This document shows positions 1-64,000 of a stretch of 64,000 nucleotides of DNA, in pieces; within the stretch, counting starts at the first letter, position 1, and every line of letters begins with the position of its first letter. The stretch comes from Shinella yambaruensis. Lineage in GTDB: Bacteria > Pseudomonadota > Alphaproteobacteria > Rhizobiales > Rhizobiaceae. Both the position numbers and the translations under genes were made by a program. The stretch spans positions 310,001-374,000 of the forward strand of contig NZ_JALJCK010000005.1 in NCBI RefSeq assembly GCF_022899355.1, written 5' to 3'. Below the pieces are notes generated by a model. That model had not been told where the DNA came from. It did not search any database and worked only from the letters and a program-made list of their open reading frames with translations.

Positions 1-1481
1 TCGCGAACCCTGGCGACGAGTTCGGCCTCCGGCACGGAGACCTGCGCCACGCGGGCCTCGCGCCAGGCGATGTTGTCCTCGATCTCGCCGGAAAGGCGCT
101 TGCCCTCGATCAGGTCCTTGATCTGCACGAGGCCTTCGGCGCGCTCGTCGCCGCCCTGGATGATCGCGACGGGGGCGCCGCGGCGGTCGGCATATTTGAG
201 CTGATTGCCGAACTTCTTCCAGTTGCCCTGGTACATTTCGGCGCGGATGCCGGCGGCGCGCAGCTCCTGCGTGAAACGCTGGTAGCGGCCCATGCTCTCG
301 ATGTCGCCGTCCATGACCGTGACGAGCACGGGGGCGACGACCTCGTCCTGGCCGAGCTTGCCGAGATTCTTCAGCGCCGTCATCAGGCGCGAGACGCCGA
401 TGGAAAAGCCGGTGGCCGGCACGGGCTGGCCCATGAAGCGGGAAACGAGGCCGTCATAACGGCCGCCGCCGCCGACGGAGCCGAAGACGACCTTCTCGCC
501 CTTCTCGTTGGTGACGGCGAACTGCAGCTCGGCCTCGAAGACCGGGCCGGTGTAATATTCGAGACCGCGCACGCAGGAGGGATCGACCTTGATGCGGCCG
601 GCATCATAGCCCGCGCTGGCGACGAGTTTCGCGATCTGCTCGAGTTCCTGCACGCCTTCACGGGCACGCTCGTTCTGCCCGAAGCGACGGTCGAGCGAAG
701 CGACGGTCTCCAGATTGTCGCCGAAGGACGAGGTGTCGAGCACGCCGACCAGCAGCTCGATGCCGGCGGGATCGAGGCCGACGCCCTTGGTGAAATCGCC
801 GCTTTCGTCCTTGCGCCCCGCGCCGAGAAGCTCGCGGACGCCTGGAATGCCGAACTTGTCGAACTTGTCGAGCGCGCGCAGGGCATTCAGCCGGCGCGCC
901 GTATTCTCCTCGCCGCCAAGGCCGACGACCTCCAGCATGCCGTCCAGAACCTTGCGGTTGTTGACGCGGATGACGTAGTCGCCGCGGGCGATGCCGAGGG
1001 CTTCCATCGTATCGGCGAACATCATGCACATTTCGGCGTCCGCCTGAACGCCGGCCGCGCCCACCGTATCGGCATCGAACTGCATGAACTGGCGGAAGCG
1101 GCCCGGGCCCGGCTTCTCGTTGCGGAAGACGTATCCGGCGCGGTAGGTGCGGTAGGGCAGCTGGATCTCGTTGAAATTCTCCGCGACATGGCGGGCAAGC
1201 GGCGCCGTCAGGTCGTAGCGCAGGCTCATCCACTGATCGTCGTCGTCCTGCAACGAGAAGACGCCCTCGTTCGGGCGGTCGCTGTCCGGCAGGAACTTGC
1301 CGAGCGCGTCGGTATATTCGAAAAGCGGGGTTTCGACCGGGTCGAAGCCGTAGTGCTCGTAGACCGCACGGATCTTCGCGGTCATTTCGGTGAGGGCGCG
1401 GATGTCCGCGGCGTCACGGTCGACGAAGCCGCGCGGCAGGCGGGCCTTCAGCTTCTGCGGTTTTTTCTGCTTTTCGCTCAT
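1..1481 (-). CDS. hisS: Histidyl-tRNA synthetase, 3' end cut by window
   Basis: Charges tRNA-His with histidine in the cytoplasm. About 494 codons are present; the last few residues lie outside the window. Class II aaRS motifs are visible: motif 2 ([20 protein letters not shown]), the histidine-binding [10 protein letters not shown] segment, motif 3-like GGGGRYDGL and the [11 protein letters not shown] block. The start [10 protein letters not shown] is the first ATG after a stop-rich leader and precedes the usual N-terminal PRGFVDRD. Related rhizobial enzymes are about 500 residues, so the cut is small. Identity is clear from the motifs. Confidence 0.97.
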
Positions 1482-1771
1482 CGGGATACCCGAAATTCCT
1501 GTATTTCCGTTGCGGTTTCCCTAGCGGATTGGACGGGCAGCGGCAAGGGCGGAAGCGCCCCGGTATCCCGGCCGGGGCGACAGCATGGCCCAACCGCGCA
1601 CGACGACGGCGCAAGCCATGGATGCCGCGGCGGCGCAGGCGCTGGGAGAGGCGGCGGCGGCAACGCGACCTTCCGCTTCGCCAGGATCGCCCGCCCGGCC
1701 AGCCAGAGACGGCCGGCGGTCCGATCCGGGGCACGCTCGCGGTGGCGCGCCGGCCAAGCAAATGGACGCGG
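1482..1771. other. Gene-free stretch upstream of hisS
   Basis: This very GC-rich leader carries several open frames on both strands, none with a family signature, ribosome-binding site or plausible hydrophobic profile. I see no convincing gene; it probably holds the hisS promoter, followed by a terminator-like hairpin. Confidence 0.5.
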
Positions 1772-1806
1772 AAGGGCCGGACGTTCCCGACCGGCCCTTT
1801 CCTTTT
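1772..1806 (+). terminator. Intrinsic-terminator-like hairpin
   Basis: A 9-bp stem (AAGGGCCGG / CCGGCCCTT) with a 10-nt loop is followed by TCCTTTTG on the plus strand. It lies just upstream of a small secreted-protein gene, so it could end an unseen transcript or act as an attenuator for the downstream pair. Confidence 0.5.
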
Positions 1807-1833
1807 GCTCGCGGGCCGCCTATCTGTTGGCGC

Positions 1834-2154
1834 ATGAGGCAGATCCTCTTCGTCTTCGCCATTCTGGGCGCCGCGCTCTCCGGCTGGGTGCCGGTGGCCG
1901 CGGCGGCGCTGCATGGCGCGCAGCCTTCCGGCCTGCATGCCATGCACACGTCGGGCAGCGACGAGGCCGGCGGCGACCACGACACGTCGAAGCGCGCCGC
2001 CCATCCGCTTGCCTGTTCCGCCTGCTTCGCCATAGAGGCCGTGCGCCTCGAGCCGGCGGCGCGCACGGTCGGTGTTTCGGACCGGTTGTCCGCCGTCGTG
2101 CCGCAGCTTGCCGGCCTCGCCCACCGGCCGCTCGATCCGCCTCCCCGGTCCTGA
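1834..2154 (+). CDS. Small secreted CxxC protein, DUF2946-like
   Basis: This 106-residue protein has an N-terminal hydrophobic export segment (FVFAILGAALSGWVPVAAAA), a His-rich middle (GLHAMHTSG, GGDHDTSKRAAH) and a CSACF motif. Size and composition resemble the small DUF2946 proteins often found with copper-handling genes. It is followed 61 bp later on the same strand by a DUF305 protein that is also His/Met-rich, which supports a periplasmic metal role. The function is inferred from composition and neighbour only. Confidence 0.6.
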   Translation: MRQILFVFAILGAALSGWVPVAAAALHGAQPSGLHAMHTSGSDEAGGDHDTSKRAAHPLACSACFAIEAVRLEPAARTVGVSDRLSAVVPQLAGLAHRPLDPPPRS

Positions 2155-2215
2155 CGCCCGCCTATCCGGACGCCCCGCGCCCGGCTATCGACACCCTTCA
2201 GAACTGGAAAAGACA

Positions 2216-2593
2216 ATGAACGCAAAGACCCTGTTTCTCGGCGCAGCCCTCGCGCTCGCCGTCACCCTGCCGGCAACAGCCCAGGAGGCCGACCATTCCG
2301 CCCATCAGGGCATGGCGATGGAGACGCCGGCCGGACAAAGCCCCTCCACCGAGGCCTTCATCGCGGCCAACACGAAAATGCATGAAGGCATGGCCATCGA
2401 CTTCACCGGCAATGCCGACGAAGACTTCGTGCGCGGCATGATCGCCCATCACCAAGGGGCTATCGACATGGCGAAGATCGAGCTGCAATACGGCAAGGAC
2501 GAAAGCCTTCGCAAGCTCGCCGAGGACATCATCACCGCCCAGGAGGGCGAGATCCGGATGATGGAAGACTGGCTGGCGAAGAACGCCAAGTAG
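2216..2593 (+). CDS. DUF305 (CopM-like) periplasmic protein
   Basis: This 125-residue precursor has a clean signal peptide (MNAKTLFLGAALALAVTLPATAQ). The mature part has the DUF305 pattern: DFVRGMIAHHQGAIDMA followed by a helical segment and EGEIRMMEDWL. DUF305 proteins are ferritin-like four-helix proteins, some of which (CopM) bind copper in the periplasm; the HH and Met residues here fit that. It ends just before a strong bidirectional hairpin and probably forms a two-gene unit with the upstream CxxC protein. Confidence 0.85.
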   Translation: MNAKTLFLGAALALAVTLPATAQEADHSAHQGMAMETPAGQSPSTEAFIAANTKMHEGMAIDFTGNADEDFVRGMIAHHQGAIDMAKIELQYGKDESLRKLAEDIITAQEGEIRMMEDWLAKNAK

Positions 2594-2610
2594 ACCGGCC
2601 GGCAGAACAG

Positions 2611-2642
2611 CAGAGGCCCGCCGGAACGCCGGCGGGCCTCTG
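2611..2642. terminator. Perfect 14-bp hairpin terminator
   Basis: The stem CAGAGGCCCGCCGG pairs with its exact complement across a 4-nt loop (AACG), 17 bp after the DUF305 stop codon. No long U-run follows, but position and stability make it the likely transcript end. It may serve both this gene and the convergent small gene. Confidence 0.8.
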
Positions 2643-2663
2643 CACATCCCCATTCATCTGCGC

Positions 2664-2882
2664 TTATTCGGCCGCCGGATTGCGGTGGACCGCCGACGCC
2701 TCGACCAGCGAGGCCGCGATGGCGCGGGCCATCAGCAGCGTCGTTTCGCGAATTTCGGTGTTGCTGCCGCTTCTTGCCGACCGGATCAGGCGAAAGCCCT
2801 CCCGGAGCATGATCTCCTGCGCCTTGTCACAGGCCCAGCCTTCAAGTCGAGAATCGTCCATTGCAGGTGTGCTCGCCGCCAT
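2664..2882 (-). CDS. Hypothetical 72-residue protein
   Basis: A small acidic/basic soluble protein (MAASTPAMDDSRLEGWACDK...), with no recognised domain and no membrane segment. The start at 2882 is preferred over an upstream ATG at 2903 because GGGGGAC precedes it at ribosome-binding distance. It is convergent with the DUF305 gene across the terminator. The frame is open and reads naturally, but no function can be assigned. Confidence 0.5.
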   Translation of the reverse strand: MAASTPAMDDSRLEGWACDKAQEIMLREGFRLIRSARSGSNTEIRETTLLMARAIAASLVEASAVHRNPAAE

Positions 2883-3040
2883 TTGTCCCCCATGCCAAAT
2901 CATTCAGCACAAAGCGGCGCTTCACGACCACGCACGCGTACGCCGACCCCAGAACTTGCGATGTATGATTTTGCCGCTCAACCTTAAGCTACATGATTCG
3001 TTGTAGAATCAAAGCTGTATTTGTGGCGGCAAGACGCGAA

Positions 3041-3667
3041 TTATGGCCGTTCGAGCCGATTTCTCTTCTCTTCGACTTCGGCGCGGCAAAAGCATCCTTC
3101 CACATGGTCGTTGACGAGGCCCATGGCCTGCATGAAGGCATAGACGGTGGTGGGGCCGACGAAGGTCCAGCCGCGCTTCTTCAGGTCCTTGGAAAGCCGG
3201 ACGGAGGTGGGCGTCGTCGGGTTGGCGACGATCGTCTCCCAGTCGACCCGCGCCGGCCGCTCGTCCGGGCCCGGCTCGAAGCTCCAGAAGTAGCGGGCGA
3301 GCGTGCCGAACTCGTCGCGCAGCGCCTGCGCCCGGCGGGCATTGTTGATCGTCGAGACGATCTTGCCGCGATGGCGCACGATGCCGGGATCGGCAAGGCA
3401 GCGGACGATGTCGTCGTCGCCGAAGCCGGCGACCTTGTCGAAATCGAAGCCGGCGAAGGCGGCGCGGAAGCCCTCGCGCTTGCGCAGGATGGTGAGCCAG
3501 GACAGGCCCGACTGGAAGCCTTCGAGGCAGATCTTCTCGAAGAGGCGGTGGTCGCTGACGACGGGATGGCCCCATTCCGCATCATGGTAGCGGCGGTAGT
3601 CGTCGAGATTGCCGTGCCAGGCGCACCGCACCCGTCCGTCGTCGCCTTCCAGAAGTCCCTTTGCCAT
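3041..3667 (-). CDS. tag: DNA-3-methyladenine glycosylase I
   Basis: Excises 3-methyladenine from alkylated DNA in base-excision repair. The 208-residue protein has the Tag pattern: RCAW near the N-terminus, YHDAEWGHPV, the LEGFQSGLSWLTILRKREGF helix-hairpin-helix region and a C-terminal NDHVEGCFC that supplies the second zinc-ligand pair. The start MAKGLLEGDD has GGAGG eight bases upstream; an in-frame upstream ATG at 3706 lacks such a site. The length equals the family norm. Confidence 0.93.
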   Translation of the reverse strand: MAKGLLEGDDGRVRCAWHGNLDDYRRYHDAEWGHPVVSDHRLFEKICLEGFQSGLSWLTILRKREGFRAAFAGFDFDKVAGFGDDDIVRCLADPGIVRHRGKIVSTINNARRAQALRDEFGTLARYFWSFEPGPDERPARVDWETIVANPTTPTSVRLSKDLKKRGWTFVGPTTVYAFMQAMGLVNDHVEGCFCRAEVEEKRNRLERP

Positions 3668-3890
3668 GACCGCGCCCTCCGTTTCCTTTTTGTTCCGCTT
3701 TACCACTCATCAACCACATTTGGAAAGCCGGCAATAACCCTACCCAAAGCTTTATCGGCATCGTCGATATCGAATGAACGTCCGTTTACCATTCGCTTCA
3801 TCGCAGGGTGCAAGCATTCCCGCCGAACCCGCGCCGAATTTTCAGAGTTTCGCGGCGCATCCCGGTGACGATCAGTAGCGAGTACGTCCG

Positions 3891-4631
3891 ATGTTGATAC
3901 GAGTTCTCCTGGCAACGACCCTTCTGTGCACGACCACCGCGGCACATGCGAGCGAGCGCTACATGAGCCGACCGCCGGTCATCGTCAGCCCCGACCTTAC
4001 CGCGCCCTGGCTGATGCAGCTCACCGGCGAGGGCGTGCAGCCCGCCGTCAACACCCGCCGCATCATCCAGCGCCAGAAGGTGCAGCAGCGCCGCGTCCTG
4101 CGCCGCGAGGGCGCGGCCCGCGTGCAGCAGGTCTCGGCGACCGGCACGGCGCGCAATCCGGTCAAGTCGAAGTTCGACCCGATGTACCTGCCGCAGCTCG
4201 TCGACTATGAAAGCGGGCACAAGCCCGGCACCATCGTCATCGACACCAACAACCGCTTCCTCTACCTCGTCCTGAAGGACGGCAAGGCGCGGCGCTACGG
4301 CGTCGGCGTCGGCAAGCCGGGCTTCGAATGGGCCGGCGCCCACACGATCACCCGCAAGGCCGAATGGCCGAGCTGGACGCCGCCGAAGGAGATGATCGCC
4401 CGCGAGGCCGCCAAGGGCCATTACCTGCCGGCCTTCATGGAAGGCGGGCCGGAAAACCCGCTCGGCTCGCGCGCCATGTATCTCGGCTCGACGCTCTACC
4501 GCATCCACGGCACCAACGCGCCCTGGACGATCGGCTATGCGGTTTCCTCCGGCTGCATCCGCATGCGCAACGAAGATGTCGTCGACCTCTACGAGCGCGT
4601 GAAGGTGGGCACGAAGGTCATCGTGATCTGA
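3891..4631 (+). CDS. L,D-transpeptidase (YkuD domain), copy 1
   Basis: An exported enzyme that forms 3-3 crosslinks in peptidoglycan or links envelope proteins to it. Signal peptide MLIRVLLATTLLCTTTAAHA; a basic linker follows; the YkuD domain starts near residue 112 (GTIVIDTNNRFLYLV). The catalytic signature HGTNAPWTIG...SSGCIRMRN holds the His and nucleophilic Cys. The next gene, 131 bp downstream, encodes a close paralogue, so the two look like a tandem duplication. Rhizobiales depend heavily on L,D-crosslinks and typically carry many such enzymes. Confidence 0.93.
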   Translation: MLIRVLLATTLLCTTTAAHASERYMSRPPVIVSPDLTAPWLMQLTGEGVQPAVNTRRIIQRQKVQQRRVLRREGAARVQQVSATGTARNPVKSKFDPMYLPQLVDYESGHKPGTIVIDTNNRFLYLVLKDGKARRYGVGVGKPGFEWAGAHTITRKAEWPSWTPPKEMIAREAAKGHYLPAFMEGGPENPLGSRAMYLGSTLYRIHGTNAPWTIGYAVSSGCIRMRNEDVVDLYERVKVGTKVIVI

Positions 4632-4762
4632 TTTTGTGGTCTTGGCGCCACAAGGCCCCGAAGAAATCCGCCTTCACAATCGTCTTACTGTCCGCAAGCC
4701 GGCTTGAAATCGGTCGAGAGTCGGCTAGCCTCGCAGAATTGAGGATTGAGAGGGACTATACC

Positions 4763-5470
4763 ATGCGGAAATACGCATCGATCTTGCTGGCCGCGACCGT
4801 CGCGGCCACGGCGATCATGCCGGTCTCGTCGGCGAATGCCTTCCCCGCGGCCCGCACGGGCGACCGGGTCGAGACGGCCTCCGACGTGACGCTCGTCGCC
4901 CAGCCGAGCAAGAAGCAGGTCGCGGCGAAGTACAAGCGCACCAAGGTGCGCTTCGTCACCGACCAGGCGCCGGGCACCGTCATCGTCGATACGAACAACA
5001 AGTATCTCTACTATGTCGAGGGCAACAACAAGGCGACACGCTACGGCATCGGCGTCGGCCGCGACGGCTTCGGCTGGTCGGGCGTGGTGAAGGTCGGCCG
5101 CAAGGCCGAATGGCCGAGCTGGACGCCGCCGGCCGAGATGCGCCGCCGCGAGGCCAAGAAGGGCCGCATCCTGCCCGTCACCCAGGCCGGCGGCGAGGAC
5201 AACCCGCTCGGCGCGCGCGCGCTCTACCTCTTCAAGGGCGGCCGCGATACGATCTTCCGCATCCACGGCACGAACCAGCCCTGGACGATCGGCCAGAACA
5301 TGTCGTCGGGCTGCATCCGCATGATGAACAAGGACGTGGAGCATCTCTATGCCCGCGCCGACATCGGCACCAAGGTCATCGTCGTCGGCCCCGGCAACCG
5401 CCAGGGCAGCGTGAGCTACAACGACAAGGGTGTCGACTTCTTCGGCAACCTCTTCGGCTTCGGCGGCTGA
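4763..5470 (+). CDS. L,D-transpeptidase (YkuD domain), copy 2
   Basis: This 235-residue exported protein has signal peptide MRKYASILLAATVAATAIMP... and a YkuD domain from about residue 70 (GTVIVDTNNKYLYYVEG). The active site HGTNQPWTIG...SSGCIRMMN is intact. It shares KAEWPSWTPP and the whole catalytic core with the preceding gene but has a different N-terminal linker and a C-terminal extension (SVSYNDKGVDFFGNLFGFGG) after the domain. It acts in the periplasm on peptidoglycan. The ATG start follows AGAGGGACTATACC. Confidence 0.93.
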   Translation: MRKYASILLAATVAATAIMPVSSANAFPAARTGDRVETASDVTLVAQPSKKQVAAKYKRTKVRFVTDQAPGTVIVDTNNKYLYYVEGNNKATRYGIGVGRDGFGWSGVVKVGRKAEWPSWTPPAEMRRREAKKGRILPVTQAGGEDNPLGARALYLFKGGRDTIFRIHGTNQPWTIGQNMSSGCIRMMNKDVEHLYARADIGTKVIVVGPGNRQGSVSYNDKGVDFFGNLFGFGG

Positions 5471-5551
5471 TCAACCACCCGCCGCAGATCGCCCGGACGC
5501 CGGCCTTGCGCCGGCGTCATTTGGCGGGAGACCTTGCTCCAACCTCTCTTC

Positions 5552-5641
5552 CGTCATCCTCGGGCTCGACCCGAGGACCCATGCCACAAAGCAAAGCCAC
5601 GCCGTGGCGCGTGGATCCTCGGGTCAAGCCCGAGGATGACG
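5552..5641. repeat. Paired palindromic intergenic repeat (REP-like), copy 1
   Basis: Two 30-bp units in inverted orientation (5552-5581 and 5612-5641) each contain an internal palindrome of the form CCTCGGG...CCCGAGG and end in GTCATCC / GGATGAC. The same two-unit layout recurs at 52078-52152. Such elements are dispersed in rhizobial genomes; each pair can fold into a long cruciform. Confidence 0.85.
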
Positions 5642-5660
5642 ATAAACCGGAAATGCTCTA

Positions 5661-5724
5661 GATTCTTGTTTTTTCTGCATTATCCGACACCGAAGCGAAG
5701 TCGCTTCGGTTGGAAATGCTCTGG
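5661..5724 (+). repeat. Dispersed intergenic repeat family B, copy 1
   Basis: This 64-bp element has core GATTCTTG...TTATCCGACACCGAAGCGA, a GAAGCGAAGTCGCTTC palindrome, and ends GGAAATGCTCT. A near-identical copy lies at 10927-10989 and a more distant one at 11565-11627. All lie between genes on the plus strand. Confidence 0.8.
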
Positions 5725-5763
5725 CAATCCGGGGGCGAAGCGGCTGTTCCGCGCGTGACAGCC

Positions 5764-7062
5764 TCAGGAAAGCACGGCCGGCTTCGTTCCGCCATAGGCC
5801 CAGTCGATGAGTTCCACCGTGTGCAGGATCGGGATGGCCGTGCCCGTCGCGATCTGGGTGATGCAGCCGATATTGCCGGTGGCGATGATGTCCGGCTTGG
5901 TCGCCTCAATGTTCCTGACCTTGCGCGCCTTCAGCTTGCCGGAAATCTCCGGCTGGAGGATGTTGTAGGTGCCGGCCGAACCGCAGCACAGGTGCCCTTC
6001 CGCCGGATCGCGCACCGCAAAGCCCGCCTTCTTCAAGAGCACCTTCGGCGCGATGGTGATCTTCTGGCCGTGCTGCATGGAACAGGCCGAGTGGTAGGCG
6101 ACCGTGAGCCCCCTCGCCTCCTGTTGCGGCAGGTCGAGTGTCGTAAGATATTCGGTAATGTCCTTGGCAAGGGCGGAGACCCGCGCGGCCTTCTCCGCAT
6201 AGGCCGGGTCGAGGCGCAGCATGAAGCCGTAGTCCTTGATCGTCGTGCCGCAGCCCGAGGCGGTGATGATGATCGCGTCGAGCCCGTCCTTCTCGATCTC
6301 GCCGAGCCAGACGTCGACATTGCGCCGCGCCGCCTCCAGCGCCTGCGCCTCGCGGCCCATATGATGGACGAGCGAGCCGCAGCAGACCTCGCCCGCCGGC
6401 GCCACGACCTCGACGCCGAGGCGGGTGAGGAGGCGGATCGTCGCCGCGTTGATCTCCGGCTTCAGCACCGGCTGGGCGCAGCCGGTGAGGATCGCAACCC
6501 GCCCGCGGCGCGGACCGGCGGCCGGATACGTGCCCGGCCCCGCCTCGCCCGCGGCCTTCGGCAGGGAGCGAGGCGCAAGGTCCAGCATGGCGCCGAAGGG
6601 TTCGAGCGGCTTGAAGCGCTTGAGCAGGCCGGCAAAGGGCCGGCCGAGCGCGGCCGCCTTCAGCGCCAGGCGGAAGCGGCCCGGATAGGGCAGCACGGCC
6701 GCGAGGACGCCCCGCGTCAGCCGGTTCCAGAACGGGCGCCTGTAGGTCGCCTCGATATGCATGCGGGCATGGTCGACGAGATGCATGTAGTCGACGCCGG
6801 AGGGACAGGTCGTCGTGCAGGAGAGGCAGGAGAGGCAGCGGTCGATATGGGTCACCACCTCCGCATCCGCCGGCCGGCCGTTCTCCAGCATGTCCTTGAT
6901 GAGGTAGATGCGGCCGCGCGGGCTGTCGAGCTCGTTGCCCAGCGTCACATAGGTGGGACAGGTGGCGGTGCAGAAGCCGCAATGCACGCATTTGCGGAGA
7001 ATCTTCTCCGATGTCGCGACATGCGGATCGGCAAGCTGCTCGGGAGTGAAGTTGGTCTGCAT
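5764..7062 (-). CDS. glcF: Glycolate oxidase iron-sulfur subunit
   Basis: Electron-transfer subunit of the GlcDEF complex that oxidises glycolate to glyoxylate at the inner membrane. The 432-residue protein begins with two [4Fe-4S] ferredoxin motifs, CVHCGFCTATCP (about 25-36) and CLSCLSCTTTCP (about 75-86), then two CCG domains with CCGSLVHH and CCGSAGTYN. It is the last gene of a minus-strand glcD-glcE-glcF unit, separated from glcE by a palindromic repeat of about 120 bp. Full length for the family. Confidence 0.95.
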   Translation of the reverse strand: MQTNFTPEQLADPHVATSEKILRKCVHCGFCTATCPTYVTLGNELDSPRGRIYLIKDMLENGRPADAEVVTHIDRCLSCLSCTTTCPSGVDYMHLVDHARMHIEATYRRPFWNRLTRGVLAAVLPYPGRFRLALKAAALGRPFAGLLKRFKPLEPFGAMLDLAPRSLPKAAGEAGPGTYPAAGPRRGRVAILTGCAQPVLKPEINAATIRLLTRLGVEVVAPAGEVCCGSLVHHMGREAQALEAARRNVDVWLGEIEKDGLDAIIITASGCGTTIKDYGFMLRLDPAYAEKAARVSALAKDITEYLTTLDLPQQEARGLTVAYHSACSMQHGQKITIAPKVLLKKAGFAVRDPAEGHLCCGSAGTYNILQPEISGKLKARKVRNIEATKPDIIATGNIGCITQIATGTAIPILHTVELIDWAYGGTKPAVLS

Positions 7063-7100
7063 CAGCGGGCGTCCTTCTCATGCCGGCCTGTGTGGCGCAG

Positions 7101-7216
7101 CCCCTCACCTGCCTGCCGGCATCCTCTCCCCGTAAACGGGGCGAGGAGGGATGGGCTCACCGTTTTCCTCCTTCTCCCCGCTTGCGGGGAGAAGGTCCCG
7201 GCAGGGGGATGAGGGG
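7101..7216. repeat. Nested inverted-repeat element between glcE and glcF
   Basis: The outer arms CCCCTCA / TGAGGGG enclose two inner hairpins: CTCTCCCCGT...ACGGGGCGAG and a long CCTTCTCCCCGC TTGC GCGGGGAGAAGG-type stem. This is a common rhizobial intergenic element. Its position inside the glc operon means it will fold in the glcDEF transcript. Confidence 0.8.
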
Positions 7217-7242
7217 CAGTGACAACATCGATCATTTCCCGA

Positions 7243-8442
7243 TCACCCCACCATTCGCGACACGAACAACCCCGCCGGATCGAAGCTCGCCTTCACCCTT
7301 GCGGAAAGCGCCGCCACCGCCTCGGCCTGCGGCTCGAAGACGGCGGTCGCCGCCAGCACCTCCGGCCGCGCCCGCAGCAGCGTCGCATGCCCGCCGCCGA
7401 CGGCCTTGACGTAGCGGCGCAAGAGCGCGGCCTCGGGATCGGCCTCCATGCGCAGCCAGACGAGGCCGCCCTGCCAGTCGTAGAAGGCATCGACGCCGGC
7501 TTCGAGGCGGAGCGCGGCGACGAGCTGGTGGCCGGCGGTGGGCGCGATGGAGACGCGCCAGAGCGGACGGGGCGTGCCATCGGCATAGGGCGCGACGTCG
7601 CGGATCTCGCGCCAGAGGCGCGCCGTCGTCTCCGCATCGAGATGCGTCACGGCGCCGAAGCGGGCCATGCTGGCGGCGAGCTTCTGACTGCGCACGGCGA
7701 CGGAGGCGGCGAGGCCCTCGAGGCGCAGCACGGTGGCCGTCCCGTCCGGCAGTGCGCCGCCGGCGAACCGGCCACGCACGCTTTCCGGCAGGTGAGCAGC
7801 ACCGGAGACCTCGACGGACATCGCCATAGCCGTCGCCATGGCAGCGGCAGCCTCCGCGTCGTTGAGACCGGAGACGACGATGGTGGTCGCCGTTTCCGGC
7901 ACCGGCAGCAGGCGGAAGGTGACCTCCGTCATGAGCGCCAGAGCACCGTGCGAGCCGGCGAGCAGCTTGACGAGGTCAAGGCCGGTGACATTCTTCATCA
8001 CCCGGCCGCCAGCCTTCACCACCTCGCCCCTGCCGTTGACGAAGCGCACGCCGAGCAGGCTGTCGCGCGCGGCACCGGCGACGAAGCGGCGCGGGCCGGA
8101 GGCATTGGTGGCGAAGACGCCGCCGATGGTGGGAATGCCGGAAGAGCCGAGCGCGCCGCGCAGGTCGCAGGGCTCGAAGGCGAGCATCTGGCGCTTTTCG
8201 GCAAGCGCCGCCTCCACGACCTCCAGCGGCGTGCCGGCGCGGGCGGTCATGGTCATCTCGGCCGGATTATAGGCGACGATGCCGGCAAGGCCGCGCGTCG
8301 AGAGCGTCTCGGCCCCGTCCGGCGCGGCGGCAAGGCCGCGCGTGCCGCCGCCGCGGATGGCAAGCGGCGTGCGCGACAGCGCGGCGACCTGGACGAGGCG
8401 CGCAGCGGCCTCTTCGGAAAGCGGTTCGTGGATGGGGGTCAT
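7243..8442 (-). CDS. glcE: Glycolate oxidase FAD-binding subunit
   Basis: Second flavin-binding subunit of glycolate oxidase. The 399-residue protein has an FAD PCMH-type fold with LAIRGGGTRGLAAAPDG near residue 30 and GVFATNASGPRRFVAGAARD around 110. The start MTPIHEPLSEE overlaps the glcD stop as ATGA (8439-8442), which fixes it in preference to longer open-frame starts. It belongs to the glcDEF operon; without GlcE the complex is known to be inactive in E. coli. Confidence 0.93.
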   Translation of the reverse strand: MTPIHEPLSEEAAARLVQVAALSRTPLAIRGGGTRGLAAAPDGAETLSTRGLAGIVAYNPAEMTMTARAGTPLEVVEAALAEKRQMLAFEPCDLRGALGSSGIPTIGGVFATNASGPRRFVAGAARDSLLGVRFVNGRGEVVKAGGRVMKNVTGLDLVKLLAGSHGALALMTEVTFRLLPVPETATTIVVSGLNDAEAAAAMATAMAMSVEVSGAAHLPESVRGRFAGGALPDGTATVLRLEGLAASVAVRSQKLAASMARFGAVTHLDAETTARLWREIRDVAPYADGTPRPLWRVSIAPTAGHQLVAALRLEAGVDAFYDWQGGLVWLRMEADPEAALLRRYVKAVGGGHATLLRARPEVLAATAVFEPQAEAVAALSARVKASFDPAGLFVSRMVG

Positions 8443-9875
8443 GCGGCGGGACGCCCTTCGAGCGGGAAGACCTTGGACGGGTTGAGCAGCCATTGCGGAT
8501 CGAACGCCGCGCGCACGGCCATCTGCTGGGCAAGGTCGACATCGGCATATTGGTGGCGCATCAGGTCGCGCTTCTCGATGCCGACGCCGTGCTCGCCGGT
8601 GAGGCACCCGCCGGCATCGACGCAGAGCTTCAGAATGTCGTTGCCCGCCGCTTCCGCGCGCGCGGCATCCTCCGGGTCGTTGGCGTTGAAGAGGATCAGC
8701 GGATGCATGTTGCCGTCGCCGGCATGGAAGACGTTGGCGACGCGCAGGCCGTATTTCTCGACGATCTCCGCCGTGCCGCGCAGGACGTGCGGAAGCTGGC
8801 CGAGCGGCACCGTGCCGTCCATGCAGATATAGTCGGCGATGCGGCCGGTCGCGCCGAAGGCGGACTTGCGGCCCTTCCAGATCAGCGCCGCCTCCGTCGC
8901 CGACTGGCTTTCCTTGACGACCTTGACGCCGTGGCGCCGGGCGATCTCGATGATGCTGGCGAGCATCGCGTCCATCTCGGCCTCGGAACCCTCGACCTCG
9001 ACGATCAGCAGCGCCTCGACATCCATCGGATAGCCGGCGCCGGCAAAGGCCTCGCAGATCTCGATCGCCGGCTTGTCCATGAACTCGATGGCGACGGGGA
9101 TGATGCCCGAGCCGATGACGTCGGCGACGCAGGCGCCCGCTTCCTCCGAGCTGTCGAAGCCGAAGAGCACCGGGCGCGCGCCCTCGGGCCTGGCGATGAG
9201 CCGCACCGTCGCCTCGGTGACGATGCCGAGCTGGCCCTCGCCGCCGCAGACGACGCCGAGGAGATCGAGCCCGCCGGCATCGAGCGCCTTGCCGCCGAGC
9301 TCGACGATCGTGCCGTCGATGAGCACGAGCTTGACGCCGAGCAGGTTGTTCGTCGTCACGCCGTATTTCAGGCAGTGCGCGCCGCCGGAATTCATGCCGA
9401 TATTGCCGCCGATGGTGCAGGCGAGCTGCGAGCTCGGATCGGGCGCGTAGAAATAACCGTCGGCCGTGACGGCATCGGAAATGGCGAGGTTGGTGACGCC
9501 GGCCTGCACCGTCGCAGTGCGGTTGGCGAAATCCACCTCCAGGATGCGCGCCATCTTGGAGAGGCCGACGACGACGGCATCCTCCTGCGGGATCGCGCCG
9601 CCCGAAAGCGAGGTGCCGGCGCCGCGCGGCACGACGGGCACGCCATAGCGATGGCAGTATTTCAAGACGGCGGCGACCTGCGCGGTCGTCTCCGGCAGGG
9701 CGACGGCGAGCGGCACGCGGCGATAGGACACGAAGGCATCCGTCTCGAAGGGCACGAGTTCGCGCGGCTCGTGCACCAGACAGCCCTCCGGCAGCAGATC
9801 GAGGAGGTCGGCGACGATTTCCCGCCGGCGGGCAAGCACCGCCGGCCGCGGCTCCAGGAACCCGATCTGATCCAT
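8439..9875 (-). CDS. glcD: Glycolate oxidase catalytic FAD subunit
   Basis: Catalytic FAD-linked oxidase of GlcDEF (glycolate to glyoxylate). The 478-residue protein shows the PCMH flavin site (PVVPRGAGTSLSGGAIP), GNIGMNSGGAHCLKYGVT, and the C-terminal HAGDGNMHPLILF and GEHGVGIEKRDLM blocks. The start MDQIGFLEPRP has GGGAGGCC seven bases upstream. It is first in its operon and divergent from a LysR regulator, separated by 104 bp, which is the likely shared control region. Confidence 0.95.
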   Translation of the reverse strand: MDQIGFLEPRPAVLARRREIVADLLDLLPEGCLVHEPRELVPFETDAFVSYRRVPLAVALPETTAQVAAVLKYCHRYGVPVVPRGAGTSLSGGAIPQEDAVVVGLSKMARILEVDFANRTATVQAGVTNLAISDAVTADGYFYAPDPSSQLACTIGGNIGMNSGGAHCLKYGVTTNNLLGVKLVLIDGTIVELGGKALDAGGLDLLGVVCGGEGQLGIVTEATVRLIARPEGARPVLFGFDSSEEAGACVADVIGSGIIPVAIEFMDKPAIEICEAFAGAGYPMDVEALLIVEVEGSEAEMDAMLASIIEIARRHGVKVVKESQSATEAALIWKGRKSAFGATGRIADYICMDGTVPLGQLPHVLRGTAEIVEKYGLRVANVFHAGDGNMHPLILFNANDPEDAARAEAAGNDILKLCVDAGGCLTGEHGVGIEKRDLMRHQYADVDLAQQMAVRAAFDPQWLLNPSKVFPLEGRPAA

Positions 9876-9979
9876 GTCTTGGCCTCCCGCCCTAAGTGGT
9901 CTGTTTTCTTTACCACTTCCTATTGCAGGGTGCAAATGCTAAGCATTTTGTCCGTTTCGGCAAGAATGGACGCGATGGA

Positions 9980-10876
9980 ATGACAAATCTCGGCGACCTC
10001 GAAATCTTTTCCCGCGTCATCGCCATGGGCAGCATGTCGGCGGCCGGCCGGGCGCTCGGCCTGTCGCCCGCGGTCGTCTCCAAGCGGGTGAAGCGGCTGG
10101 AGGAACGCCTCGGCACCCGCCTCTTCCAGCGCACGACGCGGCAGATCTCGCTGACCGAGGCCGGCCAGGGCTTCTATGACCGCATCGTCGGCATCCTTTC
10201 CGGCATCGAGGAGGCGGAAGCCTTCGTCTCGGGGCGCTCCGGCGCCGTGCGCGGCACGCTGCGGATCTCCGCGCCCACCTCCTTCGGCCGCATGCATATC
10301 GCCCCCAATCTCAAGGGCTTCATGGACACCTATCCCGAGCTCGTCGTCAACCTGATGCTGACCGACGACTTCTCCGACATCGTCGGCGGCGGGTTCGACC
10401 TTGCGATCCGCATCGGCGAACTTTCCGATTCCTCGCTGGTCGCCCGAAGGCTCGCCTCGGTGCGGCGCGTGCTGTGCGCCTCGCCGGACTATATCGCCCG
10501 CCACGGCATGCCGGCCTCGCTCGACGCGCTGCCCGCCCATGTCTGCCTGCCGCCGCACACCCAGGACGTCTGGCGGCTGGAAGGGCCGGAGGGCAATGTC
10601 ACCTATCGCCCGCAGGGACAACTCTACACCAATTCCAGCGAAGTGGTGCGGGAGGCGGTGTTCTCCGGCATGGGCATCGCGCTGCGCTCGACCTGGGATG
10701 TCGGGCCGGCGCTGAAGAGCGGCGCGCTCGTGCAGGTGCTGCCGCAATACGAGGGCTCGCGCAACGTGGTGCTCTCGGCGGTCTATCCGAGCCGGCAGTT
10801 CCTGCCCGTCAAGGTGCGGCTGTTCATCGACTATCTCGCCGACCTCTACGGCCCCCTGCCCTATTGGGAGCGCTGA
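9980..10876 (+). CDS. LysR-family regulator divergent from glcD
   Basis: This 298-residue transcription factor has an N-terminal winged HTH (DLEIFSRVIAMGSMSAAGRALGLSP...), a linker helix, and a periplasmic-binding-like effector domain from about residue 90 (GTLRISAPTSFGRMHIAPNL). The divergent 104-bp arrangement with glcD is classic for a LysR regulator controlling its neighbour, so glcDEF is the likely target. The effector is unknown. The start is the ATG at 9980; the upstream ATGs are out of frame. Confidence 0.85.
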   Translation: MTNLGDLEIFSRVIAMGSMSAAGRALGLSPAVVSKRVKRLEERLGTRLFQRTTRQISLTEAGQGFYDRIVGILSGIEEAEAFVSGRSGAVRGTLRISAPTSFGRMHIAPNLKGFMDTYPELVVNLMLTDDFSDIVGGGFDLAIRIGELSDSSLVARRLASVRRVLCASPDYIARHGMPASLDALPAHVCLPPHTQDVWRLEGPEGNVTYRPQGQLYTNSSEVVREAVFSGMGIALRSTWDVGPALKSGALVQVLPQYEGSRNVVLSAVYPSRQFLPVKVRLFIDYLADLYGPLPYWER

Positions 10877-10926
10877 GCACCGTCGACCGCACATGCGCCG
10901 ATTGGCGCGGGCGGACCCTTGCGCTG

Positions 10927-10989
10927 GATTCTTGCTTTTACCGCGTTATCCAACGCCGAAGCGACTTCGCTTCGGCTGGAAATGCTCTA
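10927..10989 (+). repeat. Dispersed intergenic repeat family B, copy 2
   Basis: Matches the element at 5661-5724 (GATTCTTGCTTTTACCGCGT..., palindrome GAAGCGACTTCGCTTC, end GGAAATGCTCTAAG). It lies directly upstream of the next gene and may contribute to its leader. Confidence 0.8.
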
Positions 10990-11019
10990 AGCTGCAGGCC
11001 CATGGCGGAGAGGACGGCG

Positions 11020-11532
11020 ATGATCGGCAGGATGACAATGATGGCGGCACTGGTCGGTCTGGCGCTTCCGGCAGCGGCCGGCGCAAGGCCGCTCGACAAC
11101 CTGCTCCAGGGTTTCGACGATGCTTGCGACTACAGCGACGCGCTGGCCGGCCTCCTGCAATCGAGCTACGCCTTCGCCCGCAAGGAAGGCGCGATCGCCA
11201 TTCCGGCCGGCTACGAGGCCGTCTTCGGTCCACCCTCCGTCCGGCCGCAGGACGAGTATCTGCACATCGTCCTGCCCGTGACGGGCGGTACCTGGCGCGG
11301 CGTGCCGGTCAAGGAGATCGAGGTCTACATCACGGCGCTTGCCAGCGGCTTCAGCTACCAGGCGATCATCTTTCCGCCCAACGCGCTGGAGGCCGCCGAG
11401 GCAGCGTTCAGGGAACGAGGCCTTGCCGCACAGGAAAAGCTCGCGAAACAGGACGAAACCGGCTTCGGCTGGGACACCGGCTTTGCCGTCACCGACGGCG
11501 TGCCGCGCTACCAGTGCGACCTGTCGACCTGA
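11020..11532 (+). CDS. Hypothetical periplasmic protein
   Basis: This 170-residue protein has a signal peptide (MIGRMTMMAALVGLALPAAAGA), a mature part of mixed alpha/beta composition and two Cys (DDACDYS near the N-terminus and YQCDLST at the C-terminus) that could form a disulfide. The start at 11020 has a strong GGAGAGG site; an in-frame ATG at 11002 is weaker. I recognise no domain. It stands alone between two repeat elements. Confidence 0.65.
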   Translation: MIGRMTMMAALVGLALPAAAGARPLDNLLQGFDDACDYSDALAGLLQSSYAFARKEGAIAIPAGYEAVFGPPSVRPQDEYLHIVLPVTGGTWRGVPVKEIEVYITALASGFSYQAIIFPPNALEAAEAAFRERGLAAQEKLAKQDETGFGWDTGFAVTDGVPRYQCDLST

Positions 11533-11564
11533 GCGGCGGCAGGCCGCTGCGCTTTACGGCCCGG

Positions 11565-11627
11565 TCTCTTTGCTTTTACGCAATTCCGGACGCAAAACCG
11601 CTGCACACTTTTGCTGGCATTGCTCTA
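11565..11627 (+). repeat. Dispersed intergenic repeat, divergent copy
   Basis: TTGCTTTTACGCAATTCCGG...ACCGCTGCACACTTTTGCTGG-type element ending GCATTGCTCTAATG. It shares the head (CTTTTACxxxxTTCC) and tail (GCTCTAA) with family B. It reaches the convergent stop codon of the DUF3422 gene. Confidence 0.65.
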
Positions 11628-12902
11628 ATGCTTGTCCTCTTCTGCATGGCGCTGGCGGATGGCGCGCACGAGCAGCCACATGCCGGCGATGACGAAGGGC
11701 ACGGCGATGCCGGTCAGCGTTTCCGGCTTGACCGGCAGGCCGAGCCCGTGCGCCGCCTTGGCGACATAGCCGAAGAGACCGACCACGTAATAGGAGATCG
11801 CGGCGACAGACAGGCCTTCGACGGTCTGCTGCAGGCGCAGTTGCAGCTTGGCGCGGCGGTCCATGGAGTTGAGCAGGCTCGTGTTGAGCTGCTCCAGCTC
11901 CACGTCGATCCAGCTTCTCAAAAGCGCCGTGGCGCGGGCAAGCTTTCGCGACAGGTTCGCCTGCCGCTCCTCCACCGACTGACACGTGCGCATGGCGGGC
12001 GCCAGGCGCCGTTCCAGGAAGAAGCCGAGGGTCTCGTAGCCGGACACCGCCGTCTCGGCGAGCGTGCGGATGCGCTCCTGCACGATGCCGTAATAGGCGC
12101 GGCTGGCGCCGAAGCGGTAGAGGCTGAGCGCCGCATTGGCCTCCAGCTCGGCGGCGAGCCGGGTGATCTCCGTCAGCAGCGTATCGGCCTTCTCGCGGGC
12201 ATGCTGCTTCATGGCATTGGTGATGCCGGTCAGCCCGTCCTCGATGCGGCGGATGTCCGGCGAGAGCGACTGGGCGAGCGGCAGGCCCATCATGGCGAGC
12301 GTGCGGTAGGTCTCGATATCGAGCAGGCGCTGGACGAGCGCGCCGCGCCCGGCCTCGGTCATGCCGCGGTCGATGACGAGGATCTGCGTCAGCCCGTCGC
12401 CGTTCTGGCGGAAGTCGGTGAGGATCGCGCCCTGGCCGTTCTTGATCTCGCTGTAACAGAGGCTCGTCGGGTCGAAGGTGGAGATCGCCGCGCGGGTTTC
12501 CGGCGTGTCCGGCCGGATTTCCAGCCGCACGCCCGAGATCAGCGTGCCGGGCGGCGAAAAGCTGTCGCCGAACGGATGGACCGGAACCTCGCCGCCGAAC
12601 TTTTCCGGTGCCGGCGCATCCCAGAAATAGGTGGAGAACTCGGTATGCCGCTCCCAGCGCAACGTGCCCTGCCCCCAGCTCAGCGCGTGGTGGCTGGAAT
12701 CGCGCCCCGGCGGAGAGATGCCGCGCGAGCGCGACAGTTCCCCCATCACGGCGTGATCGACCGCCGAGCCGCCTTCGGTCAGGAAGGCGAGCTGGAAGAT
12801 GACGCGCGGCGACGGCACCAGCGCGTATGGTCTTGCGTGAATTTCCCCCAGCGCCTGCGCACGCGCGGTCGCCTGCGGAAAGGCGAAGCTGCCTTTTGCC
12901 AT
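11625..12902 (-). CDS. DUF3422 membrane-anchored protein
   Basis: This 425-residue protein has a long soluble N-terminal region (opening MAKGSFAFPQATARAQALGEIHARP, typical of DUF3422), a predicted helical stretch rich in Gln/Arg, and two C-terminal transmembrane segments (about 360-382 and 393-412). The family is widespread in proteobacteria and has no established function; the architecture suggests an inner-membrane protein with a cytoplasmic domain. The start MAKGSFAF is unambiguous. Confidence 0.88.
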   Translation of the reverse strand: MAKGSFAFPQATARAQALGEIHARPYALVPSPRVIFQLAFLTEGGSAVDHAVMGELSRSRGISPPGRDSSHHALSWGQGTLRWERHTEFSTYFWDAPAPEKFGGEVPVHPFGDSFSPPGTLISGVRLEIRPDTPETRAAISTFDPTSLCYSEIKNGQGAILTDFRQNGDGLTQILVIDRGMTEAGRGALVQRLLDIETYRTLAMMGLPLAQSLSPDIRRIEDGLTGITNAMKQHAREKADTLLTEITRLAAELEANAALSLYRFGASRAYYGIVQERIRTLAETAVSGYETLGFFLERRLAPAMRTCQSVEERQANLSRKLARATALLRSWIDVELEQLNTSLLNSMDRRAKLQLRLQQTVEGLSVAAISYYVVGLFGYVAKAAHGLGLPVKPETLTGIAVPFVIAGMWLLVRAIRQRHAEEDKH

Positions 12903-13044
12903 GTCTGCACTGTCCCCTCATGTGCAACAGCATAGTCTTAACAAATGTCAGGCCCCTGGAGATAGGGCGCATTGACGCAGGCCCGCTCCTCCCCACTGGA
13001 CAAGATTGTTGACCAGTTTCGACCCACATTGCTAGTGTTCACCG

Positions 13045-13839
13045 GTGACCGACACCGCCTTCGACCTTTTCGCCCGCATCAGCCACAGCCGCACTGCCGA
13101 CGAGGTCGTGCGGCAGATCGAACTGCTGCTGCTCGAAGGGGTGCTGCGCGACGGCGACCGGCTGCCGGGCGAACGCGAGCTTTCCAGGCGGCTCGACGTC
13201 TCCCGCCCCATCCTGCGCGAGGCGCTGAAGGAGCTGGAGACCCGCGGCCTGCTGATCAGCCAGCACGGCGGCGGCACCTATGTCGCCGACATCATCGGCC
13301 AGGTGTTCTCCCGCCCCGTCGTCGACCTCATCGCCCGCCACCAGCGCGCGACGGAGGACTATGTCGAGTACCGCCGCGAGTTGGAGGGCATCACCGCCGA
13401 TCTCGCCGCCCGCCGCGCCACCGAATACGACCGGCAGATGCTGACCCGCATCATGGAGGCGATGCGGGAGGCCCATGCGGGCGGCTCCTTCGATGCGGAG
13501 CTGGAGGCCGACGTGGAGCTGCACAACGCGATCGGCGAGGCCGCGCACAACATCGTGCTGCTGCACACGCTGCGCGCCTGTTACCGGCTGCTGGCCCAAG
13601 GGATCTTTTTCCACCGCCACCTCGTTTTCTCCTCCGAGGACGCGCGCGGCCACCTGCTCGCCCAGCACGAGGCGATCTATGCGGCGATCATGGCCGGCGA
13701 CGGGCTTGCGGCGCGAAAGGCCGCCCAGGCGCACATGGATTACATCGCCACCGCCATCCGCGAGGCCGAGCGCAGCGGCGAATGGCAGCGGATTTCGCAA
13801 TTGCGCATGCAAAAGCGCGGGCTTCCCCCGCAAGCCTGA
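13045..13839 (+). CDS. FadR-type GntR regulator with FCD domain
   Basis: This 264-residue regulator starts with GTG. It has an N-terminal GntR winged HTH (DRLPGERELSRRLDVSRPILREALKELETRG) and a C-terminal FCD helical domain with conserved Asp/His metal-site residues (VELHNAIGEAAHN, HLLAQHEAIYAAI). PdhR/LldR/GlcC-type proteins of this class sense 2-hydroxyacids or pyruvate. It lies 3 kb from glcDEF, so a link to glycolate or lactate is possible but unproven. It is divergent from DUF3422. Confidence 0.88.
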   Translation: MTDTAFDLFARISHSRTADEVVRQIELLLLEGVLRDGDRLPGERELSRRLDVSRPILREALKELETRGLLISQHGGGTYVADIIGQVFSRPVVDLIARHQRATEDYVEYRRELEGITADLAARRATEYDRQMLTRIMEAMREAHAGGSFDAELEADVELHNAIGEAAHNIVLLHTLRACYRLLAQGIFFHRHLVFSSEDARGHLLAQHEAIYAAIMAGDGLAARKAAQAHMDYIATAIREAERSGEWQRISQLRMQKRGLPPQA

Positions 13840-13919
13840 CTTGCGCCGCAAATCTCGCGCAAGCAAGATGGGCTATACAGACTCAACCGGCCCGTCCGAC
13901 AAGAGGAACGAAAAAGACC

Positions 13920-14423
13920 TTGAACATTCTCAACCGCATCGTCAGCGACGTCCATCTCATGTTCCGCCGGCCCGCGCGCGAACAATACGGCGCGCTGTGC
14001 TACCGGGTGAGGAAGAAAAAGCCGGCGATCGAAATCCTCCTCATCACCAGCCGCGACACCGGCCGCTGGGTCATCCCCAAGGGCTGGCCGATGGACGGCA
14101 AGAGCGCCGCGGCGGCGGCCGCGCGCGAGGCCTGGGAAGAGGCCGGCGTCAGGGGAAGCATCCGCGCGGCACCGATCGGCAGCTACAACTACCTGAAAGG
14201 CCTGCCGCACGGGCTGAAGGTCGATTGCCGGGTGCGCGTCTTCCCGCTCTCCGTCGACGACCTCAGCGAGAATTTTCCGGAGAAGGACGAGCGGCGCGCC
14301 GAATGGGTGACCTGCCAGGAGGCCGCCCGCCGCGTGCAGGAGCCCGGCCTCAAGGACCTCATCCTCGCCTTCGAGCGCACGATGCTCGCCGAAATCGGCC
14401 CGAACGGCACCCCCGACGCCTGA
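13920..14423 (+). CDS. Nudix hydrolase (DIPP-like)
   Basis: This 167-residue protein opens with TTG (LNILNRIVSDVHLMFRRP), the normal N-terminus of this rhizobial subfamily; no ATG is available upstream in frame. The Nudix box ends in REAWEEAGV with catalytic Glu residues intact, but the first Glu of the box is Lys (GWPMDGK), as in diphosphoinositol-polyphosphate-hydrolase-like members. It cleaves a nucleoside- or inositol-diphosphate-linked substrate of unknown identity. It precedes the 6S-like RNA and PiT gene on the same strand. Confidence 0.85.
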   Translation: MNILNRIVSDVHLMFRRPAREQYGALCYRVRKKKPAIEILLITSRDTGRWVIPKGWPMDGKSAAAAAAREAWEEAGVRGSIRAAPIGSYNYLKGLPHGLKVDCRVRVFPLSVDDLSENFPEKDERRAEWVTCQEAARRVQEPGLKDLILAFERTMLAEIGPNGTPDA

Positions 14424-14490
14424 TAACGCCCCCGATCGGCCCTTGTCATATTGCCGCCGGTGCCCTGAGACGATAGTGCCTGTCGGCTGA

Positions 14491-14649
14491 GAGCCCCTGA
14501 TGCGACCTCCGGACGGAAGGCTGCCGCGGGAATTTCGTCCGCTCGCGAGAAACCGGCCCCGGCCGATGCCCAGGCATCGGCGATGTCCGGTGACAAAGGG
14601 ACGGCGGAAAGCACCGGCAGACAGACCCCGGCGGTCGTGCCAGGGGCTC
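14491..14649 (+). ncRNA. ssrS: Structured RNA, probable 6S RNA
   Basis: A long-range closing helix joins 14491-14507 to 14633-14649 (GAGCCCCTG with CAGGGGCTC, one mismatch, then TGCGACC with GGTCGTG). The interior folds as a rod: CTGCCG/CGGCAG, TTTC-GTCC with GGAC/GAAA, ACCGG/CCGGT, and an apical hairpin CCGATGCC/GGCATCGG. The inner CGTCCGCTCGCGAGAAACC and ACAG...CGGCGG stretches resemble conserved parts of E. coli 6S RNA as I recall it. Length (about 160 nt) and rod-with-central-bubble shape fit 6S RNA, which binds sigma70 RNA polymerase. The alternative is a cis-acting leader of the PiT gene that starts 18 bp later. Confidence 0.6.
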
Positions 14650-14667
14650 CAAAACGGAGCAGCAGGA

Positions 14668-16164
14668 ATGGCCAATTCACAGGTTCAGCTACGCAAGCCG
14701 ACGCTGGACAAGGACCTGGAAAAACTCACCTTCACCGAACAGGCGACGCATTTCGTGCTGCGCTCGTGGACGGGCGTCGGCATCGCCCTCGTCTTCCTCC
14801 TGATCGCCATGGCCGTCGCCAACAGCTTCGCCACCGGCACGCCGGGCGTGCTGGTCGCCATCACCGCGGCGCTCGCCGCCTACATGGCCATGAACATCGG
14901 CGCCAACGACGTGACGAACAATGTCGGCGCGGCCGTCGGCGCGCGCGCCATGAGCCTTGGCGTCGCCCTCGTCATCGCCGCGGTCTTCGAGATCGCCGGG
15001 GCGCTGCTGGCCGGCCAGGGCGTGGCGGCGACGGTCGCCTCGGGCATCGTCGACCGGTCGATCTTCCCCAGCCCCGAGACCTATGCCTGGGCGATGATGG
15101 CGGCCCTCGTCTCCGCCGCGCTCTGGATCAACATCGCCACGCTCGCCAATGCGCCGATCTCCACCACCCACGCCATCGTCGGCGGGGTGATCGGCGCGGG
15201 CGCGGCGGCGAGCGGCTTCCACAGCGTGCAATGGGACGCGATCGCCGTCATCGTCGTGAGCTGGACCGTCTCGCCGATCCTCGGCGGCGTGATCGCCGCG
15301 GCGTTCCTCTTCTTCATCAAGGAATTCATCATCTACCGCGAGGACAAGATCGGCGCGGCGAAGACCTGGGTGCCGGTGCTGGTCGCGGTCATGGCCGGCG
15401 CCTTCGCGGCCTTCATCGCCAATGGCGGCACCAACGGCGCCTTCGATCTCTCCCTCCGCGCGGCGCTCCTCATCGGCCTTGGCGTCGGCCTCGCCACCTA
15501 TGTCGCCACCCGGCCGATCGTCCGCCGCCATGCGGAAGGGCTCGACAACCGCAACCAGTCGCTGCGCACGCTGTTCCGCATCCCGCTGATCTGTTCGGCG
15601 GCGCTGCTGTCCTTCGCCCACGGCGCCAATGACGTGTCGAACGCCGTCGGCCCGCTCTATGGCGTGGTCTCGGCCCTGCATGCCGACGCGGGAAGCGGGG
15701 CGGCAATTCCGCTCTGGGTCATGGTCATCGGCGCCTTCGGCATCTCGCTCGGCCTCCTGCTGTTCGGCCCGCGCCTCATCCGCATCGTCGGCAGCGAGAT
15801 CACCAAGCTCAACCCGATGCGCGCCTTCTGCGTGGCGCTGTCCTCCGCCGTCGCCGTGCTGACGGCCTCGGCCTTCGCCATTCCCGTCTCCTCGACCCAT
15901 ATCGCCGTCGGCGCGGTCTTCGGCGTCGGCCTGTTCCGCGAATGGTACACGCGCAACTCCCGGCGCCGCATCGACTATATCCGCAGCCGCGGCAGCCGCA
16001 TCGCCCCGGAGGAGGAGCCCGTAAACCTCGACGAGACGCGCCGTCGCTACCTCGTGCGGCGCTCCCACTTCATGACGATCGTTTCGGCCTGGATTGTGAC
16101 GCTGCCCATCTCGGCGGTCCTCTCGGCCATCGTCTTCCTCGCCCTCAACGCGCTTTTCACCTGA
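14668..16164 (+). CDS. Inorganic phosphate transporter, PiT family
   Basis: This 498-residue inner-membrane transporter has 10-12 hydrophobic helices and the two inverted PHO4 signatures, [14 protein letters not shown] (about 78) and [15 protein letters not shown] (about 320). It carries out low-affinity proton-coupled uptake of neutral metal-phosphate. The hydrophilic N-terminus ([20 protein letters not shown]) and central loop are typical of the longer alphaproteobacterial form. It follows the structured RNA by 18 bp; rsmE follows after 10 bp and is probably co-transcribed. Confidence 0.93.
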
Positions 16165-16174
16165 GAGACCGACC

Positions 16175-16912
16175 ATGCGTGCCAATTACCGGATGCAGCG
16201 CCTCTTCGTCGGCGATGCCCTTGCCGCGGGCGTGGCCTTCGAGGCGTCGAAGGACCACTTCCACTACCTCGCCAACGTGCTGCGCATGGCGGAGGGCGAT
16301 GCCGTTCTGCTCTTCAACGGCCGCGACGGCGAGTGGCATGCGACCCTTTCCTTCCCGACCCGCAAGCGCCTCGTCCTGACCCCGGTCGAGCAGACCCGGC
16401 CGCAGCCGGCGCCGTCCGACCTGCACTACCTCTTCGCGCCGCTGAAGGTCGGCCGGCTCGACTATATCGTGCAGAAGGCCGTGGAAATGGGCGCCGGCAT
16501 GCTGCAGCCGGTCCTCACCCAGCATGTGCAGGGCAAGATCACCAGCCTCGAGCGGCTGCAGGCGAACGCCGTGGAGGCGGCGGAGCAGTGCGGCATCCTG
16601 GCGATCCCGCAGGTCACGGCGCCGAGGAAGCTTGAGGACCTGCTGGCCGAGTGGCCACGCGAGCGGCGCATCATCTTCTGCGACGAAGGCCATGGCAGCC
16701 AGAACCCGCTGCCGGCGCTCAAGGCGATCGAAGAGCGCAAGCTCGCCCTGCTCGTCGGCCCGGAAGGCGGCTTTTCCGACGAGGAACGCACGCTGCTGCG
16801 CAATCTCGCCTTCGTGACGCCGATCCCGCTCGGCCCGCGCATCCTGCGCGCGGACACCGCGGCGGTGGCGGCGATGGCCGTCATCCAGGCGGCGATCGGC
16901 GACTGGCGCTGA
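16175..16912 (+). CDS. rsmE: 16S rRNA (uracil-1498-N3)-methyltransferase
   Basis: A SPOUT-class enzyme that methylates U1498 of 16S rRNA. The 245-residue protein has the PUA-like N-terminus ([10 protein letters not shown]...[13 protein letters not shown]), then the knotted methyltransferase motifs [13 protein letters not shown] and [16 protein letters not shown] that bind SAM. It starts 10 bp after the PiT stop codon. Length and motifs match the family fully. Confidence 0.95.
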
Positions 16913-17076
16913 GCGGATTTGCGCGAAAGCAAGAAAGCGCTTTGATAAAAATGTCGAATGGGTTTTTTTGAATCTGCCTTGAAAGGAATTTGCTTGCACC
17001 GCATCTAATTCCGGTCCAAGCACCCTCCCAAGGCCCGGCGTTCCGCAGGGCGCCATCCGTTCAGAAGAAGACGCCC

Positions 17077-18450
17077 ATGGCCCGTGACACCACCGACCAG
17101 ACGCCGATCCGCACCGTCGCGGACATGGCGGATTACCTCGCCGCCGGCAACAAGCCGAAGGAGAAGTTCCGTATCGGCACCGAGCACGAGAAATTCGTCT
17201 TCTTTACGGCCGACAACAGCCCCGTGCCCTATTTCGGCGAGGCGAGCATCTCGGCGCTGCTGAACGGCATGCAGGCCAAGACCGGCTGGGACCCGATCAT
17301 GGATGCCGGCAACATCATCGGCCTTGCCGAACCCTCCGGCATGGGCGCCATCTCGCTGGAGCCCGGCGGCCAGTTCGAGCTTTCCGGCGCGCCGCTGGAA
17401 AACCTGCACCAGACCTGCAAGGAATCCAACCAGCACCTCGCCACGCTGCGCGAGATCGCCGAGCCGCTCGGCATCCGCTTCCTCGGCATGGGCGGCAGCC
17501 CGAAATGGACCTTTGCCGAAACGCCGCGCATGCCGAAAAGCCGCTACGAGATCATGACCCGTTACATGCCGAAGGTCGGCACCAAGGGTCTCGACATGAT
17601 GTACCGCACCTGCACGATCCAAGTGAACCTCGACTTCTCCTCCGAAACCGACATGCGCCGCAAGATGCAGGTCTCGCTGAAGCTGCAATCCATGGCGACC
17701 GCCCTCTTCGCCTCCTCGCCCTTCACCGAGGGCAAGCCGAACGGCCTGCTCTCCTGGCGCGGCGACATCTGGCGCGACACGGACAACAACCGCTCCGGGC
17801 TCATCCCCTTCGCCTTCAAGCCGGATTTCGGCTTCGTCGACTATGTCGAATGGGCGCTCGACGTGCCGATGTATTTCGTCGTGCGCGACGGCAAGTACCA
17901 CGACTGCACGCACATCACCTTCCGCCAGTTCATGGCCGGCGCGCTGAAGGGCGAGCTCGCCGACTGGGAGCCGAACCTCGGCGACTGGACGAACCACCTT
18001 TCCACGCTGTTTCCCGACGTGCGGCTGAAGCGCTTCCTCGAAATGCGCGGTGCCGATGGCGGCCCGTGGCGGCGCATCTGTGCATTGCCCGCCTTCTGGG
18101 TGGGCCTGCTCTATGACGACGGCGCGCTGGATGCCGCCGAGCGGCTTGTGCGCGACTGGACGGTCGAGGAGGTGACGGCGCTGCGCAACGCCGTGCCCGC
18201 GGAAGGCCTCAAGGCCGATTTCCGCGGCAAGCCGCTGCTCGACATCGCCCGCGAAGTGGTCTCGATCTCCCGCCAGGGCCTTGCCGCCCGCGCCAGGATC
18301 AATGGCGAGGGCGTCGACGAGACAATCTTCCTTGCCCCGCTCGACGAGGTCCTGGCGAAGAAGGCGACGCTCGCCGAAGACATGCTGGCGCTCTACAACG
18401 GCCGCTGGAACGGCTCCGTCGAGCCGGTCTTCACCGACTACCAGTACTGA
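17077..18450 (+). CDS. gshA: Glutamate-cysteine ligase, plant/alpha type
   Basis: First step of glutathione synthesis (Glu + Cys + ATP to gamma-glutamylcysteine). The 457-residue protein has the GCS2-like pattern of plant and alphaproteobacterial enzymes: FRIGTEHEKFVF, GAISLEPGGQFELSG, LGMGGSPKW, and the MTRYMPKVGTKGLDMMYRTC segment. The start MARDTTDQTP gives the usual length. The 164-bp AT-rich upstream region is the likely promoter; no operon partner is evident. Confidence 0.95.
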   Translation: MARDTTDQTPIRTVADMADYLAAGNKPKEKFRIGTEHEKFVFFTADNSPVPYFGEASISALLNGMQAKTGWDPIMDAGNIIGLAEPSGMGAISLEPGGQFELSGAPLENLHQTCKESNQHLATLREIAEPLGIRFLGMGGSPKWTFAETPRMPKSRYEIMTRYMPKVGTKGLDMMYRTCTIQVNLDFSSETDMRRKMQVSLKLQSMATALFASSPFTEGKPNGLLSWRGDIWRDTDNNRSGLIPFAFKPDFGFVDYVEWALDVPMYFVVRDGKYHDCTHITFRQFMAGALKGELADWEPNLGDWTNHLSTLFPDVRLKRFLEMRGADGGPWRRICALPAFWVGLLYDDGALDAAERLVRDWTVEEVTALRNAVPAEGLKADFRGKPLLDIAREVVSISRQGLAARARINGEGVDETIFLAPLDEVLAKKATLAEDMLALYNGRWNGSVEPVFTDYQY

Positions 18451-18533
18451 GGCACCGCACCAAAAAGCGGTTTGCGCGGCCAAGATTCCCGTTATAGTGC
18501 AGGCACATGCCTGCCAACGGGAAAGGGTCCGTT

Positions 18534-19379
18534 ATGCTTTCGCTCTACGACATGATGATGCAGGCGCAGAACGGCAATGCCGTCGAGACCATGGCGCGGC
18601 AATTCGGGCTGGCGCAGGAACAGGCGGCCAAGGCCATCGCCGCGCTGATGCCGGCCTTTTCCGAGGGCTTCAAGCGCAACGCCGCCAATCCCTATGATCT
18701 TGCCGCCTTCATGACCGCGCTGACATCCGGCGACCACGTCAAGTATTTCGAGGACATCAGCAAGGCCTTCACGCCGCAGGGCCTTGCCGAGGGCAACGGC
18801 ATTCTCGGCCACCTCTTCGGCAACAAGGACGTTTCCCGCGCCATCGCCGCACAGGCGGCGCAGATGACCGGCATCGGCCAGGACATCTACAAGCAGATGC
18901 TGCCCGTCATGGCGAGCACGCTGATGGGCGGCCTCTTCAAGCAATCCTTCGCTCCCTTCTTCCCCGGCGCGGAAGCCGGAAAGACACCCGCCAACCCCTT
19001 TGCCGACATGATGCAGCAATGGGCCGAAGCGACGGGCATGGCCAGGAAACGGGAGCCGGCAAACCCCTTCACCGACAACCCCTTCATGCAGGCCGCCCAG
19101 GAGTTCTTCGGTACGAAGAAGGAGGCGCCGGCCAATCCGTTCACCGACAACCCCTTCGCCAAGGCCTTCCAGGACATGGTGGCGGGCATGGCCGGCCAGC
19201 CCGCGGGCAGCGGCAAGACCGCCGAACAGGCCGATTCCCCGGCCGATTCGCTCAAGTCCTTCGTCAACACGATGTTCGATACCGGGCTGGAAATGCAGAA
19301 GGATTACCAGCGCAACGTGGAATCGATCTTCGAGACCATCCGCAGCCGCATGGAGCCGGATGGCGGCAAGAAGGCCTGA
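18534..19379 (+). CDS. DUF937-family protein with NPF repeats
   Basis: This 281-residue protein has an N-terminal alpha-helical DUF937 region (MLSLYDMMMQAQNGNAVETM through about residue 150). A Pro/Phe/Asn-rich middle follows, with repeats NPFADMM, NPFTDNPFMQ and NPFTDNPFAK, and then a helical C-terminus. No signal peptide or membrane helix. DUF937 proteins are of unknown function. The start at 18534 has AAGGGTCC upstream; an in-frame ATG at 18507 is possible. The NPF repeats suggest a protein-binding linker (inference). Confidence 0.75.
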   Translation: MLSLYDMMMQAQNGNAVETMARQFGLAQEQAAKAIAALMPAFSEGFKRNAANPYDLAAFMTALTSGDHVKYFEDISKAFTPQGLAEGNGILGHLFGNKDVSRAIAAQAAQMTGIGQDIYKQMLPVMASTLMGGLFKQSFAPFFPGAEAGKTPANPFADMMQQWAEATGMARKREPANPFTDNPFMQAAQEFFGTKKEAPANPFTDNPFAKAFQDMVAGMAGQPAGSGKTAEQADSPADSLKSFVNTMFDTGLEMQKDYQRNVESIFETIRSRMEPDGGKKA

Positions 19380-19415
19380 GAACGGGGCGTAGCGCGGCCG
19401 CATCCATCGACACAC

Positions 19416-19524
19416 GAAAAAGCCCGGCGCGGACTTTGGGAGTCGCACGCCGGGCAAGCAGCAGGGCTATTGGCTCTCACCCTGCGGGGAAGTCAGGTGC
19501 CGACCCGGGAGATAGGTCGGCACC
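19416..19524 (-). ncRNA. Hairpin-rich 3' UTR of DUF1127 gene, cuckoo/CcsR-like candidate
   Basis: Read on the minus strand, directly after the DUF1127 stop, there are three stems. GGTGCCGACC/GGTCGGCACC has loop TATCTCCCG; GCAGGG/CCCTGC is a weaker stem; GCCCGGCG/CGCCGGGC has CTCCC in its loop and is followed by TTTTTCG, an intrinsic terminator. In Rhodobacter a DUF1127 gene precedes sRNAs (CcsR, cuckoo family) with CU-rich anti-SD loops. The CTCCC loops and a CTTCCCC linker here fit that pattern. Processing into a stable sRNA is inferred. Confidence 0.5.
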
Positions 19525-19532
19525 GTGAGAAA

Positions 19533-19829
19533 TCAATCCAGACGGCCGCTGCGCAGGTGACGGCGGGCGCGTTCACGCGCCGCGATCGTCAGATGCAGGC
19601 CCGCATCGGCGAAGAAGGACGCGGTCCGGACATCCTGCACGTCGCTCCGGCACAGCCCCATGTCGAGAAGCTGATGATCGTCGAGCTCGTTCAGCCGGTT
19701 GACCACACGGCGATTCTGCCAGGCGCGGACGAACCTGTAGGCGGCGTTGCGGACGCGGGCGAAGAGGCTCGGAGCCGGACGGCGCGTTGCGAGGCTGTCG
19801 ATTTCCAGTCTGCGGTCGATCATGCGCAT
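19533..19829 (-). CDS. DUF1127 small basic protein
   Basis: This 98-residue protein has the DUF1127 helix-turn-helix-like core (RAWQNRRVVNRLNELDDHQLLDMGLCRSDV), an Arg-rich RNA-binding-type motif. Members affect small-RNA maturation, phosphate/carbon metabolism and stress adaptation in alphaproteobacteria. The start MRMIDRRLE has GGAGAAATG upstream. It is divergent from a LysR regulator, a pairing seen repeatedly in rhizobia, which suggests control by that regulator. The hairpin-rich 3' UTR is listed separately. Confidence 0.88.
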   Translation of the reverse strand: MRMIDRRLEIDSLATRRPAPSLFARVRNAAYRFVRAWQNRRVVNRLNELDDHQLLDMGLCRSDVQDVRTASFFADAGLHLTIAARERARRHLRSGRLD

Positions 19830-20091
19830 GGCATTTCTCCTTTCCGGCCCGGCGATCCATCGTCCTTCGATGGGGTTTCGCACGGCACCCGTGATCGTTC
19901 GTCGCCCAGGGACAGGGCGGCGGTTCGAAGGTCATGTTTCAGGCAGAGCCATCGCCGGGAGGTCGAGGGAAGGCAACGGATCCCGCCGAACGATGACTGC
20001 CGGCAGGGGCAATCGTTCGACACTTGCTTTTTCGCAGAAAGCCATTGATCAGTCCAACGAATGTTTCTAATAGTATCAATCAAACAATCTT

Positions 20092-21057
20092 ATGGATATC
20101 GTTATGTCCGCTCCGCTAGACATAGACCAGCTCCAGACCTTCGTCGCCATTGCCGATACGGGCAGCTTCACCCGCGCCGCAGAGCGGGTCTTCAAGACCC
20201 AGTCGGCCGTTTCCATGCAGATGCGGCGCCTCGAGGAGCGCATCGGCAAGCAGCTCTTCATGAAGGACGGCCGGGGCAACCGGCTGACCGCCGAGGGCGA
20301 ACGCCTGCTCAACTATGCCCGCCGGATGCTGCGCCTCAACAACGAGGCCATCGCCGCCTTCGACGACAACCGCCTCGAGGGCCTGCTGCGCATCGGTACG
20401 CCGGACGACTATGCCGACCGCTACATGCCCGAAATCATCATGCGGTTCGCCAAGACCCACCCGAATGTCGAGCTTTTCATCGTCTGCGAGCCCTCGGTGG
20501 ACCTTGCGGAGAAGATGGCCAAGGGCGAGCTCGACATCGCGCTCGTCACCCACAATCCACGCCAGCGCCAGTCCGACGTCGTGCGGACGGAGCCGCTCTG
20601 CTGGGTCATGTCGGCCAACCATCCGCTGCCGGAAAACGCACCGGTGCCGCTCGCCGTCGGCCGGCGCGACTGTCAGTGGCGGCAGATCGCCTGCGCGGCG
20701 CTTGATTCCGTCGGGCGGGACTACCAGGTGCTGTTCACCAGCTGGTCGTCCACCGTCGTCGCCGCGGCCGTCATGGCGGGCATGGCGGTTTCGGTGCTGC
20801 CGGAATCGGCGCTGCGTCCCGGCATGAAGGTGCTGACGCAGGCGGACGGTTTTCCGCCGCTCGCCCCGGTACAGATCGGCATCATGCGGCGCCCGGGCCT
20901 TTCGCCCTCGCTCTCCAACGCCATCACCAGCCATATCAGCGCCTGCCTCGACAACATCACGCCGCTGACGGCCGTCGACGACCTGCCGGAAGCCGAGGTC
21001 AAGGTCTTCCCGCGCCTGTCGCGGCTCCGGCCCGGCAATATCCTGCCCGGATGGTGA
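20092..21057 (+). CDS. LysR-family regulator divergent from DUF1127
   Basis: This 321-residue regulator has an N-terminal winged HTH (DIDQLQTFVAIADTGSFTRAAERVFKTQSAVS) and an effector domain from about residue 95 (GLLRIGTPDDYADRYMPEII). An alternative start at 20104 (MSAPLDID) is equally plausible; neither has a clear ribosome site. The divergent region to the DUF1127 gene (about 260 bp) is unusually AT-rich near the start. The C-terminal tail (VKVFPRLSRLRPGNIL) extends past the usual domain end. The downstream acetyltransferase overlaps it by 7 bp. Confidence 0.87.
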   Translation: MDIVMSAPLDIDQLQTFVAIADTGSFTRAAERVFKTQSAVSMQMRRLEERIGKQLFMKDGRGNRLTAEGERLLNYARRMLRLNNEAIAAFDDNRLEGLLRIGTPDDYADRYMPEIIMRFAKTHPNVELFIVCEPSVDLAEKMAKGELDIALVTHNPRQRQSDVVRTEPLCWVMSANHPLPENAPVPLAVGRRDCQWRQIACAALDSVGRDYQVLFTSWSSTVVAAAVMAGMAVSVLPESALRPGMKVLTQADGFPPLAPVQIGIMRRPGLSPSLSNAITSHISACLDNITPLTAVDDLPEAEVKVFPRLSRLRPGNILPGW

Positions 21058-21626
21058 CGCAGCTTCCCCTCGACGGCATTCCCGCTGGCAAGGCCGGGCC
21101 GTCGACGGTGACGATCCGGCCGGCCCGAGAGGACGAAGTCGAGACGCTGTGCCAGATCGAGCGCTCGGCCGCGCAGGCCTTCCGCCTGATCGAGGCCTTC
21201 TCTTGGCTCGCCGTCGGCGACGTGCAGAGCGCCGAGCGGCACCGCGAGCTGATCGGGGCGGGGACCAACTGGGTGGCGGCGGCCGGAGGCGACCGTCCGG
21301 TCGGCTTCCTCAGCGCGGAGATCGCCGGGCAGGACCTGCATATCTGGGAGATCTCGGTCGATCACCTGCACCAGGGCTTCGGCATCGGCCGCAAGCTGAT
21401 CCGGCACGCGATCGACGCGGCAGCGGCGCGCGGCCTTGCCGCGGTGACGCTGACGACCTTTCGCACCATTCCCTGGAACTGCCCTTATTATGAGCGGCTC
21501 GGCTTCAGCACGCTGGACGAGGCCACGCTTTCGCCGCGCCTCAGGGACGTGCTTGACCTGGAGGCCGAACACGGGCTCCAGCGCGACACGCGCTGCGCCA
21601 TGCGCCTCGACCTGCCGGAGGCATGA
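21051..21626 (+). CDS. GNAT-family N-acetyltransferase
   Basis: This 191-residue protein has the GNAT fold: TIRPAREDEVETLCQIE near residue 20, the acetyl-CoA pyrophosphate loop HQGFGIGRKLIRHAI (about 106) and CPYYERLGFSTLDE at the C-terminal beta-bulge. Substrate unknown. It starts inside the LysR stop codon (overlap 7 bp), so it is translationally coupled to the regulator. Confidence 0.85.
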   Translation: MVTQLPLDGIPAGKAGPSTVTIRPAREDEVETLCQIERSAAQAFRLIEAFSWLAVGDVQSAERHRELIGAGTNWVAAAGGDRPVGFLSAEIAGQDLHIWEISVDHLHQGFGIGRKLIRHAIDAAAARGLAAVTLTTFRTIPWNCPYYERLGFSTLDEATLSPRLRDVLDLEAEHGLQRDTRCAMRLDLPEA

Positions 21627-21647
21627 ACCCGGCAGGCCCTCGGACGC

Positions 21648-22523
21648 TCAGGCGAGGTTCGCCTTCAGGAAATCCACCGTGCGCTGCCAGGCGAGATCGG
21701 CCGCGGCCTTGTCGTAGCGCGCGGCGGAGGTGTCGTTGTTGAAGGCGTGGTTGACGCCGTCGTAGATGTGGATCTCGAAGGTCTTGCCGCTCTCCTCCAG
21801 CGCCTTGCGATAGGCCTCGATGCCGGCATTGATGCGCTCGTCGAGGCCGGCATAATGCAGCATCAGCGCCGCCTTGATGCCGGGCACGTCCTCCGCGGCG
21901 GCCTGCGCGCCGTAATAGGCGACACCCGCCTTCAGCTCCGGCGACCTGGCGGCGAAGCGGTTGACGAGGCCGCCGCCCCAGCAGAAGCCGACGGCCCCGA
22001 CCTTGCCGTTCGCGCCGTCGAGCTTTGCGAGGAACTGCAGGCTCGCCTCGGCATTGGCCACCGTCTGCGCCGGATCGAGCTTGCCGATCATCTCGCGCGC
22101 CTGGTCCTCGTTGTCCGGCGTGCCACCCGCGGGCGAGAGGAAATCGGGGGCGAGGGCGATGAAGCCTTCGAGCGCCATGCGGCGGGCGACGTCACGGGTG
22201 TGCGGATTGAGGCCGCGGTTCTCGTGGATGACGATGACGCTGCCGAGCGGAGCCGTCGCCTCCTTCGGGCGCACCAGATAGCCCTTCATCTCGCCGGAGC
22301 TGCCGCCATAGACGACATCCTTGGCGGCCAGGCGCTCGTCGTCCGAGGCGATGATCTCGGCACTCGCCGAATTGGCCGCGAGCAGCGGAACGATGGCGGC
22401 GGCGGCCGCACCGGAGCCGGCAAGCGCGGTCAGGCGCTCCATGAAGCGGCGGCGGTCGAGCGTCAGGTGGGTGTATTCGTCATAGGCGTTGATCATCGCC
22501 TGCGTGATCTGCGGCTTGTCCAT
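21648..22523 (-). CDS. Dienelactone hydrolase family protein with Tat-like signal
   Basis: This 291-residue alpha/beta hydrolase has an N-terminal RRRFMERLTALAGSGAAAAA segment that looks like a Tat signal set about 25 residues in, a short DUF-like helical lead, then the DLH fold: SVIVIHENRGLNPH (oxyanion), VGAVGFCWGGG (nucleophilic Cys), and DGVNHAFNNDT (catalytic His). Such rhizobial proteins are often called carboxymethylenebutenolidase, but the physiological substrate is not known. Start MDKPQITQ. Confidence 0.88.
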   Translation of the reverse strand: MDKPQITQAMINAYDEYTHLTLDRRRFMERLTALAGSGAAAAAIVPLLAANSASAEIIASDDERLAAKDVVYGGSSGEMKGYLVRPKEATAPLGSVIVIHENRGLNPHTRDVARRMALEGFIALAPDFLSPAGGTPDNEDQAREMIGKLDPAQTVANAEASLQFLAKLDGANGKVGAVGFCWGGGLVNRFAARSPELKAGVAYYGAQAAAEDVPGIKAALMLHYAGLDERINAGIEAYRKALEESGKTFEIHIYDGVNHAFNNDTSAARYDKAAADLAWQRTVDFLKANLA

Positions 22524-22606
22524 GGCGGATCCTCCGGCTGTGTTCTCCGCCGGATAAGATAGGCCCCGCACCGAAACCTGCCGAACACAACTGCGTTACC
22601 GGCCCG

Positions 22607-23026
22607 TCAGGTGAGCGCGAGCCAGACGCCCAGCCATATCCACAGAAGGCCGAGTACCGCCAGCCCCGCAATGAAGAGCGGCCGGCGATACCGCAGGCGG
22701 TTGCTGGTGACATGCACATAGGCATGGACATAACGCAGCGCCACGAACAACCAGCCGCCGGCGACGGTCACGGGATTGTCGGCATCGACGAGGTAGAGAA
22801 GGATGCTCACCGCATAGAACAGCACCGGCAGCTCGAACTGGTTGGCGATGGCGTTCCTGACGAGGAGGCTTTCGGCCGGCTCCTCGCGGTTCTCGCGGAA
22901 TTGTTCCGGGCGTGCCCTGCCCTCCTTGACCGCGCGCATGCGGCGCGTGGAGAGCAGCAGGTAGAGGCAGAAGACGAGCGCGACATGCGCGATCATCGGC
23001 CAGAGCGTGGCTTCCGTGGGAGACAT
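22607..23026 (-). CDS. MAPEG-family membrane protein
   Basis: This 139-residue protein has four hydrophobic helices, the loop motif REEPAESLLVRNAIANQFELPVLFYA, and HVTSNRLRYRRPLFIAG, all matching bacterial MAPEG (microsomal glutathione S-transferase-like) proteins. Inner membrane; a glutathione-linked role is possible but unproven for the bacterial members. Adjacent and codirectional with the hydrolase gene. Confidence 0.88.
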   Translation of the reverse strand: MSPTEATLWPMIAHVALVFCLYLLLSTRRMRAVKEGRARPEQFRENREEPAESLLVRNAIANQFELPVLFYAVSILLYLVDADNPVTVAGGWLFVALRYVHAYVHVTSNRLRYRRPLFIAGLAVLGLLWIWLGVWLALT

Positions 23027-23123
23027 GATCGTCCTTCGACTTGTCGTTTCGAACCGGTTTAGGGGTTTCCGGCGGAAGCCTCAACCGCAAAGGACATCAC
23101 GACAAGCCGAAGGAGGATGCGTG

Positions 23124-23483
23124 TTATTGCGGCGTCAGGGTTTCGGTGCCCGAACCGTCCTTGCCGCTGATCGTCCAGGCGCCTTCCAGCGAACCGTCGT
23201 CCTTCACCTGGTAGACGATGAGGCCGACCGCATCGCCCAGCACGTAGCCGGCGGCGAAAGCGTTGTCATAAAGCATGCAGATGCCGTTCGAGGTGGTCCC
23301 GCCGGTGTTCCATTCGATCGAGCAGGTCGTCTCGCTCGTCAGCGCGATCGTCGCGGTGCCATTGTAGGGCGAACCGTCGAGGTTCGTGCCTTCGACAGTG
23401 TAGGTGCCGGCATTGACCGTCTGCGCATGCGCAGGCACGACCAGCCCCAGGCCCAGAAGGGCGCCAGCCAGTATCGTCTTCAT
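23124..23483 (-). CDS. Hypothetical secreted beta-rich protein
   Basis: This 119-residue precursor has signal peptide MKTILAGALLGLGLVVPAHAQ. The mature part looks like a small beta-barrel (GTYTVEGTNLDG..., CSIEWNTGGTTSNGICMLYDN..., GSLEGAWTISGKDGSGTETL) with two Cys. The pattern resembles small periplasmic lipocalin-like or fimbrial-subunit-like proteins of rhizobia. I assign no function. The start is the ATG before the signal peptide; the upstream open frame is not coding. Confidence 0.7.
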   Translation of the reverse strand: MKTILAGALLGLGLVVPAHAQTVNAGTYTVEGTNLDGSPYNGTATIALTSETTCSIEWNTGGTTSNGICMLYDNAFAAGYVLGDAVGLIVYQVKDDGSLEGAWTISGKDGSGTETLTPQ

Positions 23484-23630
23484 GTTGTCCCCCAGCGAAA
23501 ACCGGCGAGATTGCCGGTCGCCAATCCTAGCGCATACGTGGAAAAACAAAACAGGATTCGCGCGGGTCCGGAAGACGGGAATGCCCGGCAAAGCTGGGCA
23601 TTCAAAGGCATATCAGCAATCGGCGAACAA

Positions 23631-25127
23631 TCAGACGGCGCCCGGATAGTTCGGGCTTTCGCGGGTGATCGTCACGTCATGGGCATGGCTTTCGCGCAGG
23701 CCCGCGCCGGAGATGCGCACGAAGGTCGCCTTCTCCTGGTAGTCCTTGAGGTCCTTGCCGCCGACATAGCCCATGGAGGCCTTGAGGCCACCGGCGAGTT
23801 GGTGCAGCACGCCCGAGACCGGGCCCTTGTAGGGCACCTGGCCCTCGATGCCTTCCGGCACCAGCTTCAGCGTGTCGCGCACTTCCGCCTGGAAGTAGCG
23901 GTCGGCCGAGCCGCGCGCCATGGCACCGACGGAGCCCATGCCGCGATAGGCCTTGAAGGAGCGGCCCTGGTAGAGGAAGACCTCGCCCGGGCTTTCATCC
24001 GTGCCGGCGAGCAGCGAGCCGACCATGACGGCCGAGGCGCCGGCGGCGATCGCCTTGGCAAGGTCGCCGGAGAACTTGATGCCGCCATCGGCGATGACCG
24101 GGATGTCGGCAGCCTGCGCCGCCTCGACCGAGGCCATGATCGCTGCAAGCTGCGGCACGCCGACGCCGGCGACGATGCGCGTGGTGCAGATCGAGCCCGG
24201 GCCGATGCCGACCTTGACGGCGTCCGCGCCGGCGTCGATCAGCGCCTTGGTGCCGTCCGACGTTGCGACGTTGCCGGCCATGATGCGCACGGAGTTCGAC
24301 AGTTTCTTCACGCGGGCGACGGCGTCGAGGACGCGCTGCGAATGGCCATGCGCCGTGTCGACAACGATGAGGTCGACGCCGGCCTCGATGAGGCGTTCGG
24401 CGCGCTCGAAGCCGTCATCGCCGACGGAGATGGCGGCAGCGGCGCGGAGCCGGCCCTGCGCATCCTTCGAGGCATTCGGGTTGAGCTGCGACTTCTCGAT
24501 ATCCTTCACCGTGATGAGGCCGACGCAGCGGCCGTCGCCGTCGACCACCAGCAGCTTCTCGATGCGGTGGCGGTGCAGGAGGCGCTTGGCTTCCTGCTGG
24601 TCGACGGTTTCCTTCACCGTGATGAGGTTCTCACGGGTCATCAGCTCGTAGATCTTCTGGGTCGGGTCGGAGGCGAAGCGCACATCGCGGTTCGTCAGGA
24701 TGCCGACGAGGCGGCCGGCCTTGCCGCTGCCGCCGTTCTCGACGACCGGGATGCCGGAAATGCCGTGCGCCTTCATCAGCGAGAGCGCCTCGGCGAGCGT
24801 CGCATCCGGGCCGATCGTCACCGGGTTGACGACCATGCCGCTCTCGAACTTCTTCACCTGGCGGACTTCCTCGGCCTGTTCGGCGGGCGTCAGGTTGCGG
24901 TGGATGACGCCGAGGCCGCCGGCCTGGGCCATGGCGATGGCAAGGCGGCTTTCCGTCACCGTGTCCATGGCGGAGGAGAGGATCGGCAGGTTGAGGTCGA
25001 AATCGTGCGCGATGCGGGTGGCGATGTTCGTCTGGCCCGGCATGACCTCGGAGTGGCCGGGTTGCAGGAGAACGTCGTCGAAGGTCAGGGCTTCGAGACC
25101 GGTTGCCGTTTCAATGATGCGCGCCAT
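23631..25127 (-). CDS. guaB: IMP dehydrogenase
   Basis: NAD-dependent oxidation of IMP to XMP, the committed step to GMP. The 498-residue protein has the TIM barrel split by two CBS domains (about 95-215). The catalytic loop [17 protein letters not shown] holds the nucleophilic Cys, [10 protein letters not shown] is the phosphate site and GMGSVGAM the phosphate-binding turn. The start [10 protein letters not shown] has AGGAACTTGGCCC upstream. Monocistronic in this window. Confidence 0.97.
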
Positions 25128-25391
25128 GGGCCAAGTTCCTTTGAGGGTAAAGCTTGCGCACCAAGGGGAACATTGGGAGTTGTCCGCCTCGGTCGCTTGC
25201 AAGAAATTCTTGGAAGTTGGCGAGGGCTGGTAACACGTTCATGACGGATTGGGAATAGCAAAAAGCCCGCAATCGCGTCGGCACCCGGCTTGCCGGCAGG
25301 CCGGCGCGACCCGCCCCTGCCGGCGCTTTCTTCCGGCAGGCGGCAGGAGGTCGCGTCAAGGGCTTGAGGGACCGTCGTCGAAACGCCGGCC

Positions 25392-26387
25392 TCAAAGATC
25401 GAACTGATAGCTCATAGGCACGAACCGATAGCCCTCGCCGGCCTTTTCAACGAAGCCCGCCGCCGGGAACGGCATGTGGTAGCCGATGAAGGCGAGCCTG
25501 TCGGTGGCGATCATGTCGAAGACCTTCTTGCGCGTCGCGGCGGCCGCCGCCTTGTCCATGTCGAAGCGCACCTCCCAGTCGGGCCGCTGCAGCGAGAGCA
25601 CGTAGTGGTTCGCGGTATCGGCCGTCAGCAGCAGCGCCTTGCCCTCCGATTCGACACGGAAGATCATGTGCCCCGGCGAATGGCCGAAGGCGTTGAGCCC
25701 GCGGATGCCGGGCACGACCTCGCCCTCGTCCTCGATGAAGGTGAGCTTTTCGGCGAGCGGCTGCACCTTGGCGAGCACGCCCTGGTGGCCCTGTTCGGCG
25801 GGCGTGCCCATGCGCTCGGGATTGACCCAGAAATCATATTCCGTGCGGCCGGTGACGTAGCGCGCATTGGGGAAGGCCGGCTTGCCGCCCTCCATCAAAC
25901 CGCCGATATGATCGCCGTGCATATGGGTGATGACGACGACGGAGACCTGATCCGGCGTGTAGCCGGCGTAGTCCAGCCCTTCGAGAAGGCGCCCCATGCC
26001 CGCCTCGCGGCCACCCTCCCCCATGCCGGTATCGAAGAGCACGACCTCCGCGCCGGTATCGACGAGCGTCGGCGTGAAGCTGTTGACGAAGCTGTCGGCC
26101 GGAAGGAAATTTTCCGTCAGCAGCGCGCCGACCGCCTCGGCAGACTGGTCGGTGCCGAAGGTCTCGTTCGGCGCGCCGGAGGGGCGCATGCCGTCGCGCA
26201 CCGTCAGCACGCGGAAGCTGCCGAGCTTGAAGCTGCGGGCCTCCAGCGGGCTCACGCGCATATCGGTGGCATCGCTTGCGGACTGGGCAAGAGCGGCGGC
26301 GCGGTTCAGCACCAGGGGCGCGGCCAGCGTGCCGATGCCGGCGGCGAGAAACAGGGATCTGCGCGAGATTGTCGAAGGGTCGCCCAT
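25392..26387 (-). CDS. Exported metallo-beta-lactamase-fold hydrolase
   Basis: This 331-residue protein begins with a Tat signal (SRRSLFLAAGIGTLAAPLV) and has an MBL fold with the metal motif THMHGDHIGG (about 161-170), Asp/His ligands in FGHSPGHM and LTADTAN. Such exported MBL proteins include lactonases and arylsulfatase/quorum-quenching relatives, but the substrate cannot be told from sequence. Start MGDPSTIS follows AGGATAGAGCC. Confidence 0.88.
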   Translation of the reverse strand: MGDPSTISRRSLFLAAGIGTLAAPLVLNRAAALAQSASDATDMRVSPLEARSFKLGSFRVLTVRDGMRPSGAPNETFGTDQSAEAVGALLTENFLPADSFVNSFTPTLVDTGAEVVLFDTGMGEGGREAGMGRLLEGLDYAGYTPDQVSVVVITHMHGDHIGGLMEGGKPAFPNARYVTGRTEYDFWVNPERMGTPAEQGHQGVLAKVQPLAEKLTFIEDEGEVVPGIRGLNAFGHSPGHMIFRVESEGKALLLTADTANHYVLSLQRPDWEVRFDMDKAAAAATRKKVFDMIATDRLAFIGYHMPFPAAGFVEKAGEGYRFVPMSYQFDL

Positions 26388-26508
26388 GGCTCTATCCTCT
26401 CTGGTGAAAAGCTGCCGCGCCGGCACGACGGCCGGCGCCCGCATGAAGATGACACGCGTCCATCTAGGGCGCTGTCACAATCCGGGCACATGCCATCACG
26501 GGCTTGTG

Positions 26509-26537
26509 ATGCCGAAGCGCCGGCCGACCTTCGGCAT
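26509..26537. promoter_or_regulatory. 9-bp inverted repeat in divergent intergenic region
   Basis: ATGCCGAAG and CTTCGGCAT are separated by 11 bp in the 305-bp gap between the MBL and MFS genes. It may be an operator or transcript hairpin. Nothing else is recognised in the gap. Confidence 0.4.
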
Positions 26538-26692
26538 GCCCCGCGCTCCGGTCCCGCGCTTTCTGCACGCCGGCCGCGGCACACTTTCGCGCCCCGTGCG
26601 TCGCAGGCGATTTCCTCGCGATTTGACAGATCGCAGCAAGGAGCGCAGAAGACAGGCGGGCCTGCGCAAGGGCCTCGTACCCCGATTTGCCG

Positions 26693-28102
26693 ATGAACCG
26701 TATCGTCCCGCTCATCCTTGCCGTCGCGCTCTTCATGGAGCAGATGGATTCCACCGTCATCTCCACCTCGCTGCCGGCCATCGCGGCCGATCTCGGCGTG
26801 GGACCGATCACGCTCAAGCTGGCGCTCACCTCCTACATGGTGTCGCTCGCGACCTTCATTCCGCTCAGCGGCTGGATGGCCGACCGGTTCGGCGCAAAAC
26901 GCGTCTTCCGCCTCGCCATCCTCGTCTTCGTCGCCGGCTCCATCCTCTGCGCCATCGCCGACAGCCTCGTCGCCTTCGTCGTCTCCCGCTTCCTGCAGGG
27001 CATGGGCGGAGCGATGATGACGCCGGTCGCGCGCCTCGTCCTGGTGCGCAGCACCTCGCGCTCCGAGCTCGTCTCGGCCATGGCGCTGCTGACGATCCCC
27101 GCGCTCGTCGGCCCGCTCGCGGGCCCGCCGCTCGGCGGCTTCATCACCACCTACTTCTCCTGGCACTGGATCTTCCTGATCAACGTGCCGGTCGGCATCG
27201 CCGGCTACATCCTGTCCGGCGTCTACCTGCCGGACATCCGCGCCGCCGCCCCGCCGCCGCTCGACTGGCTCGGCTTCTTCCTGAGCGCCGTCGCCGCTTC
27301 CGGCACGATGTTCGGCCTGTCGGTCGTCAGCCTGCCCGCCCTGCCGCCGGTCATCGGCGTCGTCGCCACCGCCATCGGCCTGCTTTGCGGCGTGCTCTAT
27401 GTGCGCCATGCCCGCCGCCATCCGACGCCCCTGCTCGACCTCGCGCTGTTCCGCGACAATGCCTTCCGCGCCGCGGCCATCGGCGGCACGCTGTTCCGCA
27501 TCTCGGTCGGCGCGGTGCCCTTCCTGATGCCGCTGATGCTGCAGGTCGGCTTCGGCCTCTCGCCCTTCCAGTCCGGCCTCGTCACCTTCACGGGCGCCAT
27601 AGGAGCCATCACCACGAAATTCCTCGCCAAGCGCGTGCTGACCTTCGCCGGCTTCCGCACCACACTGATCGTCGCCAGCATCTGCGGGGCGATCCTGACC
27701 TTCGTAAACGGCCTCTTCACGCCCGCGACGCCCTTCTGGTTCATGGCCGGCGTGCTCTTGATCGCGGGTTTCGCCCGTTCCTTCTTCTTCACCAGCGTCA
27801 ACGCGCTCTCCTTTGCCGATATCCCCGACGCCGACGCCAGCAAGGCGACCGCGATGAGCGCCGTGCTTCAGCAGATCAGCCTGGCCTTGGGCGTCGCCGT
27901 CGCCGGCTCCATCCTGGAGATCGAAACCCTGCTCACCGGCTCGCCGCTCGAGCTCAGGGATTTCCAGATCGCCTTCATGATCATTTCCGCCCTGACGCTC
28001 GCCGCTGTCCTGCCGTTCATCACCATGGCGAGGAATGCCGGCGCCACCGTCTCCGGCCACCGCCTGCCGGCGCGGGAGGAAGAAACGGCGGCGGTAAAAT
28101 AA
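26693..28102 (+). CDS. MFS drug/solute exporter (DHA2-like)
   Basis: This 469-residue inner-membrane transporter has about 13-14 hydrophobic segments. MFS motif A is present (GWMADRFGAKRVF), and motif C-like GPLAGPPLGGF in TM5 marks drug:proton antiporters. Closest in plan to EmrB/QacA-type exporters. Start MNRIVPLI is the first ATG; a TTG six bases earlier is possible. It is divergent from the MBL gene. Confidence 0.9.
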   Translation: MNRIVPLILAVALFMEQMDSTVISTSLPAIAADLGVGPITLKLALTSYMVSLATFIPLSGWMADRFGAKRVFRLAILVFVAGSILCAIADSLVAFVVSRFLQGMGGAMMTPVARLVLVRSTSRSELVSAMALLTIPALVGPLAGPPLGGFITTYFSWHWIFLINVPVGIAGYILSGVYLPDIRAAAPPPLDWLGFFLSAVAASGTMFGLSVVSLPALPPVIGVVATAIGLLCGVLYVRHARRHPTPLLDLALFRDNAFRAAAIGGTLFRISVGAVPFLMPLMLQVGFGLSPFQSGLVTFTGAIGAITTKFLAKRVLTFAGFRTTLIVASICGAILTFVNGLFTPATPFWFMAGVLLIAGFARSFFFTSVNALSFADIPDADASKATAMSAVLQQISLALGVAVAGSILEIETLLTGSPLELRDFQIAFMIISALTLAAVLPFITMARNAGATVSGHRLPAREEETAAVK

Positions 28103-28302
28103 CCTCGCCCCGTCCCGCGAATCGGCGCGAACCCCAAGCGTGCCGCAAATCCCCGGCCGGTTCGCACCCACCGCATCCCCTTGAAATTCCTCACCTCCCC
28201 TTTCCGGGAAACCACGACGCCCTCCCAGGCGCGCACCCTACCCGCCGACCCGCACCGGCTCCCACCTTTTGCCCGCGCGAACAATGCATTACACCTACCC
28301 CA

Positions 28303-28464
28303 GTCGCCTCCTCGCGGAGGCGTGGATTGAAACCGGATCAAGTTCGACTCGGGCTTCGAGATCGTCGGTCGCCTCCTCGCGGAGGCGTGGATTGAAACCC
28401 CAGGTCCAGCCGATTGACCGTTTCAGCTTCCCCGTCGCCTCCTCGCGGAGGCGTGGATTGAAAC
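28303..28464 (+). CRISPR. Three-repeat CRISPR mini-array, no cas genes nearby
   Basis: Three identical 31-bp repeats (28303-28333, 28368-28398, 28434-28464) start GTCGCCTCC, contain the palindrome GCCTCCTCGCGGAGGC and end GTGGATTGAAAC. The two unique spacers are 34 bp (28334-28367) and 35 bp (28399-28433). Repeat length, internal palindrome and ATTGAAAC end match type I-C arrays. No cas gene occurs in the window, so the array is an orphan here or served in trans. Confidence 0.9.
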
Positions 28465-28587
28465 CCGTTGCCGCATGGGCGGGGCGACGGGTTCGCGCGT
28501 CGCTTCCCCACAGAAACGGGGAGGAAAAGGCCGGCGCCGGTATGGGCTGGATCTTTGCCGAGGCGGTGCGCTTCGGCCCGGCGCGGC

Positions 28588-28971
28588 CTATTCCGGCCTT
28601 TCGCACACTGCGGCGAGCTTGTTGCCGTCATGGTCGCGGATGAAGGCGGCGTAGAAGCTGGCGTGGAACGGGCGCAGGCCGGGGGCGCCTTCGTCGGTGC
28701 CGCCGGCGGCAAGGGCCGTGGCGTGGAAGGCATCGACGGCGGCACGCGTCGGGGCGACAAGCGCGATGGTCACGCCGTTGCCGAAGGTGGCGGGCTCCCG
28801 ATTGAAGGGCTCCACGACCCAGAAGCGGCAGCGTACATCCTTGTCCGCCGCATAGCCGATCTCGCCCGGCACCTGCTTCAGCCGGCGATAGCCGAGCGGC
28901 GGCAGCACCGCGTCATAGAAGCGGCCGGCGCGTTCCAGATCGTTCGTGCCGACGGTGGTGTAGAGCAGCAT
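28588..28971 (-). CDS. VOC (glyoxalase-fold) protein
   Basis: This 127-residue protein of the vicinal-oxygen-chelate superfamily opens [28 protein letters not shown]. It has the paired beta-alpha-beta-beta-beta modules and FIRDHDGNKLAAVCE at the C-terminus. Enzymatic role unknown; many such small proteins are hypothetical lactoylglutathione-lyase relatives. Its ATG overlaps the rlmE stop by one base (TGATG), so it is translationally coupled as the third gene of ppx-rlmE-VOC. Confidence 0.87.
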   Translation of the reverse strand: MLLYTTVGTNDLERAGRFYDAVLPPLGYRRLKQVPGEIGYAADKDVRCRFWVVEPFNREPATFGNGVTIALVAPTRAAVDAFHATALAAGGTDEGAPGLRPFHASFYAAFIRDHDGNKLAAVCERPE

Positions 28972-29687
28972 CAGGCCTCCTCTTCCGCCCCGGCCGTCCC
29001 GTCCTTGGCCGTGCGGCCCTTGAACCCCTTGGCGAGCAGGAACATCTCCACCGATTCGGCGCGCGAGGCGCCGGGCTTCACATGGATGACCTGCTTGAAA
29101 TTCTGCTTGAGCATGTTCAGCAGCTCGCGCTCCGTGCCGCCCTGGAAGGTCTTGGCGAGGAAATGGCCGCCTTCCGCCAGCACCTCGACGGCGAAATGCG
29201 CGGCGACCTCGCACAGATGCATGGTGCGCAGGTGATCCGTCTGGCGATGGCCGGTCGTCGGGGCGGCCATGTCGGAGATGACGAGGTTCGGCGTGCCGCC
29301 GACCGCCGCGATCAGCTTCTCCGGCGCGTCGGGCTCGAGAAAGTCCATCTGGAGGATGGTGACGCCCGGCAGCGGGTCCATTTCCAGGAAATCGATCGCC
29401 GCGACGCGCGGATCGGCATCGGTCGAGCCGGTCACCTTGGCGGCGATCTGCGACCAGCTGCCGGGCGCCGCGCCAAGATCGATGATGCGCTTCGCGCCGG
29501 CGAGGATGTTGTGCTTCTCGTCGATCTCCAGGAGCTTGAAGGCCGCGCGGGCGCGATAGCCCTCCAGCCTGGCGCGCTGCACATAGGGATCGTTGATGTG
29601 GCGTTCGAGCCAGCGGCGCGAGGAGGCCTTCAGCTTGCCCTTCTTGACCTTCTGGCCGAGCTTTCGGCCGATGGGGGGCTTGGTCAT
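28971..29687 (-). CDS. rlmE: 23S rRNA (uridine-2552-2'-O)-methyltransferase
   Basis: A SAM-dependent FtsJ/RrmJ enzyme acting on U2552 of 23S rRNA in the 50S subunit. The 238-residue protein shows the SAM site [13 protein letters not shown] and the catalytic K-D-K-E set: [25 protein letters not shown] and [10 protein letters not shown]. It has a basic N-terminus ([17 protein letters not shown]) and an acidic C-terminal tail. The start overlaps the ppx stop as ATGA. Confidence 0.95.
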
Positions 29688-31234
29688 GACGCCTGTCCTT
29701 CGGGCTTCGCCGGGTTGCGGGGACCGCCGCGGTGGTTGCGACGGTGGCGGCCGCGGCGCCAGACGCCGTCGTCGGCCATCATGTCGGTGAGCAGGCCTTC
29801 GCGCAGGCCCCGGTCGGCGACGCGCATGCGGCGCGAGGGCCAGCGCTTGCGGATCGCCTCCAGGATGGCGCAGCCGGCGAGCACGAGGTCCGCCCTGTCG
29901 GGCCCGATGCAGGGATTGGCTGCGCGGGCGGAAAAATCCCAGGAGAGGAGCCGCGCCTGCATGGCCGTCACCTCGTCGTCCGAGAGCCAGACGCCATCCA
30001 CCCGGCGCCGGTCATAACGCGGCAGGTCGAGATGCACGCCGGCGAGCGTCGTCACCGTGCCCGACGTGCCGATGAGATGGAAATCCTCCGGCGCCACGCG
30101 CACCACATCGCCCGGGCAATCGAAATCCGCCAGCATGGCCTCGACCTCCGACACCATGCCCGCAAAGCTCTCGGGCGTCACGTCCCGCCCGCCATGGCGT
30201 TCGGACAGCGTGACGACGCCGACCGGCAGCGAGGTCCAGTGCGTGATGTGGTTGGCAAGCCGGCTGGAGCGGTTCTCGCCGATGCGGATGACCGCGATTT
30301 CCGAGGAGCCGCCGCCGATATCGAAGAGCACGACCGATTTCGCCTCGCGCCCGACCAGCGAGGAGCAGCCGGACACGGCAAGCCGCGCCTCGGTCTCGCG
30401 GTTGATGATCTCGAGGTCGAGCCCCGTCTCCTGCCGCACCCGCTCCAGGAACGCCTCGCCATTGGCCGCCGCGCGGCAGGCCTCGGTGGCGATCAGCCGG
30501 GCGCGGCGGATGTTGCGGTTCTTCAGCTTGGCCGCGCAGATCCTCAGGGCCTCGACGGAGCGGTCCATCGCCTCGTCGGAAAGCCGGCCGCTCGCCGCAA
30601 GCCCCTCGCCGAGGCGCACGATGCGCGAAAAGGCGTCGACGACGCGGAACTGGCCGGGCCGGGTCGGCTGGGCGATGAGGAGGCGGCAATTGTTGGTGCC
30701 GAGGTCGAGCGCGGCATAGAGCGGCACGTCGTATCCCTCGCGCTCGGCCGGACGGAGGGGGGCCTGCATCTCGCGGCGCGGCTCCGGGACGTGGGGAACG
30801 GCGCGCGCCTCGACGGCCTGTTCGGCCGCCGGATGCGTGACGGCCGCCTCGGCAGACGCCGGCACGGCGCGCGCGCCGGTCTTCCGGCCCCGATGCTTGC
30901 GACGGTTCCTGCGGCCTTCCGCCTGGCGCTGGTCCTCGCCGGGGGCTTCCCGCTGGCCGACGGGCGCAAGCGGGCGCACGTTCTCGCCGCCGGCACCCTT
31001 GCCACGCCGGCGACGCTTGTTCCTGCGCGCGGTATCGCCACCGTCGATGGCCTTGGGGCGCTCAGCCGATCCGGACGAACCGGCCGCCTGGCCTGCGGAC
31101 AGGGAGACGGCAGAGGGACTTGTCGCGCCCTTCTGCTTGCCCTTGCGGCGGCGCGACCGCTTCGGCCGCCCCGCATCGCCCGCATCTCGCGCCCCGGAAA
31201 CGGGCGGCTTCACGCCGCTGTCGGGGTCGTTCAC
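29684..31234 (-). CDS. Ppx/GppA phosphatase with long basic N-terminal extension
   Basis: This 516-residue protein has an ASKHA-fold exopolyphosphatase / pppGpp phosphohydrolase domain from about residue 170: [13 protein letters not shown], then [13 protein letters not shown] and [12 protein letters not shown]. The first ~160 residues are low-complexity and highly basic ([38 protein letters not shown]); the C-terminus is also Arg/His-rich. The GTG start at 31234 is inferred because the frame otherwise runs back through the tRNA; the weak ribosome site leaves it uncertain. First gene of a coupled operon with rlmE. Confidence 0.85.
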
Positions 31235-31483
31235 GTTACTGCCTATGGCGCCGCGCAAAGCTTCAAAGCTGCAAGCAGGCGCTCTCTCGATCTTCGTTGC
31301 CGCGACATTACCAGCGCCCGGCCCGTTCGCCAAATTCTTTTTATGACGATCCGACGACACCTCGCCGCAAACCCGGCCATGCACACAGCGCCTGCATTTT
31401 TCCCAAAAAAACCATTTGCATCTCGCCGCCTTTTGTTTATAAGCCCGCCTCACAGGCGCCGGCCAAGCCGGTATCGCCCCTGC

Positions 31484-31557
31484 TGGGGAATAGTTCAACG
31501 GTAGAACGACGGACTCTGACTCCGTTAATCTTGGTTCGAATCCAGGTTCCCCAGCCA
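31484..31557 (+). tRNA. tRNA-Gln (anticodon CTG)
   Basis: Acceptor stem TGGGGAA/TTCCCCA with discriminator G and encoded CCA. Anticodon stem ACGGA/TCCGT encloses loop CTCTGAC, giving anticodon CTG (reads CAG). The T-arm is GGTTCGAATCC. It also serves as the integration site of the following island: its 3' 39 bp are duplicated at 47132-47170. Confidence 0.97.
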
Positions 31558-31558
31558 A
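31520..31558 (+). repeat. attL, 39-bp core within tRNA-Gln
   Basis: Begins CTCCGTTAATCTTGG and ends CCCCAGCCAA; identical to 47132-47170. With one mismatch the identity extends six bases to the left (CTCTGA/CTCTGG). Crossing within this core keeps the tRNA intact. Confidence 0.93.
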
Positions 31559-31732
31559 AAACTTCTAACTAAATATCAATGGCTTAGCTTTCTCCGCCTG
31601 GGAAGGCCGCATATTTTCATGTTGCGCCTTGTTGCGCGCCAATACCCTGATTTCCAGTCGTTTCCCGCCACACTCGGCAAATCCATGCGACATGCTTTGC
31701 AACATGGAGGACGACGATGACTCGGAGGGGAT

Positions 31733-31909
31733 ATGATGTTTGCGCCCGACATCGAAGATGCCTTCGCCGGCTACGCAAAGGAGGAGGACCTATCCCGGGA
31801 GGAGGCCCTTGCACGGCTGGTCCGCGACTGGCTGATCGGGCAAGGCGCAAAAGCTCTCCTTGCGCTCGCCGTCGACGTGGTCGTCTGTTCCGTCACCGTC
31901 ACGCGGTAG
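31733..31909 (+). CDS. Short ribbon-helix-helix-like protein, probably fused to foreign end
   Basis: This 58-residue frame opens MMFAPDIEDAFAGYAKEEDL and has the amphipathic RHH pattern REEALARLVRDWLIGQG, typical of short DNA-binding regulators near phage ends. After GQG (around 31850) the sequence turns into non-native hydrophobic residues, because the DNA becomes the antisense of the convergent phage membrane-protein gene. I infer a truncated C-terminus at a recombination junction. Confidence 0.5.
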   Translation: MMFAPDIEDAFAGYAKEEDLSREEALARLVRDWLIGQGAKALLALAVDVVVCSVTVTR

Positions 31910-32211
31910 GCGAGGTTATCGACCTGGGACGCCACCTTGCGGCTGTCGGCTTCCAGCCCCTTGAAGCGCTCCTCGACGCGCGCCTCATTGGTCTTCACCT
32001 CGGCAAGGCGGTCCTTGTGCAGCGTCTCATGGCCGCCACGCCAGTTCTGCAGCTCCTCGATATCGCGGCTCTTGTCCACCCATATCGTCACCCCGCCGAT
32101 GCACATCCCGGCGAGGGTGATAAGCTGGATGACCGTGTTGAGATTCCATTCCATCGTTCGCGCACGGGTAATGCCCATGGTCTTTTCCTCGGTCATCCGC
32201 TCTTCCTGCAT
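31771..32211 (-). CDS. Phage membrane/coiled-coil protein, C-terminus altered
   Basis: A frame of about 146 residues with a start at 32211 or 32196 (MTEEKTMG). One N-terminal transmembrane helix (VIQLITLAGMCIGGVTIWV) is followed by a coiled coil (ELQNWRGGHETLHKDRLAEV, ERFKGLEADSRKVASQVDNL). The plan resembles DUF1515-like and holin-associated proteins of rhizobial phages. After TVTEQTTTSTASARRAF the tail becomes Ser/Arg-rich and overlaps the RHH gene on the other strand, consistent with a deletion junction near 31850. Confidence 0.55.
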   Translation of the reverse strand: MQEERMTEEKTMGITRARTMEWNLNTVIQLITLAGMCIGGVTIWVDKSRDIEELQNWRGGHETLHKDRLAEVKTNEARVEERFKGLEADSRKVASQVDNLAYRVTVTEQTTTSTASARRAFAPCPISQSRTSRARASSRDRSSSFA

Positions 32212-32320
32212 GCTTGGTCAGGGCGCGTTTTTCGGCGTCAGGTAGGGTCAGGATCGCCGGCAGGCCGATGGTTATGGCGTACAGCGCGAGGTATCCGTAC
32301 CACGGGGTGCCTTCAGGCAT
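32027..32320 (-). CDS. Small phage membrane peptide, doubtful end
   Basis: Starts MPEGTPWYGYLALYAITIGL with one membrane helix and a polar DAEKRALTKHAG tail typical of small rhizobial-phage membrane peptides. The remaining frame overlaps the next gene out of frame and reads unnaturally, so the genuine protein is probably about 45 residues and has lost its stop by an indel. Confidence 0.35.
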   Translation of the reverse strand: MPEGTPWYGYLALYAITIGLPAILTLPDAEKRALTKHAGRADDRGKDHGHYPCANDGMESQHGHPAYHPRRDVHRRGDDMGGQEPRYRGAAELAWRP

Positions 32321-32352
32321 GAACGGAATGCCGATCGTGCCGGTTGCAGCGC

Positions 32353-32382
32353 CGCAGCTATAGTTTCAATCAGAACTCCAAT
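32353..32382 (+). repeat. 30-bp repeat, island copy 1
   Basis: CGCAGCTATAGTTTCAATCA followed by a variable part ending CCAAT. It matches 42896-42925 at 28 of 30 positions. It sits at the 3' end of the first tail-fibre gene. Confidence 0.75.
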
Positions 32383-34265
32383 CACCCGCAGACGACCAGT
32401 TCCATCGACTCCACGGTAATGCTCGCGCTTGTTGCACCGCCCCCGTTAGCATCGGTAAAGAACGTCCATGCTCTATTGGCAGAAAGGCAATCGACCGCAT
32501 CTGTCTGGATTTCAGTGATCGCGGCACCGCCGTTATATGCCACCTTTGAGAAGGTTTTCTGCGCGTTGCCGGCCGTTGCTATACACTCAACCTCAAGCAC
32601 CCACGGTTGAGCCGAGATACTGCCAGGTAGCGAGAGCGCCGAGACGGCGTTGCTCGCAAGGCGCAACTGCAAAGAAATCGTGGCATCAGATGGCGTCGTG
32701 ACGGTTCCCCACGCCCGAAACTTCACACGTTTCGTGTTGTTGACGAACCAGCCGGCGGTGGCGGTGTAAAGGGTGCCGCCGATTTGAGTAGCGCTTCCCG
32801 TGCCGGTGACGGTGGTCGGCGTCATGTTTTTGTACAGCGACGTGTCGATAGTCCCGATTTGACCGTGGTCATTAACGATGCCGCTCGCCCCGCGCCACTG
32901 ATAGACCTCTTGGTTGCGATCAGTGGGGTCGGATTGGTTGAAGATATTCGGGACAGCATTGTTTCTGGACATGTGGCCAGCCGTCCAACCGCTGACAGCC
33001 ACGGTATTGCGCTTGAAATTATTGCCCTCGGCCGATGTCCGCGAGTGTATCTCGATGTTCAAGCCAACGGCACAGTCTTCGATTTCATTGTAATCGATGT
33101 GGCCATAGCTTACGCGCGTAATCTTGAACCCGATGCCGCACTCATAGGCCCCGTTATGATCCTCGAAAGACCATGTTCTTGGCGTAAAGCTACCCTGTCC
33201 GTTCGAGGCGGCCCTGAAGCCAGTCCCGCAAAGATAAGCCTCACAGCGCGTTGTGCGAATAAATGACGAGTAGCCTGCTGAGAATCCAGTAAGACAGCTT
33301 ACGGCGGTGCAGTCCTCCAATTCGATTTGACAGTTGCGCTCAGCGAGCGCGCCATAACCAGATGAGAAGTTTATGAATTTCAGATATTGCAGGTACACAT
33401 TAGTCCGACCGAGGAAATACATCCCCGCAGTCTGATAGAGCGCGTAGGCACCGTCAAAAACCGTCTGCGGGTCGCGAGCCGAGCCTGCCCCGATGAACCT
33501 GATAGGGTTCTTGAAAGGCGGTAGATTAGTGAAATTTGTAGCATCCGGATAGGTGCCGGCCGCGAACCGGAACTCCCAGTTGCCGTCACGCTGATCGGCT
33601 GTCGTGCCGAAAAGGATGCTCCTTACCTTGGCGAGTGTCTGGACCGGCTGGGAGGCCGACAGACCGTCATTTAAATCTGACCCGACCGCCGATACATAAA
33701 CAATATTGACGTTGCTGCCGGTTGGCGTAATGCGCCATACATCGCTGCCGCGCAGGATGCGCCCAGGGCCGGTGTGAACGACGTGCCAGAAATTCGGGAT
33801 GCTCTCCGTCGTGAAAAAATCAGTATTCGGCCAATGGATGGTTGCCTTCACGAGATAGGCAAAGGCGACGATAGCTTTGACCGCCACAGTGTCATCGGCC
33901 ACGCCGTCGCCGACGGCACCCGCCATGAAGGGCGTCACGGCCAACTCGTCGAGAGTCCACCATTTCCCGCCATTCTGAAACTTCAGCGCGTGCGGTGGCT
34001 CACTTGCGGTTTCTGCGAAATGCGCCCGGCGATCTTCGACAAAAACTCGGTCCACCGAGGACGGAATAGGATCAGTTGGCGCCGTGACGAACGTTGCAAT
34101 GCGAAACACGCCGGTTGTCGGCTGCAAGGCCGTATCCGCTTTTGCGCCCTGCGCTGATGTTGCGAACCCGGCCTCGTTGGCTTTAAGAGCTTCCAAAGCT
34201 GCCTGCACATTTGCAGCAGCAAGATCTGGAATAGGCGCGACAGCTACGTCAATTGCGTCAACCAT
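32382..34265 (-). CDS. Phage tail spike/fibre with beta-helix (pectin-lyase-like) body
   Basis: This 627-residue protein. The N-terminus (MVDAIDVAVAPIPDLAAANV, then a short AALEALKANEAG helix) looks like a virion-attachment region. From about residue 115 (AGAVGDGVADDTVAVKAIVA) it carries the pectate-lyase-3-type repeat seen in capsule-degrading spikes, with many beta-helix turns, and it ends in a jelly-roll-like domain. Start set by GGAGGAATACAT before ATG. Intact, unlike the second spike. It would bind or cleave surface polysaccharide. Confidence 0.85.
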   Translation of the reverse strand: MVDAIDVAVAPIPDLAAANVQAALEALKANEAGFATSAQGAKADTALQPTTGVFRIATFVTAPTDPIPSSVDRVFVEDRRAHFAETASEPPHALKFQNGGKWWTLDELAVTPFMAGAVGDGVADDTVAVKAIVAFAYLVKATIHWPNTDFFTTESIPNFWHVVHTGPGRILRGSDVWRITPTGSNVNIVYVSAVGSDLNDGLSASQPVQTLAKVRSILFGTTADQRDGNWEFRFAAGTYPDATNFTNLPPFKNPIRFIGAGSARDPQTVFDGAYALYQTAGMYFLGRTNVYLQYLKFINFSSGYGALAERNCQIELEDCTAVSCLTGFSAGYSSFIRTTRCEAYLCGTGFRAASNGQGSFTPRTWSFEDHNGAYECGIGFKITRVSYGHIDYNEIEDCAVGLNIEIHSRTSAEGNNFKRNTVAVSGWTAGHMSRNNAVPNIFNQSDPTDRNQEVYQWRGASGIVNDHGQIGTIDTSLYKNMTPTTVTGTGSATQIGGTLYTATAGWFVNNTKRVKFRAWGTVTTPSDATISLQLRLASNAVSALSLPGSISAQPWVLEVECIATAGNAQKTFSKVAYNGGAAITEIQTDAVDCLSANRAWTFFTDANGGGATSASITVESMELVVCG

Positions 34266-34471
34266 ATGTATTCCTCCAGAAAATTGGCAGCGAAGCGGGG
34301 CGTTAGCCACCACGCCGGTATTGATTCGATGTTCGCCAGCTAAAGTTGAAATGGCGCCGACGAATAATCAATAGAAACGGCCAAACAGTGCGAAAAACCG
34401 TCGTCGCCAAATCGCCAAGGAATCTGGATTCATGAGCGGGTCACTGTCGCAAGGAACGAAATCGAGCGATG

Positions 34472-34842
34472 TCATCGTCCGATCAACAGACCGGCGATCC
34501 TCTTGAGCGCGTCGGCGAAGGAGGCTCCGAGCGCCCCCCCCCGATGCCCATCATGCCGAGAGCCCCCATCCCCATGAGCTTCCAGCGCCGGACATCGTCG
34601 GTTACCGGCTTCATCTCCGTCACTTCTTCTCGCACGGTGACGATGGAGGCCTTGACTTTGCCAACACGATCCACCACCTCGTCAAGTCGCCGGTGGACGA
34701 CGGCTCGGCTCGCTTCGGACTTGTCTTCCGACCTCCTTCCGGCTTCCTCCATGCGGCGGATTGAATCCTGCAGGCTGTGCATGCCGGCAACGAGCTCGCC
34801 CAGCTGGCGATGTACGGCCGCGTCAATCTCTGGTGGCGTCAT
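34472..34842 (-). pseudogene. DUF1515-family phage protein, frameshifted at a C9 run
   Basis: N-terminal part reads MTPPEIDAAVHRQLGELVAG, then heptad-rich RRMEEAGRRSEDKSEAS... and DDVRRWKLMGMGALGMM, a DUF1515 pattern from rhizobial phages. At the 9-C run (34534-34542) the frame slips; with one more base it continues ALGASFADALKRIAGLLIG and stops at 34472, a natural amphipathic end. The start at 34842 couples to the o-spanin stop as ATGA. A second ATG at 34851 is possible. Confidence 0.7.
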
Positions 34843-35048
34843 TCCCAGCATCCTTTCCTGGCCCCTGCCCGGTCATTCCCAATGACACGCTCCACGGCCG
34901 GCCGATCCGCCTGAAGCAGGGCAACCGTCCCGACCGACGACAGGTTATTCTTCGCGAACGGGGAGCACGACGAGACTGCCGCACTCTGGCACCCGGCCAA
35001 GGTAAGCAACACACAGATCAAAGTCAGACATGCGCTGAAGTTTGGCAT
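34839..35048 (-). CDS. Rz1-like outer-membrane spanin (lipoprotein)
   Basis: This 69-residue protein opens MPNFSACLTLICVLLTLAGC: a lipoprotein signal with lipobox LAGC. Its start lies inside the i-spanin frame (34945-35226) in a different reading frame and it runs past it, the overlapping Rz/Rz1 plan. It would be lipidated at Cys20 and anchored in the outer membrane, pairing with the i-spanin to fuse the membranes at lysis. Confidence 0.7.
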   Translation of the reverse strand: MPNFSACLTLICVLLTLAGCQSAAVSSCSPFAKNNLSSVGTVALLQADRPAVERVIGNDRAGARKGCWE

Positions 35049-35226
35049 CGTCGCCTTTCCTTTCCAGCTCTTCCTTTTGCGTTTGAACGGCTTGTTCCGC
35101 GACGAGGCGGTCCCTGCCCTCCAGCCGGGCCGCTGGAAGCGTGAACGCCTGCACATAGGCGTAGACCACCACGCCACCGAGGACCGCGCCTGCGCCGATC
35201 TTCAGGCCGTCGATGAGGGCGATCAC
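34945..35226 (-). CDS. Rz-like inner-membrane spanin
   Basis: This 93-residue protein starts with GTG (MIALIDGLKIGAGAVLGGVV), whose start codon overlaps the preceding stop as GTGA. One N-terminal transmembrane helix (AVLGGVVVYAYVQAF) is followed by a charged coiled coil (ARLEGRDRLVAEQAVQTQKE). This is the i-spanin plan. The o-spanin gene is nested in its 3' part in another frame. It follows the muramidase remnant, the standard endolysin-Rz-Rz1 order. Confidence 0.72.
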   Translation of the reverse strand: MIALIDGLKIGAGAVLGGVVVYAYVQAFTLPAARLEGRDRLVAEQAVQTQKEELERKGDDAKLQRMSDFDLCVAYLGRVPECGSLVVLPVREE

Positions 35227-35717
35227 GATCCGAACTCCGTCTTCAGATCGCGCACCGCCTTGGCGAGATCGGCCCGGCGCTTGATGCCGTAGATGGCGAA
35301 TCCAACGATGACGGCGACAATCGCAAGCTGGACGCGCCAGTCGAGATTGCCGAAGGCGGCGATGGGCGCGCCGATGGCGGTCAACAGCCAGGTCCAGACG
35401 GTCTTGCTCTTGCTGGCCGGCGTCTTGAGCTCGCCGGGATCGACGACCACTGGTTTCTCGATGACCACAGGCTCCGGCTTGGGCTCCGGAACGGCGACGA
35501 CCACCTTGCCGGCAGCCCTCACCTGGTCGAGAACAGCCTCAACCTTCTCGGGCGCCACGAGCGCCTTGTTGAGCTTGTCGCCCATGTAATAGGACGAGCC
35601 GCGCGGCACGTCGCGGTGCGCCCCCTGGGTTGGCGCAAGGACCGGGAAGGAAGCCCACTCCTGCGCCAGACGCTTGCCGAACTCAGTGCAACTGATCCTG
35701 CCGGCGGCGACGCCAGA
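35223..35717 (-). pseudogene. 5'-truncated phage muramidase with membrane tail
   Basis: The frame begins abruptly at a stop codon (35718) without a start: SGVAAGRISCTEFGKRLAQEW followed by ASFPVLAPTQGAHRDVPRG and SYYMGDKLNKAL, which resembles the C-terminal part of GH104-type phage lysozymes. A Pro/Val-rich linker (VPEPKPEPVVIEKPVVVD) and a transmembrane helix (VQLAIVAVIVGFAIYG) follow. The catalytic N-terminus is missing, cut exactly where unrelated cargo DNA begins, so the product is inactive. An internal ATG at 35609 could give a 128-residue membrane fragment. Confidence 0.7.
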
Positions 35718-35823
35718 TTATCCAGCACTTAATACTCAACCTAGCGTGATGAACAAATACGACTCGACTCTATCGATTGTTGTATTAGCATGATCGCGCA
35801 CTCAACAACCGTGGGAGGGTAAC

Positions 35824-36252
35824 ATGAGTGGATTCAATCCAAACTCGAAGACCTTAGCAGCATGCATTGCAGAACTTGAGGCTTTCCGTAAAGCACGCGG
35901 CCTCGATGACAAGGCAATCATCACGTCGCTCGATTTCCCGGATATCTGGCGGACGAAGGAGCTTTCGGTAAGCAACGTACCGGGCGGCTTCAACAAGATC
36001 ATGCTTCCGTTTTTCACAGACGGCCCGGCAACTTTCTACATCTCATCTGCCGGTCCATACGTGAAGGTCCCTCTTCACTCGCACGACGAGGGAGCAGGAA
36101 TTCGCGTCATAATGTCGGGCTCGATCATGTACGAAGACAAGGAGCTCGAGGCGGGAGGCTGGATGTACCTGAAGGCTGGAGCACCCTACCAGTTCACCGT
36201 CGGGCCGCGCGGCGTGTCGATGTTCTACTGCTACCGATGCTGCTGCGCATAG
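35824..36252 (+). CDS. Cupin-fold protein with Cys-rich C-terminal tail (cargo)
   Basis: This 142-residue protein has a helical N-terminus (KTLAACIAELEAFRKARGLD) and a cupin core with motif-1-like PLHSHDEGAGIRVIMSG and motif-2-like GGWMYLKAGAPYQFTVGP. It ends abruptly in SMFYCYRCCCA, four Cys in eight residues. Strong GGGAGGGT site before ATG. It lies on the strand opposite to the phage genes, in DNA of lower GC than the surroundings, and leads a two-gene unit with the next gene. Function unknown; a metal or peptide-maturation role is speculation. Confidence 0.75.
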   Translation: MSGFNPNSKTLAACIAELEAFRKARGLDDKAIITSLDFPDIWRTKELSVSNVPGGFNKIMLPFFTDGPATFYISSAGPYVKVPLHSHDEGAGIRVIMSGSIMYEDKELEAGGWMYLKAGAPYQFTVGPRGVSMFYCYRCCCA

Positions 36253-36268
36253 GACGCGGGTGGCGAGA

Positions 36269-36706
36269 ATGAAAAAGGTGGATTCATTCACGGCCTTTGA
36301 GAAGATCAGAAGCGATCCGAACAATGCCGGCAGAACTTTCTCAGTCAGCAAGGATATCTTCGATCATTTTAGCGAAAAACTGCGCCAGTCGACACGAGAA
36401 ATTGGCGCCAAAGAAGCGAGTGAGATCGAAGATCTAATTGGAGCTGATCCGGGGAAAGGTGCCGGAACGACGAGAGATGCGACATGCGAGAAATGCAACA
36501 CGGCTTTCAGCCTGTCGGATCACGTCGCATCTGCTCTCCTGGCCGGAAAGCACACGGCCCCCGAAATGGCGAGCTTTTTCCAAGGCAACGACTACTGGTT
36601 GACAGTCGACACCAAGGAAAAACGCGAGACGATCTGTCCTCATTGCTACCGCAGAGGGGTGATCATACACTGCTGTTATATTTTTAGCAGGTACGCATAC
36701 GCGTAA
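36269..36706 (+). CDS. CxxC protein with Cys/aromatic C-terminal tail (cargo)
   Basis: This 145-residue protein has a helical N-terminal half, then TCEKCNTAF (about 72) and ICPHCYRRG (about 124), together a candidate zinc-ribbon or rubredoxin-like knuckle. It ends VIIHCCYIFSRYAYA. The ATG at 36269 lies 17 bp after the cupin gene stop. It shares with that protein a CYR triplet and a Cys/aromatic terminal tail. I recognise no family. A precursor or partner of the cupin protein is possible but unproven. Confidence 0.65.
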   Translation: MKKVDSFTAFEKIRSDPNNAGRTFSVSKDIFDHFSEKLRQSTREIGAKEASEIEDLIGADPGKGAGTTRDATCEKCNTAFSLSDHVASALLAGKHTAPEMASFFQGNDYWLTVDTKEKRETICPHCYRRGVIIHCCYIFSRYAYA

Positions 36707-36777
36707 GACATTGAACCGGCGCGCAAGTAGACGACCAAGTCAGCCTACTCGCGCGCCGGCGTGCCATGATACGTTAG

Positions 36778-37428
36778 CTAAGTGCCACACCAGGGTTTGC
36801 GCTGGCCTTCCCATGTTCGCGCAAGGCCTTCTGCCACAAGCCTGTCGCCTAGTGACTGGCCGTTCCGGATCAGAATGCGCAGGCTTCGGCCGTATTGATC
36901 GGTGTCCCTATCCGAAAGGGCATGCATCTCGAACGGTCCCGCGCTTAACAGGGACTGCAAGCGATGCTTGGCTTTTTCCCCGAGCGCGAGCTCCTTCGCG
37001 CATTGAAGACTGCCGATTTCCGGCATGTCGATGTCGGCAATACGGACCTTTTGTCCTTCCAGCCAGAACGTGTCCCCGTCCACCACACAGGTGACGCGCT
37101 TTCCCCCCTTGCAAAGAGGGAATGCCTGGTTCACGCGCTGCTGCTTCCGCTGTGGTTTTGCAACCGCAAACACCTCTTCAGGGGCTGTGACGACCTCTGC
37201 CGGATCAACATCGTCCACCACCGTGCCGGCGATCGATGCTTCCAATGTCGATGCGACGGATAGCCCGGCATTTAATGCCCACTGCGACGCGGCCGAAATC
37301 TGACCCCACCCAGCGCCGATAGCAAACACCCCGACGAATGCGGCAACTGACGCCGAGAGCACCAGCCCAACGAACCGCCGGCGCTCTTTGCGCCTTGCAT
37401 CTTCAAAGCTCACCACAACCAACGGCAC
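36778..37428 (-). CDS. Membrane-anchored thermonuclease (SNase) family protein
   Basis: This 216-residue protein has one N-terminal transmembrane helix (about 20-41) and a periplasmic SNase-like OB-fold domain from about 105: VVDGDTFWLEGQKVRIADID, GEKAKHRLQSLL and DQYGRSLRILI. The canonical D/E/R catalytic set (VDGD, IDMPE with Arg, Arg in YGRS) is largely preserved. It would degrade DNA/RNA outside the cytoplasm. Common in rhizobial genomes; here it sits in the island as cargo on the phage strand. Confidence 0.85.
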   Translation of the reverse strand: MPLVVVSFEDARRKERRRFVGLVLSASVAAFVGVFAIGAGWGQISAASQWALNAGLSVASTLEASIAGTVVDDVDPAEVVTAPEEVFAVAKPQRKQQRVNQAFPLCKGGKRVTCVVDGDTFWLEGQKVRIADIDMPEIGSLQCAKELALGEKAKHRLQSLLSAGPFEMHALSDRDTDQYGRSLRILIRNGQSLGDRLVAEGLARTWEGQRKPWCGT

Positions 37429-37502
37429 CCTCCAAGCTCCCCTTAAAGTGGTGCGCGAGGCGTTACGAAATCATGAACTCATGGCCGGACGGAGGCCCGT
37501 CA

Positions 37503-39276
37503 TCAACTGAGATAAGTGCCGCGCGAGTTTACCGGAACACCAGTTCGATTTTTCAGATAAATCTTGCCGTCATAGACCGAGACGGTGATTTTGCCGGAAG
37601 TGCCGCTGGTTGAGCCGGGTACCAACTCACCGGTCGTGACTTCGACATTCGCCGAGCCGCCGGTTGCCATCTGTGCGATTGCGTGGGTCCCGGTCACCCT
37701 GTACGAAAATATGATCGATCGATCGATGCCCCGCCCCAACATTCGTCAGCGACACTATCCCATCCGTCCGCGCGGGCGTTATTGCGACGACGGCCTCATG
37801 ATCCAGCGTGTGCAGAAACGACCGTAGTCCCTGATGGATGACCACCTCACCGCCGGCATTGACACCGAGGGCGGGAATGTCGGCGCCGCCGGCGTTGTGG
37901 TACTGGATAAGGAACTCGGAAAAACTGCCGCTTGAGTCGGAATTCATTATGAAATCGACCCATCGCTGAAGGTTCTGCTGGTAGAAGCGCAGCCGGTTGT
38001 GATCTCCGCGGATCGCGACAGGGATATCGCCGAAATAGTAGCCCCTGTCATTAAACCCGCGGATCCTCGGATGGGTCGGCGCGGCTTCCCAGTCGCGCGT
38101 CGGCTGGTTGTTGTAGATGATAGAGCCGATTTCGTTCGTCCCGGGCACCTCGATGACTGCCTGATTACCGACGATGCTGCAGCCGTAGAAAAACAGGTTG
38201 AGCGGGAATTGGTGCTTGACCATCCCGTCATAGACCACGCCATGCCCCCGAGCCGCCGCGGGCGCGCCCGGCGTGCCAGGCACGACGTTGCCTTCGGCGT
38301 CGAGGCCAGACCACGCCAGCGTAAAATCGCACTCCAGAAACGTCGAGCTGTCGGTGTATCCGCAATAGAGGACGCGAGGCCAAGCCGTGTTGGTCGCATC
38401 TCTATAGACGGAACCCCGGCAGCCCATGTACGTGTTGCCCCAAGCTCCAGCCGTGCCGTCGGCGCCGGAGATGTTCCATGCGCAGGTCTCATAGGCACCG
38501 GATGTTTCGACGTGGTCGGTCGTGGCGATGATCCCGACAAAACAATTGAACGACGAATACCACGACGCGGACGGCAGCAGTTGCGTTCCGATCTTGACCC
38601 CGTCGCGGCGGAAGTTCTTTGCCCAGATGTCGTGAAAGTGGCTGCCATAGGCACTTTTGACGACGAGGCCGTCGCGCGCCTTCTTGTCGCAGTCAATGAC
38701 AAAGCCGCCAACCTCGACGCCGGAAATCCGGCCGGCGACATCGACGACTGCTTTGTCGGCATCGCTGGCGCCTACCCACTTTATCGTGGTGGCCGATTTC
38801 GAAGAGTTGAGATACGAGTGTCCACATCCGATCAGAGCACAGTTCTGAAACGCACTCTCGGTGCCCGGTGCACCGCCGCCTACGAAAAGAGTGTCAGCCA
38901 CACCATACGTTCCGGCACCGAGGCGGAGCTTGCGATCCCCCATTTTGTAGGCATAAAGACGCGCGTCGTTCAGTGCGCCGCTAACGTCCGTTCCGTCCGC
39001 TACGATGCCAAAATGATCGGCATGCGGGCACCTTTCCGCCAAAACCCACCAACCGCCGTTTGCGCTGTCCGAATTGCCTTCCGCTGTCCATCGATCCAAA
39101 GAACGGATCTTCGCCACGGCCGGGACATCCGGCTCAGAATTACAGCGATAGTATCCGGCGCCGCCAACCAGGGTGGCAGGAATTGCAAAGTTCGGCGCGT
39201 AGAACTGCGTCTGTACGGCCTTGACCGTGACGGCGATGTCCGCCGCTGCGAGATCGGCCTTTGCTAGGAACATCAT
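37503..39276 (-). pseudogene. Second tail spike, frameshifted near its C-terminus
   Basis: About 590 codons. N-terminus MMFLAKADLAAADIAVTVKA; body begins HFGIVADGTDVSGALNDARL with beta-helix repeats and many Cys/Trp, as in capsule-binding spikes. In frame 1 it runs to 37627; near 37735, in GGGGCGGGGC, one base out would join it to the frame that continues RGIDRSIIFSYRVTGTHAIA to a natural C-terminus (ITVSVYDGKIYLKNRTGVPV) ending at 37503. GGAAG precedes the start. Confidence 0.8.
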
Positions 39277-39348
39277 GTCAGTCTTCCTTTCTGGACGGCC
39301 TTAGAGGCACGCGCGCGAACTCGATCAAGTCCGTCCGCGCACTTAAGA

Positions 39349-39477
39349 GGCTACATCGCCATCGCGCGCCAGATTGACGGTACAACGGGTACGGATGAAA
39401 ATCTCACCATCCTCGTCAATGTGGATGGCAAGTTTTACGTCGAGAACAGAACTGGCGGTGCGGCTAGCGCACCGTGA
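39349..39477 (+). pseudogene. Orphan tail-spike C-terminal fragment, plus strand
   Basis: Reads GYIAIARQIDGTTGTDENL followed by TILVNVDGKFYVENRTGG and a stop. This is the same kind of C-terminal beta domain as the end of the second spike (DGKIYLKNRTG there, DGKFYVENRTG here). No start or body is attached, and it lies opposite in strand to the neighbouring genes, so it is a leftover of recombination or of spike-tip exchange. Confidence 0.6.
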
Positions 39478-40390
39478 AAAGGTACTTCAAGCCCTGCGTG
39501 AAGCCACGCGGTGCAACGGTGAGGTGATCGTCGTCATCCAGGACTACCGACTTCAATTGCAGGCTCGGATACTTTCGGCTCTGCAATACCGCTTCCAGAG
39601 CCCGGTTGTCGGCGACCAGATCGACGGTCCGGTTGTAACGGCGGTCGCCTTTGCGCAGCGCTTCATAGGCACCGACATACAAATAGACTTTCGCCGGCAG
39701 GTCGCGGTTCTGCGCGGCGTAACCTGCCTCGAGTTTAAAGGCATGGCGTTTGTCGTACCAGAGTGAGGGGCTGCCGAGAATATAGCCGCTGAACAGCCCA
39801 GGTTCCGTAAAAAGGATCTGTGCGCCAAGCAATGCCCCCTAGGAGTGGCCAAGAAAAAACGATCTACTAGCATCAACCCGATAGCGACCGGAGATGAATG
39901 GCTTCACCTGATCGGCCAAATATTTCTGATAGGCTCGCCCCTGCCCGTGGACCGCACTCGCTGGTGCGCTTCGTGGCCCGTATGCTGTAGGCGTGTAGTC
40001 CCGACGGCGGCTGGCCATGCCGTCCTCGCCCTTTCCGTAAGATAAGCCGACAAGGATGAATTCCTCGATTTGAGGCCCTTCGACGTTGAGGCGGCGGCTA
40101 ATCTGTCGGATGATCGGGAAAGCGTAGTCGGCATCTGTGACATAAAGTACGGGGTAGCGCCGCTTTGGTTGCGCAGCGTAAGACGATGGGAAGGCAACGA
40201 AAACCTGGTAATCGCGACCGGAAACCGGATCGGGCACATCCCAGACTTCACTATCAATGATCTCGTACGCGCGCCCCTCTCCTAATTGTGATTTAGGAGT
40301 CGATTGGGCGTAGGTTTGCGGCGGTGCACCAAAGATGCTGGAGCTGGCGATGATGGCAATCAGCAAGGTATTGAGAAAAAATTGTCGCAA
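39464..40390 (-). pseudogene. Exported alpha/beta-hydrolase esterase with in-frame TAG at the nucleophile
   Basis: Restored length 308 codons. Signal peptide MRQFFLNTLLIAIIASSSIF; then a COG2819/enterochelin-esterase-like fold: YPVLYVTDADYAF, EFILVGLSYG. The nucleophile elbow FFLGHS is followed by TAG (39839-39841) instead of a Tyr/Phe codon, then ALLGAQILFTEPGLFSGYIL continues in the same frame through SPSLWYDKRH to the catalytic-His region DDDDHLTVAP. A single base change (TAC or TAT to TAG) explains it. The truncated product cannot be active. Confidence 0.85.
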
Positions 40391-40677
40391 AAGAAGTCTC
40401 CGTGCGCAGCGCTGGTATGGCTTTTCTCATCGATGGGCACATGGGCAGAAATAGGGGTCAAATTTATCGATTAGATTCATACTTAATAAACCCTCACTGC
40501 TACGGCAGTTGGTTTCGGCAATAGCCCCCCGGGGGGAGCACGCCAGGACCTGTTGAACTGGGCTCCATCTGGTCCCGGCCCCTCATCGAGCGTGTGCGGG
40601 ATATGGATCTTCAGAACGCGGCGCGGTAAAAAGGGGGGCCGGCACAGCTGGGATGCGACACGAGGATACAGTCAGAC

Positions 40678-42465
40678 TTAGCTGGCCGCGGACGAAGTCG
40701 TCTCTATCGTGAGAAGGCGCGCCAGAACATCTCGCGCTTCAATCGGCAGAATGTCAGGGTATTGTCTGAGCGGTCCGTCGATGATCGCATGTAGAAGATT
40801 GCCCTTAATGTTGTTAAAGGCCGACCGCACCTGAAGCTCGTAGACATGGTCATCAGTCTCAAGGCATCGCCGGTCTATCTCCAGCTGAAAGCCTCCAAGG
40901 TATTGGCACGCAACCTTTTCGCCAATGTCATTGAAGATCGCCCTTGTAACTTTGTCGACGACATTCTGCAGGGTTTCATGTGTTGCCTTGCGAAAGTCAT
41001 CGAACATGTAACCGCTTGCTGGAAGGCCTATTTTTTCCAGGTAGACAGGCGAGGAGTGAACAATCAAGGCCGCGACGAGCAGCGGGTCTAGTAGGACATT
41101 CTCCATGCCGTCCCTTACGCCATCGGCCAGGACCATGATCCTGTCTTTCGCAACGCTCTTCGTCTTTCCATTTGAAAGATCGGAATCGACAACCCCGTAG
41201 ATGGTCTTGTTGCCAGAGCTTGACAGGTAGTCGACCAATTTGATGACCCTGTCTTTGCCCTCCGCGCCACTCGCGCCCGTGGAAATAAAATCCAATGAGC
41301 GGCCAGGAGGCAGATACGTCTCCAGCAATGTGTAGAGTTTTCCGTAGGTAACTCGATCCTTGTCGCTTTCGGTAAAAACCTGCCGTCGAGCATCATAGTC
41401 GATGGCCAAGGTCGGAACGCCAACGGTCAGCGCGTTCAATGCCTCCGCCTTCGAAACCTTCCGAAGGCCGGGCTGATCGGCTTCCATCACATAGATTGAC
41501 TCTTCCGGAGCGAGAGCAACCATCGTCGGGGAGTGCGTAGTGGCGACAACGCAGATGCCGTGTTTCTCGACAAACACCTCCTGGATTAGCCTGAGAATTC
41601 GTTGCGCCATGGCCGGATGAAGGTGAGCATCAGGTTCATCTAGGAGGAGTATCGAAGGCAGAGACAGCTTCACCATTCTCTCGCTCGCGTTGAATAGCGC
41701 AATTACGAAAGACAACATTATCTTCTCGCCCGAACTCAGAGTTTGCATGGTCAAACGCTCGCCTGAAATGCGGCGCCGCATGTACGGGTAATAATCTCCC
41801 ATGTCCAACATATTGGGCCCAACCACCTCAATGTTGAGGTCGGCATCAGTTAGAAGCCGATTCAATATGTCCCATGGCGGCTGTCCGTAGCGGGCATAGA
41901 ACTCCTCCAGAGTAAATGCCGGCGCCCCCTCCTCTCTCTTTACAATCTCCTCGTGGCGCATCCGCCTCCAGGCGACAAACAGGTGCGCAAAGGAGTGTTG
42001 GAACATTCCCATTTGAGGGGCATAGTACATAAATGCCGCGTTGAAATCCTCGCGGGTAATCTCCGCCATAGTCTTTCCGCTGGTTCCAAATTTGAACGAG
42101 ATCAATTCTCCAGTGGGAGACTCGAAATGAAAGACGGCATCTGGTCCGTCTTTCGGGAGCATTTCAGGATGCTCCGCACGCATTGTCGAAAATTCCTGCC
42201 ACGCTTCTTGCCGCACATCAGACGGAGCGGCAATCCCAGTGGGGGCCAGTTCGCTTGGCGTCATATTGATGCCGCTATGCATTAAAATTTTATAATGCGC
42301 ATCGATCCCATCCACGTCCGCGGAAATATCGCCCTCTTGAATTGCGGTAAGAAGGCGCGTTTTTCCTGCGCCGTTTAACCCTGTTATTAGAGTAAAATTA
42401 GGAAGTTGAAGGGTGGCAAAGGGATGGAGCGGAGGCAACGGATTGTTCAAATGCAGCTCTATCAT
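40678..42465 (-). CDS. AAA-ATPase/TOPRIM (DUF4435-like) protein, candidate anti-phage gene
   Basis: This 595-residue protein. ATPase half: Walker A GLNGAGKTRLL (29-39), ABC-type signature TLSSGEKIML (about 242-251), Walker B SILLLDEPDAHLHP (271-284), and H-loop TTHS (309). C-terminal half: TOPRIM-like acidic motifs FTESDKD (about 364-370), GVVDSDLSNG (424-433) and GMENVLLDP (453-461). The plan matches OLD-like and fused AriA-AriB (PARIS) defence proteins. Intact, on the phage strand within the island. The family is inferred from motif order; activity is untested. Confidence 0.75.
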   Translation of the reverse strand: MIELHLNNPLPPLHPFATLQLPNFTLITGLNGAGKTRLLTAIQEGDISADVDGIDAHYKILMHSGINMTPSELAPTGIAAPSDVRQEAWQEFSTMRAEHPEMLPKDGPDAVFHFESPTGELISFKFGTSGKTMAEITREDFNAAFMYYAPQMGMFQHSFAHLFVAWRRMRHEEIVKREEGAPAFTLEEFYARYGQPPWDILNRLLTDADLNIEVVGPNMLDMGDYYPYMRRRISGERLTMQTLSSGEKIMLSFVIALFNASERMVKLSLPSILLLDEPDAHLHPAMAQRILRLIQEVFVEKHGICVVATTHSPTMVALAPEESIYVMEADQPGLRKVSKAEALNALTVGVPTLAIDYDARRQVFTESDKDRVTYGKLYTLLETYLPPGRSLDFISTGASGAEGKDRVIKLVDYLSSSGNKTIYGVVDSDLSNGKTKSVAKDRIMVLADGVRDGMENVLLDPLLVAALIVHSSPVYLEKIGLPASGYMFDDFRKATHETLQNVVDKVTRAIFNDIGEKVACQYLGGFQLEIDRRCLETDDHVYELQVRSAFNNIKGNLLHAIIDGPLRQYPDILPIEARDVLARLLTIETTSSAAS

Positions 42466-42645
42466 TTCAATCCCCGGTGCGCATAACCACGAGTATATAA
42501 CCACTTTTTCAATCGCCTTGCTACGGGCGGAACGTCTAGGAAGCGGGGGCAACACGCCTGCTCAGCGGAGGATTGCGGGGCGGCCAATTCAGCACAAATT
42601 TCACGCCGCCATTGCAGAACGCATAGATCGAACTAGACTTTACAA

Positions 42646-42828
42646 ATGGACCTATTCGCACGACTTGCCTTGAGAATGGCATACTGGCTTCGCCGCCCGC
42701 CCTCGCGCCAGCATGTCTACGTTATGGCGATCGTCGCTGCCCTCGCCGCGCTCATCGTCACCATCGAACATCTCGGCTACTGGCCCGACTGGATGACTGC
42801 GCAGCGCATGCCGCGCAGTCCTCTTTGA
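42646..42828 (+). CDS. Small single-pass membrane protein
   Basis: This 60-residue protein has a basic N-terminus (ARLALRMAYWLRRPPSRQH), one transmembrane helix (VYVMAIVAALAALIVTIEHL) and a GYWPDWMTAQ end. Short proteins of this layout recur in rhizobial genomes without known function. It lies between the AAA gene and phage remnants. Confidence 0.5.
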   Translation: MDLFARLALRMAYWLRRPPSRQHVYVMAIVAALAALIVTIEHLGYWPDWMTAQRMPRSPL

Positions 42829-42895
42829 CGAACTCACCTTGAGCGTGACCGCCCGGATAATCCAGGGGGAAGCCTCAAAGCTAACGCCGCACCTT

Positions 42896-42925
42896 CGCAG
42901 CTATAGTTTCAATCAAAACACCAAT
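42896..42925 (+). repeat. 30-bp repeat, island copy 2
   Basis: Matches 32353-32382 at 28 of 30 positions. It lies downstream of a broken phage gene, as copy 1 lies downstream of an intact one. The rest of 42829-43033 shows no gene. Confidence 0.75.
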
Positions 42926-43033
42926 GCGCGGGCCATCCTTCTTGCTGGACCTTTCCCCTGTGCATCCGCCGTGAAGCTGCTGCTGAGCGTGATCGAACGC
43001 CGGGACTAATGAGATTGAGGTGGGGCTCACCGC

Positions 43034-43242
43034 CTAACCAGCGAGAAACACCTCGTAGCCGGAGAGGCTGATTTGCCCGCCTGATGCGCCGAGCAGACCG
43101 TACCAACGCAACATGCGGTCAGCCGCGAACGACACCGCCGTGGCGGTGTCAATCAGAACCGTACCAATAGGGGTGATGACGCGACGATTAGCCGATCATT
43201 GATGCATTCTACGAGCTGGCCGGGTTCGAATTGGATCGCCAT
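43034..43242 (-). pseudogene. Frameshifted small phage protein
   Basis: Opens MAIQFEPGQLVECIND, then the frame breaks; another frame continues ANRRVITPIGTVLIDTAT, AVSFAADRMLRWYGLLG and ISLSGYEVFLAG to a stop at 43034. The second part reads as a natural phage structural domain (a putative tail or virion protein). Length 209 bp is not a multiple of three, so an indel lies around 43195-43215. Confidence 0.55.
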
Positions 43243-43533
43243 TCAGCCCTCCATCCCGTCAGTTTGGTCGCCCATGAACTCCGCGGCCTCTTCCGGCACA
43301 TGAATGCGAGGACCTTCCGGGTTCGGCCAGCCGAGACTGCGTTCCGAATCCTCGTCCTGTTCGAGGTCGTGCTCGACGCCGTCCCGTCCGACTACGCCAA
43401 AGGAACCGATCCATGGCTCATCGTCGCCCGTGTCTTCAAGGTCGGCGTCGCCGTCGAGGAGGTCGAGGAGCGCGATCAGCTCCTCTATCTTGGTTTCCAA
43501 ACGGGCACGGGTTTGCTGGAGGCCAGTGCTCAT
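43243..43533 (-). CDS. Acidic hypothetical phage protein
   Basis: This 96-residue protein has a helical N-terminus (TRARLETKIEELIALLDLLD) and a very acidic rest (GDADLEDTGDDEPWIG, EHDLEQDEDSERSLGW). Similar acidic proteins with an SLGW motif occur in rhizobial prophages and islands. Its ATG overlaps the preceding stop as ATGA. Confidence 0.6.
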   Translation of the reverse strand: MSTGLQQTRARLETKIEELIALLDLLDGDADLEDTGDDEPWIGSFGVVGRDGVEHDLEQDEDSERSLGWPNPEGPRIHVPEEAAEFMGDQTDGMEG

Positions 43534-43637
43534 GCGGCGTCCTCCTCTGCTTTCTTACGACGTGCCTGCTCGGATTGAACCGCGGCAAGAATGGCCGCAG
43601 CGTCGCTGTGACGGCCAATGGCGAGAAGTGTTTTCTC
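43530..43637 (-). other. Open frame without a start codon after an in-frame TAG
   Basis: Directly after the TAG that ends the next gene upstream, the same frame continues EKTLLAIGRHSDAAAILAAV, then a basic QARRKKAEEDAA and stop. This looks like a real small phage protein (about 37 residues) whose start codon was lost, or a C-terminal extension cut off by the amber codon. Confidence 0.45.
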
Positions 43638-43850
43638 CTAATCGGCGATCTGCTCTCTGACCTCGTTGAGGCGGTCCTCGATGATCCGTAGCTTATTGTC
43701 GATTTCGCCAGAGAGAGCTTGGAGCGCGTTGGTGGCCGGTTGCGTCAATCCTGAGTCGGAGGCCGCCATGTGCAATGCCTCGTTCAGGTACTGCGCGGTG
43801 TTGATCAGGTCGAGGATGTCGCCGGTCTTGATGGACAGGACATTGGTCAT
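43638..43850 (-). CDS. Small helical phage protein
   Basis: This 70-residue protein (MTNVLSIKTGDILDLINTAQ..., EIDNKLRIIEDRLNEVREQI) has two amphipathic helices, a plan common among small proteins of rhizobial prophages. GGGAGGGC precedes the ATG, which overlaps the upstream stop as ATGA. Function unknown. Confidence 0.6.
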   Translation of the reverse strand: MTNVLSIKTGDILDLINTAQYLNEALHMAASDSGLTQPATNALQALSGEIDNKLRIIEDRLNEVREQIAD

Positions 43851-44033
43851 GCTTTGCCCTCCCAAACGTCCTTGCACTTATGTGCCTGCTCTCGAACGAT
43901 CCAAAGCAAGGCATCGCAACGCTCGTGGTTGGCGCCCTCGAACTGTTGGTCGCAGAGGGTGTCGATGAAGGTGGTAGAGGTGGCGAACGTCGGACTCGAG
44001 TTCGCCCAGGTCGGGGGGATAGCGGCCGGTCAT
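43847..44033 (-). pseudogene. Frameshifted small phage protein
   Basis: Starts MTGRYPPDLGELESDVRHL, then an indel near 43975; another frame continues TTFIDTLCDQQFEGANHERC and DALLWIVREQAHKCKD to stop at 43847. The length of 187 bp is not a multiple of three. Both ends overlap their neighbours as ATGA, showing the original coupled cassette. Confidence 0.6.
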
Positions 44034-44347
44034 GCCCGAACTCCCTTCAGGAAGTCATACGCGGCCTTCACCATCCTATCGGCTGCATCGCAGCCGTACA
44101 CACCATCCTCTTCGGTCAATGAGATGCGGAGTGCTTCCACCGCACCCTCAAAGGAACTTGCCGGCTGATCCCATTCCGCAAGCGCGGACAGGTGAGGGCC
44201 ATAAGTGACATCGGCCACCTTATTCCAGTCAGCGTCGCCGACGGCCTGAATGTTGAAATCCGCCAGCCCGCGCTGGTACAGCCGGATGGCCACCAGTAAC
44301 GGGTCTGGTCCCGACGGTGCGGCCGTGCTATTTGTTACCTCGTTCAT
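44030..44347 (-). CDS. Hypothetical phage protein, 105 residues
   Basis: MNEVTNSTAAPSGPDPLLVA, helical, with DADWNKVADVTYGPHLSAL and AADRMVKAAYDFLKGV. GGAAGGAAAAGGA before the start supports 44347; a longer in-frame start at 44437 couples to the HTH gene as ATGA and would add 30 basic residues. Part of the coupled small-gene cassette. No recognised domain. Confidence 0.6.
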   Translation of the reverse strand: MNEVTNSTAAPSGPDPLLVAIRLYQRGLADFNIQAVGDADWNKVADVTYGPHLSALAEWDQPASSFEGAVEALRISLTEEDGVYGCDAADRMVKAAYDFLKGVRA

Positions 44348-44433
44348 TTCCTTTTCCTTCCTAGGATTGGTGGAACCGTGGCTCGGAGAGGTTGCCGCCT
44401 CTGCCGGGCCTTTTGCTTTCCGGGTGGCGATGT

Positions 44434-44637
44434 TCATGCCACTGTCTCCGTGAAGAACGCGACGAGCTTTGCGCGGCTCGCGACATAGCGCTCGCCCACC
44501 CGCTTCACCATCGGGAGATGGCCGCTCTGGATCATGTGGTAGGCTTGCCGTTCGGTGCGATGGATCACTTTCGCTATGTCCGCGATACCCCAAATAAGAT
44601 CGAGAGCATTTTTATCATTCACCATTTTCGGTTTCAT
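44434..44637 (-). CDS. Excisionase/AlpA-like HTH protein
   Basis: This 67-residue protein has a MerR/AlpA-type winged HTH: DLIWGIADIAKVIHRTERQA, YHMIQSGHLPMVKRVGERYV. Proteins of this size next to integrases act as recombination directionality factors or early regulators. It is the first gene of the minus-strand small cassette and divergent from the RHH regulator, sharing its operator-rich 113-bp region. Confidence 0.75.
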   Translation of the reverse strand: MKPKMVNDKNALDLIWGIADIAKVIHRTERQAYHMIQSGHLPMVKRVGERYVASRAKLVAFFTETVA

Positions 44638-44642
44638 TTTTC

Positions 44643-44738
44643 ACCTTTTATTCACCAATACGTAACCACATATGGACCATTGCCGAATTGCGGCTTGTTG
44701 TCAATGCGCGGTGGTGATAGGTGGTGACGCGTGGTTAG
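44643..44738. promoter_or_regulatory. Operator region with 10-bp-spaced repeats
   Basis: Three tandem units, GTGGTGATAG, GTGGTGACGC and GTGGTTAG, occur at 44711-44738, one per helical turn. An inverted copy (TAACCAC) is at 44663-44669 and further CACC elements at about 44643 and 44653. The repeats lie between the divergent excisionase-like and RHH genes and suit cooperative binding of RHH dimers. Confidence 0.55.
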
Positions 44739-44750
44739 AAGGGGAACCGA

Positions 44751-45194
44751 ATGGGCAGAGAAGATCCGCAGCTTAAGCTTCGCGTTTCCGAAGAAATGAA
44801 GGAATGGCTGACCGAGGCTGCTCGCTCGAATAGCCGCTCAGTTAATGCGGAGATTGTTGCCAGATTAGATGCTTCGCGCCACGGTAGCCGTGCTGAGGTC
44901 GCTGAATGGAAGCGACGATTCGAGGAGGAGCATCAGTCTTTCAATCGTCTTGAGAAAATGTTCTCGCAACAGATGTCCTTGATTGACGACATGAAGCTGG
45001 CTGTGGGGCGAGCTAATTCGCTCGTTAAATCACTCTGCGCGATGACGATATCTCTTGCAGTGAGCATCAGGCGTGCCGACGAGAAACCGTCGGATGCCGA
45101 AAAAGATGTCGCCCAAAGATTCTATGAAATGGCCTCCGACATTGAAGCGCGCTTTGCAGACGTACCCGACGTAAATATCGGCAAGACTCAATAA
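44751..45194 (+). CDS. Arc-type ribbon-helix-helix regulator
   Basis: This 147-residue protein has an N-terminal RHH domain (QLKLRVSEEMKEWLTEAARS, NSRSVNAEIVARLD), then a coiled coil (EWKRRFEEEHQSFNRLEKMF) and a helical tail. Arc-family phage regulators control the lysogeny decision; the divergent 10-bp repeat operator suggests autoregulation and control of the excisionase-like gene. Intact. Confidence 0.8.
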   Translation: MGREDPQLKLRVSEEMKEWLTEAARSNSRSVNAEIVARLDASRHGSRAEVAEWKRRFEEEHQSFNRLEKMFSQQMSLIDDMKLAVGRANSLVKSLCAMTISLAVSIRRADEKPSDAEKDVAQRFYEMASDIEARFADVPDVNIGKTQ

Positions 45195-45257
45195 GCTTCC
45201 GCAAACCCAATGGTTTCAACCTTGAAATCCGCATCATGGAATGATACATAATCCCCC

Positions 45258-45539
45258 ATGATAAGGTCGTTCAAGGACAAGATGACCGAGCAGGTCGCGA
45301 AGGGACAGAACCCGAAGAGTTTCCCGGCCGATCTGCTCAAGGTGGCACGGCGCAAGCTGGTCATGCTCGATAACGCTGCTGCCCTTGAGGACTTACGTGT
45401 TCCGCCGGCCAACCGACTTGAGGCCCTGAAGGCTGACCGGGCCGGCCAGCATTCGATTCGCGCCAATGACCAGTTTCGCCTTTGCTTTCGCTGGGTGGAT
45501 GGCAACGCGGAAGACGTTGAATTTGTCGACTACCACTGA
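45258..45539 (+). CDS. higB: HigB/RelE-type toxin
   Basis: This 93-residue protein is of the HigB plasmid-maintenance toxin class, which cleaves mRNA at the ribosome: MIRSFKDKMTEQVAKGQNPK..., ARRKLVMLDNAAALEDLRVP, GQHSIRANDQFRLCFRWVDG. The toxin precedes the antitoxin by 11 bp, the usual higBA order. Its role here is probably stabilising the island. Confidence 0.88.
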   Translation: MIRSFKDKMTEQVAKGQNPKSFPADLLKVARRKLVMLDNAAALEDLRVPPANRLEALKADRAGQHSIRANDQFRLCFRWVDGNAEDVEFVDYH

Positions 45540-45550
45540 AGGAGATAGCC

Positions 45551-45841
45551 GTGACCCTGCTTGCTTTCGCTATCCACCCTGGCGAAATCCTCGATGAAGA
45601 GTTCCTGAAGCCGCTGAACATGAGCGCCGGGGCACTCGCCAAGCGCCTCGATGTACCGCGCACCCGCATTGAGCGGATCGTGAAGGGCGACACTGCCCTC
45701 ACGGCTGACACCGCTCTGCGTCTTGCTGCCTTCTTCGGCAATACCCCGGAGTTCTGGCTGAACCTCCAGCGCGCCTATGACCTTGCCGAGGCGAGCAAGG
45801 TTGTTGACGTGTCGCACATTCGCCCGCTGGAAGCTGCGTGA
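45551..45841 (+). CDS. higA: HigA-type antitoxin
   Basis: This 96-residue XRE-family HTH starts with GTG: HPGEILDEEFLKPLNMSAGA, LAKRLDVPRTRIERIVKGDT, typical of HigA/VapI. It neutralises HigB and represses the pair. A GGAGATAGCC site lies just upstream. Its stop overlaps the GTG of the integrase as GTGA. Confidence 0.9.
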   Translation: MTLLAFAIHPGEILDEEFLKPLNMSAGALAKRLDVPRTRIERIVKGDTALTADTALRLAAFFGNTPEFWLNLQRAYDLAEASKVVDVSHIRPLEAA

Positions 45842-47034
45842 GCGTCCGTAAGGCACCTGGACCACGCCGAAGGGCGAAGAGAAGACTGCCTGGGTCGTGG
45901 ACTACGTCGACACGACCGGCACGCGCCGCCTCAAGACCTTCAAGCTGAAAAAGCAGGCCGACCAGTTCGCCGCGACGGCGACGGTCGAGGTGCGGGAGGG
46001 TATCCACGTCGCGGACAGTGCGACGATCACCCTTCACGAGGCGGGAAAACTGTGGCTGAAGTCAGGAGACGCCGCCGGGCTGGAGCGCACAACGATGGAC
46101 CAGCGCCGGCAGCACCGTGAGCTGCACATCGTCCCGGTCGCCGGGGCGGTGAAGCTCACAAAGGTGACTGTGCCGTGGATTCGGTCGTTTCAGGATGAGT
46201 TGCGGGAGGGAGGTCGTTCACCTGCAATGATCAAGCGGGTGACCGTGAGCCTCGGAAGCATCCTCGCGGATGCACAAGGCCGCGGGCTCGTCGTGCGCAA
46301 CGCGGTTCATGAGTTGTCAAAGGCACGATCGGGAACGAAGAAGTCGGAGAAGCGCGCGAAGGTAAAGCTCCGGGGCGGCGTGGACATCCCGACGAATGCC
46401 GAAATCCGGCAAATACTCGACGCCGCCGAAGGCAGATATCGGCCGCTGCTGGTGACGATGGTCTTCACGGGGATCAGGGCGAGCGAGGCGCGCGGCTTGC
46501 GGTGGGAAGACGTCGATCTCGCCAAGGCGCAACTGCACGTCCGGCAGCGGGCTGATCGCTACGGCGAGGTGGGTATGCCGAAGAGCGAGGCCGGGCAGAG
46601 AACGGTTCCTCTTCCCCCGATGGTCGTTAACACGCTAAGGAATGGAGGCTCGCTTGCCCGAAGAGCGAGGCGGGGCTGGTGCTCCCGAACTCAGCCGGCA
46701 ATATCGAATATCACCAGAACATGCTCCAGAGGGGCTTATGGCCGACGCAGGCGTCGGCAGGGTTGGTGGTGGCGAGCGGGAAAAAGGATGAGAAAGGTGA
46801 GCCGATCATGGTGCCGAAATATTCCGGTTTCCACGCGCTCAGACATTGGTACGCAAGCTGGTCGATCAATCGGAAGTCAGATGGGGGGGGCTGGAGCTGC
46901 CGGCGAAAACCGTGCAGACGCGGATGGGCCACAGTTCCATCCAGGTGACGTTCGACACCTACGGGCACCTGTTCCCATCGACGGACGAAGGAGCCGAAAT
47001 GGCCGCCGCGGAGAAGGCGCTTTTCTCTGTCTGA
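45838..47034 (+). pseudogene. Tyrosine integrase of the island, multiply frameshifted
   Basis: Restored product of about 398 residues with the phage-integrase plan: SAM-like domain (TLHEAGKLWLKSGDAAGLER) and catalytic domain with TGIRASEARGLRWEDV (Arg), FHALRHWYASW (His-x-x-Arg), MGHSSIQVTFDTYGHLF (His and Tyr). Frame breaks occur near 45850 (after MSVRK), near 46648 (AGGAATGG) and in the 8-G run 46883-46890; each is cured by one added base. The longest single frame (45897 on) lacks the C-terminal active site, so the island cannot excise with it. Confidence 0.85.
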
Positions 47035-47131
47035 GAGGTCGGATTAAGCATTCCTGAAATGTTGGTCAGCAACATGGATGCAACATGGCGCCAATAATGC
47101 TAACAAATTCAAAAGCCGTAAGAACCTCTGG

Positions 47132-47170
47132 CTCCGTTAATCTTGGTTCGAATCCAGGTTCCCCAGCCAA
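47132..47170 (+). repeat. attR, 39-bp duplicate of tRNA-Gln 3' end
   Basis: Identical to 31520-31558. The 5' half of a tRNA is absent, so this is not a gene but the right attachment site of the island, about 100 bp after the integrase end. Confidence 0.93.
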
Positions 47171-47510
47171 TTCTCCCTTTCTCAGTAAATCGGCTGCCTG
47201 GAAGACATCCGGCAGATGTTTAGTGCCGGGATCGTGCACATCGTCATTCCGGGCTTTCCCGTGATCGCGCCGTCTGCGCACCGCCGAACGGCAGCCTGCT
47301 GCGATCCCACCAGTGGCGGAGCAGGCCTTGCCGCCATTCTGGCTATAGATTTACGGCGGGACCTGCGCGCGACGCTCGTCAACGAACTCGGCTACAACTG
47401 GCACGGCCGGTGTCGCTTTGTAGCGGATGGAGGCCGGGCGCCTCTTGCCAGCGGTTTTCCCGGCTGGCACGTTGCTTTTGTCTGATTCCCATCTGCGTGG
47501 AGGAAAGCCC
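47171..47510. other. Gene-free stretch right of the island
   Basis: Open frames exist on both strands but none has a start with a ribosome site or a recognisable protein. Probably the original tRNA-Gln downstream region plus the promoter of the DUF1508 gene. Confidence 0.5.
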
Positions 47511-47699
47511 ATGGCGCACAAGTTCGAGATCTACAAGGACAAGGCCGGCGAGTTTCGCGTCCGCTTCAAGTACAACAGCGAAGTGATGTTCTCCACGGAA
47601 GGCTATTCCAGCAAGGCCAGCGCGCAGAACGCCATCGATTCGATCAAGAAGAACGGCCCCGGCGCGCCCGTCGAGGACAACACGACCGCGCAGGCCTGA
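47511..47699 (+). CDS. DUF1508 (YegP-like) small protein
   Basis: This 62-residue protein is a single YegP repeat: MAHKFEIYKDKAGEFRVRFK, then NSEVMFSTEGYSSKASAQNA and IDSIKKN. Function unknown; family members are small beta-alpha proteins often induced by stress. Strong GGAGGAAAGCCC before ATG. Ends before a perfect terminator hairpin. Confidence 0.9.
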   Translation: MAHKFEIYKDKAGEFRVRFKYNSEVMFSTEGYSSKASAQNAIDSIKKNGPGAPVEDNTTAQA

Positions 47700-47713
47700 C
47701 CGGTCCCATTCCT

Positions 47714-47750
47714 TGCGAAGGCCCGCCGGTTCCGCCGGCGGGCCTTCGCA
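47714..47750. terminator. 16-bp bidirectional hairpin terminator
   Basis: TGCGAAGGCCCGCCGG and its exact complement enclose loop TTCCG, between the convergent DUF1508 and XRE-cupin genes. No U-run of note; stability and convergent position support a shared terminator. Confidence 0.8.
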
Positions 47751-47752
47751 CG

Positions 47753-48301
47753 TCAGAAGGTCGGCGGGGTGCAGGCGCTGATGACCTCGCAGGGCACCGG
47801 GCCGACGCAGCGGAAGCGGTGCGGACGGCGGCTCTCGAAATAGTAGGCATCCCCGGGGCCGAGGATGCGCCGCTCGTCGTCCACCGTCACCTCCAGCCGG
47901 CCGGAGAGCACGATGCCGCCCTCCTCGCCATCGTGCACCAGCAGCACCTTGCCCGTGTCGGCGCCGGGCTGGTAGCACTCCTTCAGGATCTGCAGGCTGC
48001 GGCCGAAGGTGTTCTCGCCGATCTGGCGGAACGAGATCGGGCCCTTGCCGATCTCCACAAGCTCGTCCGCCCGGTAGAAGGCCTTTTTCGGGCGCTCCGG
48101 CTCGAAGGCGAAGAATTCCGCAAGACCGATCGGGATGCCGTCGAGGATGCGCTTCAGCGCGCCGACCGACGGGTTGGAGGCGTTCGATTCGATCAGCGAG
48201 ATCGTCGAATTGGTGACGCCGGCGCGCTTGGCAAGTTCCCGCTGGGAGAGATTGTGGGCCATGCGCAGATGGCGCAGCCTGCCCCCGATATCGACCGACA
48301 T
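47753..48301 (-). CDS. XRE-cupin transcriptional regulator
   Basis: This 182-residue regulator has an N-terminal HTH (LRHLRMAHNLSQRELAKRAG, NSTISLIESNASNPSVGALK) and a C-terminal cupin (VLLVHDGEEGGIVLSGRLEV, GPGDAYYFESRRPHRF). PuuR-like class that senses a small molecule, often a polyamine or amino acid. Divergent from a transaminase gene (145-bp gap), the likely target. Confidence 0.88.
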   Translation of the reverse strand: MSVDIGGRLRHLRMAHNLSQRELAKRAGVTNSTISLIESNASNPSVGALKRILDGIPIGLAEFFAFEPERPKKAFYRADELVEIGKGPISFRQIGENTFGRSLQILKECYQPGADTGKVLLVHDGEEGGIVLSGRLEVTVDDERRILGPGDAYYFESRRPHRFRCVGPVPCEVISACTPPTF

Positions 48302-48446
48302 GGCTATTTCCTGTTCTAGATGTTCGAAATATCGAAAACCGGCTTCTCCGTATCCTTTATTTTCAATCAGTTGACGTCAAGAAGAAAAGGACTTGTTCGG
48401 CATTGCAAATCATGGCGTCAATCCCACCAGCCAGAGGAGATCTGCC

Positions 48447-49784
48447 ATGAACGTTCACAACAAGCCCAATGCACCGGTGCTCGACAGCTACTGGATGCCC
48501 TTTACCGCCAACCGCCAGTTCAAGGCCGCGCCGCGCCTGCTCGCCGCCGCCGAAGGCATGTATTACACCAGCGCGGACGGCCGCCAGGTGCTCGACGGCA
48601 CCGCAGGCCTGTGGTGCGTCAATGCCGGCCACGGCCGCCGGCAGATCGCCGCGGCGGTCGAGCGCCAGCTCACCGAGATGGATTTCGCGCCCTCCTTCCA
48701 GATGGGCCATGCGGTCGCCTTCGATTTCGCCGAGCGGCTTGCCGAGATCGCCCCCGGCCCCGACGGCGCCAAGCTCGACCGCGTCTTCTACACCGGCTCC
48801 GGCTCGGAATCGGTCGATACCGCGCTGAAGATCGCCATTGCCTACCAGCGCGCCATCGGCCAGGGCACGCGCACGCGCCTCATCGGCCGCGAGCGCGGCT
48901 ATCACGGCGTCGGCTTCGGCGGCATTTCGGTCGGCGGCATTCTCAACAACCGCCGCGTCTTCCCGCAGCTTCCCGGCTCCGACCACCTGCGCCACACCCA
49001 TGACCTTGCGAGAAACGCCTATGTGAAGGGCCAGCCTGAGCACGGCGCCGAGCTTGCCGACGACCTGGAGCGGCTGGTGGCACTGCACGGCGCGGAAACC
49101 ATCGCCGCCTGCATCGTCGAGCCGGTCGCCGGCTCCACCGGCGTGCTGATTCCGCCGAAGGGCTATCTCGAAAAGCTGCGCGTGACCTGCGACAGGCACG
49201 GCATCCTGCTGATCTTCGACGAGGTCATCACCGGCTTCGGGCGCCTCGGCGCGGCCTTCGCCACCGACTATTTCGGCGTGACGCCCGACATCGTGACCAC
49301 CGCCAAGGGCCTCACCAACGGCGCCATCCCGATGGGTGCGGTCTTCGCCAGCCGCAAGGTGCACGACGCGCTGATGCACGGGCCGGAAAACGCCATCGAG
49401 CTCTTCCACGGCTACACCTATTCCGGCCATCCGGTGGCCTGCGCCGCCGGCATCGCGACGCTCGACATCTACCGCGACGAGGGCCTCTTCACCCGCGGCG
49501 CGGCGCTGCAGGACGACTGGCATGCCGCGATGCATTCGCTGAAGGGCCTGCCGCACATCATCGACATCCGCACGATCGGCCTCATCGCCGGCATCGAGCT
49601 TGCCCCGCGCGACGGCGCACCGGGCGCGCGGGCCTATGACGTCTTCGTCGATTGCTTCGAGAAGGGCCTCCTGATCCGCGTCACCGGCGACATCATCGCC
49701 TTCTCGCCGCCGCTGATCGCCGAGAAGAAGCATTTCGAGGATATCGTCTCGATCCTCGGCGACGCGCTGAAGCGCGCCGCCTGA
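48447..49784 (+). CDS. Omega-amino acid--pyruvate aminotransferase (class III)
   Basis: This 445-residue PLP enzyme opens LDSYWMPFTANRQFKAAPRL, typical of beta-alanine:pyruvate transaminases. It has FYTGSGSESVDTALKIAIAY, RERGYHGVGFGG, LLIFDEVITGFGRLG and the PLP-lysine motif TTAKGLTNGAIPMG. It transfers amino groups from omega-amino acids (beta-alanine, putrescine products, taurine-like) to pyruvate. The divergent XRE-cupin gene suggests induction by an amine substrate. Start MNVHNKPNAP has AGAGGAGATCTGCC. Confidence 0.9.
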   Translation: MNVHNKPNAPVLDSYWMPFTANRQFKAAPRLLAAAEGMYYTSADGRQVLDGTAGLWCVNAGHGRRQIAAAVERQLTEMDFAPSFQMGHAVAFDFAERLAEIAPGPDGAKLDRVFYTGSGSESVDTALKIAIAYQRAIGQGTRTRLIGRERGYHGVGFGGISVGGILNNRRVFPQLPGSDHLRHTHDLARNAYVKGQPEHGAELADDLERLVALHGAETIAACIVEPVAGSTGVLIPPKGYLEKLRVTCDRHGILLIFDEVITGFGRLGAAFATDYFGVTPDIVTTAKGLTNGAIPMGAVFASRKVHDALMHGPENAIELFHGYTYSGHPVACAAGIATLDIYRDEGLFTRGAALQDDWHAAMHSLKGLPHIIDIRTIGLIAGIELAPRDGAPGARAYDVFVDCFEKGLLIRVTGDIIAFSPPLIAEKKHFEDIVSILGDALKRAA

Positions 49785-49841
49785 ATTCGGGCCTTGCCGG
49801 AAGCGGCTTGGCACTGCACATCGCGGAAAACGCTGTTATAT

Positions 49842-49867
49842 CTGGGCCCGTATCCATACGGGCCCAG
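49842..49867. promoter_or_regulatory. Perfect 12-bp palindrome before modE
   Basis: CTGGGCCCGTAT and ATACGGGCCCAG are separated by CC, ending 4 bp before the modE start. A CGCTGTTATATC half-site resembling a ModE box lies just upstream. It may be the terminator of the transaminase transcript, or a hairpin/operator controlling modE. Confidence 0.5.
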
Positions 49868-49871
49868 TTTC

Positions 49872-50231
49872 ATGTCAGCATCCGCCAAGACCGAACCGAA
49901 ACTCATCTTCCGTCTCCAGTTCGAGCCGGAGGGCAGGATCGGGCGCGGCAAGATCCAGCTTCTCGCGCATATCCGGGAGACCGGCTCGATCTCGGCCGGC
50001 GGGCGGGCGATGGACATGTCCTATCGCCGGGCCTGGCTGCTGGTCGACGAGATGAACCGGCTGTTCCGCACGCCGGTGGTGGAATCGCAGCGCGGCGGCA
50101 AACAGGGCGGCGGCGCCGTCGTGACGCCCTTCGGCGAGGCGCTGATCGCCCACTACCATGCCATGGAAGGAAAGGCGCGCGCGGCGCTGGCCGAGGATAT
50201 CGGCTGGATCGTCGAAAACCTTGCCGATTGA
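49872..50231 (+). CDS. modE: ModE-family molybdate regulator (DNA-binding domain only)
   Basis: This 119-residue winged-HTH protein of the ModE N-terminal class: FEPEGRIGRGKIQLLAHIRE, TGSISAGGRAMDMSYRRAWL, GGGAVVTPFGEALIAHY. It lacks the C-terminal molybdate-binding (Mop/TOBE) domains of E. coli ModE, like several short alphaproteobacterial versions. It is convergent with modABC, whose promoter carries a Mo-box-like dyad, so it probably represses modABC. Confidence 0.85.
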   Translation: MSASAKTEPKLIFRLQFEPEGRIGRGKIQLLAHIRETGSISAGGRAMDMSYRRAWLLVDEMNRLFRTPVVESQRGGKQGGGAVVTPFGEALIAHYHAMEGKARAALAEDIGWIVENLAD

Positions 50232-50234
50232 GAC

Positions 50235-51308
50235 CTATTCCAGCGCCACAGTCTTGATGACGGCATGCACCGGCAGGCCCGGTGCAAGGCCGAGGCGCTC
50301 GACGGAAAGCGCGGTGATGCGGGCGCGCACGACATCGCCCCCACAGGCGATACGCAGGCTCGCCATGCCCTCGCCGTCCGGCTCGATCGCCTCGACGGCG
50401 CCTTCCAGGATGTTGAGCGCGCTTAGGCCTTCCGGGCGCACCGTCGCGATCATGACGTCGCGGGCGGGGATGCGCAGCCGCACCGTTTCGCCCGGCGAGA
50501 CGGCCGCATCCGGCACGAGGATCGTCGCGCCGCCCACAAGGCGGATGGTGGCGAGGCCGTGCGCGGCATCGCGCGCCTCGACGCGGCCGGCAAGAACGCT
50601 GCCGGCCTCGCGGCGTTCGGCGGCGGAGGAGAGGCGCGGGCCGCCCAGCACGTCCGATGCCGCGCCGATCGCCTCGATGCGCCCGTCCGCCATCAGCACG
50701 ACCCGGTCGGCAAGGCGCGCGACCTCGGCCACCGAATGGCTGACATAGACGATGGGAATGCCGACCTCGTCGCGCAGGCGCTCCAGATAGGGCAGGATCT
50801 CCGCCTTGCGCTCCTCGTCGAGCGCGGCGAGCGGCTCGTCCATCAGCAGCAGGCGCGGCGAGGCGAGCAGCGCGCGGCCGATGGCGACACGCTGCTTCTC
50901 GCCGCCGGAAAGGTTGGCCGGCTGACGGTCGAGCAGGCCGGCAATGCCGAGCAGGTCGACCACGCGGTCCGGATTTTCCGTGCGCGCGCCCTTCGGCGAG
51001 AACCAGCGGCCGTAGTTGAGGTTCTGCCGCACGGTAAGGTGCGGGAAGAGGCGGGCTTCCTGGAAGACATAGCCGAAGCGCCGGCGGTGGGCCGGCACGA
51101 AGACGCGGCGGGCGGTATCGACCAGCACCTCGTCGCCGAGCAGGACGCGGCCTTCCGCCGGGCGCGTCAGGCCGGCGATGATGCGGACCAGCGAGGTCTT
51201 TCCCGAGCCGGACCGGCCGAACAGGGCGGTCACCCCCCTATCCGAGGTGAAGGCAGCCTCCAGCGAAAAATCACCGAGCCGGTGACGGGCTTCGACGACA
51301 AGGCTCAT
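50235..51308 (-). CDS. modC: Molybdate ABC transporter ATP-binding protein
   Basis: This 357-residue ATPase has Walker [12 protein letters not shown]-loop [14 protein letters not shown], signature [15 protein letters not shown], Walker [13 protein letters not shown] and a C-terminal TOBE/Mop domain ([40 protein letters not shown]) that binds molybdate for feedback control. It powers ModABC uptake. Its ATG overlaps the modB stop (ATGA). Confidence 0.95.
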
Positions 51309-52006
51309 TCGAGATGCACCTTGCGGCCGAGGCGCTGGGCGAGCACCTCGGAGGCGATGAGCGCGACCATGGAGATGGCAATGGCGACGAGGGTGAGGCG
51401 CATCGCACCGGCATCGCCGCCCGGCACCTGGGTGAAGGTGTAGATGGCGGCCGACAGCGTCTGCGTCTCGCCGGGAATGTTGGAGACGAAGGTGATGGTG
51501 GCGCCGAACTCGCCCATCGCCTTGGCGAAGGCAAGGATCATGCCGGCGAGCACGCCGGGCAGGATGAGCGGCAGGGTGACGGTGAGGAAGACCCAGACGG
51601 GGCTTGCGCCGAGCGTGCCGGCCGCCTCCTCCAGCTTGCGGTCGACGGCCTCGATGGAGAGGCGGATCGAGCGCACCATCAGCGGAAAGCCCATGACGCC
51701 GCAGGCGAGCGCCGCGCCGGTCCAGCGGAAGGAGAGCACGATGCCGAACCATTCATCCAGCACGGAACCGATGGGGCCGCGCCGGCCGAACAGGATGAGC
51801 AGCAGGAAGCCGGTGACGACAGGCGGCAGGATCAGCGGCAGGTGCACGAGGCCGTTCAGCAGCGACTTGCCCCAGAAGCGGCCCCGCGCCAGCGCCAGCG
51901 CGGCGAGGATGCCGAGCGGCAGGCTGACGAGGACCGCGACCGCCGAGACCCGAAGGCTGAGCCGGATCGCCGTCCATTCCTCGTTGCTCAAGGCAAGCCA
52001 GTCCAC
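51305..52006 (-). CDS. modB: Molybdate ABC transporter permease
   Basis: This 233-residue inner-membrane protein has five to six helices and the permease EAA loop [20 protein letters not shown] with [19 protein letters not shown]. Forms the translocation pore with ModC. It lies between modA and modC; a paired palindromic repeat occupies the modA-modB gap. Confidence 0.95.
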
Positions 52007-52077
52007 GCGTGTTCCTTTGAAAGGCGAAAACCCCGGGCATCGAGACCGGGGCTGACAAGCCCGATGACCTCTCTTTC

Positions 52078-52152
52078 GTCATGGTCGGGCTTGACCCGGC
52101 CATCCACGCCACATGCGCCGCCTGGATCCTCGGATCAAGCCCGAGGATGACG
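52078..52152. repeat. Paired palindromic intergenic repeat (REP-like), copy 2
   Basis: Units at 52078-52107 and 52123-52152, inverted to each other, with cores GGTCGGGCTTGACCCGGCC and CCTCGGATCAAGCCCGAGG. Same design as 5552-5641. It lies inside the modA-modB transcript, where it could act as a stabilising or attenuating hairpin. Confidence 0.82.
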
Positions 52153-52174
52153 GCGCGGGTGGGAGAGGCCTACC

Positions 52175-52948
52175 TTACTTCAGGATGGTGAAGCCCTGCT
52201 CGGTGAAGAAGGGCGCGGCCTTGTCGGATTTCAGGAAGTCGAGATAGGCGGCAGACGCGGCGCTCTCGGATTCCGCAAGGATGGCGACCGGGTAGATGAT
52301 CGGCGGATGGCTGTCTTCCGGGAAGGTGCCGACGACGGCGACGCCCGGATCGGCCGCGGCATCCGTCTGGTAGACGATGCCGTAGGGCGCCTCGCCGCGC
52401 GAGACGAGGGCGAGCGCGGCGCGCACGCTCTCGGCACCGGCGACCTTGCCTTCGACCGAGGACCAGACGCCGAGCTTTTCGAGCGCCGCCTTGCCGTACT
52501 TGCCGGCCGGCACGCTGTCGACCGCGCCCATGGCAAGCTTGCCGTCACCGACAAGGCCGGCGAGGTCGAAACCGTCCTTGATCTCGACGGTGGACGCCTT
52601 GTCCTTCGGCGCGACCAGCACGATGCGGTTGCCGAGAAGGTTGGAGCGGGTGTCGTCCTTGATCAGCTTCTTCTCGGCGACATAGTCCATCCAGGCAAGG
52701 TCGGCCGAGATGAAGAGATCGGCGGGGGCGGCCGCCTCGATCTGCTTGGCGAGTGCCGAGCTTGCGGCATAGGAGACCGTCGTCTCGTTGCCGGTTTCCT
52801 TCGACCAGGCGGCATTCGCCGCATCGAGCGCGTTCTTCAGGCTTGCGGCGGCAAAGACGGTGACCTTCTCGGCGGCCGCCGCCGGCAGGGCGAGCGGCAT
52901 CGACGCGAAGGCGGCGACGACGAGTTTCAGAAGCAGACGACGGTTCAT
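52175..52948 (-). CDS. modA: Molybdate-binding periplasmic protein
   Basis: This 257-residue precursor has signal peptide MNRRLLLKLVVAAFASMPLA...AAAA. Binding-protein motifs: KVTVFAAASLKNALDAANAA, ADLFISADLAWMDY, GNRIVLVAPKD and SVRAALALVSRGEAPYGIVY. It captures molybdate/tungstate and delivers it to ModBC. First gene of modABC, downstream of a Mo-box-like dyad. Confidence 0.95.
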   Translation of the reverse strand: MNRRLLLKLVVAAFASMPLALPAAAAEKVTVFAAASLKNALDAANAAWSKETGNETTVSYAASSALAKQIEAAAPADLFISADLAWMDYVAEKKLIKDDTRSNLLGNRIVLVAPKDKASTVEIKDGFDLAGLVGDGKLAMGAVDSVPAGKYGKAALEKLGVWSSVEGKVAGAESVRAALALVSRGEAPYGIVYQTDAAADPGVAVVGTFPEDSHPPIIYPVAILAESESAASAAYLDFLKSDKAAPFFTEQGFTILK

Positions 52949-53022
52949 TCCTGTTCTCCCTTTTCCTGCCTGAAGGCAGCGTGATATCCTCTTGAATATA
53001 TCGGCACTTGCGGCTTTGCCAG

Positions 53023-53044
53023 CGCTATATTTTCAAAAATACAG
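53023..53044. promoter_or_regulatory. Mo-box-like dyad upstream of modA
   Basis: CGCTATATTTT and CAAAAATACAG form an imperfect inverted repeat of the ModE-operator type (CGxTATAT...). It lies 75 bp upstream of modA in an AT-rich patch; an ATATATCG element lies nearer the gene at about 52996. Likely ModE repression site at high molybdate. Confidence 0.6.
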
Positions 53045-53198
53045 GGAAACAGACGATGGCCATTCGCGTGGAATGAGCGGGGCGTTGACGCCAGGCCGAG
53101 CGCGGCCCTGAAACGACCGGCACCCCGCACAGATCCTGCGGAAAACGGCGGCGCCCCAAAAGGCGCTTGCAGGCCAGCGGAGCGGGATATCGGTGACC

Positions 53199-54935
53199 CT
53201 AGAACAGCGCGTCGTCGAAGAGGTCTTCGTCGCTTTGCGCAGCCACAGCTGTCGCAGGCCCCTCCAGGGCTGTGCCGAAGACGCGGGCATGCACCTCGCG
53301 CTCGGAGACCATCGTATAGGTGCGCGCGATCCGGCTGCCGAGGTCGGCCATCGCCTCCTCGAGGCCCGACATATCCGGCAGGTCGCGGCCGACGAGTTCG
53401 CCCGCGCCGGCGGAGCAATCGGCCAGCACGTCGCCGAGCTCGGCGTTGAAATCGAGGTCGGCGACCGTCCGGCCCGCCTTGGCGGAGACATCCGCGCCGC
53501 AGGCACGCAGGGCCGTCATGTCCTCCTCCATGCGGTCGCCCGCCCGGCGGATATGCTCCAGCGCCTCGGCAAGGTGCGCATCGAGCGAGCCGCCGGCGGC
53601 GGTGCCCGCTTCGCGCAGCTTGCCGGCATCCTCTTCGAGCGACTGCAGGGCGATAAGGATACGCTCCGCCGTCTCGTCGAGCTGGCTGGAGAACAGGCGC
53701 AGTTCCGCCGTCACCACATTGATCGCCCGCCCCTCTTCGCCGAGCTTGCTGCAGCGCAGGTTGGTGTTGAGCGCCATGTAGTGGATGTCGGTGCGCACGA
53801 GCTGGATCGTCTTTACGCCCTTCAGGAGACCCTGCACGGTCTCGACGGTGCTTGCACCCAGGACGTTGGCCTTGTCGGCCGCCTGCTCGATATCGCAGAC
53901 GACGGCACGGGCGGCGGCGATGTCGGCCTCCAGGGTTCGCATGGCGCGGTCGGCGGAGCGGCCGTCGGCGGCGTCCATGTCACCGTAGAGCGCCATCAGG
54001 CCATCGATATCGGCCCCGAAGCTGCGGATCGTGCCGACCACCGTCCTGCATTCACGTGCGAAATCGCGGGTGATCTCGACGAGCTGGCCGTGCACGAGAT
54101 GGCGGACCAGCGCCGTCAGGCGGTCGGCGGCCTCCGCGTCGAGCGTTCCGGCATCAAGATACTCGTTGAGGAAGGTGAAGGCGGACTGGCAATGCTCGAT
54201 GCGCTGGCGGGTGATGTCGCCGATCTGCATGGCCGACAGCGTCGTGGCGACCTTGCCCTGCACGCCGCGCGCCGCCGCACCCACCTTGGCGGCAAGCTGC
54301 GAGAGGTGGCGGCGCTGCGCCGTCAGGTCCGCGGCATTGCGCGAGAGATTGCCCGCAATGTCGGGCACGGAACGGCGGAAGCGCTCCAGCGCCTCCCCGC
54401 CCCCGGCCGAGGCGGTGCCGATGACGGCACCCAGCGTGCCGATCTTCGCGCCGAGCGCATTGACCTCGCCGGTGCCGAATTGGATGCGCTCGAGGATTTC
54501 TTCCGCAAAGCCGGCGAAATCGGGAATGGCGGCGCCGGTGATCTTGGCGGTCGTGGCGAAGGTGCGCAGGTAGCGCAGCGTCTCCTGCATGTCGGCGATA
54601 TGGGCGCCGAGCGTTTTTTCCGTGACGGCGACATGGGCAAGACGCTGCTGGCGCTGCTCCTCGATGCCGGGCAGCGCGGTCAGCTGGTCGACGGTGGCGA
54701 CGAGCCGGCCGATCGTCGCCTCCGCCACCTCGTCGCCGAGCGAGCCGGAAAGGTTCTCCAGCGAGGCGACCAGCCGGTTGAGCACGTCCAGCACCGAAAG
54801 CAGCACGACGCCGCCATCGAGGAACCGCTGCTCGATGCGGGAACGGGCCCCTTCGAGGCGGGAAACAAGCTCCATCTCCGCCGTCTGCCGCTCCACGCGC
54901 ACTGCGCCCGCTATTCCTGACACGCCATACCCCAT
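53199..54935 (-). CDS. Soluble receptor-like coiled-coil protein next to chemotaxis operon
   Basis: A helical protein of about 578 residues with no membrane segment. It is built of long coiled coils, with a receptor-like stretch DIHYMALNTNLRCSKLGEEG followed by RAINVVTAELRLFSSQLDET, which parallels the MCP hairpin tip ([17 protein letters not shown]) with changed residues. It ends in an acidic DEDLFDDALF tail. Divergent from the che operon by 353 bp. A cytoplasmic chemotaxis or scaffold role is inferred. The start at 54935 (MGYGVSGI) is uncertain; 54971 is possible. Confidence 0.7.
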   Translation of the reverse strand: MGYGVSGIAGAVRVERQTAEMELVSRLEGARSRIEQRFLDGGVVLLSVLDVLNRLVASLENLSGSLGDEVAEATIGRLVATVDQLTALPGIEEQRQQRLAHVAVTEKTLGAHIADMQETLRYLRTFATTAKITGAAIPDFAGFAEEILERIQFGTGEVNALGAKIGTLGAVIGTASAGGGEALERFRRSVPDIAGNLSRNAADLTAQRRHLSQLAAKVGAAARGVQGKVATTLSAMQIGDITRQRIEHCQSAFTFLNEYLDAGTLDAEAADRLTALVRHLVHGQLVEITRDFARECRTVVGTIRSFGADIDGLMALYGDMDAADGRSADRAMRTLEADIAAARAVVCDIEQAADKANVLGASTVETVQGLLKGVKTIQLVRTDIHYMALNTNLRCSKLGEEGRAINVVTAELRLFSSQLDETAERILIALQSLEEDAGKLREAGTAAGGSLDAHLAEALEHIRRAGDRMEEDMTALRACGADVSAKAGRTVADLDFNAELGDVLADCSAGAGELVGRDLPDMSGLEEAMADLGSRIARTYTMVSEREVHARVFGTALEGPATAVAAQSDEDLFDDALF

Positions 54936-55288
54936 CTGCAAGAACCCGTGACCGAACCCTAGGGCCAACAATGTAACGCGCAGTAAATTCGCTCTTCCTC
55001 ATGTAATGAAATCCCGCAAACCCAGGGCGATTCCAACGCCACCACCCGTGGCTGCAGACATCCCTAGAATTAGGGATTTATAAATAATATCACTTATATC
55101 TAATTGTATAAATTAATGTTTACATACAATCATTTAGCCCTATTTCCTGTCGTAGGGTGAGGCAGTGTATCGACGATGACCGAACTACCAGTGGATGAAA
55201 TTAGCAACCGCACTTTACTCTTCATTAAGCGTGACTGGCGATTCTGGCGCGGGAAATACTCTCTCTCGAAACGATTATCGAGGCCTCC
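54936..55288. promoter_or_regulatory. AT-rich divergent control region of the che operon
   Basis: This 353-bp gap has its most AT-rich part at about 55077-55135. TCCCTAGAATTAGGGA (55061-55076) is a 6-bp inverted repeat that could be an operator. A short frame from 55176 reads through into the next gene region but has no recognised product. The promoter of the downstream operon most likely lies here. Confidence 0.5.
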
Positions 55289-55615
55289 ATGTCGTCGACC
55301 CTGTCCGGTGACGCGTCGTTAACCTTACCTGCGACGCTCACCATCAAGACTATATTGTCCGTTCAAGAGTTGATCTTGGATTTCCTGAACAAGAATCCTG
55401 CCATTGTACTGGATATCGACGAGGCGGCGCAGGTCGACCTCAGCTTTGTCCAGCTTGTCACGGCAGCCCGCAAACAGGCCGAGGCCAGGGCCGGGCGCGT
55501 TCTACTTGCCCGGCCCGCCTCCGGCGACCTTTACGACGTGCTGGAACGCGGCGGCTTTCTCGACGGGATGACACCCGGCGCCGCGCATTTCTGGCTGCAC
55601 CAGGAGAAGAATTGA
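55289..55615 (+). CDS. STAS-domain protein (CheS-like position)
   Basis: This 108-residue protein has a STAS fold (SpoIIAA-like): LTLPATLTIKTILSVQELIL, PAIVLDIDEAAQVDLSFVQL, VTAARKQAEARAGRVLLARP. Placed first in the che operon and overlapping cheY (TGATG), like orf2/CheS of Sinorhizobium, where CheS binds CheA and aids CheY1 dephosphorylation. No clear phosphorylatable Ser at the STAS loop. A CheS-like role is inferred from position. Confidence 0.75.
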   Translation: MSSTLSGDASLTLPATLTIKTILSVQELILDFLNKNPAIVLDIDEAAQVDLSFVQLVTAARKQAEARAGRVLLARPASGDLYDVLERGGFLDGMTPGAAHFWLHQEKN

Positions 55616-55983
55616 TGACCGCGAAGATCTTGACCGTCGACGATTCCGCCAGCATCCGGCTGACGACGCGCGTCACCCTCAGCAATGCCGGCTACAGCGT
55701 GACCGAGGCGGTCGACGGCCTCGACGGCCTCAACAAGCTGAAGGGCGGCGAATACGACCTCGTCGTCACCGACCTCAACATGCCGAACATGGACGGCCTG
55801 ACGATGATCCGCGAGCTGCGCAAGCTGCCCGCCCATACGGGCGTTCCGGTCATCTTCCTCACCACCGAATCCGACGGCGAACTGAAGGCGCAGGCGAAAG
55901 CCGCCGGCGCCACCGGCTGGCTGACCAAGCCGTTCGATCCGGAAAGCCTCGTCAAGATCGCCAGGAAGGTCCTCGGAAAATGA
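55615..55983 (+). CDS. cheY: Chemotaxis response regulator CheY
   Basis: This 122-residue single receiver domain has the acidic pair D9-D10 (LTVDDSAS), phospho-acceptor D53 (VVTDLNMPNMDG), Thr in FLTTESDGE and Lys in LTKPFDPE. It carries the phosphate from CheA to the motor or acts as a sink. Start codon overlaps the STAS stop; stop overlaps cheA (ATGA). Confidence 0.95.
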   Translation: MTAKILTVDDSASIRLTTRVTLSNAGYSVTEAVDGLDGLNKLKGGEYDLVVTDLNMPNMDGLTMIRELRKLPAHTGVPVIFLTTESDGELKAQAKAAGATGWLTKPFDPESLVKIARKVLGK

Positions 55984-57974
55984 CGAACCCGGACCCGATC
56001 TCCGTCTTCCGGACAGAAGCGGCCGAACTGCTGGAGCAGATCGAGTCCGGCCTCCTCGACCTCACCCGCAGCCTCGACGACCGCGACCGGATCGATGCGG
56101 TCTTCCGGGGCCTGCACACATTGAAGGGGTCGGGCGCGATGTTCGGCTTCGACGCGCTCGCCGCCTTCACCCACCATTGCGAGACCGCCTTCGACCGGGT
56201 GCGCAAGGGCGACGTGCCCGCCACGCACGAGCTGGTCTCGGCGGTTCTTTCCGCGCAGGACCACATGCGCGCGCTGCTCGAAACGCCGAACGGCGACCAT
56301 GACGCGATGAGCGCCGCGCTGCTCGACGGCCTGCACCGGGCGGTCAACGGCGCGGGCTCTCCTGTCCCGGCCGCCGTTGCGGCTGCGCCGGTTGCCGAGG
56401 CGGCCGGCGGCCTCAGCGAATGGCGCATCCGTTTCAGCCTGCCGGTGAATGCCATGGCGAACGGCACCAATCCGCTCGGCCTGCTCGACGAGATGCGCGA
56501 CCTCGGCGAATGCCGGATCGTCGCCGATACGGCGAAGGTGCCGGAGCTTTCCGCGCTGGAGCCGCGCGACATCCATATCAGCTGGGACGTGACGCTGAAG
56601 ACCGAGCGGCCGCGTGCCGATATCGAGGACGTCTTCATCTTCGTCATGGACGACATGGAGCTCGAAATCACCGAGGTCGCTGTCGAACACCCCGCCGCCG
56701 AAGCAAAGCCCGCCGTAACACCGATCGCCAAGGCCGTGGTCGTTGCCGAGCGGGACGCCCCCGCGGTGCAGGCGGCCAATGATTCCAAACAGGCGAAATC
56801 CGCGGAGAACGTGCGCGTGCCGGCCGAGCGGCTGGACGAGATGATGGATCGCGTCGGCGAGCTTGTCATCGCCCAGTCGCGCCTCACCCAGCTCGCCGGC
56901 ACGGCTACCGATCTCGGCCTGCGCTCCGTCTCCGAAGAAATCGAACGCCTCTCGGGCGAGCTGCGCGACACGATGATGGTGCTGCGCATGATGCCGGTCG
57001 CCAGCCTCTTCAGCCGCTTCCGCCGCCTCGTGCACGACCTGTCGCGCGAGACCGGCAAGGAGATCGAGCTCATCACCGAGGGCGAGAGCACGGAGGTCGA
57101 CAAGACGGTCATCGACCGGCTCGCCGACCCGCTCGTGCATCTCGTGCGCAATTCCATCGACCATGGCCTCGAAAAACCGGAAGAGCGCATCGCCGCCGGC
57201 AAGGGGGCGAAGGGCCGGGTCATCCTCTCCGCGCACCAGACGGGCGGCGAGGTGATCATCACCATCAAGGACGACGGGCGCGGCATCAACCGCGAGCGGG
57301 TGCGCGCCAAGGCGGAAGCGTCGGGCATCATCCAGCCGGGCGCGACGCTCTCCGACCAGGACCTGCTCCAGCTGATCTTCCAGCCGGGTTTTTCGACCGC
57401 CCAGGCGGTGACGAACCTGTCCGGCCGCGGCGTCGGCATGGACGTGGTCAAGAAGACGGTGGAGGCGCTGCGCGGCACGATCGACATTGCCAGCAAGCCG
57501 GGCGAAGGCTCGGTCGTGGCGCTGCGCATCCCGCTCACCCTCGCCATCATCGAGGGCCTGCTCGTACGCGTCGGCCAGGGCTGCTACGTCATCCCGCTCT
57601 CGGCGGTGGAAGAGTGCCTGGAACTCTCGCTCGAAGACGACCTGCGCTCGCGCGGGCGCAGCTTCATCTCGCTGCGCGACAGCCTGGTGCCGTTTCTGCG
57701 CCTGCGCGAACTGTTCCGCACCGGCACGCCGCCCGACCCGTACCAGAAGGTCGTCGTCATCTCGACGGGATCGGAACGCGTCGGCCTCGTCGTCGACCAG
57801 ATCATCGGCGACCACCAGACGGTCATCAAATCCATGTCCAAGCTGCACCATGACGTCGACACGTTCTCCGGCGCGACCATCCTCGGCGATGGCAGCGTGG
57901 CGCTGATCCTCGACGTCACCCATCTGGTCGCGGCCGGACAGCAGCAGGAGGCGCAATTGCGGGCGGCAGGATGA
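55980..57974 (+). CDS. cheA: Chemotaxis histidine kinase CheA
   Basis: This 664-residue protein. Hpt domain with phospho-His46 ([13 protein letters not shown]), a P2-like linker (about 140-245), dimerisation domain ([20 protein letters not shown]), HATPase with [20 protein letters not shown] and [16 protein letters not shown], and a C-terminal CheW-like domain. It autophosphorylates in response to MCPs and passes phosphate to CheY and CheB. Coupled to cheY and cheW by ATGA overlaps. Confidence 0.96.
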
Positions 57975-58483
57975 GCGAAGCGGTACGAAAACGCGACTAC
58001 GACGCGATCTGGGGTGCGGAGGAAGACCTCTCGGTGCTTACCTTCAACCTCAACGGCGAGACCTTCGCCATAGAGGCGATCGTCGTGCAGGAAATCCTCG
58101 ACCTTCTGCCGGAGACCCGTGTGCCCGGCAGCAAGCCCTTCGTTTCCAGCGTCATCAACTTCCGCGGCAAGGTGATCCCGCTCGCCGATATCCGCCTCGC
58201 CTTCGGCATGGACGCGACGGAAACCACCATCGACAGCCGCATCGTCGTCATCGAGCTCGATCTCGGCGACGAGCCGACCCTGATCGGCATTCGCACCGAC
58301 AAGGTCAACGAAGTCACCACGCTTCCCAAGGTCGCCAGCGAACCGCCGCCGAGCGTCGGCATGCGCTGGCGCGCCGACTACATCAGCTGCCTCGTCAAGC
58401 GGGGCGGCGAGTTCATCATCGTCCCGAACCTGCACGCGATCTTTTCCTCCCAGAAAGAGCGCCCGGCACAAGCGCCGACCTAG
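57971..58483 (+). CDS. cheW: Chemotaxis coupling protein CheW (first copy)
   Basis: This 170-residue SH3-like adaptor: [40 protein letters not shown] and [13 protein letters not shown]. Links MCPs to CheA. Coupled to cheA (ATGA). A second CheW lies after the MCP pair, so two receptor arrays or dosage effects are possible. Confidence 0.94.
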
Positions 58484-58500
58484 GACACCAGGAGAGACCC

Positions 58501-60198
58501 ATGCGCTTTACCATCAAACTCAAGCTGTTCCTGACCTTCGCCTTCATGCTGGCCGTGCTCGTCGGCACGGCGGCCTACGGCATCCTGAGTCTCGGCGGCC
58601 TCAACACCACGCTCGGCGACGTACTGAACGGCCCGGCTGAACGGCTGAAACTCGCCCAGACGCTGAACAACCTGCAGCTCCAGCAGATCCGCCAGCAGAA
58701 GAACATGCTGTCCTCGGCAAGCCCCACCGAGACCAACCGCTACATCGCGCTCAGCGACGAGGCCCGCAAGGAATTCGACGCGACCTTCCAGGAGGTTCTC
58801 GGCAAGGCGACGGAACAGGGCAAGGTGCTGTGGAACAAGCTCGACGGCTTCACCACGGACTTCCGCCGCGACGACGACCGCATCCGCGTGCTGGCGCTTG
58901 CTGGCGACATGGCGGGCGCGACCCGCGTTTCGACCAATGACGCGCGCGCTGCCACCAACGAGATCGACGAGTTGCTCGGCGAGGTCGTCAAGCTGGAGGC
59001 GAGCCGCCTGACCGAGGCGGAGCTGGCGGCCGATGCCCAGTACCAGAGCACCCGCACGATCATGGTGACGGTCGCGGCCATCGCGCTCCTCGTCGCCACG
59101 GGCGCGGCCCTGTGGATCGTCATGTCGATCAACCGCGGCATCTCCCGGGCCGTCGGCGTCGTGCAGAACGTGGCGGACGGCGACCTTACCCGCTTTGCCG
59201 AGATCTCCACCAGGGACGAGATCGGCGACCTGCTCGGCCACGTCAACACGATGATCGAGCGCCTGCGCGGCGTGGTGGCGGACGCCCTGTCGGCCTCCGA
59301 CAACGTCTCCTCCGGCAGCCAGGAACTGTCGGCCAGCTCCGAGACCCTTTCGCAGGGCGCGACGGAACAGGCGTCCTCCGCCGAAGAGGCCTCCGCCTCG
59401 ATGGAGGAGATGGCCTCCAACATCAAGCAGAACGCCGACAACGCGGCCCAGACGGAAAAGATCGCCCGCCAGTCCTCGCGCGACGCGGAAGCCTCCGGCC
59501 AGGCCGTCGGCCGCGCCGTTTCCGCGATGCGCACCATCGCGGAGAAGATCTCCATCGTGCAGGAAATCGCCCGCCAGACCGACCTCCTCGCCCTCAATGC
59601 CGCCGTCGAGGCGGCCCGTGCCGGCGAGCATGGCAAGGGCTTTGCCGTCGTCGCCTCGGAAGTGCGCAAGCTCGCCGAGCGCAGCCAGGCCGCTGCCGCC
59701 GAGATCAGCGCGCTCTCCGGCGAGACGGTCTCCGTCGCGACGGAAGCCGGCGAGATGCTGAACCGGCTTGTGCCCGATATCCGCAAGACCGCGGAACTGG
59801 TCTCGGAAATCTCCGCCGCCTGCCGCGAGCAGGATATCGGCGCCTCGCAGATCAACGAGGCGATCCAGCAGCTCGACAAGGTGACCCAGCAGAATGCCGG
59901 CGCCTCGGAGGAAATGTCGGCAACGTCGGAAGAGCTGGCCGCCCAGGCGGAAGAGCTGCAGGCCTCCATCGCCTTCTTCCGCGTGGAGAATTCGGCCCGC
60001 AAGGAGCCGAACCATGCCGAGAAGCTGCGCGCGACCGCGGCGAAGATGGCCGCTCCCGTTGCCGCCAAGCGCCCGGCTGCGGCGCCGGCCTACCGCCCGG
60101 CCCCGGCCGCCAGGGCGACGCGCGGCAACGGCTTTGCCCTCGACATGTCGATGGGCGGCCCGGATGCCGACGACGCGGACTTCCGCGAAAGCGCTTGA
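58501..60198 (+). CDS. Methyl-accepting chemotaxis protein 1
   Basis: A 565-residue transmembrane receptor: TM1 (about 6-28), 4-helix-bundle periplasmic sensor (about 29-183), TM2 (about 184-206), HAMP ([20 protein letters not shown]), and a signalling hairpin with tip [20 protein letters not shown]. The C-terminal tail is an unusual acidic/Gly segment ([22 protein letters not shown]). Periplasmic ligand unknown. AGGAGAGACCC precedes the start. Its signalling half is nearly identical to MCP 2. Confidence 0.94.
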
Positions 60199-60212
60199 GC
60201 GAACGAATGATC

Positions 60213-60240
60213 GCGGCGCATCCAGCAACGGATGCGCCGC
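60213..60240 (+). promoter_or_regulatory. 11-bp hairpin between the two MCP genes
   Basis: GCGGCGCATCC pairs with GGATGCGCCGC across loop AGCAAC, 15 bp after MCP 1. No U-run follows. It may limit read-through or stabilise the mRNA 3' end of MCP 1 rather than end the operon. Confidence 0.5.
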
Positions 60241-60382
60241 ATGATCGACCCGGCGCGTGTAGGCGCCGGCACAAGGGCCGCCTGCGGCCCGCGAAAGGGT
60301 GAGTGTATCGGTCTTCTCGCATGACGGGCCCCGGCTTCCGGTGCCCTGCCCGAACGGCATCTGCTACCAAAGGAGCCCAAAG

Positions 60383-62188
60383 ATGCGCGCAACCATCAAA
60401 CTGAAGCTGGCGGCGGCCTTCGGTGTCATCATCCTGATGATGGCCGGCACGTCCGTTTACGCCATTCTGAGCCTTTCCTCGCTGAACCAGGCGATCTCCG
60501 ACCTGATCGCCGGCCCCGCCGCGCGCCTCGAGGCCGCGCAAAACCTCGCCAATTACCAGCTCCGCCTGGCGCGGGCGCAGATGAACCTCGCGACCGTCGC
60601 CAATCCCCGCGACGTCGCCACCGCGATCGAGGCAGGCGACCGTTATCGCAAAGGCTTCGAGGAAACCCTCGACACGCTGGTCCGGCTGTCGAGCGATCCG
60701 GCCGCCCTCCAGCAATGGCAGGCCATCGGCGAAAGGGAAAAGCAGCTCATCCGCATCGACGACCAGGTCCGCGCGCTCGCCGGCTCCGGCAATTCGGCCG
60801 AGGCGCTCCGCCTTGCGACGACCGAGAGCCGCCGCCTGATGGACGCGATCGAGGAGACGATCGACGCCCGCATCGAGAACAACAAGGCGCTGCTGGTGAC
60901 GGCGGAAGAGGACGCCGACGCGCAATATGCCCATACGCGCAACCTGATCGTGACGATTGCCGGTGCCGCGCTGCTGCTCGCCGTCGGTGCCGCCATCTGG
61001 CTCGCGCTCGGCATCAACAGCGGCCTGAAGAAGATCAAGACTGTCGCGGAGGCTGTCGCGGTCGGCGATCTCGACCAGACGGTCGAGATCAAGACGAACG
61101 ACGAGATCAAGGACCTGGTCGACACGATCAACGTGATGACCGGCAACCTGCGCAAAACGGCCGCCATCGCCGACCAGATCGCCAATGGCGACCTGACCGT
61201 GACGCCAAAACCGCTCTCCGGCAAGGACACGCTCGGCCTGTCGCTGGAAAGCATGGTGGAGCGCCTGCGCGGCGTCGTCGCCGATGCGCTTTCGGCGGCC
61301 GACAATGTCTCCTCCGGCAGCCAGGAGCTTTCGGCAAGCTCGGAACAGCTGTCTCAGGGCGCGACGGAACAGGCTTCCTCCGCCGAAGAGGCCTCCGCCT
61401 CGATGGAGGAGATGGCCTCCAACATCAAGCAGAACGCGGACAACGCAGCCCAGACGGAAAAGATCGCCCGCCAGTCCGCCAAGGATGCCGAGGCGTCGGG
61501 CGAGGCCGTCGGCCGCGCGGTCGGCGCCATGCGCACCATCGCGGAGAAAATCTCCATCGTGCAGGAAATCGCCCGCCAGACCGACCTTCTCGCCCTCAAC
61601 GCCGCCGTCGAGGCGGCCCGTGCCGGCGAACACGGCAAGGGCTTTGCCGTCGTCGCCTCGGAAGTGCGCAAGCTCGCCGAGCGCAGTCAGGCCGCTGCCG
61701 CCGAGATCAGCGCGCTCTCCGGCGAGACGGTCTCCGTCGCGACGGAAGCCGGCGAGATGCTGAACCGGCTGGTGCCCGATATCCGCAAGACCGCGGAACT
61801 GGTCTCGGAGATCTCCGCCGCCTGCCGCGAGCAGGATATCGGCGCCTCGCAGATCAACGAGGCGATCCAGCAGCTCGACAAGGTGACCCAGCAGAATGCC
61901 GGCGCCTCGGAGGAAATGTCCGGCACCTCGGAAGAGCTTGCCGCCCAGGCCGAGGAATTGCAGACCTCGATCGCCTTCTTCCGCGTCGATCGTGCGTCGA
62001 GTGCCCCGGTCGTGCAGCCGCGCCGCCCGGCACCGGTCTCGCGCCCGGTCGTCAAGGCAGCCGCCGCGCCGCTTCGCAAGTCCGACAACAGCGTCAACGG
62101 CCAGCAGGCCCGCGCCCGCGGCTTTGCCCTCGACATGTCGATGGGCGGCCCGGATGCGGACGACGCCGATTTCAGGGAAAGCGCTTGA
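60383..62188 (+). CDS. Methyl-accepting chemotaxis protein 2
   Basis: A 601-residue receptor with TM1 (about 7-28), 4-helix-bundle sensor, TM2 (about 185-207), HAMP ([20 protein letters not shown]) and an extra HAMP-like segment ([20 protein letters not shown]) that MCP 1 lacks. The signalling domain and [20 protein letters not shown] tail match MCP 1. Ligand unknown; the sensor halves differ enough to suggest different stimuli. AAAGGAGCCC precedes the ATG. Confidence 0.94.
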
Positions 62189-62190
62189 TC

Positions 62191-62685
62191 ATGGCCGGTC
62201 CGTCCTCCGAATCCCAGTTCGTCACCTTCAGCCTCGACAACGAGGTCTTTGCGGTGCCCGTCTCGGTCGTCCGGGAAATCCTCGACCACGAGGATGCCTT
62301 CAAGATCCCGCACGGGCCGGAATACCTGCTCGGTCTCAGGGACGTGCGCGGCCAGGGCGTGCCGGTCATCGACCTGCGTCTTCGCCTCGGCATGACGAGG
62401 ACCGAGAAGACGCCGCACACGCGCGCTTTGGTGCTCGACGTGCCGATCGGCGAGAAGACCCTAACCCTCGGCCTCGTCGCCGACCGGGTCTTCGAGGTCA
62501 TCCCCTTCCGCGACGACGAAATCGAGGGCGCGCCGGATATCGGCGTGCGCTGGCCGTCCGACTACATTGCCGGCGTCGTGCGCCGCAATGGCGGCTTCGT
62601 CGTCATCGTCGACCTCGCGCGCCTGTTCTCCGGCGCCGAGGTGGCAATGATGGGCTCGGCGGGTCGCCTTGCCGCGACGGCATAG
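62191..62685 (+). CDS. cheW: Chemotaxis coupling protein CheW (second copy)
   Basis: This 164-residue adaptor: QFVTFSLDNEVFAVPVSVVR, YLLGLRDVRGQGVPVIDLRL, LGLVADRVFEVIPF. It begins 2 bp after MCP 2 and precedes cheR. It differs considerably from the first CheW, so it is a separate paralogue, not a recent duplicate. Confidence 0.94.
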   Translation: MAGPSSESQFVTFSLDNEVFAVPVSVVREILDHEDAFKIPHGPEYLLGLRDVRGQGVPVIDLRLRLGMTRTEKTPHTRALVLDVPIGEKTLTLGLVADRVFEVIPFRDDEIEGAPDIGVRWPSDYIAGVVRRNGGFVVIVDLARLFSGAEVAMMGSAGRLAATA

Positions 62686-62701
62686 TTTCGGGAGGACCGG
62701 C

Positions 62702-63553
62702 GTGGGAGCTGCATTGCGGATGCAAGGGGCGGAAGACGGGCTGAGCAGCCGGAACTTCGAGGCCCTGTCGCGCTACATCTACGACTATAGCGGCATCAAG
62801 ATGCCGATCACGAAGCTGACGATGCTGGAGGGCCGGCTGCGCCGGCGCCTGCGGGCGACCGGTATTACCAGCTTCAACGACTATTGCGACTATCTCTTCA
62901 AGCATGGCGGCATCGAGAAGGAGGCGATCTTCCTCATCGACGCCGTGACGACGAACAAGACCGACTTCTTCCGCGAGCCGAAGCATTTCGACCACATGGC
63001 CGCGACCGGCCTGCCGGAAATGGTGGCGGCCGGCCACAAGCGGCTGCGGCTGTGGAGCGCCGCCTGCTCCATCGGCGCCGAGCCCTATACGATGGCGATG
63101 GTGATGCAGGATTTCGTCGATGCGGCCTCCGGCCTCGACTACCGCATCCTCGCCACCGACCTTTCGACCGACGTGCTTGCCGCCGCCCGGCGCGGCGTCT
63201 ATCCGCGCGACATGATCCAGCCCGTGCCGGCGGAGATGCAGCGCCGCTACGTCATGGTCTCGCGCGATGCCGGGCGCGGCGAGGTGCGCATCCATCCGCG
63301 CCTGCGCTCGACGATCGGCTTTGCCCGCATGAACCTCATGGACAGCGCCTACAGGGTGGGCGAGCCGATGCACATGATCTTCTGCCGCAACGTGCTGATC
63401 TATTTCGACAAGCCGACGCAGGCCAAGGTGCTGTCACGGCTCTGCGACTGCCTCGTGCCCGGCGGCTTCCTCTATGTGGGCCATTCCGAAACGGTGACCG
63501 GCATTTCGCTGCCGGTGCGCCAGGTCGCCAACACGGTTTTCAAGAAGATCTGA
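62702..63553 (+). CDS. cheR: Chemotaxis protein methyltransferase CheR
   Basis: This 283-residue SAM-dependent enzyme that methylates Glu residues of MCPs. N-terminal helical domain, then [17 protein letters not shown], the SAM region [39 protein letters not shown] and [22 protein letters not shown] start at 62702 follows GGGAGGACCGGC; ATG at 62720 is an alternative. The stop overlaps cheB (TGATG). Confidence 0.95.
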
Positions 63554-64000
63554 TGGTCCCTCCCGGCAAGAAGATCCGCGTACTCATCATCGACGACTCG
63601 GCGAGCGTGCGCCAGGCGCTGACCCATGTGCTGGAGCAGGACCCGGAAATCGAGGTGATGGGCGCGGCCTCCGACCCCTTCATGGCGGCCAGGAAGATCC
63701 AGGAGGAAATCCCCGACGTCATCACGCTCGACGTGGAGATGCCGCGCATGGACGGCATCACCTTCCTGCGCAAGATCATGGCGCAGAAGCCCATCCCCGT
63801 CGTCATGTGCTCCTCGCTGACCGAGGAGGGCTCGGAGACGCTGATGCAGGCGCTGGAGGCCGGCGCCGTCGACATCATCCTGAAGCCGAAGATCGGCGCG
63901 GCCGACCATCTCGCCGAATCCGGCACGCGCATCCGCGAGGCCGTCAAGGGCGCCGCGGTCGCCCGCCTCGGCCAGAACCGGCGCACGGCGGCGGCAAGCG
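63553..64000 (+). CDS. cheB: Chemotaxis methylesterase CheB, 5' part
   Basis: The first ~149 residues: receiver domain [20 protein letters not shown] with phospho-acceptor D60 ([13 protein letters not shown]), Ser/Lys switch residues in [16 protein letters not shown] and ILKPKIGA, then the linker [12 protein letters not shown]. The C-terminal esterase domain lies beyond the window. It removes methyl groups from MCPs when phosphorylated by CheA. The frame is open to the window edge. Confidence 0.93.

Follow-up and report, generated by a model that had tools for sequence, protein, structure and literature searches.

What does a small cupin gene do inside a decayed prophage, and does it work with the open reading frame (ORF) that follows it? 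In the window analysed here, the whole 64,000-nucleotide stretch of Shinella yambaruensis DNA, the two lie head to tail on the plus strand (35824-36252 and 36269-36706), while the phage-type genes flanking them are on the minus strand. This confirms the arrangement given in a preliminary description, which had proposed that the pair is perhaps a peptide-maturation unit. Both belong to an island, a 15.6-kb prophage-like segment flanked by 45-nt direct repeats, and a Shinella zoogloeoides replicon covers 89% of the window's first 25 kb at 88.0% identity. The features referred to below are:

31514..31558, no strand: left direct repeat at the island boundary, formed by the 3' part of tRNA-Gln (repeat comparison)
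35223..35703, minus strand: C-terminal remnant of a phage endolysin; similarity with a related prophage runs as far as about 35703, the cargo start (homology comparison)
35824..36252, plus strand: cupin gene, 142 aa, with invariant H85, H87 and Y122, ending FYCYRCCCA (ORF, weak Cupin_7 match, AlphaFold model, conservation)
36223..36249, plus strand: codons of FYCYRCCCA (model secondary structure, alignment)
36269-36706, plus strand: orphan ORF, 145 aa from ATG, with two CxxC motifs, ending IIHCCYIFSRYAYA (no credible relatives)
36716..36759, no strand: strong intergenic hairpin with the orphan ORF on one side and the convergent SNase gene on the other (z -4.10 and -5.44; for neither strand does any of 200 shuffles fold as well)
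36778-37428, minus strand: SNase-family nuclease gene, convergent with the cargo (PF00565, E 6.3e-08; phrog_452 endonuclease)
45897-47057, plus strand: integrase ORF (Pfam catalytic domain matched for profile positions 5-74 of 172 only)
47126..47170, no strand: right direct repeat, 98% identical to the left, island boundary (repeat comparison)

The prophage that carries the cupin is decayed, and judging from the partial Pfam match its integrase seems to be so as well. The truncated lysozyme reported upstream proved to be an endolysin remnant, in which 114 of 163 residues are identical to a prophage of the same genus (L051). Similarity to that prophage extends over the remnant, leaves out the cargo and ends at about 35703; the cupin gene starts 121 bases beyond this point. 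The endolysin region has short matches in nine Rhizobium phage records; among the eight matches listed, seven name a function, which is lysozyme or SAR endolysin in each case. At the other edge, the hairpin is a possible terminator, though it has no T-run; a terminator scan did not call it, and a scan for promoters detected none ahead of the cupin gene. The lower GC content attributed to the two genes is real, at 0.555 for the cupin and 0.507 for the CxxC ORF; the endolysin fragment stands at 0.649, the SNase gene at 0.601 and one chromosomal gene at 0.698. It is not specific to them, however: the island also contains a fibre gene at 0.563 and an ATPase gene at 0.526, both equally low, so that the low GC marks the island more than the unit.

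The window protein is a cupin with a predicted double-stranded beta-barrel fold (mean pLDDT of the AlphaFold model, 88.7). Its match to Cupin_7 over residues 44-127 remains below the Pfam cut-off (E 0.0039; 17.4 bits versus 27). Weak Pfam cupin matches occur in all nine family members examined, of which six match Cupin_2 (PF07883) at E <= 1 (best 1.1e-07), and the best Cupin_7 value among the other members is 7.2e-05. That neither protein resembles a known family therefore no longer applies to the cupin, whereas the CxxC protein is without a credible relative. Compared with a relative at locus L008, the cupin shows a dN of 0.10 versus a saturated dS of 2.3. It shares size and barrel with small single-domain cupins (PF07883, Cupin_2) and differs from them in the YCYxCCCA end and Glu89 of its subfamily. 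None of the four family libraries scanned names cupins of this subfamily specifically, and no description of a Cys-ended cupin was found in the open-access literature, which is not proof of absence; the Cys-ended cupins are apparently an undescribed subfamily.

Cupins typically carry a motif 1 of the form HxHx(3,4)E and a motif 2 containing a histidine. This textbook metal site is absent from the family: HxH is present in 13 of 13 aligned proteins, but no row has a glutamate at position 91 or 92, and all 13 have Tyr122 at what we take to be the usual motif-2 histidine position. Invariant throughout the alignment are S35, P62, H85, H87, R94, G99, G111, W113, G119 and Y122. Glu89 is found in all nine tail-bearing proteins and in none of the four others, an association that counts as one or few events because the proteins are related by descent.

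The FYCYRCCCA end is present as described, and such ends do not vary freely: (F/C)YCYxCCCA with small variants is present in 9 of the 13 aligned proteins. Eight have Y-C-Y-x-C-(C/S)-C-(A/G) and the ninth (L010) a shortened YCCCA; the remaining ends are HCYG in a Chloroflexi protein, YCCYCTK in a same-genus relative and YLYRFFA in two distant proteins. A degraded Embleya copy outside this alignment supplies a tenth Cys end (CYCYCCCCA), and the proteins of L009, L010 and L011 extend past the Cys run. In the model, residues 122-137 form the last barrel strand, which YCY ends, with RCCCA lying beyond it (mean pLDDT 86 for residues 131-140 and 51 for 141-142). Distant relatives have hydrophobic residues at the Cys-end positions, which makes the end a Cys-substituted last strand together with its extension. 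The Cys and Tyr codons of the tail vary among relatives while the residues are kept. Judged from the alignment, the terminal Cys/Tyr run is a conserved feature, and its conservation through synonymous changes makes a metal-binding or thiol role reasonable.

The cupin family is rare and patchily spread. Relatives were found in Rhizobiales, on a Methylobacterium plasmid, in one IMG/VR virus, in Aquabacterium and Aestuariibacter, and in metagenome-assembled genomes (MAGs) of other phyla; four of the loci come from MAGs, where mis-binning may have produced wrong phylum labels. The cupin occurs in 3 of 199 family genomes, its own included, and in 2 of 398 phylum and 2 of 21 genus genomes, each time its own genome plus one with a divergent cupin. 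Further sets (1/196, 1/289 and 1/200) returned the starting genome only. One scan of 84,980 species genomes with two short peptide patterns, an approach that misses relatives, yielded seven loci. When plasmids were searched with the cupin, one M. bullatum plasmid was found; the Aestuariibacter protein as query added a distant match in Microvirga and a partial one in Embleya. Among viral contigs, the DNA pattern of the tail identified one virus in two IMG/VR samples: with the stop codon included it matched six stretches, two of which are this cupin and four of which are other frames, whereas a looser pattern matched 12 stretches and no cupin. Profile A1 had no match there, and the L022 protein and profile A3, whose alignment omits the M. 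bullatum protein and L016-L018, both returned the same virus. Three cupin queries found no match in phage records. Another genome of the same genus encodes a divergent cupin ending GYCCYCTK near a NusG-type gene (L017, 1300-1851). Two genomes share a gene order at L016 (874-2793) and L018 (2397-4357), in which a distant cupin that lacks the Cys end follows a GNAT gene and precedes a gene whose product has a Cys-rich stretch (SCCRKPSGVCRCGS); at L016 this third protein has no Pfam match.

The explanation we favour, with a probability of roughly 0.4, is that the cupin gene is a single cargo gene (a phage 'moron') of a Cys-ended subfamily that encodes a soft-metal or thiol-chemistry protein, and that the CxxC ORF is a bystander. 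From the conserved residues, such a function would most plausibly fit the cupin. We propose the following hypothetical scenario, in which (i) the gene, copies of which lie on prophage-like segments, on a plasmid, on a viral contig and in chromosomal surroundings, would travel as autonomous single-gene cargo; (ii) the thiol-rich end would act with the two-histidine pocket (H85, H87) in capturing either a soft metal ion or a small molecule that reacts with thiols; (iii) the barrel would hold or turn over what has been captured; and (iv) the resulting stress protection of the cell would pay for carriage of the gene. The microcin Mcc1229 plasmid carries a cupin, MctC, whose role is unelucidated and whose operon also encodes a protein with a Cys-rich C-terminal region (PMC8853679). 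The two cases differ in that the Cys-rich end there belongs to MctA instead of the cupin, and that an ABC transporter accompanies them (PMC8853679).

Alternatively, the cupin could be a redox or metal sensor akin to the cupin domain of ChrR, in which cysteine oxidation or metal loss alters binding to a host regulator; we regard this as unlikely. Compared with the ChrR domain, Tyr122 presumably stands at the place of the motif-2 histidine. The ChrR cupin-like domain (PF12973, Cupin_7; structure 3o14) gives the window protein its sole Pfam match, which covers the cupin part of the 142 residues (44-127). Unlike ChrR, however, the window protein is a single domain without an anti-sigma part, scores below the Pfam cut-off and has a Cys-rich end; nor was a sigma-factor gene noticed next to it. 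On the M. bullatum plasmid the order is umuD, a Y-family polymerase, the cupin and a thermonuclease, with an exact GAAC-N7-GAAC site ahead of umuD, but sites with at most one mismatch are not commoner at this locus than chance (7 versus 8.5 expected). Linkage of the cupin to umuD, polymerase, GIY-YIG or SRAP genes was rejected, as tblastn found no such SOS neighbours at 15 other loci or in the window. The only shared neighbour seen is SNase, in the window and on the M. bullatum plasmid; joint transfer with the cupin was considered and set aside, since the two nucleases are 32% identical over 92 residues and their recurrence is probably coincidence.

Rather doubtful is a bolder version of the metal hypothesis, in which a cupin lacking the textbook ligands would rebuild its centre from the two histidines, Glu89 and its own C-terminal thiolates. 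The end would then be part of the ligand set or an oxidisable substrate, and the protein a self-contained, mobile metal or oxygen switch.

A role as an anti-phage defence or counter-defence factor on prophages appears improbable, even though the surroundings offer some encouragement. A 625-aa AAA/ATPase with TOPRIM-like features (40678-42555, minus strand) matches the retron ATPase-Toprim_I-B model (E 2.6e-22) and the PARIS AriA model (2.2e-20) and is likely a defence gene of the cupin's island, and at 45258-45841 (plus strand) a HigB-like toxin gene (E 4.3e-19) is followed by an HTH_3 gene, the two being a HigBA-type toxin-antitoxin pair. Near the cupin on the viral contig (L022), genes for an integrase, a reverse transcriptase, PRTase-CE and AAA_21 accompany a 236-aa ORF whose DUF4113 match is below the cut-off; RVT_1 (E 8e-21), PRTase-CE (E 2.2e-18) and a small unassigned gene beside the integrase make up a retron-like set at 1197-3707. 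However, PADLOC gave no match at E <= 0.01 for either the cupin or the CxxC ORF, and some copies of the cupin lie among metabolic genes, such as the one adjoining a fructose-bisphosphate aldolase gene in Aestuariibacter.

The proposal that the cupin and the CxxC protein are a two-gene peptide-maturation or metal unit with modified or metal-binding Cys ends is, despite their adjacency on one strand with a 16 bp gap, their Cys/aromatic ends and their common hairpin-bounded stretch, very improbable. The two CxxC motifs and the IIHCCYIFSRYAYA end are present as described, but coding support for this ORF is weak: its GC content at the three codon positions is 0.47/0.46/0.59, and when its 518 bases are shuffled 2000 times under a first-order Markov model, 8.65% of the shuffles contain an open frame of at least 148 codons (a GTG at 36260 would add 3 aa). 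Among 199 family genomes the protein matched only itself, and among 397 order genomes itself and four weak matches at about chance level (E 0.0018 to 0.0093 per genome). Each of the four covers a different part of the protein; L038 contains a stop, and L036, which looks the longest, aligns over 40 N-terminal residues at 42.5% but lacks any CxxC. Plasmids, phages and viral contigs gave no match, the PDB only short zinc-finger matches (best E 0.45), and Pfam, NCBIfam and PHROGs at best Zn_ribbon_4 below the cut-off (E 0.018). When 54 fetched loci were searched by tblastn, the other cupin loci among them and some only 3.4 to 20 kb long, three of the same weak hits reappeared and none lay at a cupin locus. 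Within these loci the two genes never co-occurred a second time, the recurrence of a RiPP-type precursor with its modifying enzyme was not seen, and none of the neighbour genes scanned, a part of all neighbours, is suggestive of peptide maturation. The likeness of the tails (RGVSMFYCY / RGVIIHCCY), equalled by whole-protein shuffles in 342 of 1000 cases and by tail shuffles in 214 of 1000, was rejected as chance; the metal or thiol idea is strengthened for the cupin tail. Given the lack of credible CxxC relatives, its absence at the other cupin loci and the weak coding support, the pair as a recurring peptide-maturation unit is not supported by these comparisons. The CxxC ORF is probably a bystander; it could be a young or a decayed gene, or no gene at all.

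In summary, members of a rare cupin subfamily in distant bacteria, on a viral contig and on plasmids have in common a terminal Cys-Tyr cluster, one glutamate and a tyrosine where a metal-binding histidine usually stands. An odd-looking sequence end thereby becomes a testable feature. If it is true that this end joins the metal site, it would represent a new way of building a cupin centre and a new kind of single-gene mobile cargo.
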